A stretch of DNA of 44,883 nucleotides from Burkholderiaceae bacterium (GTDB taxonomy: Bacteria > Pseudomonadota > Gammaproteobacteria > Burkholderiales > Burkholderiaceae_D). A program made the translations under genes and the position numbers. Positions 1 through 44,883 of the stretch are shown piece after piece (the first letter of the stretch is position 1; each line of letters starts with the position of its first letter). The notes under the pieces were generated by a model. It was given only the letters and a program-made list of their open reading frames with translations. It did not search any database and was not told the origin of the DNA. Location: the NCBI GenBank assembly GCA_023653025.1, contig JAMNXS010000016.1, positions 1-44,883 of the forward strand. The letters are read 5' to 3'.

Positions 1-223
1 CTCGCTGACGCCGCTGATTGCCGGCGACTGGAGTCTGGCGACCGCGCTGGCGCTGCTGGCCTGGTATGTGTTTGCGCCGATGTGCCTGAGCACGCTGGCG
101 ACCATCAAGCGCGAGACCGGCGGATGGGCAATGGCAGGGGCGGCAGCGGCTTACCTGTTTGCGCTGGCTTATCTGGCGGCATTCATTACCTACCGCGTGG
201 CGCTGGTTTCGGGACTTGGGTGA
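1..223 (+). CDS. feoB: Ferrous iron transporter FeoB, C-terminal end (partial)
   Basis: The frame starting at base 2 is open from the window edge to the TGA at 221-223 and encodes the last 73 residues of a membrane protein. The peptide has two hydrophobic helices separated by a short polar loop (ATIKRETGGW), and the stretch WYVFAPMCLSTLATIKRE matches the end of the FeoB permease domain, where this loop before the last helix is well conserved. FeoB is the inner-membrane GTP-binding Fe(II) importer; its G domain and most of the permease lie outside the window. The gene converges on yaeQ, with a large palindrome between them. The identification is from remembered family sequence over a short fragment, so it is good but not certain. 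Confidence 0.8.
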   Translation, partial: SLTPLIAGDWSLATALALLAWYVFAPMCLSTLATIKRETGGWAMAGAAAAYLFALAYLAAFITYRVALVSGLG

Positions 224-227
224 GGGC

Positions 228-319
228 ATGGCGGATTTCGCTTCGCTCTATCCGCCCTACGGTTATCGACGGGGTTTACCATGGAGGTAGGGCGGATAGA
301 GCGGAGCGAAATCCGCCAT
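228..319. repeat. Palindromic intergenic repeat between feoB and yaeQ
   Basis: Two 33-nt arms (228-260 and 287-319) are inverted copies with a single mismatch, separated by 26 nt. The arm core is GGCGGATTTCGCTTCGCTC followed by TATCCGCCCTAC. The same family recurs at 28163-28483 and, diverged, at 10840-10929. It sits 4 nt after the feoB stop and 7 nt before the yaeQ stop, so the transcribed RNA of either gene would fold into a long hairpin. There is no U-tract, so it may block 3' exonuclease or act as a weak bidirectional terminator; that role is inference. Confidence 0.9.
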
Positions 320-326
320 CACACCA

Positions 327-860
327 TCAAGCTATCTGCGCGACCATCACCTGCACCTCACCCGCCTCGCTGCGCATCCACACCTCGCCGTCCTGCACGG
401 TCAGCTGCAACTGCATCGTGCGCTCGCACAGCGTCGCCAGCCGCTCCGGAATATCGGCGGCGATCTGCAGCACTGTCAGGTTGCGTGCGCGCGCGAGCTT
501 GCCGGCGCTCTGCTTCCACCAGATCGCGGCGTTGCTGCCGTAGGCATATACCATCACCTGTTGCGCACGGCCGCAGGCCTTCAGCACGCGCCGCTCGTCC
601 GGCTGCCCGACCTCGATCCATTGCTCGATGGCGCCGGTCAGGTCCTTGCGCCAGAGGTCGGGCTCGTCGGTGTCGGAGATGCCCTTGCCGAATTCCAGCC
701 GTTCGTGGGCGTTCAGCCCGAAGGCCAGCACGCGCACCATCATCCGCTCCAGCGTCTCCGACGGATGGCAGGCGATGTTCAGCGTATGGTCGGCATAGTA
801 ATGCCTGTCCATGTCGGCGACCTGCAGCAGGGCCTTGTAGATGATGGATTTGAGTGCCAT
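327..860 (-). CDS. yaeQ: YaeQ family protein
   Basis: This encodes 177 residues beginning MALKSIIYKALLQVADMDRH, the characteristic start of YaeQ proteins (E. coli YaeQ is about 180 residues). YaeQ proteins adopt a fold related to PD-(D/E)XK nucleases, but their cellular role is not settled; an old claim of transcriptional antitermination is not well supported. Family hallmarks seen are YYADHTLNIACHPSETLERMM near residues 20-40, the acidic stretch after it, and the tryptophan-rich NAAIWWKQ segment. The ATG at 858-860 was chosen because homologues begin with this MALK motif. It is divergent from paaX (99 nt apart) and ends next to the palindrome shared with feoB. Confidence 0.9.
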   Translation of the reverse strand: MALKSIIYKALLQVADMDRHYYADHTLNIACHPSETLERMMVRVLAFGLNAHERLEFGKGISDTDEPDLWRKDLTGAIEQWIEVGQPDERRVLKACGRAQQVMVYAYGSNAAIWWKQSAGKLARARNLTVLQIAADIPERLATLCERTMQLQLTVQDGEVWMRSEAGEVQVMVAQIA

Positions 861-959
861 GGGATGGAGCCGGAAAAGCGCGGATTGTACCCTGCGCGGC
901 GGCGCCCGCGAGAGGACGCTGGAGTAGAATTGACGCTTCTCCATCCCGCTCACAGCAGA

Positions 960-1907
960 GTGACCGATCTTCTTTCCGCCCGCATCGAAGCATTCCGCGC
1001 GCAGCGGCGCGTGCAGGCGACTTCGCTCATCATGACCGTTTTCGGCGATGCCGTGCTGCCGCGCGGCGGCCGCATCTGGCTCGGCAGTCTGATCCGTCTG
1101 CTCGGGCCGCTGGACCTGAGCGAGCGGCTGGTGCGCACCTCGGTGTTCCGGCTGGTTCGGGAGGGCTGGCTGTCGACCGAAACCGTCGGCCGTCGCTCGA
1201 ACTACGCGCTGGCGCCGGCCGGTCGCCGGCGCTTCGAGGAGGCCGCGCAGCAGATCTATTCGTCGCGCGCGCCGCTGTGGGATCGTCGCTGGCGAATGAT
1301 CGTCGTCGTCGGCGAACTCGACGCCCGGCCGAGGGAAGCGCTGCGGCGCTCGCTGTTCTGGCAGGGTTTCGGCGTGGTCGGCGGCAACTGCTTCATTCAT
1401 CCGGGCGCCGATCTCGGCGAGGCGCTCGACACGCTGCGCGCCGACGGGCTCGGCGCCTTGCTGCCCGGCTTGATGCCGCTGGTGGCGGCGGATTTTCAGT
1501 CGGCGATGGCTGCTTCCGATGCCGACCTCGTGCGGCGCGCCTGGGACCTGGACGCGCTGGCGCGCGGCTATGCGGACTTCATCGCCGCCTACGAGCCCAT
1601 ACTCGCGCAACTGCGCGCCCGCCCGCTGCCCGACGACGCCGACGAGCGCGCCTTCCTGCTGCGCATCCTGCTCGTCCACGATTACCGGCGCTCGCTGCTG
1701 CGCGACCCGGAACTGCCCGAGGTGCTGCTGCCGGCCGACTGGCCGGGCCACCGCGCGCGGTTGTTGTGCAAGGAACTCTACAAGCGGCTCGAACCGGCGT
1801 CGAACCGCCATCTCGACCTCTGCCTGCGGCTGGCCGACGACAGCCTGCCGCTGCCGGACGCCGCGCTGCACGAGCGCTTCCCCGATTACGACGCGCTCGC
1901 TACCTGA
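960..1907 (+). CDS. paaX: Phenylacetic acid degradation operon repressor PaaX
   Basis: This 315-residue protein matches the PaaX family in length (about 305-316) and layout: an N-terminal winged helix (roughly residues 20-95, including RTSVFRLVREGWLSTE and the wing GRRSNYALAPAGRRRFEEA), then the PaaX central and C-terminal domains with LLRILLVHDYRRSLLRDPELP near the end. PaaX represses paa operons and is released by phenylacetyl-CoA. The start is the GTG at 960, because ATG codons further upstream in frame would run into yaeQ antisense sequence and add unrelated residues. It converges on paaE with only 19 nt between. Candidate operators with TGATAC-N27-GTATCG geometry lie at 9179-9217 and 9327-9365 in front of the operon it should control; none was seen in front of paaX itself. 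Confidence 0.93.
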   Translation: MTDLLSARIEAFRAQRRVQATSLIMTVFGDAVLPRGGRIWLGSLIRLLGPLDLSERLVRTSVFRLVREGWLSTETVGRRSNYALAPAGRRRFEEAAQQIYSSRAPLWDRRWRMIVVVGELDARPREALRRSLFWQGFGVVGGNCFIHPGADLGEALDTLRADGLGALLPGLMPLVAADFQSAMAASDADLVRRAWDLDALARGYADFIAAYEPILAQLRARPLPDDADERAFLLRILLVHDYRRSLLRDPELPEVLLPADWPGHRARLLCKELYKRLEPASNRHLDLCLRLADDSLPLPDAALHERFPDYDALAT

Positions 1908-1926
1908 AAGGACAGGCCCGCTGCCT

Positions 1927-3015
1927 TCAGCGCTCGTCGAAGCTCAGGCGCACCGAGCGCGACAGCGCGCGCGCCTGGCATGACAGCACGAAGCCGCGCG
2001 CCATCTCGTCGGCTTCCAGCGTGAAGTTCTTGTCCATCACCGTCTCGCCGTCGAGCACCTTCGCGCGGCAGGTGCAGCAGACGCCGCCCTTGCACGAGAA
2101 CGGCAGGTCGAGCCCCGCCTCGAGCGCCGCGTCGAGCAGGCGCTCGTCGCGGCCGATGGACAATTCATGCTCCTTGCCGTCGAGGACGATGGTCAGCGCG
2201 ACATCGCGCGCGCTGTCCGCGGGCCTGGCCTGCTCGGCGACCGGTCGCGGCGCGACCGCGGCGCCCGTGGTGAAGCGTTCGGTGCGCACGCGGTCGGCAG
2301 GCACGCCGGCGGCGAGCAGCGCCGTCTCGGTCGCCTCGATCATCGCCTCCGGCCCGCAAATGAAGACTTCGTCCATGCTCGCCACCGGCAGCAGGCTTGC
2401 GGTCAGCGCCTGCACCTTGCCGGCATCGATGCGTCCCTGCAGCAGCGGCACTTCCTGCGCCTGCCGCGACAGCACATGAATCAGCGTCAGCCGGTCGGGA
2501 TAGCGGTCCTTCAGGTCCTGCAGCGCCTCGCTGAACATCACGCTGGCCATCTTGCGATTGCCATAGACCAGCGTGAAGCGGCTGTCCGGCTGCTCCTCGA
2601 GCGTGCTGGCAGCGATCGACAGGATGGGCGTGATGCCGGAGCCGGCCGCAAAGCCCACGCGATGGATGGCGCGCGGCCGCCTGACGATGAAACGTCCGTC
2701 CGGCGGCATCGCCTGCAGCAGGTCGCCGGCCTTCAGTTCGCGCGCGGCCCAGTTCGAGAACAGGCCGCCGTCGACCGGACGGATGCCGATCTCCAGTTCG
2801 CCGGCGTCGCGCAGTCGCGAGCGCGGGCTGCTGATCGAATAGCTGCGGCGCACGTCGGCGCCATCGATGTTCGCGCGCACGGTCAGGAACTGGCCCGGCT
2901 CGAAATCGAAGGCGGCGCGCTGATCAGCCGGTACGCGCAAGGCGATGGCCACCGCGCCGGCGGCCTCCGGGCTCACGCGCTGTATGCGCAGGTCATGGAA
3001 GCGCGGGGCGGACAT
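1927..3015 (-). CDS. paaE: Phenylacetyl-CoA 1,2-epoxidase reductase subunit PaaE
   Basis: This 362-residue protein passes electrons from NADPH via FAD and a 2Fe-2S centre to the PaaABC epoxidase. Domains in order: FAD-binding barrel with RRSYSISS (56-63), nucleotide-binding domain with GFAAGSGITP (121-130) and CGPE (220-223), and a C-terminal plant-type ferredoxin with Cys308-x4-Cys313-x2-Cys316 and Cys346 as cluster ligands. Length and ferredoxin-at-the-end order are those of PaaE. It is the last gene of the minus-strand paa operon, 24 nt after paaD, and converges on paaX. Confidence 0.95.
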   Translation of the reverse strand: MSAPRFHDLRIQRVSPEAAGAVAIALRVPADQRAAFDFEPGQFLTVRANIDGADVRRSYSISSPRSRLRDAGELEIGIRPVDGGLFSNWAARELKAGDLLQAMPPDGRFIVRRPRAIHRVGFAAGSGITPILSIAASTLEEQPDSRFTLVYGNRKMASVMFSEALQDLKDRYPDRLTLIHVLSRQAQEVPLLQGRIDAGKVQALTASLLPVASMDEVFICGPEAMIEATETALLAAGVPADRVRTERFTTGAAVAPRPVAEQARPADSARDVALTIVLDGKEHELSIGRDERLLDAALEAGLDLPFSCKGGVCCTCRAKVLDGETVMDKNFTLEADEMARGFVLSCQARALSRSVRLSFDER

Positions 3016-3039
3016 GGTGGGTGACTCCGTACAAGGTGT

Positions 3040-3552
3040 TCAGTAGGGCTTGAAGTAATCGAAGGGCTCGCGGCAGTCCAGGCACTTGTAGAGTGCCTTG
3101 CAGGCAGTGGAGCCGAAGCGCGCGCTCTCGACCGTCTGCGTCGAGCCGCATTGCGGGCAGGGGACGATGTCGGGTCGCGGCGCACGCGCGTGAAACGTGA
3201 TCGTGGCCAGCTCGGCGGCTGCGCGCTGCGGCGGCGCGATGCCGTAGCGGCGCAGCTTGTCGCGCCCGTCAGCGCTCATCCAGTCGGTGGTCCAGGCCGG
3301 CGACAGCCGCGTGACGATGCGCGCGGCGATGCCCTCGGCCTCGAGCCTGGCGCGGATGTCGTCCTCGATCTGCGCAATCGCCGGGCAGCCGCTGTAGGTC
3401 GGCGTGATCACCACCTCGAGCTCGCCGTCGTCGGCCGCACGCACGTCACGCAGGATGCCGAGGTCGCGCAGTGTCAGCACCGGGATCTCGGGGTCGTGCA
3501 GCGCGTCCAGCGCCTGCCATGCGTGATCGATCCGGGCATCCATCGCGGTCAT
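3040..3552 (-). CDS. paaD: PaaD (PaaJ-type) maturation protein of the phenylacetyl-CoA epoxidase
   Basis: This 170-residue protein has an N-terminal MIP18/DUF59 domain (about residues 8-85, with SGCPA around Cys56) and a C-terminal zinc-finger-like module with CPQC (132-135) and CLDC (157-160). That arrangement is specific to PaaD, which is required for assembly of an active epoxidase, probably through its iron centre. It is 4 nt downstream of the paaC stop. A second in-frame ATG three codons on is an equally possible start. Confidence 0.93.
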   Translation of the reverse strand: MTAMDARIDHAWQALDALHDPEIPVLTLRDLGILRDVRAADDGELEVVITPTYSGCPAIAQIEDDIRARLEAEGIAARIVTRLSPAWTTDWMSADGRDKLRRYGIAPPQRAAAELATITFHARAPRPDIVPCPQCGSTQTVESARFGSTACKALYKCLDCREPFDYFKPY

Positions 3553-3556
3553 CCTG

Positions 3557-4339
3557 TCACCAGCGGGCGTCCGGCATCGCCCGCGCCAGGCTCTGCATCT
3601 CGGCCAGCAAATAGCCCAGATGCTCGGAGTGGATGCCCTGTTTGCCCTCGGGCACGTAGCCGCGCGCTTCGGGCCGGGTCAGCGTCGCCTCGGCCAGCGC
3701 GGCTTCGACGATCCGCTCCCATGCCGGCCGCAGCGCGGCGACGTCGATGGCGATGCCGGCCGCGCGGGCGGCGGTCTCCGCAGGGCTGTCGGCCCAGAAC
3801 TCGCGCGTGTACGGAAACAGGTGGTCGAGCGCGGCCTGTACGCGGCGATGCGACTCGTCGGTGCCGTCGCCGAGCTTCACCAGCCAGTCGCGGCTGTGCT
3901 GCAAGTGGTAGCGCGCTTCCTTCACCGATTTTTCGGCGATCGCCGCCAGATCGGCATCGGCCGACGCCTTGAGCGCCTCCCACGCCAGCGCCATCAGTGC
4001 GCTGTAGAGGAAGTTGCGGACGATGGTGGCACCGAAATCCAGCCCGTCCTGCGCGTAGCCGACCAGCGGCGCGTGATGCGGCAGTTCGAGCAGCGTGTAG
4101 TTGCGGAATTCGTGCGCATGGCGGAAATAGGCGAGGCTGTCCTCGGTCGCGCCGCCGCCGCCGCGCCTTGCGGCCAACTGGTAGAGCAGGCGCGCTTGCC
4201 CGATCAGGTCGAGGGTGATGTTCGCCATCGCGATATCCTCCTCGAGGATGGGCCCGTGGCCGGTCCACTCGGCGTTGCGCTGGCCGAGCACGAGCGCGTT
4301 GTCGGCCAGGTGCAGCAGGTAGTCGAAGCTCGCGTTCAT
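3557..4339 (-). CDS. paaC: Phenylacetyl-CoA 1,2-epoxidase structural subunit PaaC
   Basis: This 260-residue ferritin-like helical protein is the structural partner of PaaA in the epoxidase. It begins [20 protein letters not shown] and contains the family stretches RNAEWTGHGPILEEDIAMAN and ARYHLQHSRDWLVKLGDGT. The ATG at 4337-4339 overlaps the paaB TGA by one base (TGATG), so translation is probably coupled; longer in-frame starts would run back through paaB and are rejected. Length is near the usual 250-260 residues. Confidence 0.95.
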   Translation of the reverse strand: MNASFDYLLHLADNALVLGQRNAEWTGHGPILEEDIAMANITLDLIGQARLLYQLAARRGGGGATEDSLAYFRHAHEFRNYTLLELPHHAPLVGYAQDGLDFGATIVRNFLYSALMALAWEALKASADADLAAIAEKSVKEARYHLQHSRDWLVKLGDGTDESHRRVQAALDHLFPYTREFWADSPAETAARAAGIAIDVAALRPAWERIVEAALAEATLTRPEARGYVPEGKQGIHSEHLGYLLAEMQSLARAMPDARW

Positions 4340-4632
4340 CACATGTGGCCGACGTCGTCGGGGATCTGGTAGAAAGTCGGATGGCGGTAGATCTTGTCGG
4401 CGGCCGGATCGAACAGCTCGGCCTTGTCGTCTGGCCGACTGGCAACGATGTCGGCCGAGCGCACGACCCAGATGCTGACGCCCTCCTGCCGCCGCGTGTA
4501 GACGTCGCGCGCCATCTGCATGGCCTGCGCGGCGTCGGTCGCATGCAGGCTGCCGCAGTGCTTGTGCTCGAGGCCCTGCTTCGAGCGCACGAACACCTCC
4601 CACAGCGGCCACTCTTTCAGTTCGCTGCTCAT
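4339..4632 (-). CDS. paaB: Phenylacetyl-CoA 1,2-epoxidase subunit PaaB
   Basis: This is a short 97-residue protein beginning [20 protein letters not shown], a signature of PaaB, followed by [20 protein letters not shown] and a conserved FYQIP near the end. PaaB bridges PaaAC heterodimers in the epoxidase complex. Its ATG at 4630-4632 overlaps the paaA stop by 4 nt (ATGA) and its own stop touches the paaC start, so the three epoxidase subunits are read as tightly coupled genes. Most of it is hidden inside a longer open frame that shadows paaA. Confidence 0.94.
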
Positions 4633-5660
4633 GCGGCCTCCTTCGCGTTGCGCGCGGCCTGCTTGCGCGCATGCGCGAGCGCGGCCTCGCGCACCCAGGC
4701 GCCGTCCGCATGCGCCTTCACGCGCGTGGCCAGCCGTTCCTTGTTGCAGGGGCCGTTGCCGTTGACGGTCTGCCAGAATTCGTCCCAGTCGATCGCGCCG
4801 TAGTCGTAGTGGCCACGCTCCTCGTTCCACTTCAGGTCGGGGTCGGGCAGGGTAACGCCCAGCACTTTCGCCTGCGGCACGGTGGCATCGACGAACTTCT
4901 GCCGCAGGTCGTCGTTGGTGAAGCGCTTGATGCCCCAGCGCATGCCGAGCGCGCTGTTCGGGCTGTCGGCATCCGGCGGCCCGAACATCGCGAGACACTT
5001 CCACCACCAGCGGTTGACGGCGTCCTGCACCATCGCGCGCTGCGCATCAGTGCCCTGCATCATCACCAGCAGCGACTCGTAGCCCTGGCGCTGGTGGAAG
5101 GATTCCTCCTTGCAGACGCGCACCATCGCGCGCGCATACGGTCCGTACGAGCAGCGGCAGAGCGGGATCTGGTTCATGATCGCCGCGCCGTCGACCAGCC
5201 AGCCGATCACCCCGACATCGGCCCAGCTGAGGGTCGGGTAGTTGAAGATCGAGCTGTATTTCGCGCGGCCGGTGTGCAGGTCGTCCAGCATTTGCTCGCG
5301 CGACGTGCCGAGCGTCTCGGCGGCCGAGTACAGGTAAAGGCCGTGGCCGCCTTCGTCCTGCACCTTGGCGATCAGGATCGCCTTGCGCTTGAGGCTGGGT
5401 GCGCGCGAGATCCAGTTCCCCTCGGGCAGCATGCCGACGATCTCGCTGTGCGCATGCTGGCTGATCTGGCGCACCAGCGTCTTGCGGTAGGCGTCCGGCA
5501 TCCAGTCCTGCGGCTCGATGCGGCCATCGTTCGCAATCGCCGCGTCGAAGGTGGCGAGCTTGCGCGCCTCTTCCTCGCCGGTGAACGGGATCGGTCGAGT
5601 GGCCGCGGCCGTGCCGAGCGCCGGTGCGGCATCGCCGACGGAAAATGATTGGGTGTACAT
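4629..5660 (-). CDS. paaA: Phenylacetyl-CoA 1,2-epoxidase catalytic subunit PaaA
   Basis: This 343-residue protein is the oxygen-activating subunit that epoxidises the ring of phenylacetyl-CoA. It shows the di-iron-type carboxylate/histidine motifs QHAHSE (68-73), QDEGGH (101-106; E103-x2-H106) and KEESFH (184-189; E186-x2-H189), plus the conserved run [18 protein letters not shown] towards the C-terminus. The start ATG at 5658-5660 is preceded by a strong Shine-Dalgarno (GGAGGAAGC on the minus strand). It follows paaK by 45 nt, with no terminator seen, so it is probably co-transcribed from the paaH side. Confidence 0.96.
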
Positions 5661-5705
5661 GCTTCCTCCTGTCAGGTGGGCATCATGAAAATGGGTTCCT
5701 GCTCG

Positions 5706-7028
5706 TCAGGCCGGGCGCGGACGTTCGTCGATCACGCGCTTGGCCTTGCCGACCAGCGTGCGCGGTATCGCGTCGGCGTCCAGCACGGTGACCTGCGCCG
5801 ACACGCCGATGCGGGTCTTGATGCGTTGCGCGAGTTCGCCGGCGACGCCAGCGCGACCGGCCGCACCCATCCTTCCGGCTTCGCGCTGCAGCTCGCAGCG
5901 CACTTCGAGCGCATCCAGATGCGCGTCGCGCGACACCACCAGCTGGTAGGTGCCCGCCAGGCGCGGGTCGCCGAGGATCAATTCCTCGATCTGGGTCGGG
6001 AAGACGTTCACGCCGCGAATGATCAGCATGTCGTCCGAGCGGCCGGTGATCTTGCCCATGCGCCGGAACGCGCGCGCCGTCGGCGGCAGCAAGCGGGTCA
6101 GGTCGCGCGTGCGGAAGCGGATCACGGGAAAGGCTTCCTTGGTCAGCGAGGTAAAGACGAGCTCGCCTTCCTGCCCGTCCGCCAGCACCGCGCCGGTGAC
6201 GGGATCGATGATCTCCGGATAGAAGTGGTCTTCCCAGATCACCGGGCCGTCCTTGGTCTCGATGCATTCGTTCGCCACGCCCGGGCCGATCACTTCGGTC
6301 AGGCCGTAGATGTCGATCGCGTCGATGCCGAGCCGCCGCTCGAGCTCGGCACGCATGCCTTCGCCCCAGGGCTCGGCGCCGAAGATGCCGACCGAGAGCG
6401 AGATGTCGTCCGGGCCGACGCCCAGCCGCGCGAACTCTTCGGCGATCACCAGCGCGTAGGACGGCGTGACCATGATCGCATCGGGTCGGAAATCAAGGAT
6501 CTGCTGGACCTGCTTTTCGGTTTGGCCGCCCGACATCGGCACCACGCAGCAGCCGGCGCGCTCGATCCCGTAGTGCGCGCCGAGGCCGCCGGTGAACATG
6601 CCGTAGCCATAGGCGTTGTGCACCATGTCGCCGGGGCGGACGCCCGCCGCGCGCAGCGAGCGCGCGACCAGTTGCGCCCAGTGGTCGAGATCGTTCGCCG
6701 TGTAGCCGGCCACGACCGGCTTGCCGGTGGTGCCCGATGATGCATGCAGCCGCGCCAGCCGCTCGCGCGGCACCGCGAACAGGCCGAACGGATAGTGTTC
6801 GCGCAGGTCGTCCTTGGTCATGAACGGAAAGCGGGCGAGGTCGGACAGCTGCCGCAGGTCGTCTGGATGCACCTGCTGCGCCTCGCACTTGCGGCGGAAC
6901 GCGGGCACGTTGTCCCAGCTGTGGCGCAGGCTCCAGCACAAACGCTGCAGCTGCAGCGCGGCGATCTCGTCGCGGCTGGCGCGCTCGATCGGCTCCAATT
7001 CTTCCGGGCGGGCAGTCTTGACGGGCAT
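5706..7028 (-). CDS. paaK: Phenylacetate-CoA ligase PaaK
   Basis: This 440-residue member of the ANL adenylate-forming family makes phenylacetyl-CoA from phenylacetate, ATP and CoA, the first step of the pathway. Motifs seen are the ATP loop SSGTTGKP (97-104), GYGMFTGGLGAHYG, IYGLTEVIGPGVANEC and the hinge region FRTRDLTRLLPP. Length agrees with PaaK (about 430-440). It lies 69 nt after paaI and 45 nt before paaA. The substrate assignment follows from family similarity and the surrounding epoxidase genes. Confidence 0.95.
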   Translation of the reverse strand: MPVKTARPEELEPIERASRDEIAALQLQRLCWSLRHSWDNVPAFRRKCEAQQVHPDDLRQLSDLARFPFMTKDDLREHYPFGLFAVPRERLARLHASSGTTGKPVVAGYTANDLDHWAQLVARSLRAAGVRPGDMVHNAYGYGMFTGGLGAHYGIERAGCCVVPMSGGQTEKQVQQILDFRPDAIMVTPSYALVIAEEFARLGVGPDDISLSVGIFGAEPWGEGMRAELERRLGIDAIDIYGLTEVIGPGVANECIETKDGPVIWEDHFYPEIIDPVTGAVLADGQEGELVFTSLTKEAFPVIRFRTRDLTRLLPPTARAFRRMGKITGRSDDMLIIRGVNVFPTQIEELILGDPRLAGTYQLVVSRDAHLDALEVRCELQREAGRMGAAGRAGVAGELAQRIKTRIGVSAQVTVLDADAIPRTLVGKAKRVIDERPRPA

Positions 7029-7097
7029 CCGATGGTCTCCTTGCTGTTCTGGGTCGGGGCCTCTGCGGGCTCCTCGATTAAGGCTGCCGGCGACGCT

Positions 7098-7559
7098 TCA
7101 GCTGCCGTCGCTGCCGGGTATCACCGGGCCGCCGATCCGGTGGCTCTTGCCGCGAAACAGCGCGATGGTTTTGCCGCCATCGCCGGTCACGGCGACGTCG
7201 TAGACGCCGGTGCGTCCGGTTGCCGTGCGCTCGACGGCTTCCGCCTGCAAGCGCTCGCCTGCGCGCGCCGGCGCGATGAAATCGATCTGGCAGGCCGAGG
7301 CGACGGTCACCTGGTTACCACTGTTGCAGGCATAGGCGAAGGCCGTGTCGGCCAGCGTGAAGATCATGCCGCCGTGGCAGATGCCGTGGCCGTTGGCCAT
7401 GTCCGGCCGCACCATCATCTGCAGCGTGGCGCGCCCCGGGCCGACCTGCGCGACCTGCATGCCGAGCGCATGCGCCGCATGATCGCGTTCCCACAGGGCG
7501 GCGGCCGCAGCTTCGGCCAGCGCCTGCGCGTCGCCGGCGGGCTGGCGGGTATCAGTCAT
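7098..7559 (-). CDS. paaI: Hydroxyphenylacetyl-CoA thioesterase PaaI
   Basis: This is a 153-residue hotdog-fold thioesterase. The helix-tail region NGHGICHGG (56-64) followed by LADTAFAYACNSG is the PaaI signature, with Asp71 at the position of the catalytic aspartate as I recall it for the family. PaaI is thought to remove dead-end thioesters and free CoA when the pathway stalls. The ATG at 7557-7559 was chosen because it matches homologue starts (MTDTRQ...); it overlaps the 3' end of paaH by 8 nt. Confidence 0.93.
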   Translation of the reverse strand: MTDTRQPAGDAQALAEAAAAALWERDHAAHALGMQVAQVGPGRATLQMMVRPDMANGHGICHGGMIFTLADTAFAYACNSGNQVTVASACQIDFIAPARAGERLQAEAVERTATGRTGVYDVAVTGDGGKTIALFRGKSHRIGGPVIPGSDGS

Positions 7560-9129
7560 GCAGGCTCCCTTTGGCGAAAAATGCCTGTTGTATCCGCGGC
7601 GAGACGCGATAGCGGTCTTCGCCATAGGCGGCGCCGAGGTGGACGAGCACCTGACGCACTGCATCCACGCCAACCCGCTCGGCCCATGCGAGCGGACCGA
7701 GCGGATAGTTGACGCCCAGTTTCATCGCCGCATCCGCACCGTCGGCCGAGCACACGCCCTGGTGGACGGCGTCGGCCGCTTCGTTGGCGAGCATGGCGAC
7801 GGTACGCATCACGGCCAGTCCCGGTACGTCGTTCAGCAGCGATACCTGCAAGCCGGCCGCCTGCAGCAGCGCGATGGCCGCGTGCAGGGCCGGTTCCGGG
7901 CACTGGCGCGCTGCGGCGATGCCGATGCGGCTGGCGCTGGCGTAGTCGAGAGCGAGGTCGATCAGCACCACGCCCGGCGTCGAGGTCTCGGCGGCGCGCT
8001 GCGTGGCGCTGCGGCCATCGGTGACGAAGAGCGTTGCGCCGCCGACGGTGGCGATGCGGCCGTTGGTGTGGCCGTTGGTGCGGCCGTGGTTGTGGCCGCT
8101 GTTGTGTCCATCAATGCCGGCATCGCGTTCGTGGCGCACGCCGGCCGCGTCGAGGCGGGCCGACAGCGCCTGCGCCGCGGCCGAATCGCCGTGCACACAG
8201 GGCACCGCGGACAGCGCCCGTGCCGCTTCGGAGGACGGCTGGGCCCGCGCCGCGCCCTCGCGATAGTCATGGAAGCCGCGCCCGCTCTTGCGGCCGAGGA
8301 AGCCGGCATCCACCAGTTCCTGCTGGATCAGCGAGGGCAGGAAGCGCTGGTCGTGGAAGAAGGCGGTCCAGACCGAGCGCGTGACCGCGAAATTGACGTC
8401 GTGGCCGATCATGTCCATCAGCTCGAACGGGCCCATGCGGAAGCCGCCGGCCTCGCGCATCAGCGCGTCGAGGGTGGCGACATCGGCCGCGCCCTCCTGC
8501 AGCAGGCGCAGCGCCTCGGCGTAGTAGGGGCGGGCAACGCGGTTGACGATAAAGCCGGGAGTCGACTTCGCATGCACCGGCGACTTGCCCCAGGCCGCGG
8601 CGGTGGCGAACAGGGCGTCGGCGACCTCGCGTGCGGTCGCGAGGCCGCTGACCACTTCGACCAGCGCCATCAGCGGCGCCGGGTTGAAGAAATGCAGTCC
8701 GGCCAGTCGCTCCGGGCGCTGCAGCGCCGCGCCGATGGCCGTGATCGAGATCGACGACGTATTGGTTGCGAGAATGCAGTCGCTGGCCACTAGCGACTCG
8801 AGTTCGCGGAACAGCTGCTGTTTGGCGTCGAGGCTCTCGACGATGGCCTCCACCACCAGCGCCGCGTCGGCCAGTCCGGCCAGCGCATCGACGGCCGACA
8901 GGCGCGCGCCGGCCGCCGCGGCCGCCTCGGTGCTCATACGTCCCTTGTCGACCAGCTTCGCAAATTGGACTCGGATGCCGTCCACGGCCTTTTCCGCCGC
9001 GCCGGCCCGCGCATCGAGCAGCTTCACCGGATGACCTGCGGCCGCCGCTACCTGAGCGATGCCCGAGCCCATGGCGCCGGCGCCGATGACGGCGACGACT
9101 CGTTCGACAGACAGGGCAGGCGTACTCAT
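7552..9129 (-). CDS. paaH: 3-hydroxyacyl-CoA dehydrogenase PaaH with a low-complexity insert
   Basis: This 525-residue enzyme oxidises 3-hydroxyadipyl-CoA late in the phenylacetate pathway. Order: NAD-binding Rossmann domain with GAGAMGSG (16-23), the TNTSS and HFFNPAPLM motifs, a first C-terminal 3HCDH domain (PGFIVNRVARPYYAEA), and a second C-terminal domain (DVPGLAVMRTVAMLANEAAD) typical of the long PaaH type. Between them, residues about 340-358 form an unusual Asn/Gly/His/Thr repeat encoded by four 12-bp tandem units. The ATG at 9127-9129 directly precedes the conserved start of the Rossmann domain; further upstream sequence contains the promoter and operator. It is the first gene of the operon; a promoter fits at 9178-9206. 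Confidence 0.94.
   Translation of the reverse strand: MSTPALSVERVVAVIGAGAMGSGIAQVAAAAGHPVKLLDARAGAAEKAVDGIRVQFAKLVDKGRMSTEAAAAAGARLSAVDALAGLADAALVVEAIVESLDAKQQLFRELESLVASDCILATNTSSISITAIGAALQRPERLAGLHFFNPAPLMALVEVVSGLATAREVADALFATAAAWGKSPVHAKSTPGFIVNRVARPYYAEALRLLQEGAADVATLDALMREAGGFRMGPFELMDMIGHDVNFAVTRSVWTAFFHDQRFLPSLIQQELVDAGFLGRKSGRGFHDYREGAARAQPSSEAARALSAVPCVHGDSAAAQALSARLDAAGVRHERDAGIDGHNSGHNHGRTNGHTNGRIATVGGATLFVTDGRSATQRAAETSTPGVVLIDLALDYASASRIGIAAARQCPEPALHAAIALLQAAGLQVSLLNDVPGLAVMRTVAMLANEAADAVHQGVCSADGADAAMKLGVNYPLGPLAWAERVGVDAVRQVLVHLGAAYGEDRYRVSPRIQQAFFAKGSLHD
8058..8105. repeat. Four in-frame 12-bp tandem repeats inside paaH
   Basis: On the plus strand the units are GGCCGTTGGTGT, GGCCGTTGGTGC, GGCCGTGGTTGT and GGCCGCTGTTGT, exactly contiguous. 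On the coding (minus) strand each unit gives four residues: HNSG, HNHG, RTNG, HTNG. Because the period is a multiple of three, gain or loss of units changes linker length without a frameshift. Confidence 0.92.
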
Positions 9130-9177
9130 GCGTGCGTTTCCATGCGGGCAGGGGGGCGGGGCGGTGATCTCAACAAT

Positions 9178-9206
9178 ACGATACTTTAACAACGATTTTT
9201 TATCAA
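9178..9206 (-). promoter_or_regulatory. Predicted sigma70 promoter of the paaH operon
   Basis: Reading the minus strand, a -35 element TTGATA (9201-9206) is followed after exactly 17 nt by TATCGT (9178-9183) as the -10. The -10 overlaps the paaH-proximal half-site of the split palindrome 9179-9217 and the -35 lies inside its spacer, so a protein bound to both half-sites would cover the promoter. Start of transcription would be about 40 nt upstream of the paaH ATG. Confidence 0.55.
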
Positions 9207-9217
9207 TACTCGTATCA
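9179..9217. promoter_or_regulatory. Candidate PaaX operator 1 (paaH side)
   Basis: Half-sites CGATAC (9179-9184) and GTATCA (9212-9217) are inverted copies with a 27-nt spacer. In paaH orientation the site reads TGATAC-N27-GTATCG. The E. coli PaaX operator is described, as I recall, as TGATTC-N27-GAATCA, i.e. the same spacing and one base different per half-site. The second copy at 9327-9365 has identical geometry. The link to PaaX is inference. Confidence 0.65.
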
Positions 9218-9326
9218 CAAAAGCGGCGGATATCACGTCGGCGGCAACGCCGGGTTGCGCCAGCGGTGAACTCGCATATTCGCGCGACGCGGCAGTGGCG
9301 GCAGCGCACGGTTCGCTGCAGTGCAA

Positions 9327-9365
9327 TGATACTTTCGGATTTGCGTGATTCGGCTTGTGGTATCG
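9327..9365. promoter_or_regulatory. Candidate PaaX operator 2 (transporter side)
   Basis: TGATAC (9327-9332) and GTATCG (9360-9365) enclose a 27-nt spacer, the same split palindrome as at 9179-9217 but facing the MFS gene. In both copies the GTATCGT end is nearest to the gene and contains a -10-like TATCGT. I could not find a convincing -35 at standard spacing for this copy. The spacers of the two copies share almost no sequence, which argues that only the half-sites are under selection. Confidence 0.62.
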
Positions 9366-9427
9366 TTTGGCCGCACGGTAACCTGCGCTTGGGCCTCGTT
9401 GCCGGCGCATTTCACAACACAGACAAA

Positions 9428-9445
9428 GCCGGCCTCGGAGCCGGC
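9428..9445 (+). promoter_or_regulatory. Leader hairpin just before the MFS transporter ribosome site
   Basis: GCCGGC (9428-9433) and GCCGGC (9440-9445) pair around the loop CTCGGA, ending 5 nt before the strong Shine-Dalgarno GGAGG. The stable stem next to the ribosome site may tune translation or protect the 5' end; no function is shown. Confidence 0.4.
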
Positions 9446-9459
9446 CGACCGGAGGAAAC

Positions 9460-10812
9460 ATGACCGTGGGGACCACTGCTGCCGGACACGCCAGCTATGA
9501 CGTGATGCAGGCGATCGATGAAGGAAAGTTCACGCCGCTGCAGCGGATGATTTACGTGCTGGCCGCACTGGCGCTGGTGCTCGACGGCTTCGACGGCCAG
9601 ATGATCGGCTACGCGATCCCCGCGATCATGAAAGAGTGGGGCGTGACCCGCGCCGCGTTCTCGGTAGCGGTGGCCAGCGGCTTGGTCGGCATGGCCGTGG
9701 GCAGCGTAGTGGCGGGCCTGATCGCCGACCGCGTCGGCCGCAAGCCGGTGCTGATCGGGAGCATTTTCCTGTTCGGCAGCGCGACCTTCCTGATCGGCTA
9801 CGCGACGGACGTGACCTCGATCGCCATGATCCGCTTCTTTGCCGGCCTCGGCATCGGCGCGGCGCTTCCGGCGGCGACCACGCTGACGGCCGAATTCACG
9901 CCGACGCGCTTTCGCACCATTGCCGTCACCACGGCCATCGTCTGCTACCCGCTCGGCGGCATGCTGGCGGGCCTGGTCGCCGGCCAGGTGCTGCCGACGC
10001 AAGGCTGGCGCGTGTTCTTCTTTATCGGCGGCGCGATGCCCATCGCTTATGCCGTCGTGCTGATCTTCCTGCTGCGCGAGTCGCCGAAATACCTGGCCCG
10101 CCAGAGCACGCGCTGGGAGGAGTTGCGCGGGCTGATGGCCCGGATGGCGCATGAAGTGGCGCATGTGAAGGAATTTACCGACGGCGTCATCACCTCGGTC
10201 AGGCGCGGCAGCATAGGCGAGGTGTTCCGCGACGGGCGCGCGTCGGATTCGATCTGGCTGTGGATCTGCTTCTTCATGACGCTGCTGTCGATCTACAGCG
10301 CGTTCAGCTGGCTGCCGACCATGCTAACGACCGAGGGCCTGTCGCCTGCACTGGCCGGCATGGGCCTGACGGCCTACAACTTCGGCGGCGTGATCGGCGC
10401 CATCATCTGCGCGCTGGCGGTCACGCGCTACGGCTCGCGCAAGCCGATGATCTTCTACGCCGCGATGTCGGCGGCCAGCGCGCTGCTGCTGAATGTGGTC
10501 AGCGTGACCTCCGACACCCAGACCTTCCTGCTCGGCCTCGGACTGCACGGCCTGTTCATCACGGCGGTGCAGTGCTCGCTGTATGCACTGTGCGCGCACC
10601 TGTATCCGACAGTGATCCGCGTCACCGGCACGGCATCGGCGCTGGCCTTCGGCCGGCTGGGCGCGATCCTCAGCGCCTTTGCCGGCGCGGCGATGATCAC
10701 GGCCGGCGGCGCCAGCGCCTACCTGAACCTGCTCGGCGGGTCGATGGTGATTACGGTGCTGGGTCTGGTGATGATCCGCAATCACATCAAGCCGGCGGTC
10801 AAGGCGGAGTGA
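9460..10812 (+). CDS. MFS aromatic acid:H+ symporter (AAHS family), probable aromatic acid uptake
   Basis: This 450-residue inner-membrane transporter has about twelve hydrophobic segments. It carries the AAHS hallmark DGFDGQMIGYAIP in the first helix and the MFS loop motif GLIADRVGRKPVLIG between helices 2 and 3, as in PcaK/BenK/MhpT. A strong Shine-Dalgarno (GGAGGAAAC) precedes the ATG. It is divergent from paaH and shares the 27-nt-spaced palindromes with it, so phenylacetate or a related aromatic acid is the likely substrate; that is inference from context. It is not the sodium-solute-type PaaL found in some other paa clusters. Confidence 0.85.
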   Translation: MTVGTTAAGHASYDVMQAIDEGKFTPLQRMIYVLAALALVLDGFDGQMIGYAIPAIMKEWGVTRAAFSVAVASGLVGMAVGSVVAGLIADRVGRKPVLIGSIFLFGSATFLIGYATDVTSIAMIRFFAGLGIGAALPAATTLTAEFTPTRFRTIAVTTAIVCYPLGGMLAGLVAGQVLPTQGWRVFFFIGGAMPIAYAVVLIFLLRESPKYLARQSTRWEELRGLMARMAHEVAHVKEFTDGVITSVRRGSIGEVFRDGRASDSIWLWICFFMTLLSIYSAFSWLPTMLTTEGLSPALAGMGLTAYNFGGVIGAIICALAVTRYGSRKPMIFYAAMSAASALLLNVVSVTSDTQTFLLGLGLHGLFITAVQCSLYALCAHLYPTVIRVTGTASALAFGRLGAILSAFAGAAMITAGGASAYLNLLGGSMVITVLGLVMIRNHIKPAVKAE

Positions 10813-10839
10813 GGGGAGGGCACAGGGCGAGGTGGGTCC

Positions 10840-10929
10840 GGCGGGTTTCGGCTTCGCCTCACCCCGCCCTATTGCCTCACGATAGTCCCTACCACCGTAG
10901 GGCGGGGTGAGGCAAAGCCGAAACCCGCC
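10840..10929. repeat. Diverged palindromic repeat between the MFS gene and modE
   Basis: Arms at 10840-10872 and 10897-10929 are near-perfect inverted copies (core GGCGGGTTTCGGCTTCGCC and the complementary GGCGAAACCC-type arm with small differences) around a 24-nt loop. It resembles the 228-319 element base for base along much of each arm, with compensating changes that keep the hairpin. As with that element, it separates convergent genes. Confidence 0.85.
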
Positions 10930-10946
10930 ACCGCTGACTCCCGCTC

Positions 10947-11747
10947 CTAAGCCGCCACCCCGAGAATCACGTTCGACGGCTCGATCGACGCCAGCACGAC
11001 ACTTCCGGCTTCCAGCCCCTCCGCTGTCGCATTCTCGAGCGTGCAGATTAGCTGCTGCCCGCCGTCGAGCGCCAGCGCCACTTCCGAGCGATGCTGGCCG
11101 CGTACCCGACGGTGGACGGTGCCGGTAAATCGGTTCGGCCCGGCGGTCGCGGCCGGCCCGGCGGCGAGTTGTACGCTGACTGCCGAGGCCTTCACCAGCG
11201 CGAATACCTTCATTCCGATATCGAGCTGCAGTTCGCGGCCGCTCGCGTGCGTGATGGACGCGACCAGCATCAGCGTGCCGCCCACCATCATCGTCACCTC
11301 GTCGTTCACCGGCCCCTGCAGGATGGACACCACGATGCCGGCATACTGGTTGCGCACGCTGGTCTTTAGCGCGATCTCGGTCTGCAGCGCGTAGTCGGCC
11401 TCGAGCCCGTTGGCGAGCTTGTTCAGGCGGCCAATGAAGCGCTCGTGCTCTGCCTGGATCAGCAGGAAATTGTCGAGCAACTGCCGGCCGCGCTCGGTCA
11501 GCCGGGTCCTGCCGCCGCCTTTGCCGCCCGCCTGCCGTTCGAGCAGGCTGCCGCCGGTCAGCTTCGTCATCTGGTCGATCGTGTCCCATGCCCCCTTGTA
11601 GCTGTAGCCGGCCATCTGCGCCGACTTCGTCAGGTTCTCGGTCAGGCCGATCTGGCGCAGCAGTTCGATGCGCTTCGCGTTGGCCAGCAGCGCGTCGCCC
11701 ACTTTCAGCATCAGCTCCGCATCGAGCGAGTACGGGGGAGTGTCCAT
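10947..11747 (-). CDS. modE: Molybdate-responsive transcriptional regulator ModE
   Basis: This 266-residue protein has the complete ModE layout: an N-terminal winged HTH (AGYSYKGAWDTIDQM, then the wing QAGGKGGGRTRLTERG) and two C-terminal molybdate-binding TOBE/mop domains (TSVRNQYAGIVVSILQGPVN and PNRFTGTVHRRVRGQHRSEV regions). E. coli ModE has 262 residues. I chose the ATG at 11745-11747 (MDTPPYSLDAEL); an ATG 24 nt earlier is possible. A perfect TATAAT lies only 6 nt upstream of the chosen ATG (11754-11759), so the mRNA may be leaderless or the longer start may be excluded. It is divergent from the porin-modA genes, which it probably controls. Confidence 0.93.
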   Translation of the reverse strand: MDTPPYSLDAELMLKVGDALLANAKRIELLRQIGLTENLTKSAQMAGYSYKGAWDTIDQMTKLTGGSLLERQAGGKGGGRTRLTERGRQLLDNFLLIQAEHERFIGRLNKLANGLEADYALQTEIALKTSVRNQYAGIVVSILQGPVNDEVTMMVGGTLMLVASITHASGRELQLDIGMKVFALVKASAVSVQLAAGPAATAGPNRFTGTVHRRVRGQHRSEVALALDGGQQLICTLENATAEGLEAGSVVLASIEPSNVILGVAA

Positions 11748-11866
11748 GCGCCGATTATAGGCAGTCGTCATGTGGCTGGCTACAGGACGCTTGCCGGCAG
11801 GGACCGCCTTCGTTCGTGCCCTCCATCGCCCTTGTCTCGGTGCTCCCCGTGGTCTGGTCGGGCCGT

Positions 11867-11895
11867 TTGGCCTGGCAAAATTACTATGATATATT
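11867..11895 (+). promoter_or_regulatory. Predicted promoter of the porin-modA unit
   Basis: TTGGCC (11867-11872), a 17-nt spacer and TATATT (11890-11895) form a sigma70-like promoter with about 75 nt of leader before the porin ATG. The local sequence is much more AT-rich than its surroundings. Confidence 0.45.
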
Positions 11896-11898
11896 TTG
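11876..11898. promoter_or_regulatory. Candidate ModE-type operator overlapping the porin promoter
   Basis: CAAAAT (11876-11881) and ATTTTG (11893-11898) are inverted copies flanking an AT-rich centre with TATGATAT. ModE operators are known to be AT-rich TATA-containing palindromes, and this one overlaps the predicted -10 between modE and modA. The match to the E. coli consensus is not close, so the assignment rests mainly on position. Confidence 0.35.
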
Positions 11899-11974
11899 AC
11901 TCGACATCGCCGGAAACTGCTGTCGTTTCGGGGTGTGATGACTATTCAATCAGGGACGACTTGAGGCAAAGACG

Positions 11975-13381
11975 ATGAGAGGCGAGCATCTGACACGCGT
12001 TGTGCCGCCGATGGCGGTCGTGCTGGCGACGCTGGCGTTCGGTGGCCGGGTATATGCCGGGGAGGACGTCAAGGTCCTGCTGGAGATCCTGAAGGAGAAG
12101 GGGATCATCACGCAGGAGGAGTTCGACCAGAAGCTCAAGGTGGCCCGGGAGAAGGAGGAAATCCGCGCCTTCAACGAAGCGCAGGACATCCGCCGCGCCA
12201 ACCGCGAGATCGACAAGCGCGCCGACGAGGAGCGCAAGTTCAAGACGCAGATCTACGGACAGGTGTCGGCTGGCTACTACCAGGCATCGAACATGACGTC
12301 GCAGAACCTCGACGCCTCCGGCATGAGCGACCAGCCGAAGGCGAACAACCGGTTGGGCTTTCGCGCGTCGCGCGAACTCGATGCCGACAACACCGCGGTG
12401 CTGACGCTCGAATCCAATTTCTCGGCACGCACCGGCGCCATCGGTCGTGACTCGGCCGGCTATGGCTCGTCCAATATCAACGGCGTGGGCGGCGCGCTGT
12501 TCGACCGCGAAGCAAGCGTGCGATGGATCTCGAAAACCTATGGCACTTTTGTCCTGGGCCGCGGCCCGAACCTGCAAAATGATTTGTCGAGCGCCTTCGA
12601 TTCGCGCAGCAATTGGAACTTCGGCGGCCTGAAGCCCATCGGCCGCTATGCCGGCTTTCACGGCGCCTCCGGCATCAACCGCGCTGACAGGCTGTTCCGC
12701 TACATTTCGCCGGCGTGGAACGGTTTCAACCTCGATACGGGCGTCTCGGTCGGAGGCGTTGCAGGCAACGATGAAAAAGGGAACAACTACTACATCGGCG
12801 GTCGCTACAAGAACGGCAATTTCGAGATGGGCTACAACCATGCCGCCGTCAAGCTGGGATCGGCATCGGTTCCGGTGCAGGAAGTGAACAACCGGGTGGA
12901 TTTTGTCGCGGCGAAGCTCACGATGGAGAAGCTGACGCTGAATGCCGGCTATGTTGTGACCCGCAATCCGAACCCGATCGCGAACAGCGGGTCAACCGTC
13001 CTGAACAATACATTCGACCCGAACAAAACGGCCGGCCGGGTCGATGCCAACACCTGGTTCGCGGGAGCGGTCTATCGCCTCAGCCCCGAATTCAGCTGGA
13101 ATGCGGGCTACTACGCCGTTGACGACCGCACGGCACAGACCAGCGACAACCGGAACAATGACGTTCGGATGTTCGCCACAGGCCTGACCTATTCGCCGTA
13201 CCGGGAGTGGGATTTTTTCATCGACTATGCGATGGCCCGGCGACAAGCCGGGGCGACCGGCGCTTTCACGATTTACGACAAATGGGCTCCGGACACGTCG
13301 GTGGGCGGCGTAAACGGCGGCTACGCCGAAAGCAGGAAAAACCAGTCCGGCGTCTCCGTCGGCGCCCAGTACAAATTCTGA
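11975..13381 (+). CDS. Outer-membrane porin with N-terminal coiled-coil segment, beside modA
   Basis: This 468-residue protein has a signal peptide (VVPPMAVVLATLAFGGRVYA, cleavage near residue 28), then a charged helical segment (about residues 33-90: EILKEKGIITQEEFDQKLKV, then Glu/Lys/Arg-rich) predicted to form a coiled coil, then a beta-rich 16-strand-type porin barrel with the usual terminal phenylalanine (GVSVGAQYKF). The pairing with modA 12 nt downstream, and with modE divergent, suggests it admits molybdate or another oxyanion; porins are not usually part of mod operons. General porins of betaproteobacteria usually lack this N-terminal helical region, which may anchor to peptidoglycan. 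Confidence 0.85.
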   Translation: MRGEHLTRVVPPMAVVLATLAFGGRVYAGEDVKVLLEILKEKGIITQEEFDQKLKVAREKEEIRAFNEAQDIRRANREIDKRADEERKFKTQIYGQVSAGYYQASNMTSQNLDASGMSDQPKANNRLGFRASRELDADNTAVLTLESNFSARTGAIGRDSAGYGSSNINGVGGALFDREASVRWISKTYGTFVLGRGPNLQNDLSSAFDSRSNWNFGGLKPIGRYAGFHGASGINRADRLFRYISPAWNGFNLDTGVSVGGVAGNDEKGNNYYIGGRYKNGNFEMGYNHAAVKLGSASVPVQEVNNRVDFVAAKLTMEKLTLNAGYVVTRNPNPIANSGSTVLNNTFDPNKTAGRVDANTWFAGAVYRLSPEFSWNAGYYAVDDRTAQTSDNRNNDVRMFATGLTYSPYREWDFFIDYAMARRQAGATGAFTIYDKWAPDTSVGGVNGGYAESRKNQSGVSVGAQYKF

Positions 13382-13414
13382 TCTGCCACCACCATGCCGG
13401 GAAGGATATCGACG

Positions 13415-14167
13415 ATGACATTCAAGCTTTTGCTCGCACTGCTTGCTTCGTGGCTGCTGAGCGTTGCCGCCCAGGCAGCCGAGGTCAAGGTGGCCGTGGC
13501 TGCCAACTTTGCGTTGACCATGAAGGATATCGCGGCCGAGTTCGAGAAGGACACCGGGCACAAGGTCAGCCTCACACAAGGCGCTACCGGCAAGTTCTAC
13601 GCGCAGATCACGAACGGCGCGCCGTTCGAAGTCCTCCTGTCGGCCGATGACGAAACTCCGAGCAAGCTCGTCAGAGAAGGCAAGGCAGTGTCGGGTACCC
13701 AGTTCACTTATGCTGTTGGCCGTCTCGTGCTCTGGTCGCCGGATGCCTCGCTGGTTGATCAGGGCGGTGGCGTGCTGAAGACCGACAGGTTCAAGTTCCT
13801 GTCGATCGCCAATGCCCGTGTCGCGCCCTATGGACGCGCGGCCGTGCAGACGATGCAGAAGCTCGGTGTGCTGACCGCGATCGAGCCGCGCGTCGTACAG
13901 GGCGAGAGCATCACCCAGACTCATCAGTTCGTCAGCAGCGGCAACGCACAGCTCGGCTTCGTCGCGCTGTCGCAGGTCTGGGAAAACGGCAGGATCAAGT
14001 CCGGCTCGGCATGGATCGTGCCGGAGGACATGCATGAGCAGCTGAAGCAGGATGCCGTGCTGCTCAACCCAGGCAAGGACTCGAAGGCGGCCGTCGCGCT
14101 GGTCGATTACCTGAAATCCGACAAGGCGCGGAAGATCATCGATCGCTACGGCTACAAGCTGCAGTGA
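13415..14167 (+). CDS. modA: Molybdate ABC transporter periplasmic binding protein ModA
   Basis: This 250-residue secreted protein starts MTFKLLLALLASWLLSVAAQ, with cleavage likely after AQA, and the mature part begins EVKVAVAANFALTMKDIAAE, the classic ModA opening. Further family motifs are TQGATGKFYAQITNGAPFEV, the GRLVLWSPD segment and VAPYGRAAVQTM. The ATG at 13415 is preceded by GGAAGGA and gives a normal signal peptide; an ATG 21 nt upstream is possible. It lies 33 nt after the porin and is the last gene on this strand: no modB or modC follows, so the permease and ATPase must be elsewhere or replaced. Confidence 0.92.
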   Translation: MTFKLLLALLASWLLSVAAQAAEVKVAVAANFALTMKDIAAEFEKDTGHKVSLTQGATGKFYAQITNGAPFEVLLSADDETPSKLVREGKAVSGTQFTYAVGRLVLWSPDASLVDQGGGVLKTDRFKFLSIANARVAPYGRAAVQTMQKLGVLTAIEPRVVQGESITQTHQFVSSGNAQLGFVALSQVWENGRIKSGSAWIVPEDMHEQLKQDAVLLNPGKDSKAAVALVDYLKSDKARKIIDRYGYKLQ

Positions 14168-14191
14168 GCAAGGATCGCTCTCCTCATCCTG

Positions 14192-14476
14192 TTACGCCGT
14201 GCGCAGCCGGCCGCGAACGCTACGCGGCGAGGACGGCGCGGGTCGGGCATGCGCCGTACCGGCCTCGAGTTGTTCGAGCAGCGAACTCCTGATCGTCAGG
14301 AATCCAAAGCGGCGTTGCAGCCCCATACGCAGCACGGTTAGCGCGGCCGACCGCGGCGGCGTTCGCTCGAAGCGCTGAAGGTCGATGGTGCGCGCAATAT
14401 CGAATGCCTGTTCCGGTACCCGCACGCCCTGCGCGACGAACAGCATCAAATGCTGGACGAGATCGTCGCGGTTCAT
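14192..14476 (-). CDS. Small basic protein coupled to an HPF-like gene, function unknown
   Basis: This 94-residue protein begins MNRDDLVQHLMLFVAQGVRV. I do not recognise the family. It is predicted helical in its first two thirds and ends in an Arg/Pro/Ser-rich tail with no signal peptide or membrane segment. Its ATG overlaps the stop of the upstream HPF-like gene by 4 nt (ATGA), so the two are almost certainly translated together. It converges on modA with 24 nt between. The overlap and codon use like that of neighbours support it as a real gene. Confidence 0.6.
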   Translation of the reverse strand: MNRDDLVQHLMLFVAQGVRVPEQAFDIARTIDLQRFERTPPRSAALTVLRMGLQRRFGFLTIRSSLLEQLEAGTAHARPAPSSPRSVRGRLRTA

Positions 14477-14835
14477 GCCTGTTCCTCCGGCATCCGCCAC
14501 GCGAAGCCGGCGGCATCGCGCCGGCGCTCCTGGGCCGCGCGCGAGCGCCGCATCATACGCGTCAGACAGGCCGTTGCGCGCGCCAGTGCGCGGTTGAGCG
14601 CGGTGTGCCAGTTGTCTGCCACCGCACGGATGATCACTGGGGATGCACCGGCGGCACTGACCTCGAGCACGCATTCCTTGTCGAGACCGCCGCGCGGGCC
14701 GTTCAGGTCCGACAGTTGCACCGTCGCGCGCGGCGCTGCCCACGGGTGGCGGCGAAATGCGAAGGCCACACGCTCGCTGGCCCACTCACGCAGGGATTCG
14801 GCTTTCGGGTCGCGCGACTTGAACAGGATTTTCAT
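14473..14835 (-). CDS. HPF/RaiA-family ribosome-associated protein
   Basis: This 120-residue protein begins MKILFKSRDPKAESLREWAS and contains VQLSDLNGPRGGLDKECVLE, the beta-strand and loop pattern of the S30AE (hibernation-promoting factor / RaiA) fold, followed by a long helix (WHTALNRALARATACLTRMM) and an Arg-rich tail. HPF-type proteins bind the 30S subunit and stall or dimerise ribosomes under stress. This copy is short-form and not next to rpoN, where the main hpf is usually found, so it is probably a second paralogue. ATG at 14833-14835 chosen because it matches the domain start; the upstream extension is unrelated. A 9-bp inverted repeat lies 124 nt upstream (14959-14988). Confidence 0.75.
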   Translation of the reverse strand: MKILFKSRDPKAESLREWASERVAFAFRRHPWAAPRATVQLSDLNGPRGGLDKECVLEVSAAGASPVIIRAVADNWHTALNRALARATACLTRMMRRSRAAQERRRDAAGFAWRMPEEQA

Positions 14836-14958
14836 TCCACACCTCCGATACGAGTGACGGGAACCCGCAGGATGGGGCGGCAGACCGGTGCGAGGAATAC
14901 ATGATTGAATGAACCTGCTTGCGAAAATTTCGAAGCATCGAGCCGCCGGCCTCGCCAT

Positions 14959-14988
14959 CGATGCCATCGTCGCAGTCACATGGCATCG
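14959..14988. repeat. Perfect 9-bp inverted repeat in the divergent 14836-15084 region
   Basis: CGATGCCAT (14959-14967) and ATGGCATCG (14980-14988) are exact inverted copies with a 12-nt spacer. It is the main structure I see in the 249-nt divergent intergenic region between the HPF-like gene and the adhesin-E-like gene. It could be an operator for either gene or an RNA hairpin. Confidence 0.6.
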
Positions 14989-15084
14989 CGGGACATTGCG
15001 GGTTTCGGCAAGTGTTCGGAAGCTGCGGTATCTTCATGCCTGTTGCCTTTTCCTTCGCATGATGATTCATCGACGACATACGCC

Positions 15085-15468
15085 ATGAAAAAATTTTTTG
15101 CCTTGTTTTTGTTGTGCGCGGCATCGCTGGCGCAAGGGCAGACCTGGGAGCGCTATGCGCAATCCGGCGATGCGACGCAGTACTTCGACAAATTCCGCCG
15201 TGTCGTGATGAGCGGCATGGCCTTCGTCTGGGACCTGCACGATCTGCGCAGCGAGTCTGCGGCCGATGGCAAGCGCTGGCGCTCGGTGCTGTATCCGACG
15301 GAATACAACTGCCGCACCGTGCAGAAGCGCATACTGAGCTCGCACAAGATGTCCGGCCCGATGGGCAGCGGCGATACGGTCGCCGAAGATTCTGTTGTCG
15401 GCCCCTGGGTGGACGTGCAACCCGGCACTGCCGACGATCGATTGATGGTCGCGGCCTGCAGCCCGTGA
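15085..15468 (+). CDS. Secreted surface-adhesin-E-like protein
   Basis: This 127-residue protein has a signal peptide (MKKFFALFLLCAASLAQGQ) followed by a compact domain with the pattern W..Y......YFDK...V, VWDLHDL, SVLYPTEYNCRTVQKR and a final WVDVQPGTADDRLMVAACSP. This fits the surface-adhesin protein E-like family (secreted, two conserved cysteines, here in YNC and AAC). Such proteins are common in betaproteobacteria and mostly uncharacterised; the adhesin name comes from Haemophilus protein E and need not apply here. Its TGA overlaps the GTG start of a small lipoprotein gene. Confidence 0.7.
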   Translation: MKKFFALFLLCAASLAQGQTWERYAQSGDATQYFDKFRRVVMSGMAFVWDLHDLRSESAADGKRWRSVLYPTEYNCRTVQKRILSSHKMSGPMGSGDTVAEDSVVGPWVDVQPGTADDRLMVAACSP

Positions 15469-15737
15469 TCCGGCATGGGTTGCGCGCCGCCGGCGGGCTG
15501 TTGCTGCTGGCGCTGGGCGCCTGCGCATCGGTTTCCGACCACGGAGACGGCACGGCCTCCTACCGCTACAGCGCCTTCGATTTCTCCGGCGATTCATTCG
15601 CGCGGCAGAAGCGGCGCTGCGAGGCGCTGTCGATGAAGCCCCGGCACCTTGGCACCGATTGCGGCTTCTGGACTTGCAGCAGCCGCTACCGCTGCGAACC
15701 GAAGGCCGAAGCCGGTCAGAGCAGTGTCGCGCAGTAG
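15465..15737 (+). CDS. Small cysteine-rich lipoprotein translationally coupled to the adhesin-E-like gene
   Basis: A GTG at 15465-15467 overlaps the preceding TGA (GTGA) and opens a 90-residue frame with a textbook lipoprotein signal: basic start, GGLLLLALGAC with the lipobox LGAC (lipidated Cys near residue 20). The mature part contains four further cysteines (RRCEALS, TDCGFWTC, YRC), likely two disulfides. There is no Shine-Dalgarno at the GTG, consistent with coupling to the upstream gene. The same frame runs open well upstream, so a start-site choice was needed; the lipobox placement decides it. Function unknown. The last codons overlap the convergent membrane-protein gene by 22 nt. Confidence 0.65.
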   Translation: MIRHGLRAAGGLLLLALGACASVSDHGDGTASYRYSAFDFSGDSFARQKRRCEALSMKPRHLGTDCGFWTCSSRYRCEPKAEAGQSSVAQ

Positions 15738-16507
15738 ATGATGGCCGGGTGGCTGGCGAGCCAGGCCCAGAAAAAGCGGTTCAGCCCGAAATAGCGGAAC
15801 ACCAGAAAGTGGAATATCACGGCGATCGCGCAGTAGGCGAGCGCGATCCGCGGGCCGGCGAGCGCCAGCGGCGCCGCGCATTCCCACAGGATGAAGGCCC
15901 ATGAACAGGCGATGGCCACCGGCCGCCGCCGGAGTCTGCTGCCGGTCGCGAGCGGGCCGTACAGGCCGCCGTCCAGAAAATACGGCAGCGCACTGCCGTT
16001 GCGCCATTCGCGCGACAGCAGTTTGATCGCGCCGGAAATGAAATACGACGTGACCGAGTGCAGCCCGATATAGCCAAGTCCCGCCTTCCACGCGAGTGCC
16101 GGGTCGACTAGGTGTTGGCCGAGCTGCGCGATCAGCATCCCGGTCAACACCACGATGGTCATGAAGTCGCTGCCGCCGTTGAATGCCCCGCGCCAGCGAA
16201 TGAGGATCAGCACGCTGCCGACGAACAGCAGGACGACGCTGGTCGTGCTGCTGCCGGCAAACAGGCTGGCGGCCGCGGCGGTGCGCAGCATCAGGTGCAG
16301 CCGATGCACGCGCTCGCCATACAGCCAGTCGAATGCACGGCGTACGGGCGCCGATGCATGGACGACGTCGCCGCGCTGCACCGACCAGCGCCACAGGCCG
16401 CTGTCGCGCTGGGCCGGCAGCAGCCGCAGGTACTCGACGCACTGCACCAGCAGGCTGACGGCAGTCAGGCATTCGAGCGCGCGCACCGCGACCAACAATC
16501 CGTTCAT
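15716..16507 (-). CDS. HTTM-like multi-pass membrane protein
   Basis: This 263-residue protein begins MNGLLVAVRALECLTAVSLL and has about six to seven hydrophobic segments. The central part, GLGYIGLHSVTSYFISGAIK followed by LLSREWRNGSALPYFLDGGL, resembles HTTM proteins (the membrane family related to vitamin K-dependent carboxylase), in which a W..G.AL motif follows the second helix pair. No DCC thioredoxin-like partner is attached. The ATG overlaps the stop of the upstream gene by 4 nt, so the pair forms one unit. Family assignment is by eye and moderate. Confidence 0.6.
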   Translation of the reverse strand: MNGLLVAVRALECLTAVSLLVQCVEYLRLLPAQRDSGLWRWSVQRGDVVHASAPVRRAFDWLYGERVHRLHLMLRTAAAASLFAGSSTTSVVLLFVGSVLILIRWRGAFNGGSDFMTIVVLTGMLIAQLGQHLVDPALAWKAGLGYIGLHSVTSYFISGAIKLLSREWRNGSALPYFLDGGLYGPLATGSRLRRRPVAIACSWAFILWECAAPLALAGPRIALAYCAIAVIFHFLVFRYFGLNRFFWAWLASHPAIIYCATLL

Positions 16508-17022
16508 GCCGCTGCCAGGACCGGCGAGGTCAGTACGGCCATGCTCTCGTCCGCGTCCTCCAGCGGCGGCACTAGCCGCATTTCGAATTGCCAGTGCGTG
16601 GCCTGCATCGGCTGCGCATCGACCAGCGTGCGCGCCAGTTCGCTCACCATCCGGTAAGTCACGAGCTCGCGCACGTCCTGACCATCCGGCAGCGTCTGCA
16701 CATCGAAGCTGAGGTGGTCGACGAGATTTTGCTGGGCCAGCAGCAGGTTGTTGCCGGGGTTGTGAAACAGCTCGGCGGCGGACCAGCGCGCGCGGGGCAT
16801 GAACATCTGCCACGGCCCCCAGCGCCCGTCGGCGGTGGCGCTGCGCACGAACAGCCGCGGCTGGTGGCCGAAGCCGTGGTAGAAGCGCCAGTTCGGGAAA
16901 AAACTCCGCAACAGGAACAGCCAGCGCCCGCTCAGCACGCGGCGGCGGCGCACCAGGCTGATCAGCACGACGACGAAATAGCCGGCGACCAGCACAACGG
17001 TCAGGATCTGAAGGCGAGTCAC
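16504..17022 (-). CDS. Single-TM membrane protein paired with the HTTM-like gene
   Basis: This 172-residue protein starts at a GTG (17020-17022) with MTRLQILTVVLVAGYFVVVL, one N-terminal membrane anchor, then a basic stop-transfer (RRRRVLSGR) and a soluble domain containing FFPNWRFYHGFGHQPRLFVR. I do not recognise a characterised family; proteins of this kind often accompany HTTM-like genes. The 4-nt overlap with the downstream HTTM-like gene supports co-function. No clear Shine-Dalgarno was found for the GTG. Confidence 0.6.
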   Translation of the reverse strand: MTRLQILTVVLVAGYFVVVLISLVRRRRVLSGRWLFLLRSFFPNWRFYHGFGHQPRLFVRSATADGRWGPWQMFMPRARWSAAELFHNPGNNLLLAQQNLVDHLSFDVQTLPDGQDVRELVTYRMVSELARTLVDAQPMQATHWQFEMRLVPPLEDADESMAVLTSPVLAAA

Positions 17023-17202
17023 GAGTCGGGGAGAAAGCGGGGACGGCAGAAATTATTGCGTTGATGCAAGTTTATCAGCCGAATTGTCATCCCGACCCGA
17101 CGCCCGGCCCTCGAGCTGGATTAAACTTGCCGCAGTTAAACAAATGGTCCGGCCACGCCTGCCGCCTAAAAAGGCACCGGTGCCCGGCTGATCACACACT
17201 CG

Positions 17203-17598
17203 ATGAAAAAACGCGTGTCCTTGCTGTTGGTTCCTGTGCTGCTGCTTCCGGCGTTGCTGTCGGCCTGCGCCAGCCAGTCGGAACTGGCAGCGCAGCGCCT
17301 CGATCCGGCGCATCCACACTTCCGGTCGATCGGCTGTCAGCACAGCCTGCAGGGCAGCGAATTCCATCGCGACGCGAAAACCCTCAGCCTGATCGCGTCG
17401 CCGGCACTGGTTTTCCTGAGCGGCGGCCTGCTGCTGCCGGTGGTGGTGGCCAACGCCGGACTCGACTACGTCGATCGGGTCGATGCATCGAACATGTCCA
17501 CGCGCTGCGGCGGTCGCGGCCAGACCGAAAACGACATCCTGCGCGATGTCTCGGCCGGCGCGGCGCTGGGCGTGGTCACCGGCGGACGAGGGAAGTGA
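17203..17598 (+). CDS. Small lipoprotein with a second hydrophobic segment
   Basis: This 131-residue protein has a lipoprotein signal (MKKRVSLLLVPVLLLPALLS then AC, lipobox LLSAC), a short polar region with GCQHSLQGSEFHRD, a hydrophobic stretch LIASPALVFLSGGLLLPVVV and an acidic end with cysteine in STRCGGRGQ. It may be anchored in the outer membrane with a second membrane-interacting helix. No known family recognised. It begins 180 nt after the divergent membrane-protein gene and is followed 55 nt later by a methyltransferase-like gene. Confidence 0.7.
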   Translation: MKKRVSLLLVPVLLLPALLSACASQSELAAQRLDPAHPHFRSIGCQHSLQGSEFHRDAKTLSLIASPALVFLSGGLLLPVVVANAGLDYVDRVDASNMSTRCGGRGQTENDILRDVSAGAALGVVTGGRGK

Positions 17599-17653
17599 GG
17601 CCCGCAAGCGCACGCCCGGCAGCGAGCTTCTCGCTCTGCCCGAGGAACCGGGC

Positions 17654-18403
17654 GTGACGGCCCTGCGCGACACCACCGGCGGCCTGCGCTGGCACTGGCG
17701 CGCGTTTGTGCGCCTGCGTCGCTGGCGCGACACCACGCGCGCCATCGCCGATTGGCTCGATGGCACTCAGCCCGCGCATCGCGAGCTGCTGCTGATCGGC
17801 GGCAGCGCCGGCTGGATGATGTCCGGCCGCTGGCTGCAGCGTTTCGACCGTATCGTGCTGGTCGACATCGATCCCCATGCGGCCTGGCTGTTCCGACTCA
17901 ACCATGGCCGCCGGCTGCGTGCCTCGGGCACGCGGCTGGCGTTCGTGCAGGCCGACGGGCTGGCCCGCCTCGAGTCCTTGCTGGCCGCGCATCCGCAGGC
18001 GTCGGTCTTCTTCGACAACGTGCTGGGCCAGCACCTGTACCGCGTGGGCGATCTCGAGGTGGCCGAGCGCGAGCTCGATGCGCTCGGCGCGCGGCTGGCC
18101 GGGCGCGACTGGGGCAGCGTGCATGACCTGTTTTCCGGTCCGGTCGATCCGGCAAAACTGCCGGCATCGCCGCTGGCGCGCTTCGACGCACTGCGCGATG
18201 CCGGCGGACTTGCCGTCGATGGCCTGCGCGACACGCCGCTGCATCTGAAGCTGCTCGCGCAGGTCGGCGGCGCCGGCGACTGGATGGATCACCTGACCTC
18301 CGGCGTCTTCCCGCCGGGCACGTACAGCCGGCTGATCGCCTGGCCCTTTCTGCCGACCTATGCGCACTGGCTGCAGGCGGGCTGGGTTGCTGCCGACCGT
18401 TAA
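17654..18403 (+). CDS. SAM-methyltransferase-like protein, function unknown
   Basis: From the GTG at 17654 (Shine-Dalgarno GAGGAA seven bases before) this gives 249 residues. ELLLIGGSAGWMMSGRWLQ resembles motif I of Rossmann-fold methyltransferases and RIVLVDIDPHAAWLF the acidic motif II; SVFFDNVLGQHLYRV follows where the post-motif segment would lie. The glycine pattern differs from the usual GxGxG, so SAM binding is likely but not certain. Longer frames extend upstream into the lipoprotein gene and are rejected because they read as Arg/Pro-rich shadow sequence. No substrate can be suggested. Confidence 0.65.
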   Translation: MTALRDTTGGLRWHWRAFVRLRRWRDTTRAIADWLDGTQPAHRELLLIGGSAGWMMSGRWLQRFDRIVLVDIDPHAAWLFRLNHGRRLRASGTRLAFVQADGLARLESLLAAHPQASVFFDNVLGQHLYRVGDLEVAERELDALGARLAGRDWGSVHDLFSGPVDPAKLPASPLARFDALRDAGGLAVDGLRDTPLHLKLLAQVGGAGDWMDHLTSGVFPPGTYSRLIAWPFLPTYAHWLQAGWVAADR

Positions 18404-18486
18404 GGTTCAGGCCGGAAATGTCGATTACCAAAGTTGGCTAGAATGGCGGCCGCCCGCCCGACCCGTCGTGATTTGGAGGAAAAACA

Positions 18487-19302
18487 ATGACACGCCTGCT
18501 GCTCTCCCTGCTGATTGCTGCGAGCCTCACGCCGGCGGCCCGGGCCGAGGATCCGAAGAAGGATGCCGCTGCGTCGGCAGCACGGCCGCCGTCACCGGGC
18601 GCGCATCATCAGCCGCGCGACATCCTCTGGGCTTACGAGGGCGAGAAAGGTCCGGCTAAATGGTCGGAGATCGAGCCCGGTTTTCGCGCCTGCAACAACG
18701 GCAAGCGCCAGTCGCCGGTCAACATCGAAACGCGTGACGCCGAAAAGGCGGGCCTCAAGCCCATACAGTTCAGCTACCAGCCCGGCAACGCGGAGGTCGT
18801 CAATACCGGCCACACGATTCAAGTGAACTTGCCCGATTCGGGCAGTGCGCGCTTCGACAACCTCGAGCACAAGCTCGTGCAACTCCACTTTCATACGCCG
18901 AGCGAAGAAAAAATCGACGGCATGGCGCAGCACATGGTGGCGCATCTCGTGCATCGCGCCGGCGACACGCGCTTTGCGGTCGTCGCCGTGCTATTCAAGC
19001 TGGGCAAGGAGAACAAGGCGCTCAAGGCAGTATTCGAGAACCTGCCGCAGCGCCAGGGATTGCGTACCGATATCAAGGATTTCAATCCGGCGGACTTGCT
19101 GCCGGCCGACCCGACGTATTTTGCCTATACCGGCTCGCTCACCACGCCGCCTTGCACCGAGGAAGTGAAGTGGCATGTGATGAAGACGCCGATGGAAATC
19201 TCGTATCGCCAGCTGGCGGCATTCAAGGCGCTGTACAAGATGAATGCGCGCCCGGTGCAGCCGCTCAACGGGCGGCGGGTGCAGATGTTCGCGCAGCCCT
19301 GA
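18487..19302 (+). CDS. Periplasmic alpha-class carbonic anhydrase
   Basis: This 271-residue protein has a signal peptide (cleavage near residue 20, ARA-E) and an alpha-carbonic anhydrase domain: NNGKRQSPVNI (70-80), zinc histidines H134 and H136 in QLHFHTPSE and H153 in AHLVH, and SLTTPPCTEEVKWHV towards the end. It hydrates CO2 in the periplasm. Residue 151 is Val where the animal enzymes have the zinc-ligand-tuning Glu117; similar MVAHLVH sequences occur in some bacteria, so this may be normal for the subfamily. A very good Shine-Dalgarno (GGAGGAAAAACA) precedes the ATG. Confidence 0.95.
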   Translation: MTRLLLSLLIAASLTPAARAEDPKKDAAASAARPPSPGAHHQPRDILWAYEGEKGPAKWSEIEPGFRACNNGKRQSPVNIETRDAEKAGLKPIQFSYQPGNAEVVNTGHTIQVNLPDSGSARFDNLEHKLVQLHFHTPSEEKIDGMAQHMVAHLVHRAGDTRFAVVAVLFKLGKENKALKAVFENLPQRQGLRTDIKDFNPADLLPADPTYFAYTGSLTTPPCTEEVKWHVMKTPMEISYRQLAAFKALYKMNARPVQPLNGRRVQMFAQP

Positions 19303-19410
19303 CGCCAGCGGGCTGGTCGACGTTCACGCTTCGGCAAGGGGAGGGACCTCACGCCGGAGGCTCTTGGGCGAAGGAAGTGCTGCGCAGGATGTGCGCGGGA
19401 TGTGCGCAGG

Positions 19411-19818
19411 TTACAGCTTCTCGAGCGACTGGTGCAGCTTGAGGATTTTTTCCTTCAGCTCCGGCCGCGACTGCATCATGTCTGACACGCCGCCGAGTTG
19501 TCGCCGCGCCGCCTGCGCCGTCGATGCAACCGGTGGCAGCGTCTGGGCGGCACGGCCTGCCGTTGCGCGCGCCCGGGCAGCTAGAACGCTTGCCAGCGCC
19601 CAGACGACGCTGGCCACCAGCCACGCCATCCAGACACTGCCGGCCGGCAGCATGTCGAGTTCGGTCATGGCCGAGAACTCGCCCAGCCATCCCGACCAGT
19701 CCAGCCGCAGCCACCAAAGCACATTGCCCTGAGCTTTGCACGTCAGTGCGAATGCCGACACCAGCGCCAGCCAGTTCAGCGCCAGCAGCAGCGTGGGAAG
19801 CCGGGTCAGTCGCAACAT
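19411..19818 (-). CDS. Two-TM membrane protein downstream of a coiled-coil gene, near a ParA-like ATPase
   Basis: This 135-residue protein has an N-terminal hydrophobic segment (LPTLLLALNWLALVSAFALT), a loop rich in tryptophan (WWLRLDWSGWLGEF), a second segment (VWMAWLVASVVWALASVLAA) and a basic, helical cytosolic tail ending in KLHQSLEKL. It starts 3 nt after the stop of the coiled-coil gene (19822-20325), so the two are one operon, divergent from the ParA-like gene. No characterised family recognised. It could serve as the membrane anchor for the coiled-coil partner. Confidence 0.65.
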   Translation of the reverse strand: MLRLTRLPTLLLALNWLALVSAFALTCKAQGNVLWWLRLDWSGWLGEFSAMTELDMLPAGSVWMAWLVASVVWALASVLAARARATAGRAAQTLPPVASTAQAARRQLGGVSDMMQSRPELKEKILKLHQSLEKL

Positions 19819-19821
19819 CGC

Positions 19822-20325
19822 TCAGCCTTTCAATGCCGACGTGAGCTTCTCGCTCAGCGATTCGGCGATCTGCATGCGCAGTTTCGAGGTCTCGTGGATT
19901 TCCTGCTCGCTGCGCCACGCATTGGTCACCAACTCGGCCGCGAGGCTGCGCACGCCTTCGATCTCGGCGTCGAGCGCGGCAACGCGTTCCAGCAGCGACT
20001 TCCTCTCGTCGAGCTTGCCGCCGATGAGGCGGATCGCTGCATGTACCTGCGTCCAGGTCTGCAGGCGCGGGTCGCTGATCCGGAGGCTGTCGAATACCTC
20101 CTGCATCGATTCGCCGATGTCTACCAGCGCGGCTGTCGCCAGATTATCGAGGGCGGGGGCAGGAATATGCTCGGCAGATAATGCGGAAGGCGGGCAGGAA
20201 GGCGCGTCCGACTTTTCATCCATTCGCGCGCGATCATTAATCGAAATAATTTCGGCCGCCGCCGCACTCCATCCTGTTTTCGGTTCGAAACGCATCATCG
20301 TCGGTTTTGCAGAGGGCTTTCCCAT
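19822..20325 (-). CDS. Coiled-coil protein divergent from a ParA-like ATPase
   Basis: This 167-residue soluble protein has a basic N-terminal peptide (MGKPSAKPTMMRFEPKTGW), a disordered Ser/Pro/Ala linker, and a helical C-terminal half (LDERKSLLERVAALDAEIEG and TSKLRMQIAESLSEKLTSAL) with heptad spacing typical of coiled coils. I do not recognise the family. ParA-type ATPases are usually stimulated by a short basic N-terminal peptide of a partner protein; the basic tip here would suit such a role, but this is inference from position and composition only. The 151-nt AT-rich region upstream is shared with the ParA-like gene. Confidence 0.65.
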   Translation of the reverse strand: MGKPSAKPTMMRFEPKTGWSAAAAEIISINDRARMDEKSDAPSCPPSALSAEHIPAPALDNLATAALVDIGESMQEVFDSLRISDPRLQTWTQVHAAIRLIGGKLDERKSLLERVAALDAEIEGVRSLAAELVTNAWRSEQEIHETSKLRMQIAESLSEKLTSALKG

Positions 20326-20352
20326 CGTAAAAAACCTTTCAGAAAAAACAGT

Positions 20353-20380
20353 TTGATTTTTTGGAAGGCTTACATATACT
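20353..20380 (+). promoter_or_regulatory. Predicted promoter of the ParA-like gene
   Basis: TTGATT (20353-20358), a 16-nt spacer and TATACT (20375-20380) form a good sigma70 promoter in the AT-rich gap 20326-20476, which leaves a leader of about 90 nt before the ATG at 20477. The same gap must hold the divergent promoter for the coiled-coil gene. Confidence 0.5.
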
Positions 20381-20476
20381 CCGCAGTTATATTATGGCAA
20401 AGTTTCCCCCAAAGCAATAGCGGCTTTGTGATTAGCCCGAAAAATCAACGGCTTGCGCAACATTCGAAGGAATATC

Positions 20477-21337
20477 ATGAGCAAGGCATTGAAGATCCTG
20501 ATTACCAGCCAGAAGGGTGGCGTCGGCAAGAGTACGGTTTCCGCCAACCTCGCCGCGTATTTTTCTTATATTTCCGGCAAAAAAACTTCGCTGATCGATT
20601 TCGATCATCAGGCGACTGCCGGAAAATGGGTCCGAAAAGCTTATCCGATCGGCATCGATTGCCAGACCGTGGATCTGCCGAATGCAAAGGGCAGCGGCAT
20701 TGCCTTGCTCAAGGCGAAGGAGGCGCTGCGCAAGGCCAATGAAACGCGGGAGGTCGTGATTACCGACCTGACCTGGACCGACGTGTTGCCGCCGGATTTT
20801 CTGTTCGAGTTCGACCTGGTGCTGGTGCCGAGTTCGCTGTCGCGCGTCGAGCTCGACAGTACGCTGGAATTCGTCAACCGCTTCTCGTTCGTCTTCAACT
20901 CCCGGATGCGCCAGCCGCCGAAGCTGGTGATCGTGCCCAGCCGCGTCGACAACCTGCAGACCTACGAGAGCATTTTCTCGAAGTCTTTCAGCGCCGGCTT
21001 TTTCCTGTCACCGCCGGTGATGTACAGCGCGAGCGCGAATGAATTCTTCGGCACCGAATTCTTCGTCATGACCAGCAACGAGGCCGTGCGCGAGAATTTC
21101 CTCGAGTTCGGCCGCTCGATCGAGCAGCTGGGCGACATCGAAGCCGACCTGCGCCTGAGCACCCGCCAGCCGGCGCTGACGCACAAGGTGAGCGGCTCCA
21201 TCCTCGATCGCTTCCGTGCCATCCGCAATGCCGGCGACGACGCGCCGGTGCGCATGGCGGCCAACGACAGCAAGACGCAGCGCGGCTTGCGGATCAAGTC
21301 GGTGATTCCTTCCTTCCTCACGCTCGGGCGAGATTAA
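20477..21337 (+). CDS. ParA/MinD-superfamily ATPase
   Basis: This 286-residue protein starts MSKALKILITSQKGGVGKST with the deviant Walker A (residues 13-20) and its signature Lys13, followed by the Walker A' region IDFDHQATAGKW (40-51). It belongs to the ParA family of positioning ATPases but lacks the HTH of plasmid ParA type Ia and lacks a MinD-type amphipathic tail that I can see. No parB, parS-like repeat, flhF or cellulose synthase gene is adjacent, so it is neither the chromosomal ParA, FlhG nor BcsQ by context. The ATG at 20477 is preceded by AAGGA. Neighbours are the divergent coiled-coil and two-TM genes and, convergent, a Pro-rich periplasmic protein with MotB. Confidence 0.85.
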   Translation: MSKALKILITSQKGGVGKSTVSANLAAYFSYISGKKTSLIDFDHQATAGKWVRKAYPIGIDCQTVDLPNAKGSGIALLKAKEALRKANETREVVITDLTWTDVLPPDFLFEFDLVLVPSSLSRVELDSTLEFVNRFSFVFNSRMRQPPKLVIVPSRVDNLQTYESIFSKSFSAGFFLSPPVMYSASANEFFGTEFFVMTSNEAVRENFLEFGRSIEQLGDIEADLRLSTRQPALTHKVSGSILDRFRAIRNAGDDAPVRMAANDSKTQRGLRIKSVIPSFLTLGRD

Positions 21338-21353
21338 GAGCGCTCTGCGAGCT

Positions 21354-22100
21354 TCATTTTTTCGGCGCTGCCTTGTTCTTGTCGTCCGGCGGCGGTGGCG
21401 GCGGGGGCGGGGTGCCGTAGAGGAGGATGGAGACGTCGCGGTTGGTTTCTGCAAAGGACTCGAGCAAGCCGTCGATGGCAGCCGCCAGTTCAGCCGAGTC
21501 GGCCGACCCCAGCCACTGCGCGCGGTTGTTGCGCATAACGATCAATTGCTCGGCCGTGCAGTCTTTCGCCTTGCGCTTGAGCCAGGCGGCGGCTTTCGTG
21601 CGCCGGGTCTGTTCGTCGGTCGTGTCGATGCCGATCGCGCGGAACTCTGCCACCGCGCAGGACGGCGGTTTCAGCGGGCCCGGCTTGGGCGGCGGCGGCG
21701 CTTCGGCCGCCGTGTTCTTGTCGTTCTTCTTTGCCGGCGGCGTCGCGGGCACGGCGGCCGCAGCCGGCGGCGTGGCGGGTGCGGCCGCCGGCGTGGCAGT
21801 CTGTGGTGCAGCGGGTGGTGCGGCCGGTGATGTTGGTGCCGGTGCGGCAGGGGTGGTGGCCGGCCTGCCGTTGGCCGGCGCGCCGGGCGCGGGCCTGGCA
21901 GCCGGGATCGCCGCGGCTGGCTGGTTGGCCGCCGGCGGCGCGGGCGTCGCGTTCGGCGCCTGTGCGCCGGCCACGCCGGGCAGCAGGCTTGCCGACAGCG
22001 CTGCGACCAGCATGGCTAACAGTGTGGCTGACTGCGTGGCCGACAGCGCGGTCAGCGGCAGGTGGCCGGGCGCAGCGGGGCGCGGGGTGCGGGTAGTCAT
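21354..22100 (-). CDS. Pro/Ala-rich periplasmic protein downstream of motB
   Basis: This 248-residue protein has an N-terminal hydrophobic segment (TLLAMLVAALSASLLPGVAG, a signal peptide or anchor), a long Ala/Pro/Thr-rich linker (about residues 47-145) and a small helical domain with two cysteines (PPSCAVAEFRAIGIDTTDEQ and KAKDCTAEQLIVMRNNRAQW), ending in a polyproline run. No known family recognised. It starts 5 nt after the motB stop and is presumably co-transcribed. The linker length is what would be needed to span part of the periplasm, as in some envelope proteins; its relation to MotB is suggested only by operon position. Confidence 0.7.
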   Translation of the reverse strand: MTTRTPRPAAPGHLPLTALSATQSATLLAMLVAALSASLLPGVAGAQAPNATPAPPAANQPAAAIPAARPAPGAPANGRPATTPAAPAPTSPAAPPAAPQTATPAAAPATPPAAAAVPATPPAKKNDKNTAAEAPPPPKPGPLKPPSCAVAEFRAIGIDTTDEQTRRTKAAAWLKRKAKDCTAEQLIVMRNNRAQWLGSADSAELAAAIDGLLESFAETNRDVSILLYGTPPPPPPPPDDKNKAAPKK

Positions 22101-22105
22101 GAGTG

Positions 22106-23068
22106 TCAGCGGGCCGCGTCGGCCCGGTGCAGAATCGTGATGCTGATGCGCCGGTTGCGCGGATCCGCCGGATTGCCCGGAATGTAGGGTGCGGTATCGG
22201 CCACGCCCTCGATTTTCGCGAACCGGCCCTCCGGCAAGCCAGCACTTTCCATGATCCGTCGCGTGCTCTCGGCACGGTCGCCCGATAACGACCAGTTGCT
22301 GCGCACGCCGTCGTCATAGGCGAGGCTGTCGGTGTGCCCGCGCACCGCGACCTTGTTGGGCATGTCAGCCACCGATTTCGCCACTTCCCGGATCAGCGTC
22401 TCCGCGCGGCCCTGCATTTTCGAGGTACCGACGCCGAACATCGAGAAATCGGCCTTGTCGATCACCTCGATGCGCAGGCCTTCCTTCTCGCGGATGAATT
22501 TCACCTGGTCCTTGATCTTGTCGAGCTGCGGGTTGGCCTCGAGCTTGGCCTTGACCTCCTGCTCGAGCTGGTCGAAGTTTTTCTTGTCGGTCTCGGCCGC
22601 GATCTTCTGCCGCTCTTCCTCGGTCAGCTCGCCCGAGTGCATGTCGTTTTTCTCGTCCGGCGAATCGCCCGCATCGCTCTGGGTGCCGGCCGCGCTGCGC
22701 GGCGTTTCGCGCTCGAACAGGCTGGTGCGCTGGCCGGCATACGGCATGCCGTCCGGGTCGAGCACCGATTGTCCGCCCATGATGCCGCCCACGCCCGCGT
22801 TCTTGCTCATGTTGGCAAGGCTGTGCGAGGTGGGCTTGAAGTAATCGGCGATACTTTTACGCTGGTCTTCAGTGGTCGCGCCGAGCAGCCACATCAGCAG
22901 GAAGAAGGCCATCATGGCCGTCATCATGTCCGCCAGCGCGATCTTCCACGCGCCGCCGTGCGCGCCCGCGTGATCGCCGTCGATCTTCTTTTTCTTGACG
23001 ATAGGTTCCAGCGCAGGCGCTGCCTGCTCGGGACTGGGGGCGGGTTGGTTGTCGGCGGCTTCGGCCAT
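22106..23068 (-). CDS. motB: Orphan MotB-type stator protein
   Basis: This 320-residue protein has a basic cytosolic N-terminus (KKKKIDGDH), one membrane helix with the critical proton-accepting aspartate (IALADMMTAMMAFFLLMWLL, Asp47), a long periplasmic linker with charged helices, and a C-terminal OmpA-like peptidoglycan-binding domain (VAVRGHTDSLAYDDGVRSNW ... NRRISITILHR). This is the full MotB plan. No motA precedes it; upstream is the divergent ggt. MotA is normally encoded directly before MotB, so the cognate MotA must lie elsewhere. Identification as MotB rather than a generic OmpA/MotB protein rests on the ADMMTAMMAFFLLMWL helix. Confidence 0.88.
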   Translation of the reverse strand: MAEAADNQPAPSPEQAAPALEPIVKKKKIDGDHAGAHGGAWKIALADMMTAMMAFFLLMWLLGATTEDQRKSIADYFKPTSHSLANMSKNAGVGGIMGGQSVLDPDGMPYAGQRTSLFERETPRSAAGTQSDAGDSPDEKNDMHSGELTEEERQKIAAETDKKNFDQLEQEVKAKLEANPQLDKIKDQVKFIREKEGLRIEVIDKADFSMFGVGTSKMQGRAETLIREVAKSVADMPNKVAVRGHTDSLAYDDGVRSNWSLSGDRAESTRRIMESAGLPEGRFAKIEGVADTAPYIPGNPADPRNRRISITILHRADAAR

Positions 23069-23144
23069 ACTGGGTTCCTGCGGTGCTTGCTTCAGGGAAT
23101 CGACACGAGCGCGACAAAATCAAGCCTGTACGCATCGCGGCGAC

Positions 23145-23175
23145 CCGGTATGCTATTTCTGCAACATCATACCGG
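23145..23175. repeat. 8-bp inverted repeat between motB and ggt
   Basis: CCGGTATG (23145-23152) and CATACCGG (23168-23175) are exact inverted copies with a 15-nt spacer in the 166-nt divergent region. It could be a regulator site for either gene or a leader hairpin for ggt. I saw no second copy in the window. Confidence 0.5.
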
Positions 23176-23234
23176 ATAGTTTTCCTGAAGGTATCATTTT
23201 GACCCCGACCCTCCCGCTTGCCAAGGCTTCTCCC

Positions 23235-24983
23235 ATGCCCGTTCCGGCGCTGCTCGCGCGCTTCCTTGTCGCCGTCTTTATCGCGCTCGGCCTGTCCGCC
23301 GGGCAGGTGGTGGCGGCTGCGCCGGAGCCGAACCCGGAGGCAGCGACCGGCGTGACCGACAAGGCCCTGGTCGGCGCGCGTCGCCAGATGGCGGTGTCGG
23401 CCAATCCGCTGGCCACCGATGCCGGCCTGCAGATGCTGCGGGCCGGCGGCAGCGCGGTGGATGCGGCCATCGCGATGCAACTGGTGCTCAATCTCGTCGA
23501 GCCGCAATCGTCGGGCATCGGCGGCGGCGCATTCATCGTCGTGTACGACGCCGGTGGCGCCCGCCTGCACACCTTCGACGGGCGCGAGACCGCGCCGGCC
23601 GCCATTCGTCCCGAGCGCTTCCTGCGCGACGGCCAGCCGCTGCCGATGGCGGAAGTCGTCAACAGCGGGCTGTCGGTCGGCACGCCGGGCGTGCTGCGCG
23701 CGCTGGAACTCGCGCACCGGCGGCATGGCCGGCTACGCTGGGACACGCTGTTCGAGCCGGCGATCGCGCTGGCCGAGCAGGGTTTCCCGGTCTCGGCACG
23801 GCTGCATGCGCAGATCGCCGGTAACCGGCAGTTGTTCGCGCAGGAGGCGGCGCGCGCCTATTTCTATCCGGGCGGGGAGGCCGCGCCGGTCGGCCATCTG
23901 CTGAAAAACCCGGCGCTCGCCGATGTCTTCCGTCGCATCTCCAGAGAGGGCGCGCGCGCCTTTTACGAAGGCGAGATCGCGCACGACATCGTGCGCGCGG
24001 TACGGTCGCATGCGCGGCCGGGCGAACTGTCGCCGGAAGACCTCGCAGGCTACCGCGCGATCGAGCGCGAACCGCTGTGTGCTCCCTATCGCGATGTCCA
24101 GCTGTGCGGCATGGGTCCGCCGTCGTCGGGTACGGTGGCCGTGGGCCAGATCCTCGGCATGTTGCGCCAGCACGCGCCGCAGGCCCTGATGCCCGGTTCG
24201 CCCGAGGCTGTCCACTATTTCGCCGAGGCCGGCCGGCTCGCCTTCGCCGATCGCGACCGCTATCTGGGCGACCCGGATTTCGGCAACATACCCGCGGCCG
24301 AGCTGCTCGATGCGCGCTACCTGCACTGGCGCGGCGCGCTGATCGACAGCCGCATCAGCATGGGCACGGCCCGGCCCGGCGATCCGGCGCAGCTGCTGGC
24401 GCGCTTCGGTGACGGCGAGACGGCCGACGTGCCGTCGACCTCGCATCTGGTAGCGGCCGACGCCAGCGGCAATGGCGTGTCGATGACCAGCACCGTCGAG
24501 GCCGAGTTCGGCAGCAAGATCTTCGTGCGCGGGTTCTTGCTCAACAACCAGCTGACGGATTTCTCGCTCAAGCCCGGCGATGCCGACGGGCGGCCGGTGA
24601 TCAATCGCATCGAGCCGGGCAAGCGGCCGCGCAGCGCGATGGCGCCGATGATTGTGCTTCGCGACGGGAAGCTGTTCATGCTCATTGGATCACCGGGCGG
24701 AAGTTCGATCATCAACTTCGTCGCAAAGACATTGATCGCAGTGATCGATTGGCGAATGGATTTGCAGCAGGCGATTGCCTTGCCGAATATGGGCAGTCGC
24801 AACCGCGACACCGAGCTCGAGCGTGGTACTGTGCTCGAGGCGCTACAGCAGGACTTGCGGCGCAGGGGGCATCGCGTCAACATCATGCCTTTGCCAAGCG
24901 GCGTGCACGCGATCATGGTGACGCGCGACGGACTGCTCGGCGGCGCCGATCCGCGCCGCGAGGGCAAGGCAGCAGGCGACTGA
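23235..24983 (+). CDS. ggt: Periplasmic gamma-glutamyltranspeptidase
   Basis: This 582-residue precursor has a signal peptide (LLARFLVAVFIALGLSAGQV) and the two-subunit GGT architecture: a large subunit with SGIGGGAFIVVYDAG and FDGRETAPA, and a small subunit beginning at the autocleavage Thr402 (STSHLVAADASGNGVSMTST), followed by FLLNNQLTDFS and SPGGSSIINF. The enzyme splits glutathione and other gamma-glutamyl compounds, releasing glutamate. The ATG at 23235 gives a normal signal peptide with AAGG nine bases before it. It is followed 26 nt later by gltI, suggesting joint use with the ABC importer. Confidence 0.94.
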   Translation: MPVPALLARFLVAVFIALGLSAGQVVAAAPEPNPEAATGVTDKALVGARRQMAVSANPLATDAGLQMLRAGGSAVDAAIAMQLVLNLVEPQSSGIGGGAFIVVYDAGGARLHTFDGRETAPAAIRPERFLRDGQPLPMAEVVNSGLSVGTPGVLRALELAHRRHGRLRWDTLFEPAIALAEQGFPVSARLHAQIAGNRQLFAQEAARAYFYPGGEAAPVGHLLKNPALADVFRRISREGARAFYEGEIAHDIVRAVRSHARPGELSPEDLAGYRAIEREPLCAPYRDVQLCGMGPPSSGTVAVGQILGMLRQHAPQALMPGSPEAVHYFAEAGRLAFADRDRYLGDPDFGNIPAAELLDARYLHWRGALIDSRISMGTARPGDPAQLLARFGDGETADVPSTSHLVAADASGNGVSMTSTVEAEFGSKIFVRGFLLNNQLTDFSLKPGDADGRPVINRIEPGKRPRSAMAPMIVLRDGKLFMLIGSPGGSSIINFVAKTLIAVIDWRMDLQQAIALPNMGSRNRDTELERGTVLEALQQDLRRRGHRVNIMPLPSGVHAIMVTRDGLLGGADPRREGKAAGD

Positions 24984-25009
24984 CGCAGGGGCTGCGGCCC
25001 GGGGGAGCG

Positions 25010-25951
25010 ATGGGAGAAATGACAGGCAGCCGGCGCGCGGCGCGCGCGAGTTCGTACCGTGCGCGTGTCGCCGTGCCGGCCGCAGGCCTGATGCTCGCCG
25101 GCCTGATGCTCGCCCCGCTGCCGGCGGCGGCCGACACACTGAAGAAGATCGCCGACAGCGGGCGCATCACGCTCGCCTACCGCGAATCCTCGGTGCCGTT
25201 CAGCTACCTCGGCGGACCGCAGCAGCCGATCGGCTTCGGCGTCGACATCTACGCGCATGTGGTCGATGCCGTGCGGCGTGCCACCGGCCGCCGCGATATC
25301 GCGATCCGCTATCAGGCCGTGACCTCGCAGAACCGCATTCCGCTGGTGGCCAACGGTACCATCGACCTCGAGTGCGGATCGACGTCGAACACCGCCAGCC
25401 GCGCCCGGACGGTGGCCTTCGCCGTCAACTATTTTTACACCGGGCCGCGCCTGCTGGTGAAGGATGGCGCCGGCGTACAGGGATTCGACGACCTCGCCGG
25501 CAAGCCGGTGGCCGTCACCACCGGCACCACGACCATGAAGCTGCTGCGCAAGCTGAACCTCGAACGGCAGTCGGGCATGCAGATCGTCGCCGGCCGCGAC
25601 CATGTCGATTCCTTCCTGCTGGTCGATGCCGGGCGCGCGGTCGCGTTCGCGATGGACGACATCCTGCTGTACGGTCAGGTGCTGAACGCGAAGCGCCCGC
25701 ACGAATGGCGCGTGGTCGGCGAGCCGCTGCAGGTCGAGCCCTATGCCTGCATGCTGCGCAAGGACGATCCGGCGTTCAAGCGGGTGGTCGACGAAGCCAT
25801 CGTCGGCCTGATGCGCTCGGGCGAGTTCGAGCGCATCTACGACAAGTGGTTCCTGTCGCCGATCCCGCCGCGCGGGCGCAGCCTCGGCTTGCCGATGAGC
25901 CCGGCGCTGCGCGAGAACCTGCGCCGCCATTCCGACCGGCCGGCCGGCTGA
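25010..25951 (+). CDS. gltI: Glutamate/aspartate-type ABC transporter periplasmic binding protein
   Basis: This 313-residue protein has a signal peptide (AGLMLAGLMLAPLPAAADT, cleavage after AAA-D) and a bacterial type 3 solute-binding domain starting LKKIADSGRITLAYRESSVP, which matches GltI (glutamate/aspartate binding). Family stretches GFGVDIYAHVVDAV, ECGSTSNTASRARTV and VAFAMDDILLYG are present. The ATG at 25010 follows GGGGAG; a second ATG three codons on is also well placed. It is the binding protein of the importer encoded by the three downstream genes. Confidence 0.92.
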   Translation: MGEMTGSRRAARASSYRARVAVPAAGLMLAGLMLAPLPAAADTLKKIADSGRITLAYRESSVPFSYLGGPQQPIGFGVDIYAHVVDAVRRATGRRDIAIRYQAVTSQNRIPLVANGTIDLECGSTSNTASRARTVAFAVNYFYTGPRLLVKDGAGVQGFDDLAGKPVAVTTGTTTMKLLRKLNLERQSGMQIVAGRDHVDSFLLVDAGRAVAFAMDDILLYGQVLNAKRPHEWRVVGEPLQVEPYACMLRKDDPAFKRVVDEAIVGLMRSGEFERIYDKWFLSPIPPRGRSLGLPMSPALRENLRRHSDRPAG

Positions 25952-25985
25952 CCATGGCCGTCCCCATCCACCACGGAGACCATCC

Positions 25986-26738
25986 ATGACCCTCGACTGG
26001 GACGTGTTCTGCCGCAGCACGACCGGCGGCGGCCTGCTGGCCGGCTGTTTCGGGCAGGGCGGCGAAGCGAGCTATCTGCAGTGGCTGCTGTCGGCCTGGG
26101 GCTGGACCGCGGCAGTCGCCGCGCTCGGCTTCCTGCTGGCGCTCGCGCTCGGTACCGTCGTCGGCACGCTGCGCACGCTGCCGCAGCGGCCGTGGCTGGC
26201 GCGCCCGGCGGCGGGCTGGGTCGAACTGTTCCGCAACATCCCGCTGCTGGTGCAGGTGCTGCTCTGGTATCACGTCGCGCCATTCTTCTTCGCGCCGCTG
26301 AAGGCGCTGCCGTCGTGGCTGCTGGCGGCGACCGCGCTCGGGCTGTTCACGTCGGCGCGCATCGCCGAGCAGGTACGCGCCGGCATACAGAGCCTGCCGC
26401 GCGGTCAGCGCGACGCCGCGCTCGCGCTCGGTATGGACATGCCGCAGGCGTACCGCCACGTGCTGCTGCCGGTGGCGCTACGCACGATGATCCCCACCAT
26501 TACGTCGGAGGCGATGAGCAGCGTGAAGAACTCGTCGGTTGCCTTCGCCGTCTCGGTCGCCGAACTGACCCAGTTCGCGATGCAGGCGCAGGAGGAGACC
26601 TCGCGCGGCATCGAGATCTATCTCGCGGTGACGCTGCTGTACGCGGCGACCGCCTTTGCGGTCAACCGGCTGCTGTCGTCGATCGAGGCCGGGCTGCGCG
26701 TGCCGGGCGTGGGCGCGGCTGCGCGCAGCGGGAGCTAA
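25986..26738 (+). CDS. gltJ: Glutamate/aspartate-type ABC transporter permease (GltJ)
   Basis: This 250-residue permease begins MTLDWDVFCRSTTGGGLLAG, has five to six membrane helices and the ABC permease EAA loop (ALALGMDMPQAYRHVLLPVALR). The W-V-E-L-FRNIPLLVQ motif is that of the HisMQ/GltJK subfamily for polar amino acids. It is 34 nt after gltI and is followed 2 nt after its stop by the second permease gene. Confidence 0.92.
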   Translation: MTLDWDVFCRSTTGGGLLAGCFGQGGEASYLQWLLSAWGWTAAVAALGFLLALALGTVVGTLRTLPQRPWLARPAAGWVELFRNIPLLVQVLLWYHVAPFFFAPLKALPSWLLAATALGLFTSARIAEQVRAGIQSLPRGQRDAALALGMDMPQAYRHVLLPVALRTMIPTITSEAMSSVKNSSVAFAVSVAELTQFAMQAQEETSRGIEIYLAVTLLYAATAFAVNRLLSSIEAGLRVPGVGAAARSGS

Positions 26739-26740
26739 GC

Positions 26741-27406
26741 ATGGATCTCGACTTCGGCTTTTTCAGCATCGACCTGATGCAGCGCTATGTGCTGGGCGGG
26801 CTGGCGTTCAGCGTGCAGCTGACGGTCATCGCCGCCACCGGCGGCCTGCTGCTCGGCTGCCTGCTGGCTTTGGCGCGGCTGTCACCGCGGCGCTGGCTGG
26901 CCGTGCCGGCGGCGCTGTACGTGAACACGATGCGCTCGGTGCCGCTGGTGATGGTGATCCTGTGGTTTTTCCTGCTGATGCCCTTCGTCGTCGGCCGGCC
27001 GATCGGCGCCGAGCTGTCGGCGACCGTCACGTTCGTGGCGTTCGAGGCGGCCTTCTTCTGCGAGATCGTGCGCTCGGGCATACAGGCGATACCGCGCGGC
27101 CAGTCGCATGCCGGGCTGGCGTTGGGGATGAGCGGGGCGCAGACCCTGCGCCTCGTGGTGCTGCCGCAGGCGCTGCGCAACATGCTGCCGGTGCTGCTGA
27201 CGCAGGTAATCGTGCTGTTCCAGGATACCTCGCTGGTCTATGCGATCGGCGCCTACGATCTGCTCAAGGGCTTCGACGTGGCCGGCAAGATCCTCGGCCG
27301 CCCGATCGAGGCCTATGTCGGCGCGGCCCTCGTGTACTTGTTGATCTGCAGCGCGCTGTCGCGGCTGGCGGCGCGCCTGCAGCGCCGGGTCGCCATCTTG
27401 CGCTGA
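26741..27406 (+). CDS. gltK: Glutamate/aspartate-type ABC transporter permease (GltK)
   Basis: This 221-residue permease begins [20 protein letters not shown] and contains [20 protein letters not shown] and the EAA loop [20 protein letters not shown]. It pairs with GltJ to form the membrane channel. The ATG at 26741 follows GGAG in the end of gltJ, indicating coupled translation; longer in-frame extension through gltJ is shadow sequence. Confidence 0.92.
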
Positions 27407-27419
27407 CCTGACGGAGACG

Positions 27420-28157
27420 ATGATGATATCGATAAAGAACGTATCGAAATGGTATGGCGACTTTCAGGTGCTGGCCGACTGCTCCGCCGAGGTGAGGCAG
27501 GGCGAGGTGGTCGTCGTCTGCGGCCCGTCGGGCTCCGGCAAGTCGACGCTGATCAAGACCGTCAATGCGCTCGAGCCTTTCCAGCGCGGTGAATTGTTCG
27601 TCGATGGCATGCCGGTACACGACCGCGCCACGTCGCTGCCCGCGCTGCGCGCTCGGGTCGGCATGGTGTTCCAGCATTTCGAGCTGTTTCCGCATCTGTC
27701 GGTGATGCAGAACCTGACGCTGGCGCAGGTCAGGGTGCTCGGCCGCCACCAGGCCGACGCCGTCCTGCGCGGCTCGGCGCTGCTCGAGCGGGTCGGGCTG
27801 GCCGCGCAGCGGGACAAGTTCCCCGCGCAGCTGTCCGGCGGCCAGCAGCAGCGCGTGGCGATTGCGCGCGCGCTGGCCATGGATCCGGTGGTGATGCTGT
27901 TCGACGAGCCGACCTCGGCGCTCGACCCGGAGATGGTGGGCGAGGTGCTCGAGGTGATGGTGCAGCTGGCCGACGAGGGGATGACGATGATGTGCGTGAC
28001 CCACGAAATGGGCTTCGCACGCCGGGTCGCCGACCGCGTGATCTTCATGGACCAGGGCCGCATCCTCGAGGATTGCAGCAGCGCAGAGTTTTTCGGCGAC
28101 GCGAAGGCCCGGGTACCGCGGGCGCAGGAGTTTTTGGCGCGAGTGCTCGCGCATTGA
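27420..28157 (+). CDS. gltL: Polar amino-acid ABC transporter ATPase (GltL/GlnQ)
   Basis: This 245-residue ATPase has Walker [10 protein letters not shown], the Q-loop region [17 protein letters not shown], signature [16 protein letters not shown], Walker [21 protein letters not shown] and the H-loop VTHEMGF. These sequences are those of the GlnQ/GltL subfamily. It energises the GltJK channel. The gene starts with tandem ATG codons (27420 and 27423) after GGAG, 13 nt downstream of gltK. A large palindromic repeat array follows. Confidence 0.95.
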
Positions 28158-28162
28158 GCGGG

Positions 28163-28483
28163 GGTGGCGGGTTTCGCCTTCGGCGCTATCCGCCCTGCGG
28201 GCTGGCGTGGTGAACTGAGGTGGCGGATTTCGCCTTCGGCTCTATCCGCCCTGCGGGCTGGCGTGGTGAACTAAGGTGGCGGATTTCGCCTCCGGCTCTA
28301 TCCGCCCCACGGGCTGGCGTGGTGAACTGAGGTGGCGGATTTCGCCTCCGGCTCTATCCGCCCTACGAGCCTCGCCGTTTGGTTCGTGATTGGTAGGGCG
28401 GATAGAGCGCAGCGAAATCCGCCACCCCACCATTTGATTCGGCGTGATCCGTAGGGCGGATAGAGCGCAGCGAAATCCGCCAT
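28163..28483. repeat. Repeat array: four 56-bp tandem units plus two inverted copies
   Basis: Units starting at 28163, 28219, 28275 and 28331 repeat with an exact 56-bp period: each has GGTGGCGGATTTCGCC, TCTATCCGCCCT and the spacer GGGCTGGCGTGGTGAACT. Two inverted copies follow at about 28393-28425 and 28451-28483 (GTAGGGCGGATAGAGCGCAG then CGAAATCCGCC). The same sequence family as 228-319. It fills the 339-nt gap between convergent gltL and kup; I see no gene in it. Confidence 0.92.
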
Positions 28484-28496
28484 CAGACCAGCGCCG

Positions 28497-30437
28497 CTAG
28501 ATCTCGATCTTCGTCCCCAACTCCACCACGCGGTTGGGCGGTATGCGGAAAAAATCCGATGGCTTGGCCGCATTTTGCATCATCCAGCCGAACAGCCGCT
28601 CGCGCCAGATGGCCATCCCCGGCAGCTTGCTCGGCACGACGGTGTCGCGCGCAAGGAAGAACGAGGTGTCGGACAGTTCGAGCTTCAGGCCGTGCTGCTG
28701 CTCGAGCAGGGTCAGCACCTGGTTGATGTCCGGCGTTTCCTTGAAGCCGTGGACTGCGCGCACGACATAGCAGTCGCCGCCCAGTTCGCTCAGCGTCAGC
28801 CGCTCCTCGTCGCGTACATACGGCACATCCCAGATCGACAGCTTCAGGAACAGCACCCGCTGGTGCAGCACGCGGTTATGCTTCAGGTTATGCAGCAGCG
28901 CGACCGGCACATAATCGATATGCGCAGTAAGAAAGACCGCCGTGCCGTCGACGCGATGCGGCGGATGCGCCAGCAGCGCCTGCATGAAGTCGGGCAGGCG
29001 GATCGAGTCGCTGACGACGCGTTCGCGCAGCAGCTTGCGCCCCTTGTACCAGGTCGTGATGAACAGGAAGCAGATCGCGCCCAGCATCAGCGGGTACCAG
29101 CCGCCATCTTTCACCTTGATCACGTTCGCCGTCCAGAACGAGAAATCGATCGCGAAGAAAATCGCGGCCAGCAGCACGACCAGCGCCGGCCGGATCTTCC
29201 ACTCGGCGACCATCACCACGGCCAGCAGGCTGGTCGTGATCATCATCGTGGTCGTCACCGAGATGCCATAGGCGGCGGCCAGGTTGCCCGACTCGCGGAA
29301 CTCGATGACCGTGATGATCACCAGCGCCAGCAGCGCCCAGTTCACCGTCGGCATGTAGATCTGGCCGCGCTCGGTGTCGGATGTGTGCTGGATGTGCATG
29401 CGCGGCAGGAAGCCGAGCAGGATGCCCTGGCTGGCCAGCGAGAAGGCGCCCGAGATCACTGCCTGCGAGGCAATGACGGTGGCTAGCGTGGCAAGCCCGA
29501 TCATCGGCCACAATGCCCACCCCGGCAGCATCAAGAAAAAGGGATTGGTCGCTGCCGCCGGATTCGACAGCATCAGCGCGCCCTGGCCGAAGTAGTTGAT
29601 CAGCAGCGCCGGCAGGGCGACCAGCAGCCAGGCCAGCCGCACCGGACGACGTCCGAAGTGGCCCATGTCGAGGTACAGCGCCTCGACGCCGGTGACGACC
29701 AGCACCACCGAGCCCATGACGATGTAGGCCTGCAGCGTATGCTCGGCGATGAACGCGACCGCATATCCTGGATGGATCGCCTGCAGGATGGTCGGGTTCT
29801 GCAGCGTGCTCGAAAGCCCGAACGCGGCCAGCGCGAGGAACCACAGCACCATTATCGGCCCGAAGAAGCGGCCGACGGCCGCCGTGCCGTAACGCTGGAT
29901 GGCGAACAGGGCGACCAGGATGACGAGGGTGATCGGGATCACGAAGCGCTTCAGGTCGGGACTGATCACCTCCAGCCCCTCGACAGCCGACAGCACCGAG
30001 ATCGCCGGCGTGATCACCGACTCGCCCAGCAGCATGCAGGCACCCAGCGCACCGAGCATCAGCAGCACCGTATACCGGCGGCGCTCGCTGCGCGCCGAGC
30101 GAAGCGCCAGCGCCATCAGCGACAGCACGCCGCCTTCGCCATTGTTGTCGGCGCGCAGCACGAACACCACGTACTTGAACGTCACCACCAGCAGCAGCGC
30201 CCAGAAAATCATCGACAGGATGCCGAGTACCGCGGCCGGCGAAAAAGGAATACCGTGTTCGGCGCTGAAGCACTCCTTCAACGCATACAGCGGGCTGGTG
30301 CCGATGTCGCCGAACACGATGCCGACGGCCGCCAGCACCAGCGCCGCCGTCGATGCCTGCGAGTGTTTACCGGGACCGGTGACGGCCACCGGCCGCATCA
30401 CCGACGATTGCGAGAATTCGGGATTACTGATCGACAC
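28497..30437 (-). CDS. kup: Kup-family potassium transporter
   Basis: This 646-residue inner-membrane K+ uptake protein starts at a GTG (30435-30437) preceded by AGGAA. The first helix region [20 protein letters not shown] and the next, [20 protein letters not shown], are diagnostic for Kup/HAK/KT transporters, followed by about twelve hydrophobic segments and a cytosolic C-terminal domain of about 200 residues with [20 protein letters not shown]. Length fits (about 620-650). A perfect TATAAT on the minus strand at 30543-30548 could be its promoter -10, though no good -35 was seen. It converges on gltL across the repeat array. Confidence 0.95.
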
Positions 30438-30710
30438 GAAACATTCCTGGTTGGGGTGGCGGCGCGCGCGTCAGGACCGTTGGAAGCGGCAGCGACTCGT
30501 CGGTTCACGGTTGTCCTGTCGCCAGCAACCTGCGCCGGCGCGATTATATCGCCCGTCACCTTGCCCGAACGCATGAACAGCGGAGTCATGCCGACCTCAG
30601 CTTATCAAACCGGCATCATGTGCGCGCGAGCGGTCAGCAGGGTTTGCGTTGCCACCGTAGAATCCTTCGACCGCACCAGTCCGTGCCGACACCCGATCCC
30701 GGAGTCTTCC

Positions 30711-31166
30711 ATGAACAGAATTGCCATCGCTACCGCGCTCGCGCTAGTCGCAGCCTTCGGCACCGGCCCTGCAGTGGCGGGCGAGACCATGCTGGGCAGC
30801 GGCGTGCTGTCCTGCGAGGCCTATCTCGAGGCAGAGGAAACGGCCAAGCTGTCGAGCGAGAGCTGGGTGCTTGGCTTTCTCAGCTCTTCCAACCTGCGGG
30901 CCCGCAATCTCGATTTGCTGGTCAACATGGACAACGGCACCGTGATCGACGCCATCGAAACCTATTGCAGCCGTCATCCGTCGGACACGATGGCGGACGC
31001 CGCCGTCGGCCTGCTCAAAAGCCTCGTCGCCAGCGCCGACGGCGATTGCAGCAGCGCATCCGGCATGCGCCAGGCCAGCCTGCTCAGCCTGTGCAACATT
31101 CCCGGCGCAGCGCACGGCTCCGAGGAGTCGGCGAACTGGGAGATGCGCACGCCGGGGGCGGAGTGA
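30711..31166 (+). CDS. Small secreted Rap1a-like protein
   Basis: This 151-residue protein has a signal peptide (MNRIAIATALALVAAFGTGP, cleavage near AVA-G) and a domain with four to five cysteines and the pattern W.LGFLSS.N, D..NGTVIDAIETYCSRHPSD and AAVGLLKSL. This resembles Rap1a/Tai-type small periplasmic proteins (some are immunity proteins of type VI effectors), but no effector gene or T6SS component is nearby, so an immunity role is not supported. The frame extends far upstream as antisense shadow of kup; the ATG at 30711 is fixed by the signal peptide. Confidence 0.6.
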   Translation: MNRIAIATALALVAAFGTGPAVAGETMLGSGVLSCEAYLEAEETAKLSSESWVLGFLSSSNLRARNLDLLVNMDNGTVIDAIETYCSRHPSDTMADAAVGLLKSLVASADGDCSSASGMRQASLLSLCNIPGAAHGSEESANWEMRTPGAE

Positions 31167-31329
31167 ACATTCCACGAGGCAATAAACATTGCCCACCTGA
31201 AAAAGAATGTTGAAGACGATCCGATTTCGATCAGAGTTGTTCCAAGAATCAATACCTTCGTTCTAATTTCGACAAGCGCCCATGGGATAATGGTCAGCCT
31301 CGACCGACTCTCTGATGCAGGACGCCGCC

Positions 31330-31665
31330 ATGAAGAAATCCCGTGTGATCAGCAGCGATGGTTACGATCCCGGCCGCCTGTTCAATGCCCTGCAGGCCCA
31401 CCTGAAACTGCGCAGCGATGCATCGCTGGCGCGCGTGCTGGAAGTGCCGACGCCGCTGGTGAAGCTGGTGCGCACGCGCGAGATTCCGGTCACGCCCGAG
31501 CTGCTGATCCGGATGGAGGAGGTCAGCGGCTGGACCGGACGTGCATTGCGCGACATGATGGGCGACCGCCGCCGCAAGTTCCGTTTCGACGAGGTCAGGG
31601 ACCCGGCGCTGGGCGACATCCTGACCGAGATCTACGAGGCGGCCGCGACCAAGAAGAGCTTCTGA
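31330..31665 (+). CDS. Small HTH-like protein, paralogue A
   Basis: This 111-residue protein begins MKKSRVISSDGYDPGRLFNA and contains SDASLARVLEVPTPLVKLVR, which has the helix-turn-helix spacing of Cro/CI-like proteins, then PVTPELLIRMEEVSG and the strongly conserved ending MGDRRRKFRFDE. It is clearly paralogous to the protein at 38282-38581 (same YDP start, LEV, PVT, LLIRM.EVS and MGDRR.KFR motifs). I know no characterised function. It probably binds DNA as a small regulator. The 163-nt upstream region carries no element I can name with confidence. Confidence 0.7.
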   Translation: MKKSRVISSDGYDPGRLFNALQAHLKLRSDASLARVLEVPTPLVKLVRTREIPVTPELLIRMEEVSGWTGRALRDMMGDRRRKFRFDEVRDPALGDILTEIYEAAATKKSF

Positions 31666-31860
31666 TCGGCGGTCCGGCCCCGCATCGCCTCCCGCTCTGG
31701 CTCCGTACCGTCTCCGCTTCGTTCCCGCACCGTCCCCCCGCATCATTCCCGCAGCGCGCCGCCGGCGCGCGCCGGCGCCTCAATCCCCTCTTCGGAATTC
31801 GCAAATTGTCCGGTCGCCGACCCGGTAGCAGAATTCGTTCGACATTGGCTCCGCACCCCC

Positions 31861-32721
31861 ATGCCTCTACAGGAATCCGAACTCGATCTGCTCCGGCAAT
31901 GGATAGGCCGCAGCGAAACCCGCAGCGACCTGATCCATGCCGGTGCAGCCCATGCACTGGCCGCGACGCTGGGCGACGATCGTCTGCTGCAGGACGGCGA
32001 TGCCCTGCCGCCGCTGTGGCACTGGATTTATTTCTGGACGCCGGCTCCGGCCGCGGCCATCGGGCCTGACGGCCATGCGGCACGCGGCGGCTTCCTGCCG
32101 CCGGTCGCGCTGCCGCGTCGCATGTGGGCCGGCGGCCGGTTGCAGTTTCATGCGCCGCTGCCCGTCGGCAGCCGCGCCGAGCGCCGCTCGCGTGTGACGG
32201 ACGTAAAGGCGCGGCAGGGCGCGAGCGGCACGCTGCTGTTCGTCACGGTCGAGCACGCGATAAGCTGCAACGGCACCGCCTGCCTGACCGAGGAGCACGA
32301 TATCGTCTACCGCGACCTGCCGCGTGCGGATGCCGAGCCGCCGGCGCCGAAACCGGCGCCCGGCAATCCGCAGTGGTCGCGCCGGGTCGATCCCGACCCG
32401 GTGCTGCTGTTCCGTTATTCCGCGCTGACCTTCAACGGCCATCGCATTCACTACGACCGCAGCTACGTGACCGGCGTCGAAGGCTATCCGGGGCTGGTCG
32501 TGCATGGCCCGCTGGTGGCGACGCTGCTGATGCAATTGGCGCAGCAGGCGCTGCCGGGGCGGACTATGCGGGCATTCTCGTTTCGCGCGCTCGGCCCGCT
32601 GTTCGATGTCGAGTCTTTCAGCCTGCATGGGCGCCTGTCCGACGATGGCGCATCGGTGCTGCTGTGGGCAGCCAATGCGCGCGGCGAACTGGCGCTGCAG
32701 GCCGAGGCGGCGCTCGACTGA
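31861..32721 (+). CDS. MaoC-like acyl-CoA hydratase (mesaconyl-/itaconyl-CoA hydratase type)
   Basis: This 286-residue protein resembles two-hotdog hydratases of the mesaconyl-C4-CoA / 3-methylfumaryl-CoA / itaconyl-CoA hydratase group: N-terminal half with WHWIYFWTPAPAAAIGPDGH and MWAGGRLQFHAPLPVGSRAE, C-terminal half with RYSALTFNGHRIHYDRSYVT and YPGLVVHGPLVATLL. The FNGHRIHYD segment is the hydratase catalytic signature. It is followed by a class III CoA-transferase and a CitE-type lyase, which together would convert a C5 dicarboxylate through citramalyl-CoA to acetyl-CoA and pyruvate. The exact substrate is inference. Confidence 0.8.
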   Translation: MPLQESELDLLRQWIGRSETRSDLIHAGAAHALAATLGDDRLLQDGDALPPLWHWIYFWTPAPAAAIGPDGHAARGGFLPPVALPRRMWAGGRLQFHAPLPVGSRAERRSRVTDVKARQGASGTLLFVTVEHAISCNGTACLTEEHDIVYRDLPRADAEPPAPKPAPGNPQWSRRVDPDPVLLFRYSALTFNGHRIHYDRSYVTGVEGYPGLVVHGPLVATLLMQLAQQALPGRTMRAFSFRALGPLFDVESFSLHGRLSDDGASVLLWAANARGELALQAEAALD

Positions 32722-32752
32722 CACAAGCAAACGACGTTACGGGGGAATAGTC

Positions 32753-33931
32753 ATGCGTCCGCTGGACGGAATCACGGTCGTCACGCTCGAACATGCGATT
32801 GCCGCGCCTTTCTGTACTCGCCAACTGGCCGATCTCGGCGCGCGGGTGATCAAGGTCGAACGGCCGGGAGTCGGCGATTTCGCACGCGCCTACGACGAGC
32901 GCGTCGACGGGCTGGCCTCGCATTTCGTGTGGACCAACCGCTCGAAGGAAAGCCTCACGCTCGACGTCAAGCATGCCGAGGCGCGCAGCATACTCGACCA
33001 GCTGCTGGCCCGGGCCGACGTGCTGGTGCAGAACCTCGCGCCGGGCGCGGCCGCGCGCCTTGGCCTGTCGTACGACGCGCTGTCGGACAAGCATCCGCAG
33101 CTCATCGTCTGCGACATTTCCGGCTACGGCGCCGATGGCCCGTATCGCGACAAGAAAGCCTACGACCTGCTGATCCAGAGCGAATCGGGTTTCCTGTCGG
33201 TGACCGGCAGCGAAGACGGTCCCGCCAAGGCCGGCGCGTCGATCGCCGACATTGCCGCCGGCATGTACGCGTACACGAACATCCTCGCGGCGCTGATACA
33301 GCGCGGCCGCACCGGACGCGGCTGCAGCATCGATGTCTCGATGCTCGAGAGCATGGTCGAATGGATGAGCTTCCCCCTCTACTATGCGTACAAGGGTGCG
33401 AGCCCGCCGGTGCGGGCCGGCGCAGCGCACGCGACCATCTACCCTTACGGGCCGTTCCCGGCCGGCGACGGCAAGACCGTGATGCTCGGCCTGCAGAACG
33501 AGCGCGAGTGGGTGGCGTTCTGCGACAAGGTGCTGCGGCAGCCGGCCCTCGCTACCGACGAGCGCTTCTCGTCGAGCAGCCGCCGCAGCGGCGCGCGGCG
33601 CGAACTGTATGCGCTGATTTGCGAGGCCTTTCTGCCGCTGACCGCCGAGCAGGTGATCGCGCGGCTCGACGATGCGCAAATCGCCAATGCCCGCCTGAAC
33701 GACATGCACGAGGTCTGGCAGCATGCGCAATTGCGCGCGCGCGAGCGCTGGACCGAAGTGGCCACGCCGGCCGGGCCGGTGCCGGCCCTGCTGCCGCCCG
33801 GTGCGAGCAGCGGCTGGCAGGCGCGCATGGACCCGATTCCCGCGCTCGGCGAACATTCGGCTGCCATCCTGGCCGAACTGGGTTATTCGACCGCGCAGAT
33901 CGACGCACTGAAAGCCGACGAGGTGATCTGA
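32753..33931 (+). CDS. Class III (CaiB/BaiF) CoA-transferase
   Basis: This 392-residue enzyme begins MRPLDGITVVTLEHAIAAPF and includes the family features LADLGARVIKVERPG, DISGYGADGPYRDKKAYDLL (catalytic-position Asp138), and DVSMLESMVEWM. Class III enzymes move CoA between carboxylic acids through an aspartyl-CoA anhydride. Position between the hydratase and the lyase suggests activation of a C5 dicarboxylate such as mesaconate or itaconate with succinyl- or acetyl-CoA as donor. Shine-Dalgarno GGGGGAA precedes the ATG; its stop abuts the next ATG (TGAATG). Confidence 0.88.
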   Translation: MRPLDGITVVTLEHAIAAPFCTRQLADLGARVIKVERPGVGDFARAYDERVDGLASHFVWTNRSKESLTLDVKHAEARSILDQLLARADVLVQNLAPGAAARLGLSYDALSDKHPQLIVCDISGYGADGPYRDKKAYDLLIQSESGFLSVTGSEDGPAKAGASIADIAAGMYAYTNILAALIQRGRTGRGCSIDVSMLESMVEWMSFPLYYAYKGASPPVRAGAAHATIYPYGPFPAGDGKTVMLGLQNEREWVAFCDKVLRQPALATDERFSSSSRRSGARRELYALICEAFLPLTAEQVIARLDDAQIANARLNDMHEVWQHAQLRARERWTEVATPAGPVPALLPPGASSGWQARMDPIPALGEHSAAILAELGYSTAQIDALKADEVI

Positions 33932-34780
33932 ATGACTGTCCACGACTCATCTGCCAACCCATCGTCCACCGCAGCGGCCGCCGCCCCGGTGTCCTATCTG
34001 TTCGTCCCGGGCAACCGGCCCGAACGCTTCGGCAAGGCGCTGGCCTCCGGAGCGGACATGGTGATCATCGATCTCGAGGATGCGGTCGCGCCGGCCGACA
34101 AGCTGGCCGCCCGCTCTGCGATACGGGCGGCACTCGATCCCGAATTCCCGGCGGCCGTGCGCATCAACAGCGCAGACTCCGAATGGTTCGAGCAGGATCT
34201 GTCGCTGTGCGGTCTGCCCGGCGTGGCGGCGGTCGTGCTGCCGAAGGCGGCCGGCGTGGCCGACATCGCCCGCGTACGCGGCGCCGGTGCGGCGACGGTG
34301 CTGGCGCTGGTCGAAAGCGCCGAGGGCATCGCGAACGCGCGCGCGCTGGCGGCTGCCGATGGCGTGTCGCGCCTGATGTTCGGCAGCATCGACTTCTCCG
34401 TCGATCTCGGCATCGAGGGCGACGAGCGCGAACTGGATGCGTTCCGCTCGGAACTGGTACTGGCCTCGCGGCTGGCCGGCATTGCGCCGCCGGTCGATGG
34501 CGTCACCACCGCGATCGACGATGCGGAGCTGCTGCGCCGCGAGACGCTGCGCGGCAAGCGTTTCGGTTTCGGCGGCAAGCTGTGCATCCATCCGAAACAG
34601 CTGGCGGCCGTGCACGCGGCCTACCTGCCGTCGAACGACGAAGTGCATTGGGCGATGCGGGTGCTGGACGCAGCCCGCCTGACCGGCGGCGACGCCGTGG
34701 CAGTGGACGGCAAGATGGTTGACAAGCCGGTGATGCTGCGCGCCGAGCGCATCCTGCAGGCAGCTTCGCGCCTGAGGTGA
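33932..34780 (+). CDS. CitE/HpcH-family lyase, probable citramalyl-CoA lyase
   Basis: This 282-residue protein has the CitE-like TIM-barrel motifs: LFVPGNRPERFGKAL (23-37), IIDLEDAVAP (45-54), AAVRINS (75-80) with Arg77, ALVESAEGI (125-133) with metal-binding Glu128, FGSIDFSVDLG (150-160) with Asp154, and GGKLCIHPKQ. Enzymes of this type cleave malyl-CoA, beta-methylmalyl-CoA or citramalyl-CoA. Context with hydratase and CoA-transferase favours citramalyl-CoA to acetyl-CoA plus pyruvate. It starts immediately after the CoA-transferase stop. The extended Ser/Ala N-terminus (residues 5-19) suggests that a later start is possible, but none with a good ribosome site was seen. Confidence 0.85.
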   Translation: MTVHDSSANPSSTAAAAAPVSYLFVPGNRPERFGKALASGADMVIIDLEDAVAPADKLAARSAIRAALDPEFPAAVRINSADSEWFEQDLSLCGLPGVAAVVLPKAAGVADIARVRGAGAATVLALVESAEGIANARALAAADGVSRLMFGSIDFSVDLGIEGDERELDAFRSELVLASRLAGIAPPVDGVTTAIDDAELLRRETLRGKRFGFGGKLCIHPKQLAAVHAAYLPSNDEVHWAMRVLDAARLTGGDAVAVDGKMVDKPVMLRAERILQAASRLR

Positions 34781-34853
34781 AGCGTCGGCGCTGCATGGTC
34801 GTGAAGCTCGGGGGCTTCGCGCCTGTCTCGTCAGGTCTGCCGCGAGGGCGGCG

Positions 34854-37550
34854 CTAGACCGACGTCGCGATCGGCTTGCCGAGATCCAGCCCCAGCCGGG
34901 CGGCGATGTCGCGCAGACCGGCCGCATCCTTGCGCGTCGCATGCGGTTCGGCCAGCGCGGCCAGCGCGGCATAGGCGATCCACTTCGCATCCACCTCGAA
35001 GAAGTCGCGCAGCGCGGCCCGCGTGTCGCTGCGGCCGAAGCCGTCGGTGCCGAGCGTGGTATACGGCGCCGGCACATAGGCGCGCACGCTCTCCGGCACA
35101 GCGCGCACGTAATCCGATACCGCGATCACCGGCGCTGTCGAACCCGCGAGCTGCCGCGTGATCCACGGCATGTCATCCGACTGCAGCAGGCGGCGCGCGC
35201 GCTCGCAGGCCACGCCGTCGCGCGCCAGTTCGGAGAAGCTGGTCACGCTCCACACGTCGGCCTTCACGCCGAACTTTTCCTCGAGCAAGTCGGCCGCCGC
35301 CAGTGCCTCTTTCAGCAACGGGCCGGCCGCCAGCAGCCGCACATCCGCACCCTCGGATGGCAGCACGCAGTGCATGCCGCGCAGTATTCCTTCGCGCGCG
35401 CCGGCCGGCAGGCTGGGCTGGGCTTCGTTCTCGTTGGTGACGGTAACGTAGTAGAAGACATCGTCGTCCCGCTGCAGCATGCGCTGCATGCCTTCGTCGA
35501 GGATGACGGCCAGTTCGCAGGCATAGGCCGGGTCATAGGCGATGCAGTTCGGGATCGTGGCGGCCACCAGATGGCTGCTGCCGTCCTGATGCTGGAGTCC
35601 CTCGCCGCCGAGCGTGGTGCGGCCCGAGGTGGCACCGATCAGGAAGCCGCGCGCGCGCTGGTCGGCAGCGGCCCATATCAGGTCGCCGATGCGCTGGAAA
35701 CCGAACATCGAGTAGTAAATGTAGAAGGGCAGCATCGGCAGCCCATGCACCGCGTAGCTGGTGGCGGCGGCCGTCCATGACGAGATCGCGCCGGCTTCGG
35801 TGATGCCTTCCTCGAGAATCTGGCCGTCCGTCGCCTCGCGGTAGTAGAGGATGGAGCCGATGTCTTCCGGCTGGTACAGCTGGCCCTGCGCGGAATAGAT
35901 GCCGACCTGCCGAAACAGGTTGGCCATGCCGAAGGTGCGGGCCTCGTCGGCGACGATGGGCACGACATGCCGTCCGAGCGCCGGGTCTTTCAGCAGGCTG
36001 CCCATCATCCGCACCAGCGCCATCGTGGTCGACATTTCCTTCTGGTCCGCCTCGAGTGCGAAGCCGGCCCAGCCATCGATGGCCGGCGCCGGCAGCGCGG
36101 CGCGGCCCGGCGCGCGCACCGGCAGGTAGCCGCCGAGCGCGGCGCGGCGCGCCTGCAGGTGCCGCATCTCGTCGCTATCTGCGGCCGGCTTGCAGAATTC
36201 GAGCGCCTCGACCTGGGCATCCGACAGCGGCAGCCGGAAGCGGTCGCGGAACTCGAGCAGGTCCGACAGCTCCAGCTTCTTCTGCTGGTGCGTGGTCATC
36301 CGGCCCTGGCCGGCCTTGCCCATGCCGAAGCCCTTCTTGGTCTGCGCGAGGATGACCGTCGGCTGGCCGGCGTGGCGAACTGCCGCATGATAGGCGGCGT
36401 GGATCTTGCGCAGGTCGTGGCCGCCGCGCTTGAGGCGATCGATCTCGTCGTCGGTGAGCAGCGAGCCGATCGCTTGCAGCCCCGGCGTCTGGCCGAAGAA
36501 GTGCTCGCGGTTGAACGGGCCGTCGTTGGCGGCGAAGGTTTGCAGCTGGCCGTCCACCGTGCGGTTCAGCGCATCGACCAGTTCGCCCCGTTGGTCGTGC
36601 GCAAACAGCGGATCCCAGTCCGAGCCCCACAGCAGCTTGATCACGTTCCAGCCGGCGCCGCCGAACAGGGTTTCGAGCTCGTCGATGATGTGGCCGTTGC
36701 CGCGCACCGGTCCGTCGAGCCGCTGCAAATTGCAGTTGATGACGAACACGAGGTTGTCGAGCTTTTCGCGCGAGGCCAGCGACAGCGCGGCCAGCGATTC
36801 CGGCTCGTCCATTTCGCCGTCGCCGAACACGCCCCAGACCTTGCGCGGCTGCGGAGCCATCAGGCCGCGGTGTTCGAGGTAGCGCATGAAGCGCGCCTGG
36901 TAGATCGCGCTGATCGGTCCGATGCCCATCGAGCCGGTCGGGAACTGCCAGAAATCCGGCATCAGCCACGGATGCGGGTACGACGACAGGCCCTGGATGC
37001 CCGCGCCGCGCGCGCTGATCTCCTGCCGGTAGTGCGCGAGATTGTCCTCGCCCAGCCGGCCCTCGAGGAAGGCGCGCGCATAGATGCCGGGCGCCGAGTG
37101 CGGCTGGAAGTAGACGAGGTCGCCGCCGAAGTCGTCGGTGCGAGCGCGGAAGAAGTGGTTGAAACCGACCTCGAACAGGTCGGCCGCCGACGCGTAGCTG
37201 GCAATGTGGCCACCCAGTTCGCCGTAGGCGCGGTTGGCGCGCACCACCATCGCCAGCGCATTCCAGCGCAATATGCCGGCGATTTTCTCCTCGATCGCCA
37301 GCGCGTCCGAGCCGCCCGGATAGGGGGGCTCCTCGTGCGGCCGTATCGTGTTCACATACGGCGTGATGCGCGAGTCGCGCCATTTGAGCCCGGCGTCGCG
37401 CGCGGCAGCGGCCAGCTGCGAGAGCAGGAAATGCGCGCGCTCCGGGCCCGAGGTCGCCAGCACGGAGTTCAGGGCGGCGATCCATTCGGCGGTCTCGCTC
37501 TCGTCGATGTCGAGCTGCCGGATCAGGTGTTCGGGGGTCATCATGTCCAT
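34854..37550 (-). CDS. Homodimeric E1 2-oxoacid dehydrogenase (AceE family; MdeB-like by context)
   Basis: This 898-residue thiamine-diphosphate enzyme has the AceE plan: HFFRARTDDFGGDLVYFQPH (132-151), TPP/Mg motif GDGEMDEPES (243-252) ... NCNLQRLDGPVRGNG, and LGGEGLQHQDGSSHL in the C-terminal half. E. coli AceE has 887 residues. No aceF or lpd follows, unlike the normal pdh operon, and an Lrp/AsnC-type regulator is divergent 140 nt away. In Pseudomonas an AceE paralogue, MdeB (2-oxobutyrate dehydrogenase), is controlled by the Lrp-type MdeR, so this may be a 2-oxobutyrate or related enzyme that borrows E2 and E3 from elsewhere. That substrate is inference; pyruvate remains possible. Confidence 0.88.
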   Translation of the reverse strand: MDMMTPEHLIRQLDIDESETAEWIAALNSVLATSGPERAHFLLSQLAAAARDAGLKWRDSRITPYVNTIRPHEEPPYPGGSDALAIEEKIAGILRWNALAMVVRANRAYGELGGHIASYASAADLFEVGFNHFFRARTDDFGGDLVYFQPHSAPGIYARAFLEGRLGEDNLAHYRQEISARGAGIQGLSSYPHPWLMPDFWQFPTGSMGIGPISAIYQARFMRYLEHRGLMAPQPRKVWGVFGDGEMDEPESLAALSLASREKLDNLVFVINCNLQRLDGPVRGNGHIIDELETLFGGAGWNVIKLLWGSDWDPLFAHDQRGELVDALNRTVDGQLQTFAANDGPFNREHFFGQTPGLQAIGSLLTDDEIDRLKRGGHDLRKIHAAYHAAVRHAGQPTVILAQTKKGFGMGKAGQGRMTTHQQKKLELSDLLEFRDRFRLPLSDAQVEALEFCKPAADSDEMRHLQARRAALGGYLPVRAPGRAALPAPAIDGWAGFALEADQKEMSTTMALVRMMGSLLKDPALGRHVVPIVADEARTFGMANLFRQVGIYSAQGQLYQPEDIGSILYYREATDGQILEEGITEAGAISSWTAAATSYAVHGLPMLPFYIYYSMFGFQRIGDLIWAAADQRARGFLIGATSGRTTLGGEGLQHQDGSSHLVAATIPNCIAYDPAYACELAVILDEGMQRMLQRDDDVFYYVTVTNENEAQPSLPAGAREGILRGMHCVLPSEGADVRLLAAGPLLKEALAAADLLEEKFGVKADVWSVTSFSELARDGVACERARRLLQSDDMPWITRQLAGSTAPVIAVSDYVRAVPESVRAYVPAPYTTLGTDGFGRSDTRAALRDFFEVDAKWIAYAALAALAEPHATRKDAAGLRDIAARLGLDLGKPIATSV

Positions 37551-37646
37551 CGGGGATCCTGCGTCATGCGTTGCGTGATTGATGTCGACAAGTTAACGGA
37601 TTATGCGCGGCAGGTGCTGCCGAAAACATCGCAAAGAGAATCCTAT

Positions 37647-37663
37647 CCGGCATAAAATGCCGG
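37647..37663. promoter_or_regulatory. Perfect palindrome upstream of the Lrp/AsnC-type gene
   Basis: CCGGCAT (37647-37653) and ATGCCGG (37657-37663) are exact inverted copies with the 3-nt centre AAA, 27 nt before the lrp-like ATG, followed by AT-rich TTTAATATAGAT. Position between the divergent E1 gene and regulator fits an autoregulatory Lrp-type operator. Confidence 0.5.
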
Positions 37664-37690
37664 CTTTAATATAGATAACGGAATGCAACG

Positions 37691-38167
37691 ATGGCTGATC
37701 TCGATATTACCGACTTTCGCATCCTGCGCCAGCTGCAGCAGGACGCGAGCCTGACGAATGTCGAACTCGCGGCGCGCGTCAGCCTCTCGCCGTCGCCCAC
37801 GCTGGCGCGCGTCAAGCGCCTCGAGAGCGAGGGCGTGATCGCGCGCTATGTCGCGCTGGCCGATCCGCATGCGCTCGGGCTGAAGGTGAATGTCTTCGTG
37901 CGCGTGTCGCTCGAGAAGCAGGAGGCCGGCGCGCTCGAGCGCTTCGAGAAGGCGGTCAGCCGTTTCGACGAGGTGATGGAGGTCTATCTGATGACGGGCG
38001 ACGAGGATTACCTGCTGCGCATCGTCGTGCCCGACATCCAGTCGCTCGAGCGCTTCATCCTCGATCACCTGACGCGCATCGCCGGCATCAAGAACATCAA
38101 GTCGAGCTTCGCGCTGAAGCAGGTGAAGTACAAGACGGCCTTGCCGATCGCTGCGGATTTGCGCTGA
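37691..38167 (+). CDS. Lrp/AsnC-family transcriptional regulator
   Basis: This 158-residue protein begins MADLDITDFRILRQLQQDAS, with an HTH (TNVELAARVSLSPSPTLARV, then KRLESEGVI) and a C-terminal RAM ligand-binding domain (KVNVFVRVSLEKQ, VMEVYLMTGDEDYLLRIVVP, IKSSFALKQVKYKTALP). Lrp-type proteins sense amino acids or 2-oxoacids and often regulate a divergent gene. Here the divergent gene is the AceE-type E1 enzyme, so it probably controls that gene, in the manner of MdeR. Confidence 0.93.
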   Translation: MADLDITDFRILRQLQQDASLTNVELAARVSLSPSPTLARVKRLESEGVIARYVALADPHALGLKVNVFVRVSLEKQEAGALERFEKAVSRFDEVMEVYLMTGDEDYLLRIVVPDIQSLERFILDHLTRIAGIKNIKSSFALKQVKYKTALPIAADLR

Positions 38168-38281
38168 CGCAGCAGGCAGCGAGGCTGCGAGCGAGCGTTT
38201 GTGCGCTGTTGTGTCGGCTCAAGAAAGCAGGGGGACATGTTGTCAGAATGCGAGTGGATTTATCACTTGCATGAGGACGCC

Positions 38282-38581
38282 ATGGAACAAGACAAGATGC
38301 AATCGATGCAGCGCTACGACCCCGACCAGTTGCTCGCTTCATTGATCGGCAGGCTCAATCTGAAGAACGATGCGGCGCTGTCGCGCGCGCTCGAGGTGTC
38401 GCCGCCGGTGATCAGCAAGATCCGTCACCGCCGGCTGCCGGTCACGGCATCGCTGCTGATCCGCATGCACGAGGTCAGTGCCCTGTCGATCGCCGAGTTG
38501 CGCCAGCTGATGGGCGACCGGCGCGGCAAGTTCAGGATCAGCGACAAGCATTTCAAGCCGAGGACCGACGGCAAGCAATGA
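38282..38581 (+). CDS. Small HTH-like protein, paralogue B
   Basis: This 99-residue protein contains MQRYDPDQLLASLIGRLNLK, NDAALSRALEVSPPVISKIR and MGDRRGKFRISDKHF. It shares the motif order of the protein at 31330-31665 with about half of aligned positions identical over the central 70 residues by eye. The ALSRALEVSPPVISKIRHRR stretch has HTH spacing. Start chosen at the ATG 38282, though an ATG five codons on would also retain the conserved core. It converges on mobA with no gap between stop codons. Function unknown. Confidence 0.72.
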   Translation: MEQDKMQSMQRYDPDQLLASLIGRLNLKNDAALSRALEVSPPVISKIRHRRLPVTASLLIRMHEVSALSIAELRQLMGDRRGKFRISDKHFKPRTDGKQ

Positions 38582-39187
38582 TCAGGACGAGCGGCGGGCG
38601 AAGTCCTCGAGTTCTTCGCGCGTGTTCAGGTTGGTGAACGCCGCCGCGTCGTCGAACAGCGCCTCGGCACAACCGATGGCGTCCAGCCACGCGCCGAATG
38701 TGCGTCCGCCGCCGTGCAGGTAGTCGCCCAACGCGGGCAGGGCGGCTCGCCGCATGAGGCAGAACACAGGGTGGCGTTGCCTGCCGCCCGCGCCGTCGGT
38801 GACCGCGATGGCTGCCATGCCCGTGCCGCCCTCGAGGGCGGCGGCCAGCCGGCTGACCAGGTCGGTTGGAAACGCCGGCGTGTCGCACGGCACGCAGGCG
38901 AGGACATCGGTGTTGCAGCGGGAGAGGCCGGCATGCAGCCCGGCCAGCGGGCCGGCATAGCCGGCGACGACATCGGGCACGACGGCCGCGCCGAGGGCGG
39001 CATAGCGTTCGAGATGCCGGTTCGCATTGATCATCAGGCTGCCGACCTGCGGCCGCAGGCGGCGCAGCGCATGGCTGGCCAGTGGCTCGCCGCGAAACAC
39101 CTCGAGTCCCTTGTCGGCGCCGCCCATGCGCATGCCGCGCCCGCCGGCGAGTATCAGGCCGGTGATCCGTTCAGCAGGGATGCCCAT
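38582..39187 (-). CDS. mobA: Molybdenum cofactor guanylyltransferase MobA
   Basis: This 201-residue protein has the nucleotidyltransferase start ITGLILAGGRGMRMGGADKG, the region YAGPLAGLHAGL and VPCDTPAFPTDLVSRL, and ends with FTNLNTREELEDF (NLNTPEEL in homologues). MobA attaches GMP to molybdopterin to make the bis-MGD cofactor used by formate dehydrogenases such as Fds encoded nearby. It starts 6 nt after the stop of the HTH-binding-protein regulator, so the two form an operon. Confidence 0.95.
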   Translation of the reverse strand: MGIPAERITGLILAGGRGMRMGGADKGLEVFRGEPLASHALRRLRPQVGSLMINANRHLERYAALGAAVVPDVVAGYAGPLAGLHAGLSRCNTDVLACVPCDTPAFPTDLVSRLAAALEGGTGMAAIAVTDGAGGRQRHPVFCLMRRAALPALGDYLHGGGRTFGAWLDAIGCAEALFDDAAAFTNLNTREELEDFARRSS

Positions 39188-39193
39188 CGCCGT

Positions 39194-40285
39194 TCAGGCA
39201 GGTTGCTTGCGTGACGGAGCGCTGAAGGCTTGCGCCAGCGTCAGGATCTCGCCGGTGTCGGTCGCGTCATAGCCAGCGAGCTGTTGCACCGACTGGCGGA
39301 ATTCCGGCGAACGCACGACTTCGATCACCTGCCGCATCTTCGGCTGCTCGAGCGCGTCAGCGGCCACCGCAAAGAAATAGCGCTCGCGCGCCAGCGGAAT
39401 GAAATCGAGCTTGAAGCGCTCGGCCGCGGTCTGCACGCCGAAGCCGACATCGGCCATGCCGCTGGCGATGAAGGCGGCGACGGCCGAGTGCGTGAACTCG
39501 GTGTTCTCGTAGCCATTGACCATCGACGCGGTGACCGCGTGCTTGGACAGCATCAGCTCGAGCAGCAGGCGCGTGCCGGACCCTACCTGGCGGTTGACGA
39601 AGCGCACGGTGGGGCGCGCGAGGTCGTCCAGTCCGCGGATTCCGAAGGGATTGCCGGGGTTGACGAACAGGCCCTGGGCCCGGACGGCGAGGTGGATCAG
39701 GCGGTGCGTCTTCGGGTCCAGCCACTTGCTGTAGCGCTCGACCGACTGCGCCTCGAATTCGCCGAGCGGCACATGGAAGCCGGCCAGATCCGACTCGCCG
39801 CGCGACAGCGCGGCCACCGCATCGGTGCTGTTGCGGTAGCGCAGGTCGATCGGCAGGCCGGACTCGCCGGCCAGTTTCAGGAAGGCCGCCACCGCAAAGC
39901 CGTGGCTGGCGTCGAGCCGCACCATGGCGGGCGTCGCGCCCAGTGTGCGGCCGAGTTCGCCTTCGAGTTCGGAAGCGAGGCTGTCGAGCGTGGGCGACAG
40001 GCGCGCCGAGACGCGGCGGTCGGCCCAGATCAGCTTTTCGGACAGCGCGGAAAGTTGCGTGCCGCGGCCGCGGCCGGTCTGCATCAGGCTGTGGCCGAAC
40101 AGTTCCTCGGCTTCGCGCAGCAGGCCCCACGCATAGCGATAGGAAAGCCCGACCGTCTGCGCGGCGCGCGCGATCGAGCCGGTTTCCTCGATGGCGCGCA
40201 ACAGCGAGAGCAGCACCGCCGTGTCGAGCGGCTGCCCTTCGTCGCGCGATATCTCCCAGTGCGGGTTGATCCTGACTTTGAACAT
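39194..40285 (-). CDS. Regulator with ModE-like HTH and periplasmic-binding-protein domain
   Basis: This 363-residue protein begins MFKVRINPHWEISRDEGQPL. Residues about 20-100 are a ModE/LysR-type winged helix (TGSIARAAQTVGLSYRYAWG, then TGRGRGTQLSALSEK), and the rest is a PBP-like domain (VRLDASHGFAVAAFLKLAGE, RYRNSTDAVAALSRGESDLA, RFVNRQVGSGTRLLLELML) like those binding molybdate, tungstate or small anions. It is in one operon with mobA and divergent from the OxlT-type gene. ATG at 40283-40285 was preferred over the in-frame TTG 24 nt upstream. A TATG-N10-CATA palindrome lies immediately upstream (40286-40303) and recurs before fdsG. Confidence 0.88.
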   Translation of the reverse strand: MFKVRINPHWEISRDEGQPLDTAVLLSLLRAIEETGSIARAAQTVGLSYRYAWGLLREAEELFGHSLMQTGRGRGTQLSALSEKLIWADRRVSARLSPTLDSLASELEGELGRTLGATPAMVRLDASHGFAVAAFLKLAGESGLPIDLRYRNSTDAVAALSRGESDLAGFHVPLGEFEAQSVERYSKWLDPKTHRLIHLAVRAQGLFVNPGNPFGIRGLDDLARPTVRFVNRQVGSGTRLLLELMLSKHAVTASMVNGYENTEFTHSAVAAFIASGMADVGFGVQTAAERFKLDFIPLARERYFFAVAADALEQPKMRQVIEVVRSPEFRQSVQQLAGYDATDTGEILTLAQAFSAPSRKQPA

Positions 40286-40303
40286 TATGTCTACATTAGC
40301 ATA
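40286..40303. promoter_or_regulatory. Candidate operator TATG-N10-CATA upstream of the ModE-like regulator
   Basis: TATG (40286-40289) and CATA (40300-40303) are inverted copies with a 10-nt spacer that itself contains CTA and TAG. The same TATG-N10-CATA arrangement is found upstream of fdsG at 43959-43976. Location at the start of the regulator gene suggests autoregulation. Confidence 0.5.
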
Positions 40304-40413
40304 TTGCAACGTGGAATGCAGGGTGTTAGCTTGACGACGCTTCGCGACTTGCCCCCAATCAAAATACCTACATACACGGCTGCCGTCGCGCTGGCGGCCA
40401 TTCAGGAGGAGAC

Positions 40414-42087
40414 ATGGCCCTAGCAGGTTTGCTCGCCAAGGAACGCACGATCGCCGGCCCCGGTTTCAACCGATGGCTGGTGCCCCCCGCAGCACTCGCC
40501 ATCCACCTCTGCATCGGCATGGCCTATGGCTTTTCCGTGTTCTGGAAGCCGCTCGGCAATGCGCTGCTCGGCCCTGACGGCGCGCCGCTGCCATCCTGCG
40601 CCGCGGGCGCGACGACGTTTGCCGACAAGTTGGCCGGCACCGGCCGCGCGCTGTTCGCCACCGACTGCAACTGGACGCAGTTCGACCTCGGCTGGATGTA
40701 TACGCTGTTCTTCGTCGTGCTCGGCTGTGCGGCTGCGGTCTGGGGCGGCTGGCTCGAGCGCTCTGGTCCGCGCAAGGCAGGCCTGGTGTCCGCCGTCTGC
40801 TGGTGTGGCGGCCTGCTGATCTCCGCGCTCGGCATCTACGAGCACCAGTTATGGATGCTCTGGCTCGGCTCGGGCGTGATTGGCGGCATCGGGCTCGGCC
40901 TGGGCTACATCTCGCCGGTATCGACGCTGATCAAGTGGTTTCCGGACCGGCGCGGCATGGCGACCGGGATGGCGATCATGGGCTTCGGCGGCGGAGCGAT
41001 GATCGGCTCGCCGCTGGCGACGCTGCTGATGTCGAAGTTCGCGACGCCGACCGACCCCGGCGTCTGGCAGACCTTCGTCGCGCTGGCGGCGATTTACGCC
41101 GTCTTCATGTTTTCCGGCGCCTTCGGCTATCGCGTGCCGGCCACCGGCTGGAAGCCGGCCGGCTGGGAGCCGCCGCCGGCGTCGGCCAACGCGATGATCG
41201 CGACCCGCCACGTCCACCTGAGGAACGCGCACAAGACGCCGCAATTCTGGCTGCTGTGGATTGTGCTGTGCATGAACGTCTCGGCCGGCATCGGCATCAT
41301 CGGCGCGGCCTCGCCGATGCTGCAGGAGACATTCGGCGGCGCGCTGGTCTCGCAGTCCGGGCTCGGTTTCGCCGACCTGAAGGCGGACAAGGAACTGCTG
41401 GCCGCCGCTGTCGCCATTGGCGCAGGCTTCGTCGGCCTGATCTCGCTGTTCAACATCGGCGGCCGCGTCGTGTGGGCCTCGTCGTCCGACAAGCTCGGCC
41501 GTAAGCAGACCTACGTGATCTTCTTCGTGCTCGGCATCGCGCTGTACGTGCTGGCCTCGCTGGCGGCCGACTGGAAGTCGCTCGCCATTTTCGTGGCCTG
41601 CTTCTGCGTGATCGCGTCGATGTACGGCGGCGGCTTCGCGACCATTCCGGCCTACCTGGCCGACATGTTCGGCACGCAGTTCGTCGGCGCGATCCACGGC
41701 CGGCTGCTGACCGCGTGGTCGACCGCCGGCATCCTCGGGCCGGTCGTCGTCAACTACATGCACGACATCCGGCTCGAACAGAACATACCGTTCGACCAGA
41801 TTTACGCGCCGATCTTCTACGTGCTGGCTGCGATGCTGGTCGTCGGCCTGATCGCCAACCTGCTGGTGCGCCCGGTGGCAGACCGCTGGTTCATGTCCGA
41901 CGAAGAACTGGCGCGCGAGAAGCAGCTCGCGCACGAGAAGGCGCTGGCGACGGCCAACGGCCGTGGCGGCGACGGAGCGCAGGGCAGCCATCCGGTGCTG
42001 GCGACGCTCGCCTGGCTGGCGGTCGGCATTCCGCTCGCCTACGGCATCTGGGTCACGCTGCAGAAGTCGGCCGTGCTGTTCAGGTAG
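40414..42087 (+). CDS. OxlT-type MFS antiporter (oxalate/formate family)
   Basis: This 557-residue inner-membrane MFS protein begins MALAGLLAKERTIAGPGFNR and has about twelve hydrophobic segments with WLVPPAALAIHLCIGMAYGF, GLGLGYISPVSTLIKWFPDR, RGMATGMAIMGFGGGAMIG and GGFATIPAYLADMFG, the signatures of the oxalate:formate antiporter family. A hydrophilic insert (about residues 50-80, with cysteines) and an extended C-terminal tail make it longer than OxlT (about 420). Nearness to the fds operon and a ModE-like regulator suggests exchange of oxalate for formate or uptake of a related monocarboxylate. Shine-Dalgarno GGAGGAG precedes the ATG. A strong terminator follows. Confidence 0.85.
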   Translation: MALAGLLAKERTIAGPGFNRWLVPPAALAIHLCIGMAYGFSVFWKPLGNALLGPDGAPLPSCAAGATTFADKLAGTGRALFATDCNWTQFDLGWMYTLFFVVLGCAAAVWGGWLERSGPRKAGLVSAVCWCGGLLISALGIYEHQLWMLWLGSGVIGGIGLGLGYISPVSTLIKWFPDRRGMATGMAIMGFGGGAMIGSPLATLLMSKFATPTDPGVWQTFVALAAIYAVFMFSGAFGYRVPATGWKPAGWEPPPASANAMIATRHVHLRNAHKTPQFWLLWIVLCMNVSAGIGIIGAASPMLQETFGGALVSQSGLGFADLKADKELLAAAVAIGAGFVGLISLFNIGGRVVWASSSDKLGRKQTYVIFFVLGIALYVLASLAADWKSLAIFVACFCVIASMYGGGFATIPAYLADMFGTQFVGAIHGRLLTAWSTAGILGPVVVNYMHDIRLEQNIPFDQIYAPIFYVLAAMLVVGLIANLLVRPVADRWFMSDEELAREKQLAHEKALATANGRGGDGAQGSHPVLATLAWLAVGIPLAYGIWVTLQKSAVLFR

Positions 42088-42114
42088 ACAGCACCATCAC
42101 GCAGGTGTTTTTGT

Positions 42115-42148
42115 GCGGCCGCTCCCGACGGGGGCGGCCGCTTTCGTT
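42115..42148 (+). terminator. Rho-independent terminator after the OxlT-type gene
   Basis: A GC-rich stem (GCGGCCGCTCCCG pairing with CGGGGGCGGCCGC, 42115-42141) is followed by TTTCGTTT. It lies 28 nt after the stop codon and 31 nt before mrp, so it should separate the two transcripts. Confidence 0.8.
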
Positions 42149-42178
42149 TAGACTTGCGCTCTTCTGTCAGGAGACGCA

Positions 42179-43267
42179 ATGAGCATTACCGTAGATTCCG
42201 TGCGCGACGCCTTGTCGCGCGTCATCGATCCGAACACCGGCAAGGATCTGGTCAGCAGCAAATCCGCGAGGAACCTGAGGGTCGACGGCGGCAACGTGTC
42301 GCTCGACATCGAGCTCGGCTATCCGGCCAACAGCCAGATCGACGCCATCCGCACGATGGTCATCGACGCCGTGCGCGCATTGCCCGGCGCAGCGAATGTC
42401 AGCGCCAACGTGCAGGTGAAGATCGCCGCGCATGCGGTGCAGCGCGGCGTCAAGCTGATGACCAATGTGCGCAACATCATTGCGGTGGCGTCCGGCAAGG
42501 GCGGGGTCGGCAAGTCGACCACCGCGGTCAACCTTGCGCTGGCGCTGGCAGCCGAGGGCGCGAAGGTCGGCCTGCTGGATGCCGACATCTACGGCCCGTC
42601 GCAGCCGATGATGATGGGCGTCTCCGGCAAGCCGGACAGCCACGACGGCAAGACCATGGAGCCGCTGGAAAACTACGGCGTGCAGGTGGCGTCGATCGGC
42701 TTCATGATCGATCCCGACCAGCCGATGGTCTGGCGCGGCCCGATCGTCACCCAGGCGCTGCAGCAGTTGCTCGAGCAGACCAACTGGCGCGACCTCGACT
42801 ATCTGGTCGTTGACATGCCGCCGGGCACCGGCGACGTGCAGCTGACGCTGTCGCAGAAAGTGCCGGTCACCGGCGCGGTGATCGTCACCACGCCGCAGGA
42901 CATCGCGCTGCTCGACGCGCGCAAGGGCCTGAAGATGTTCGAGAAGGTCGGCATTCCCATCCTCGGCATCGTCGAGAACATGAGCATGCACATCTGCAGC
43001 AATTGCGGCCATGCGGAGCCCATCTTCGGCCAGGGTGGCGGCGAGAAGATGTGCAAGGATTTCGGCGTCGATTTCCTCGGCGCGCTGCCGCTGACGATGA
43101 GCATCCGCGAGCAGGCCGATTCCGGCCGGCCGACCGTGGTGGCCGACCCGGACGGGCAGGTCGCGCAGATCTACAAGCAGATTGCGCGCAAGGTCGCGGT
43201 GAAGGTGGCCGAGAAGGCGAAGGACATGAGCAGCAAGTTTCCGAGCATCGTCATCAAGAACGATTGA
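42179..43267 (+). CDS. apbC: Iron-sulfur cluster carrier protein Mrp/ApbC
   Basis: This 362-residue P-loop ATPase has an N-terminal MIP18-like domain (residues 5-85), SGKGGVGKST (105-114), DADIYGPSQP, the MPPGTGD motif and CSNC (273-276), the cysteine pair that binds a transferable 4Fe-4S cluster. It supplies Fe-S clusters to client proteins; the neighbouring formate dehydrogenase needs several. It lies after a terminator and has its own GTCAGGAGAC ribosome site. Its last 14 nt overlap the end of a convergent toxin gene. Confidence 0.95.
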   Translation: MSITVDSVRDALSRVIDPNTGKDLVSSKSARNLRVDGGNVSLDIELGYPANSQIDAIRTMVIDAVRALPGAANVSANVQVKIAAHAVQRGVKLMTNVRNIIAVASGKGGVGKSTTAVNLALALAAEGAKVGLLDADIYGPSQPMMMGVSGKPDSHDGKTMEPLENYGVQVASIGFMIDPDQPMVWRGPIVTQALQQLLEQTNWRDLDYLVVDMPPGTGDVQLTLSQKVPVTGAVIVTTPQDIALLDARKGLKMFEKVGIPILGIVENMSMHICSNCGHAEPIFGQGGGEKMCKDFGVDFLGALPLTMSIREQADSGRPTVVADPDGQVAQIYKQIARKVAVKVAEKAKDMSSKFPSIVIKND

Positions 43268-43562
43268 ATCCCCGGGCAGGCAGATCGTCGGGCCAGGCCC
43301 GGGAGGTGTGGAGGACGCGAAGAATCTCCACGCTGTTCTCCCGGATGCGGTAAGGGACAATATACGGATAACGGGTAATCACCAGTTCCCTCGTGCCCAA
43401 CACTCGCCCCGGGCGGCCAAGATGCGGGTGGGTGGCCAGTTCCTTCACACTGCTCGTCAGATGCCGCAGGAACGCCCTGGCGTTTTCCGGGCTCTCCCTG
43501 GCGATGTAATCGGCTTCGGCTTCGAGGTTGCGAATGGCAACCCTCAACCACTCAAGCCTCAT
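43254..43562 (-). CDS. ParE/RelE-type toxin
   Basis: This 102-residue protein begins MRLEWLRVAIRNLEAEADYI and contains HPHLGRPGRVLGTRELVITR then YPYIVPYRIRENSVEILRVL, the usual ParE/RelE pattern of basic beta-strands. It is downstream of and overlaps by 11 nt the antitoxin gene. Such toxins either poison gyrase (ParE) or cleave mRNA (RelE); which applies is not decidable by eye, though the RHH antitoxin partner favours ParE. Its 3' end overlaps the convergent apbC stop by 14 nt, which suggests an insertion next to apbC that was trimmed to fit. Confidence 0.85.
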   Translation of the reverse strand: MRLEWLRVAIRNLEAEADYIARESPENARAFLRHLTSSVKELATHPHLGRPGRVLGTRELVITRYPYIVPYRIRENSVEILRVLHTSRAWPDDLPARGFNRS

Positions 43563-43788
43563 GTTTCTTCATCACGGCGGCCAGATCCTCGTCGGAGGCG
43601 AAGTCGCCGGCGTCGGCCTCTTGCAGGGCTGTCCTGATTTCTTCCACCTGCCAAGCCTCGACCTCGAGATACCTGTCGATGGCTTCTGCTGCCAGAAAAG
43701 ACTTTGAGCGCTTGGTTGCCTGAGCCAGTTTGTCGAGTTGATCTTTGGTGTCCGGGCTAATCCGGATGGTGAGGACGGTCGATTCCAT
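43552..43788 (-). CDS. Ribbon-helix-helix antitoxin (ParD/CopG type)
   Basis: This 78-residue protein begins MESTVLTIRISPDTKDQLDK, a classic RHH strand and helix, followed by SKSFLAAEAIDRYLEVEAWQ and an acidic C-terminal region (EADAGDFASDEDLAAVMKKH) that would wrap the toxin. The ATG at 43786-43788 is preceded by GGGAG on the minus strand. A perfect 11-bp palindrome (43812-43822) lies 24 nt upstream, probably the autoregulatory operator. Confidence 0.88.
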   Translation of the reverse strand: MESTVLTIRISPDTKDQLDKLAQATKRSKSFLAAEAIDRYLEVEAWQVEEIRTALQEADAGDFASDEDLAAVMKKHEA

Positions 43789-43811
43789 GGAGTGACTCCC
43801 GAAGAATATGT

Positions 43812-43822
43812 ATACAGTGTAT
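43812..43822. promoter_or_regulatory. Candidate operator of the toxin-antitoxin pair
   Basis: ATACAGTGTAT is a perfect palindrome around a central G in the AT-rich sequence TATGTATACAGTGTATCTC, just upstream of the antitoxin start. RHH antitoxins usually bind such sites to repress their own operon. Confidence 0.5.
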
Positions 43823-43957
43823 CTCATCGCTGGGCCACTCGCGAATCTGCCGTTCAATACCTCTTCTATAGGCAAAAAATCTCATATTGACATCTTGATC
43901 GGTCGGGCGGAACATCCTCCAAGCCTTTGAAGCGACTGGCTTTCAAGGCGCGCCAAA

Positions 43958-43977
43958 ATATGTTTTTTGGTGCATAT
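43958..43977. promoter_or_regulatory. Candidate operator ATATG-N10-CATAT upstream of fdsG
   Basis: ATATG (43958-43962) and CATAT (43973-43977) are inverted copies with a 10-nt spacer, ending 20 nt before the fdsG ATG in a locally AT-rich stretch. It shares TATG-N10-CATA with the site upstream of the ModE-like regulator (40286-40303). A second, imperfect inverted repeat (CCTTTGAAGC ... TTTCAAGGC) lies just upstream around 43924-43949. Confidence 0.5.
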
Positions 43978-43997
43978 AAAAACGACCGGAGACTCCG

Positions 43998-44471
43998 ATG
44001 CCCACCGCTTCCTACGACGCGTGCATCGACGCCGCGCTGACGCAGCTGGGCGCCCCTGACGGCGCGCTGCTGCCCATTCTCCATGCGATCCAGGCCGAGC
44101 ACGGCTATGTGCCGTCCGACGCCGTGCCCGCGATCGCCGACCGGCTGAATCTGTCGCGCGCCGAGGTGCATGGCGTGCTCAGTTACTACCACCATTTCCG
44201 CAAGGCGCCGGCCGGCAAGGTCGTCGTGCAACTGTGTCAGGCGGAGGCGTGCCAGTCGGTCGGCTCTGAGGCGCTGGCCGCGCATGCGAAGCGCTCGCTG
44301 GGCATCGACTTTCATCAAACCACGAGCGACGGCAGCGTCACGCTGGAGCCCGTCTACTGCCTCGGGCACTGTGCCTGCGGGCCGTCGATGATGGTCGGCG
44401 AGCGCGTGCATGCGCGCGTCGACGAACACCGATTCGATGCGCTGGTCGCGCGCGCAAGGAGCAACGCATGA
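43998..44471 (+). CDS. fdsG: NAD-dependent formate dehydrogenase gamma subunit FdsG
   Basis: This 157-residue NuoE-like protein carries a 2Fe-2S cluster with ligands Cys80, Cys85, Cys121 and Cys125 (QLCQAEACQSVG and YCLGHCACGPS). The start AALTQLGAPDGALLPILHAI and the region RAEVHGVLSYYHHFRKAPAG match FdsG of soluble molybdenum formate dehydrogenases rather than complex I NuoE because of the following FdsB gene and the short length. GGAG lies upstream of the ATG. Its stop overlaps the fdsB start by 4 nt. Confidence 0.93.
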   Translation: MPTASYDACIDAALTQLGAPDGALLPILHAIQAEHGYVPSDAVPAIADRLNLSRAEVHGVLSYYHHFRKAPAGKVVVQLCQAEACQSVGSEALAAHAKRSLGIDFHQTTSDGSVTLEPVYCLGHCACGPSMMVGERVHARVDEHRFDALVARARSNA

Positions 44472-44883
44472 GCGTGAAAATTTTCATTCCCCGCGACTCG
44501 ACCGCGCTGGCCCTCGGTGCTGACGAGGTGGCGCAGGCCATCGCCGCCGAGGCAGCGCGGCGCGGTATCGCTATCGAGATCGTGCGCAACGGCTCGCGCG
44601 GCATGTTCTGGCTCGAGCCGCTGGTCGAAGTCGGGGTGGCCGAGGGGCGGATCGCCTACGGACCGGTCGAGCCGGGCGATGTCGCCGCCTTGTTCGACGC
44701 GAAATTCAATGAGGGCGGCGCGCACCGGCTCGCTCTGGGCAAGACCGACGACATCCCGTTCCTGAAAAAGCAGGAGCGGCTGACCTTCGCGCGGGTCGGC
44801 ATCACCGATCCGCTGTCCATTGACGACTACGTCGCGCACGAAGGCTATGCCGGCCTGCAGCAGGCGCTGCAGATGAGCGACGA
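44468..44883 (+). CDS. fdsB: NAD-dependent formate dehydrogenase beta subunit FdsB, N-terminal part (partial)
   Basis: From the ATG at 44468 (ATGA overlap with fdsG) the frame is open to the window end, giving about 138 residues: MSVKIFIPRDSTALALGADE, RRGIAIEIVRNGSRGMFWLE, RIAYGPVEPGDVAALFD and PFLKKQERLTFARVGITDPL. This matches the N-terminal ferredoxin-like region and the start of the NuoF-like domain of FdsB, which passes electrons via FMN to NAD. FdsA, the Mo-bis-MGD catalytic subunit, should follow beyond the window. Confidence 0.9.
   Translation, partial: MSVKIFIPRDSTALALGADEVAQAIAAEAARRGIAIEIVRNGSRGMFWLEPLVEVGVAEGRIAYGPVEPGDVAALFDAKFNEGGAHRLALGKTDDIPFLKKQERLTFARVGITDPLSIDDYVAHEGYAGLQQALQMSD

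Follow-up and report, generated by a model that had tools for sequence, protein, structure and literature searches.

The closest described counterpart of the system considered here is that of Escherichia coli, in which PaaX operators of the form TGATTC(N27)GAATCA lie at the promoters Pz and Pa and repression by PaaX is relieved by phenylacetyl-CoA; the same review, in its available part, also mentions that a sequence similar to the PaaX box was found for Pseudomonas Y2 (PMC9493321). The paa genes of Burkholderia cenocepacia are regulated by PaaR (PMC2770484), and in Pseudomonas putida CA-3 the gene for the phenylacetate permease, paaL, is sigma-54 dependent (PMC3224230). PaaR operators of betaproteobacteria have been described in the literature, in which our search found no paper on PaaX operators in these bacteria and nothing relevant on PaaX in combination with TGATAC. 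A term count over the accessible text of PMC6449761, which deals with betaproteobacterial aromatic regulons, returned no word starting with PaaX, the terms "operator" and "binding site" are both absent from the accessible text of PMC13186573 (by term count and in the text itself), and the accessible part of PMC10364317 holds nothing relevant to PaaX boxes. Since the review reports the similar Pseudomonas Y2 sequence, a TGATAC-type box may already be in print in the primary PaaX-box papers.

The window, i.e., the whole stretch of 44,883 nucleotides analysed here, carries the following features around a pair of predicted PaaX boxes:

1008 to 1907, plus strand: paaX, convergent with paaE (TIGR02277, 273 bits; start codon position approximate)
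1927 to 7493, minus strand: paaI, paaK, paaA, paaB, paaC, paaD and paaE, the remainder of the apparent operon (NCBIfam; tblastn)
7552 to 9129, minus strand: paaH, first gene of the apparent operon paaH-I-K-A-B-C-D-E (TIGR02279, 682 bits, cut-off 669)
9178 to 9206, minus strand: sigma-70-like promoter within box 1, TTGATA-17-TATCGT (promoter scan)
9179 to 9217, minus strand: box 1, predicted PaaX box, TGATAC-N27-GTATCG reading towards paaH (exact match)
9327 to 9365, plus strand: box 2, predicted PaaX box, TGATAC-N27-GTATCG reading towards the MFS gene (exact match)
9460 to 10812, plus strand: MFS transporter (TIGR00895, 309.6 bits, under the cut-off of 418.6; PF07690)

The TIGR02277 match clears its cut-off of 264.55 and is the only one in the assembly; thus the paaX gene which the first-pass annotation had placed in the window is present, and in a single copy. 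The protein belongs to the repressor family, carrying the Pfam PaaX N, M and C domains, and shares 34% identity with E. coli PaaX across the aligned stretch. Among the remaining genes of the apparent operon, paaK, paaA and paaD score above their NCBIfam cut-offs and paaE falls just under its own (413 against 421), while tblastn with the E. coli proteins recovers all seven. The transporter comes nearest to the aromatic acid/H+ symport type; as it stays below the cut-off of that model the substrate that it imports can only be inferred, and is probably phenylacetate or a similar aromatic acid. In this genome there is no PaaN_2 above cut-off (best 66 bits), and the best PaaG match (TIGR02280) reaches 190 bits against a cut-off of 345, from which an absence of PaaG cannot be deduced, as none of the 14 control genomes passes either. 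The best PaaZ-like gene (G000 contig C66, L195) scores 534 against 563 bits over positions 1-501 of 664; it has no PaaX box near it and encodes an aldehyde dehydrogenase which we take to be possibly a BoxD-type enzyme. The window also holds, at 18487-19302, a gene for an alpha-type carbonic anhydrase (PF00194).

The two boxes are placed in the 330 bp between the divergent paaH and transporter genes, box 1 at 49 bp from the paaH start codon, most likely the one at 9129, and box 2 at 94 bp from the transporter start at 9460. They had been described in the first-pass annotation as two split palindromes with 27-nt spacers, shared outer bases and differing spacers, and both coordinates and sequence bear this out: the base following GTATCG is T in both boxes, each read in the direction of its own gene, and 5 of the 27 spacer positions are shared. 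Both conform to the split palindrome TGATNC-N26-28-GNATCA of PaaX operators, with A in place of T at position 5 of either half and position 1 changed in the proximal one, and the half-site centres within each box are 33 bp, or about three turns, apart. The further assertion that the boxes keep the E. coli spacing and depart from the E. coli operator by one base per half is correct for the spacing and for the distal half; the proximal half departs by two bases. Taking the position of the boxes together with the comparative evidence below, boxes 1 and 2 are very probably operators of the repressor PaaX.

The exact form TGATAC-N27-GTATCG occurs twice in the window and not at all in 100 shuffles, and YGATACN27GTATCR has no match across 400 simulated windows. 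Scanning of the whole assembly (2,893,135 bases in 126 contigs) with YGATAC-N27-GTATCR returned boxes 1 and 2 as the only exact matches; a scan of this genome for the motif, as the first-pass annotation had proposed, thus gives the two boxes in the window and no further exact N27 box, so that exact boxes would be lacking at any paa genes that might lie beyond the window. One-mismatch N27 matches occur in the assembly at 10 more places, as against 1 for the reversed control, and the G+C content of these places is 0.54-0.74 as opposed to 0.28 and 0.46 for the real sites. Allowing gaps of N24-30 adds one exact match, with N29, which is GC-rich and on a different contig. An open-frame test on the one-mismatch places was set aside for want of discrimination, both real sites also being inside open frames.

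A matrix trained on 18 sites, none of which comes from the genus of the window, ranks the site at 9179 first (35.4 bits) and that at 9327 second (17.8 bits) at N27 in the window, the top N27 score over 300 simulated windows being 15.8 bits; the ranking of the two boxes is the same with N26-28. When all of N20-34 are allowed, box 2 drops to sixth, behind box 1, three matches overlapping box 1 and one at 23160. This drop, together with a margin of only 2 bits over the null maximum, indicates that box 2 combines an exact core with weak flanks. Set to the base composition of the window, the matrix did not rank the known E. coli sites top when run on the E. coli locus. A third N27 candidate in the window, 11887-11925 (TGATAT..CTGTCG, 16.1 bits), was not accepted, being barely above the null maximum; it sits 49 bp ahead of a gene for a 468-aa protein (11975-13381) which has no NCBIfam, Pfam or PADLOC match and whose product looks, from its sequence, like an outer-membrane porin.

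The likeness of the two boxes might in principle be a product of chance, an explanation whose probability is next to negligible. A search of the window with two mismatches does return 5 matches against 2.7 expected, a pattern that is uninformative at this stringency, but the contrast between two exact matches and none in shuffles, the cross-genus matrix ranking and the recurrence of a similar box, together with its promoter, at paaH of the same-genus genome G013 all contradict it.

The distribution of the box across genomes provides a further line of evidence. With presence called at a match of E 1e-30, PaaX is found in 146 of the 294 sampled genomes of the family; the repressor is common in this betaproteobacterial family. 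Spacings from 5 to 55 were tabulated, with at most one mismatch, over 60 loci from 59 PaaX-bearing genomes (938,348 bases). The TGATAC..GTATCA pair gave 33 occurrences at N27 and 9 at N28, with no other spacing exceeding 7 and the reversed control never exceeding 5; 20 of the 60 loci come from the genus or order of the window, such that the counts are not independent events; the TGATTC pair showed no comparable peak, with 3 at N27. Boxes occupy the gap between paaX and paaA in many genera, and 26 sites yield a half-site profile of approximately wwaTGATACrnnww. Raw genome-wide counts of TGATACN26-28GTATCA were dropped as a measure: 136 of the 294 genomes match, and in genus g5 a GC-rich sequence that is common to many genomes, lies distant from paaX and is taken to be coding yields matches. 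As such matches away from paaX inflate the raw counts, counting was restricted to the region upstream of paaA.

For this purpose the roughly 500 bp preceding paaA were scored with a matrix built from 11 sites, all from the genus of the window, the PaaX-bearing loci tested coming from other genera; a locus was counted as positive when its best score exceeded those of all 100 composition shuffles. A box was recovered at 38 of 39 PaaX-bearing loci; for genomes that have paaA and lack a PaaX match the count was 0 of 17 loci, these 17 all being from genus g50 (17 of 20 such genomes, the other three lacking listed coordinates). The sole miss, L115, was scored on a run of N, and an exact N28 box is visible there; additionally, a PaaX-bearing g50 genome (G280, locus L128) has an exact box. 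The expectation that the motif should recur at paa promoters of PaaX-bearing relatives is thus borne out within the family, and by their sequence boxes 1 and 2 belong to the same family as the boxes at those promoters. These results also bear on the proposal that the boxes are operators of another regulator, for example a TetR-type PaaR as in B. cenocepacia, where PaaR governs the paa genes (PMC2770484, accessible part). We consider this very unlikely: the published 15-bp PaaR repeat ACCGACCGGTCGGTT, 14 bases of which were searched, is not found at the paa promoters, its best matches anywhere in the window having 3 mismatches, a chance level, with none of the five in the intergenic region, and the box tracks the presence of PaaX, with the reservation that the 17 controls represent one genus.

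The exact spelling of the box is variable. Compared with TGATAC/GTATCA, 8 of the 38 paaA boxes are exact and 8, 17 and 5 have one, two and three mismatches, respectively. At core position 5, 60 of the 76 half-sites carry A, with an A/T pairing in 16 of the 38 boxes and T/T in none; the altered half-site base that had been presented as an oddity of the window is therefore the usual one in this family. An asymmetric TGATTC-N27-GTATCG, read towards paaA, is common to several genera (L108, L113, L173, L179, L180, L186 and others) and mixes E. coli half-sites with those bearing A at position 5. Of 21 loci from other genera of the family, 12 have, ahead of a paa gene, a box with no more than one mismatch to TGATAC/GTATCA; outside the family the corresponding figures are 8 of 19 for a class-wide sample and 0 of 1 for another family of the order. 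Co-occurrence of the box with PaaX is hence observed inside the family and is patchy beyond it. In the paaX-carrying plasmid region of Pseudomonas sp. VLB120 no box is seen at up to one mismatch, and the candidates from five intergenic stretches tested there did not outscore shuffles. In the E. coli K-12 cluster, scanning picks up two TGATTC-type sites, each with one mismatch, at the paaZ/paaA divergence, a Klebsiella pneumoniae record has TGATTC-type sites at paaZ, at paaA and before paaX, two of the three being exact, and an unannotated Halomonas record has mixed boxes such as TGATAC..GAATCA. Both arginines and the leucine of the recognition helix VRTSVFRL are invariant across 63 aligned rows. 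Inspection by eye for covariation of this helix with core position 5 revealed no simple link: E. coli has FVRTALFR and the window LVRTSVFR, and relatives with RTAVYR also bear TGATAC boxes.

With regard to promoters, the claim that the paaH-side copy encloses TTGATA-17-TATCGT stands, the scan having recovered one such element in box 1 against 0.1 expected; box 1 thereby lies at a paa promoter and overlaps it, and the G013 box upstream of paaH has -35 and -10 elements and a geometry identical to it. The repeats could alternatively be conserved promoter elements, i.e., outward-facing -10 boxes of the form TATCRT, and not operators at all. A -10-like hexamer starting at box base 35, and overlapping the proximal half-site, is indeed present in 92% of 36 N27 box/gene orientations (catabolic or transporter genes), a figure that stems largely from the half-site itself and in which box 1 was counted towards the MFS gene and box 2 both ways, so that neither box of the window is matched unambiguously to its own gene. 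This alternative appears highly improbable, as it leaves the conservation of the distal half at a fixed distance of 27 or 28 nt unexplained, the pair is kept at none of the 17 paa promoters of PaaX-free genomes, and the promoter scan finds no consensus promoter at the transporter copy, box 2.

On the reading of the boxes as PaaX operators, the simplest account of their action, by analogy with E. coli, would be steric repression relieved by phenylacetyl-CoA. A PaaX dimer would contact both half-sites of each box, and the bound protein would cover the promoter and thereby keep RNA polymerase off. Phenylacetyl-CoA, the product of PaaK, would then release PaaX, upon which the transporter and the paaHIKABCDE operon would be induced together, coupling import to degradation. 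Scanning of 240 bp found no box close in front of the paaX of the window, which probably lacks autoregulation through a box of its own; this arrangement is unlike the paaX|paaA layout of other genomes, in which one box lies between both genes.

The PaaX of the window is 64-71% identical to those of G013, G015, G020, G001, G005 and G008, 59-60% to those of Castellaniella (L071) and G031, 50% to that of G080, and below 45% to those of all remaining loci in the comparison, the second PaaX type of its own genus among them. Genus g1 has two clearly distinct PaaX types, each with a different paa operon layout, which suggests exchange of whole paa clusters. Strong box pairs, with each box within one mismatch, are present in three same-genus relatives. 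In G013 (L100) both boxes, at 8075 and 8248, precede paaH and follow a c-di-GMP phosphodiesterase-like gene that lies on this same strand. In G015 and G020 the distance between the boxes is 171-172 bp, and they separate paaN (or a gene of paaN size) from an MFS gene, which in G015 is incomplete in the stretch examined and HpaX-like below cut-off and in G020 is identified by Pfam only. The suggestion that the transporter of the window belongs to the same regulon is accordingly favoured by its own exact box and by the similar paaN/MFS pairs of these two genomes, which are closely alike and, their boxes being alike, may be close kin. Among the remaining relatives, a pair whose cores are weaker, at 2 and 3 mismatches, precedes an aldehyde dehydrogenase gene in G080; G001, G005, G031 and G095 have one box within one mismatch; G137 has one box before paaX, with two mismatches; and in G008 paaX is the only paa gene on the contig examined. 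In L112 (7254-10596) and L071 (30-3291) paaX is third in a run, after a gene for 342-370 aa of no known type and a second gene, a BenC-like reductase in L112; a box, with two mismatches in L071, lies ahead of the run in both.

These pairs are relevant to an extension of the PaaX-operator reading, compatible with it, in which PaaX bound to both boxes forms a DNA loop that locks both promoters. Strong pairs recur at distances of 148 bp (window) and 171-173 bp (L100, L102, L106), with a weaker one at 173 bp (L119), but 148 and 172 bp differ in helical phase, G001 and G005, which share this lineage, each have one box, no divergent gene is seen at the pair in L100, and a single box per promoter is enough; such a loop is therefore unlikely. 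Rather doubtful, too, is a broader scenario, in which the window, G013, G015, G020 and, more weakly, G080 would represent a separate PaaX lineage with paired operators 148-173 bp apart, in which the box at paaX had been lost. On this scenario, dimers on both boxes would work jointly, perhaps through looping, as a single switch for the uptake and breakdown of aromatic acids, and the enterobacterial TGATTC code would derive from the code with A at position 5.

For the operator reading itself, the system is ordinary in kind: a known type of switch with a spelling slightly unlike that of E. coli. What it provides is a usable PaaX-box consensus for a large betaproteobacterial family, an inverted repeat of approximately wwaYGATACrnnww with N26-28 in which T at position 5 is tolerated in one half, from which PaaX regulons, transporters included, become predictable from sequence. 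Further, position 5, which is A in some boxes, A paired with T in others and T/T in E. coli and Klebsiella, offers a modest and testable example of an operator and its repressor diverging in step.

In comparison with E. coli, the shared features are a PaaX-family regulator adjoining the paa cluster, a split palindrome, the 27-nt spacing and the place at paa promoters. The window departs from E. coli in its half-sites, where A replaces T at core position 5 on either side and C replaces T at position 1 on the proximal side; no box is found near paaX, and one of the boxes precedes a transporter gene. The PaaR system of B. cenocepacia resembles what is predicted here in repression at paa promoters and in phenylacetyl-CoA as inducer, but that regulator is of another protein family (TetR type) and has a different and shorter motif, one that is missing from the window. 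Finally, PaaL of P. putida CA-3 is likewise an uptake gene tied to the phenylacetate pathway; it is sigma-54 dependent, whereas the MFS gene of the window has a PaaX box.
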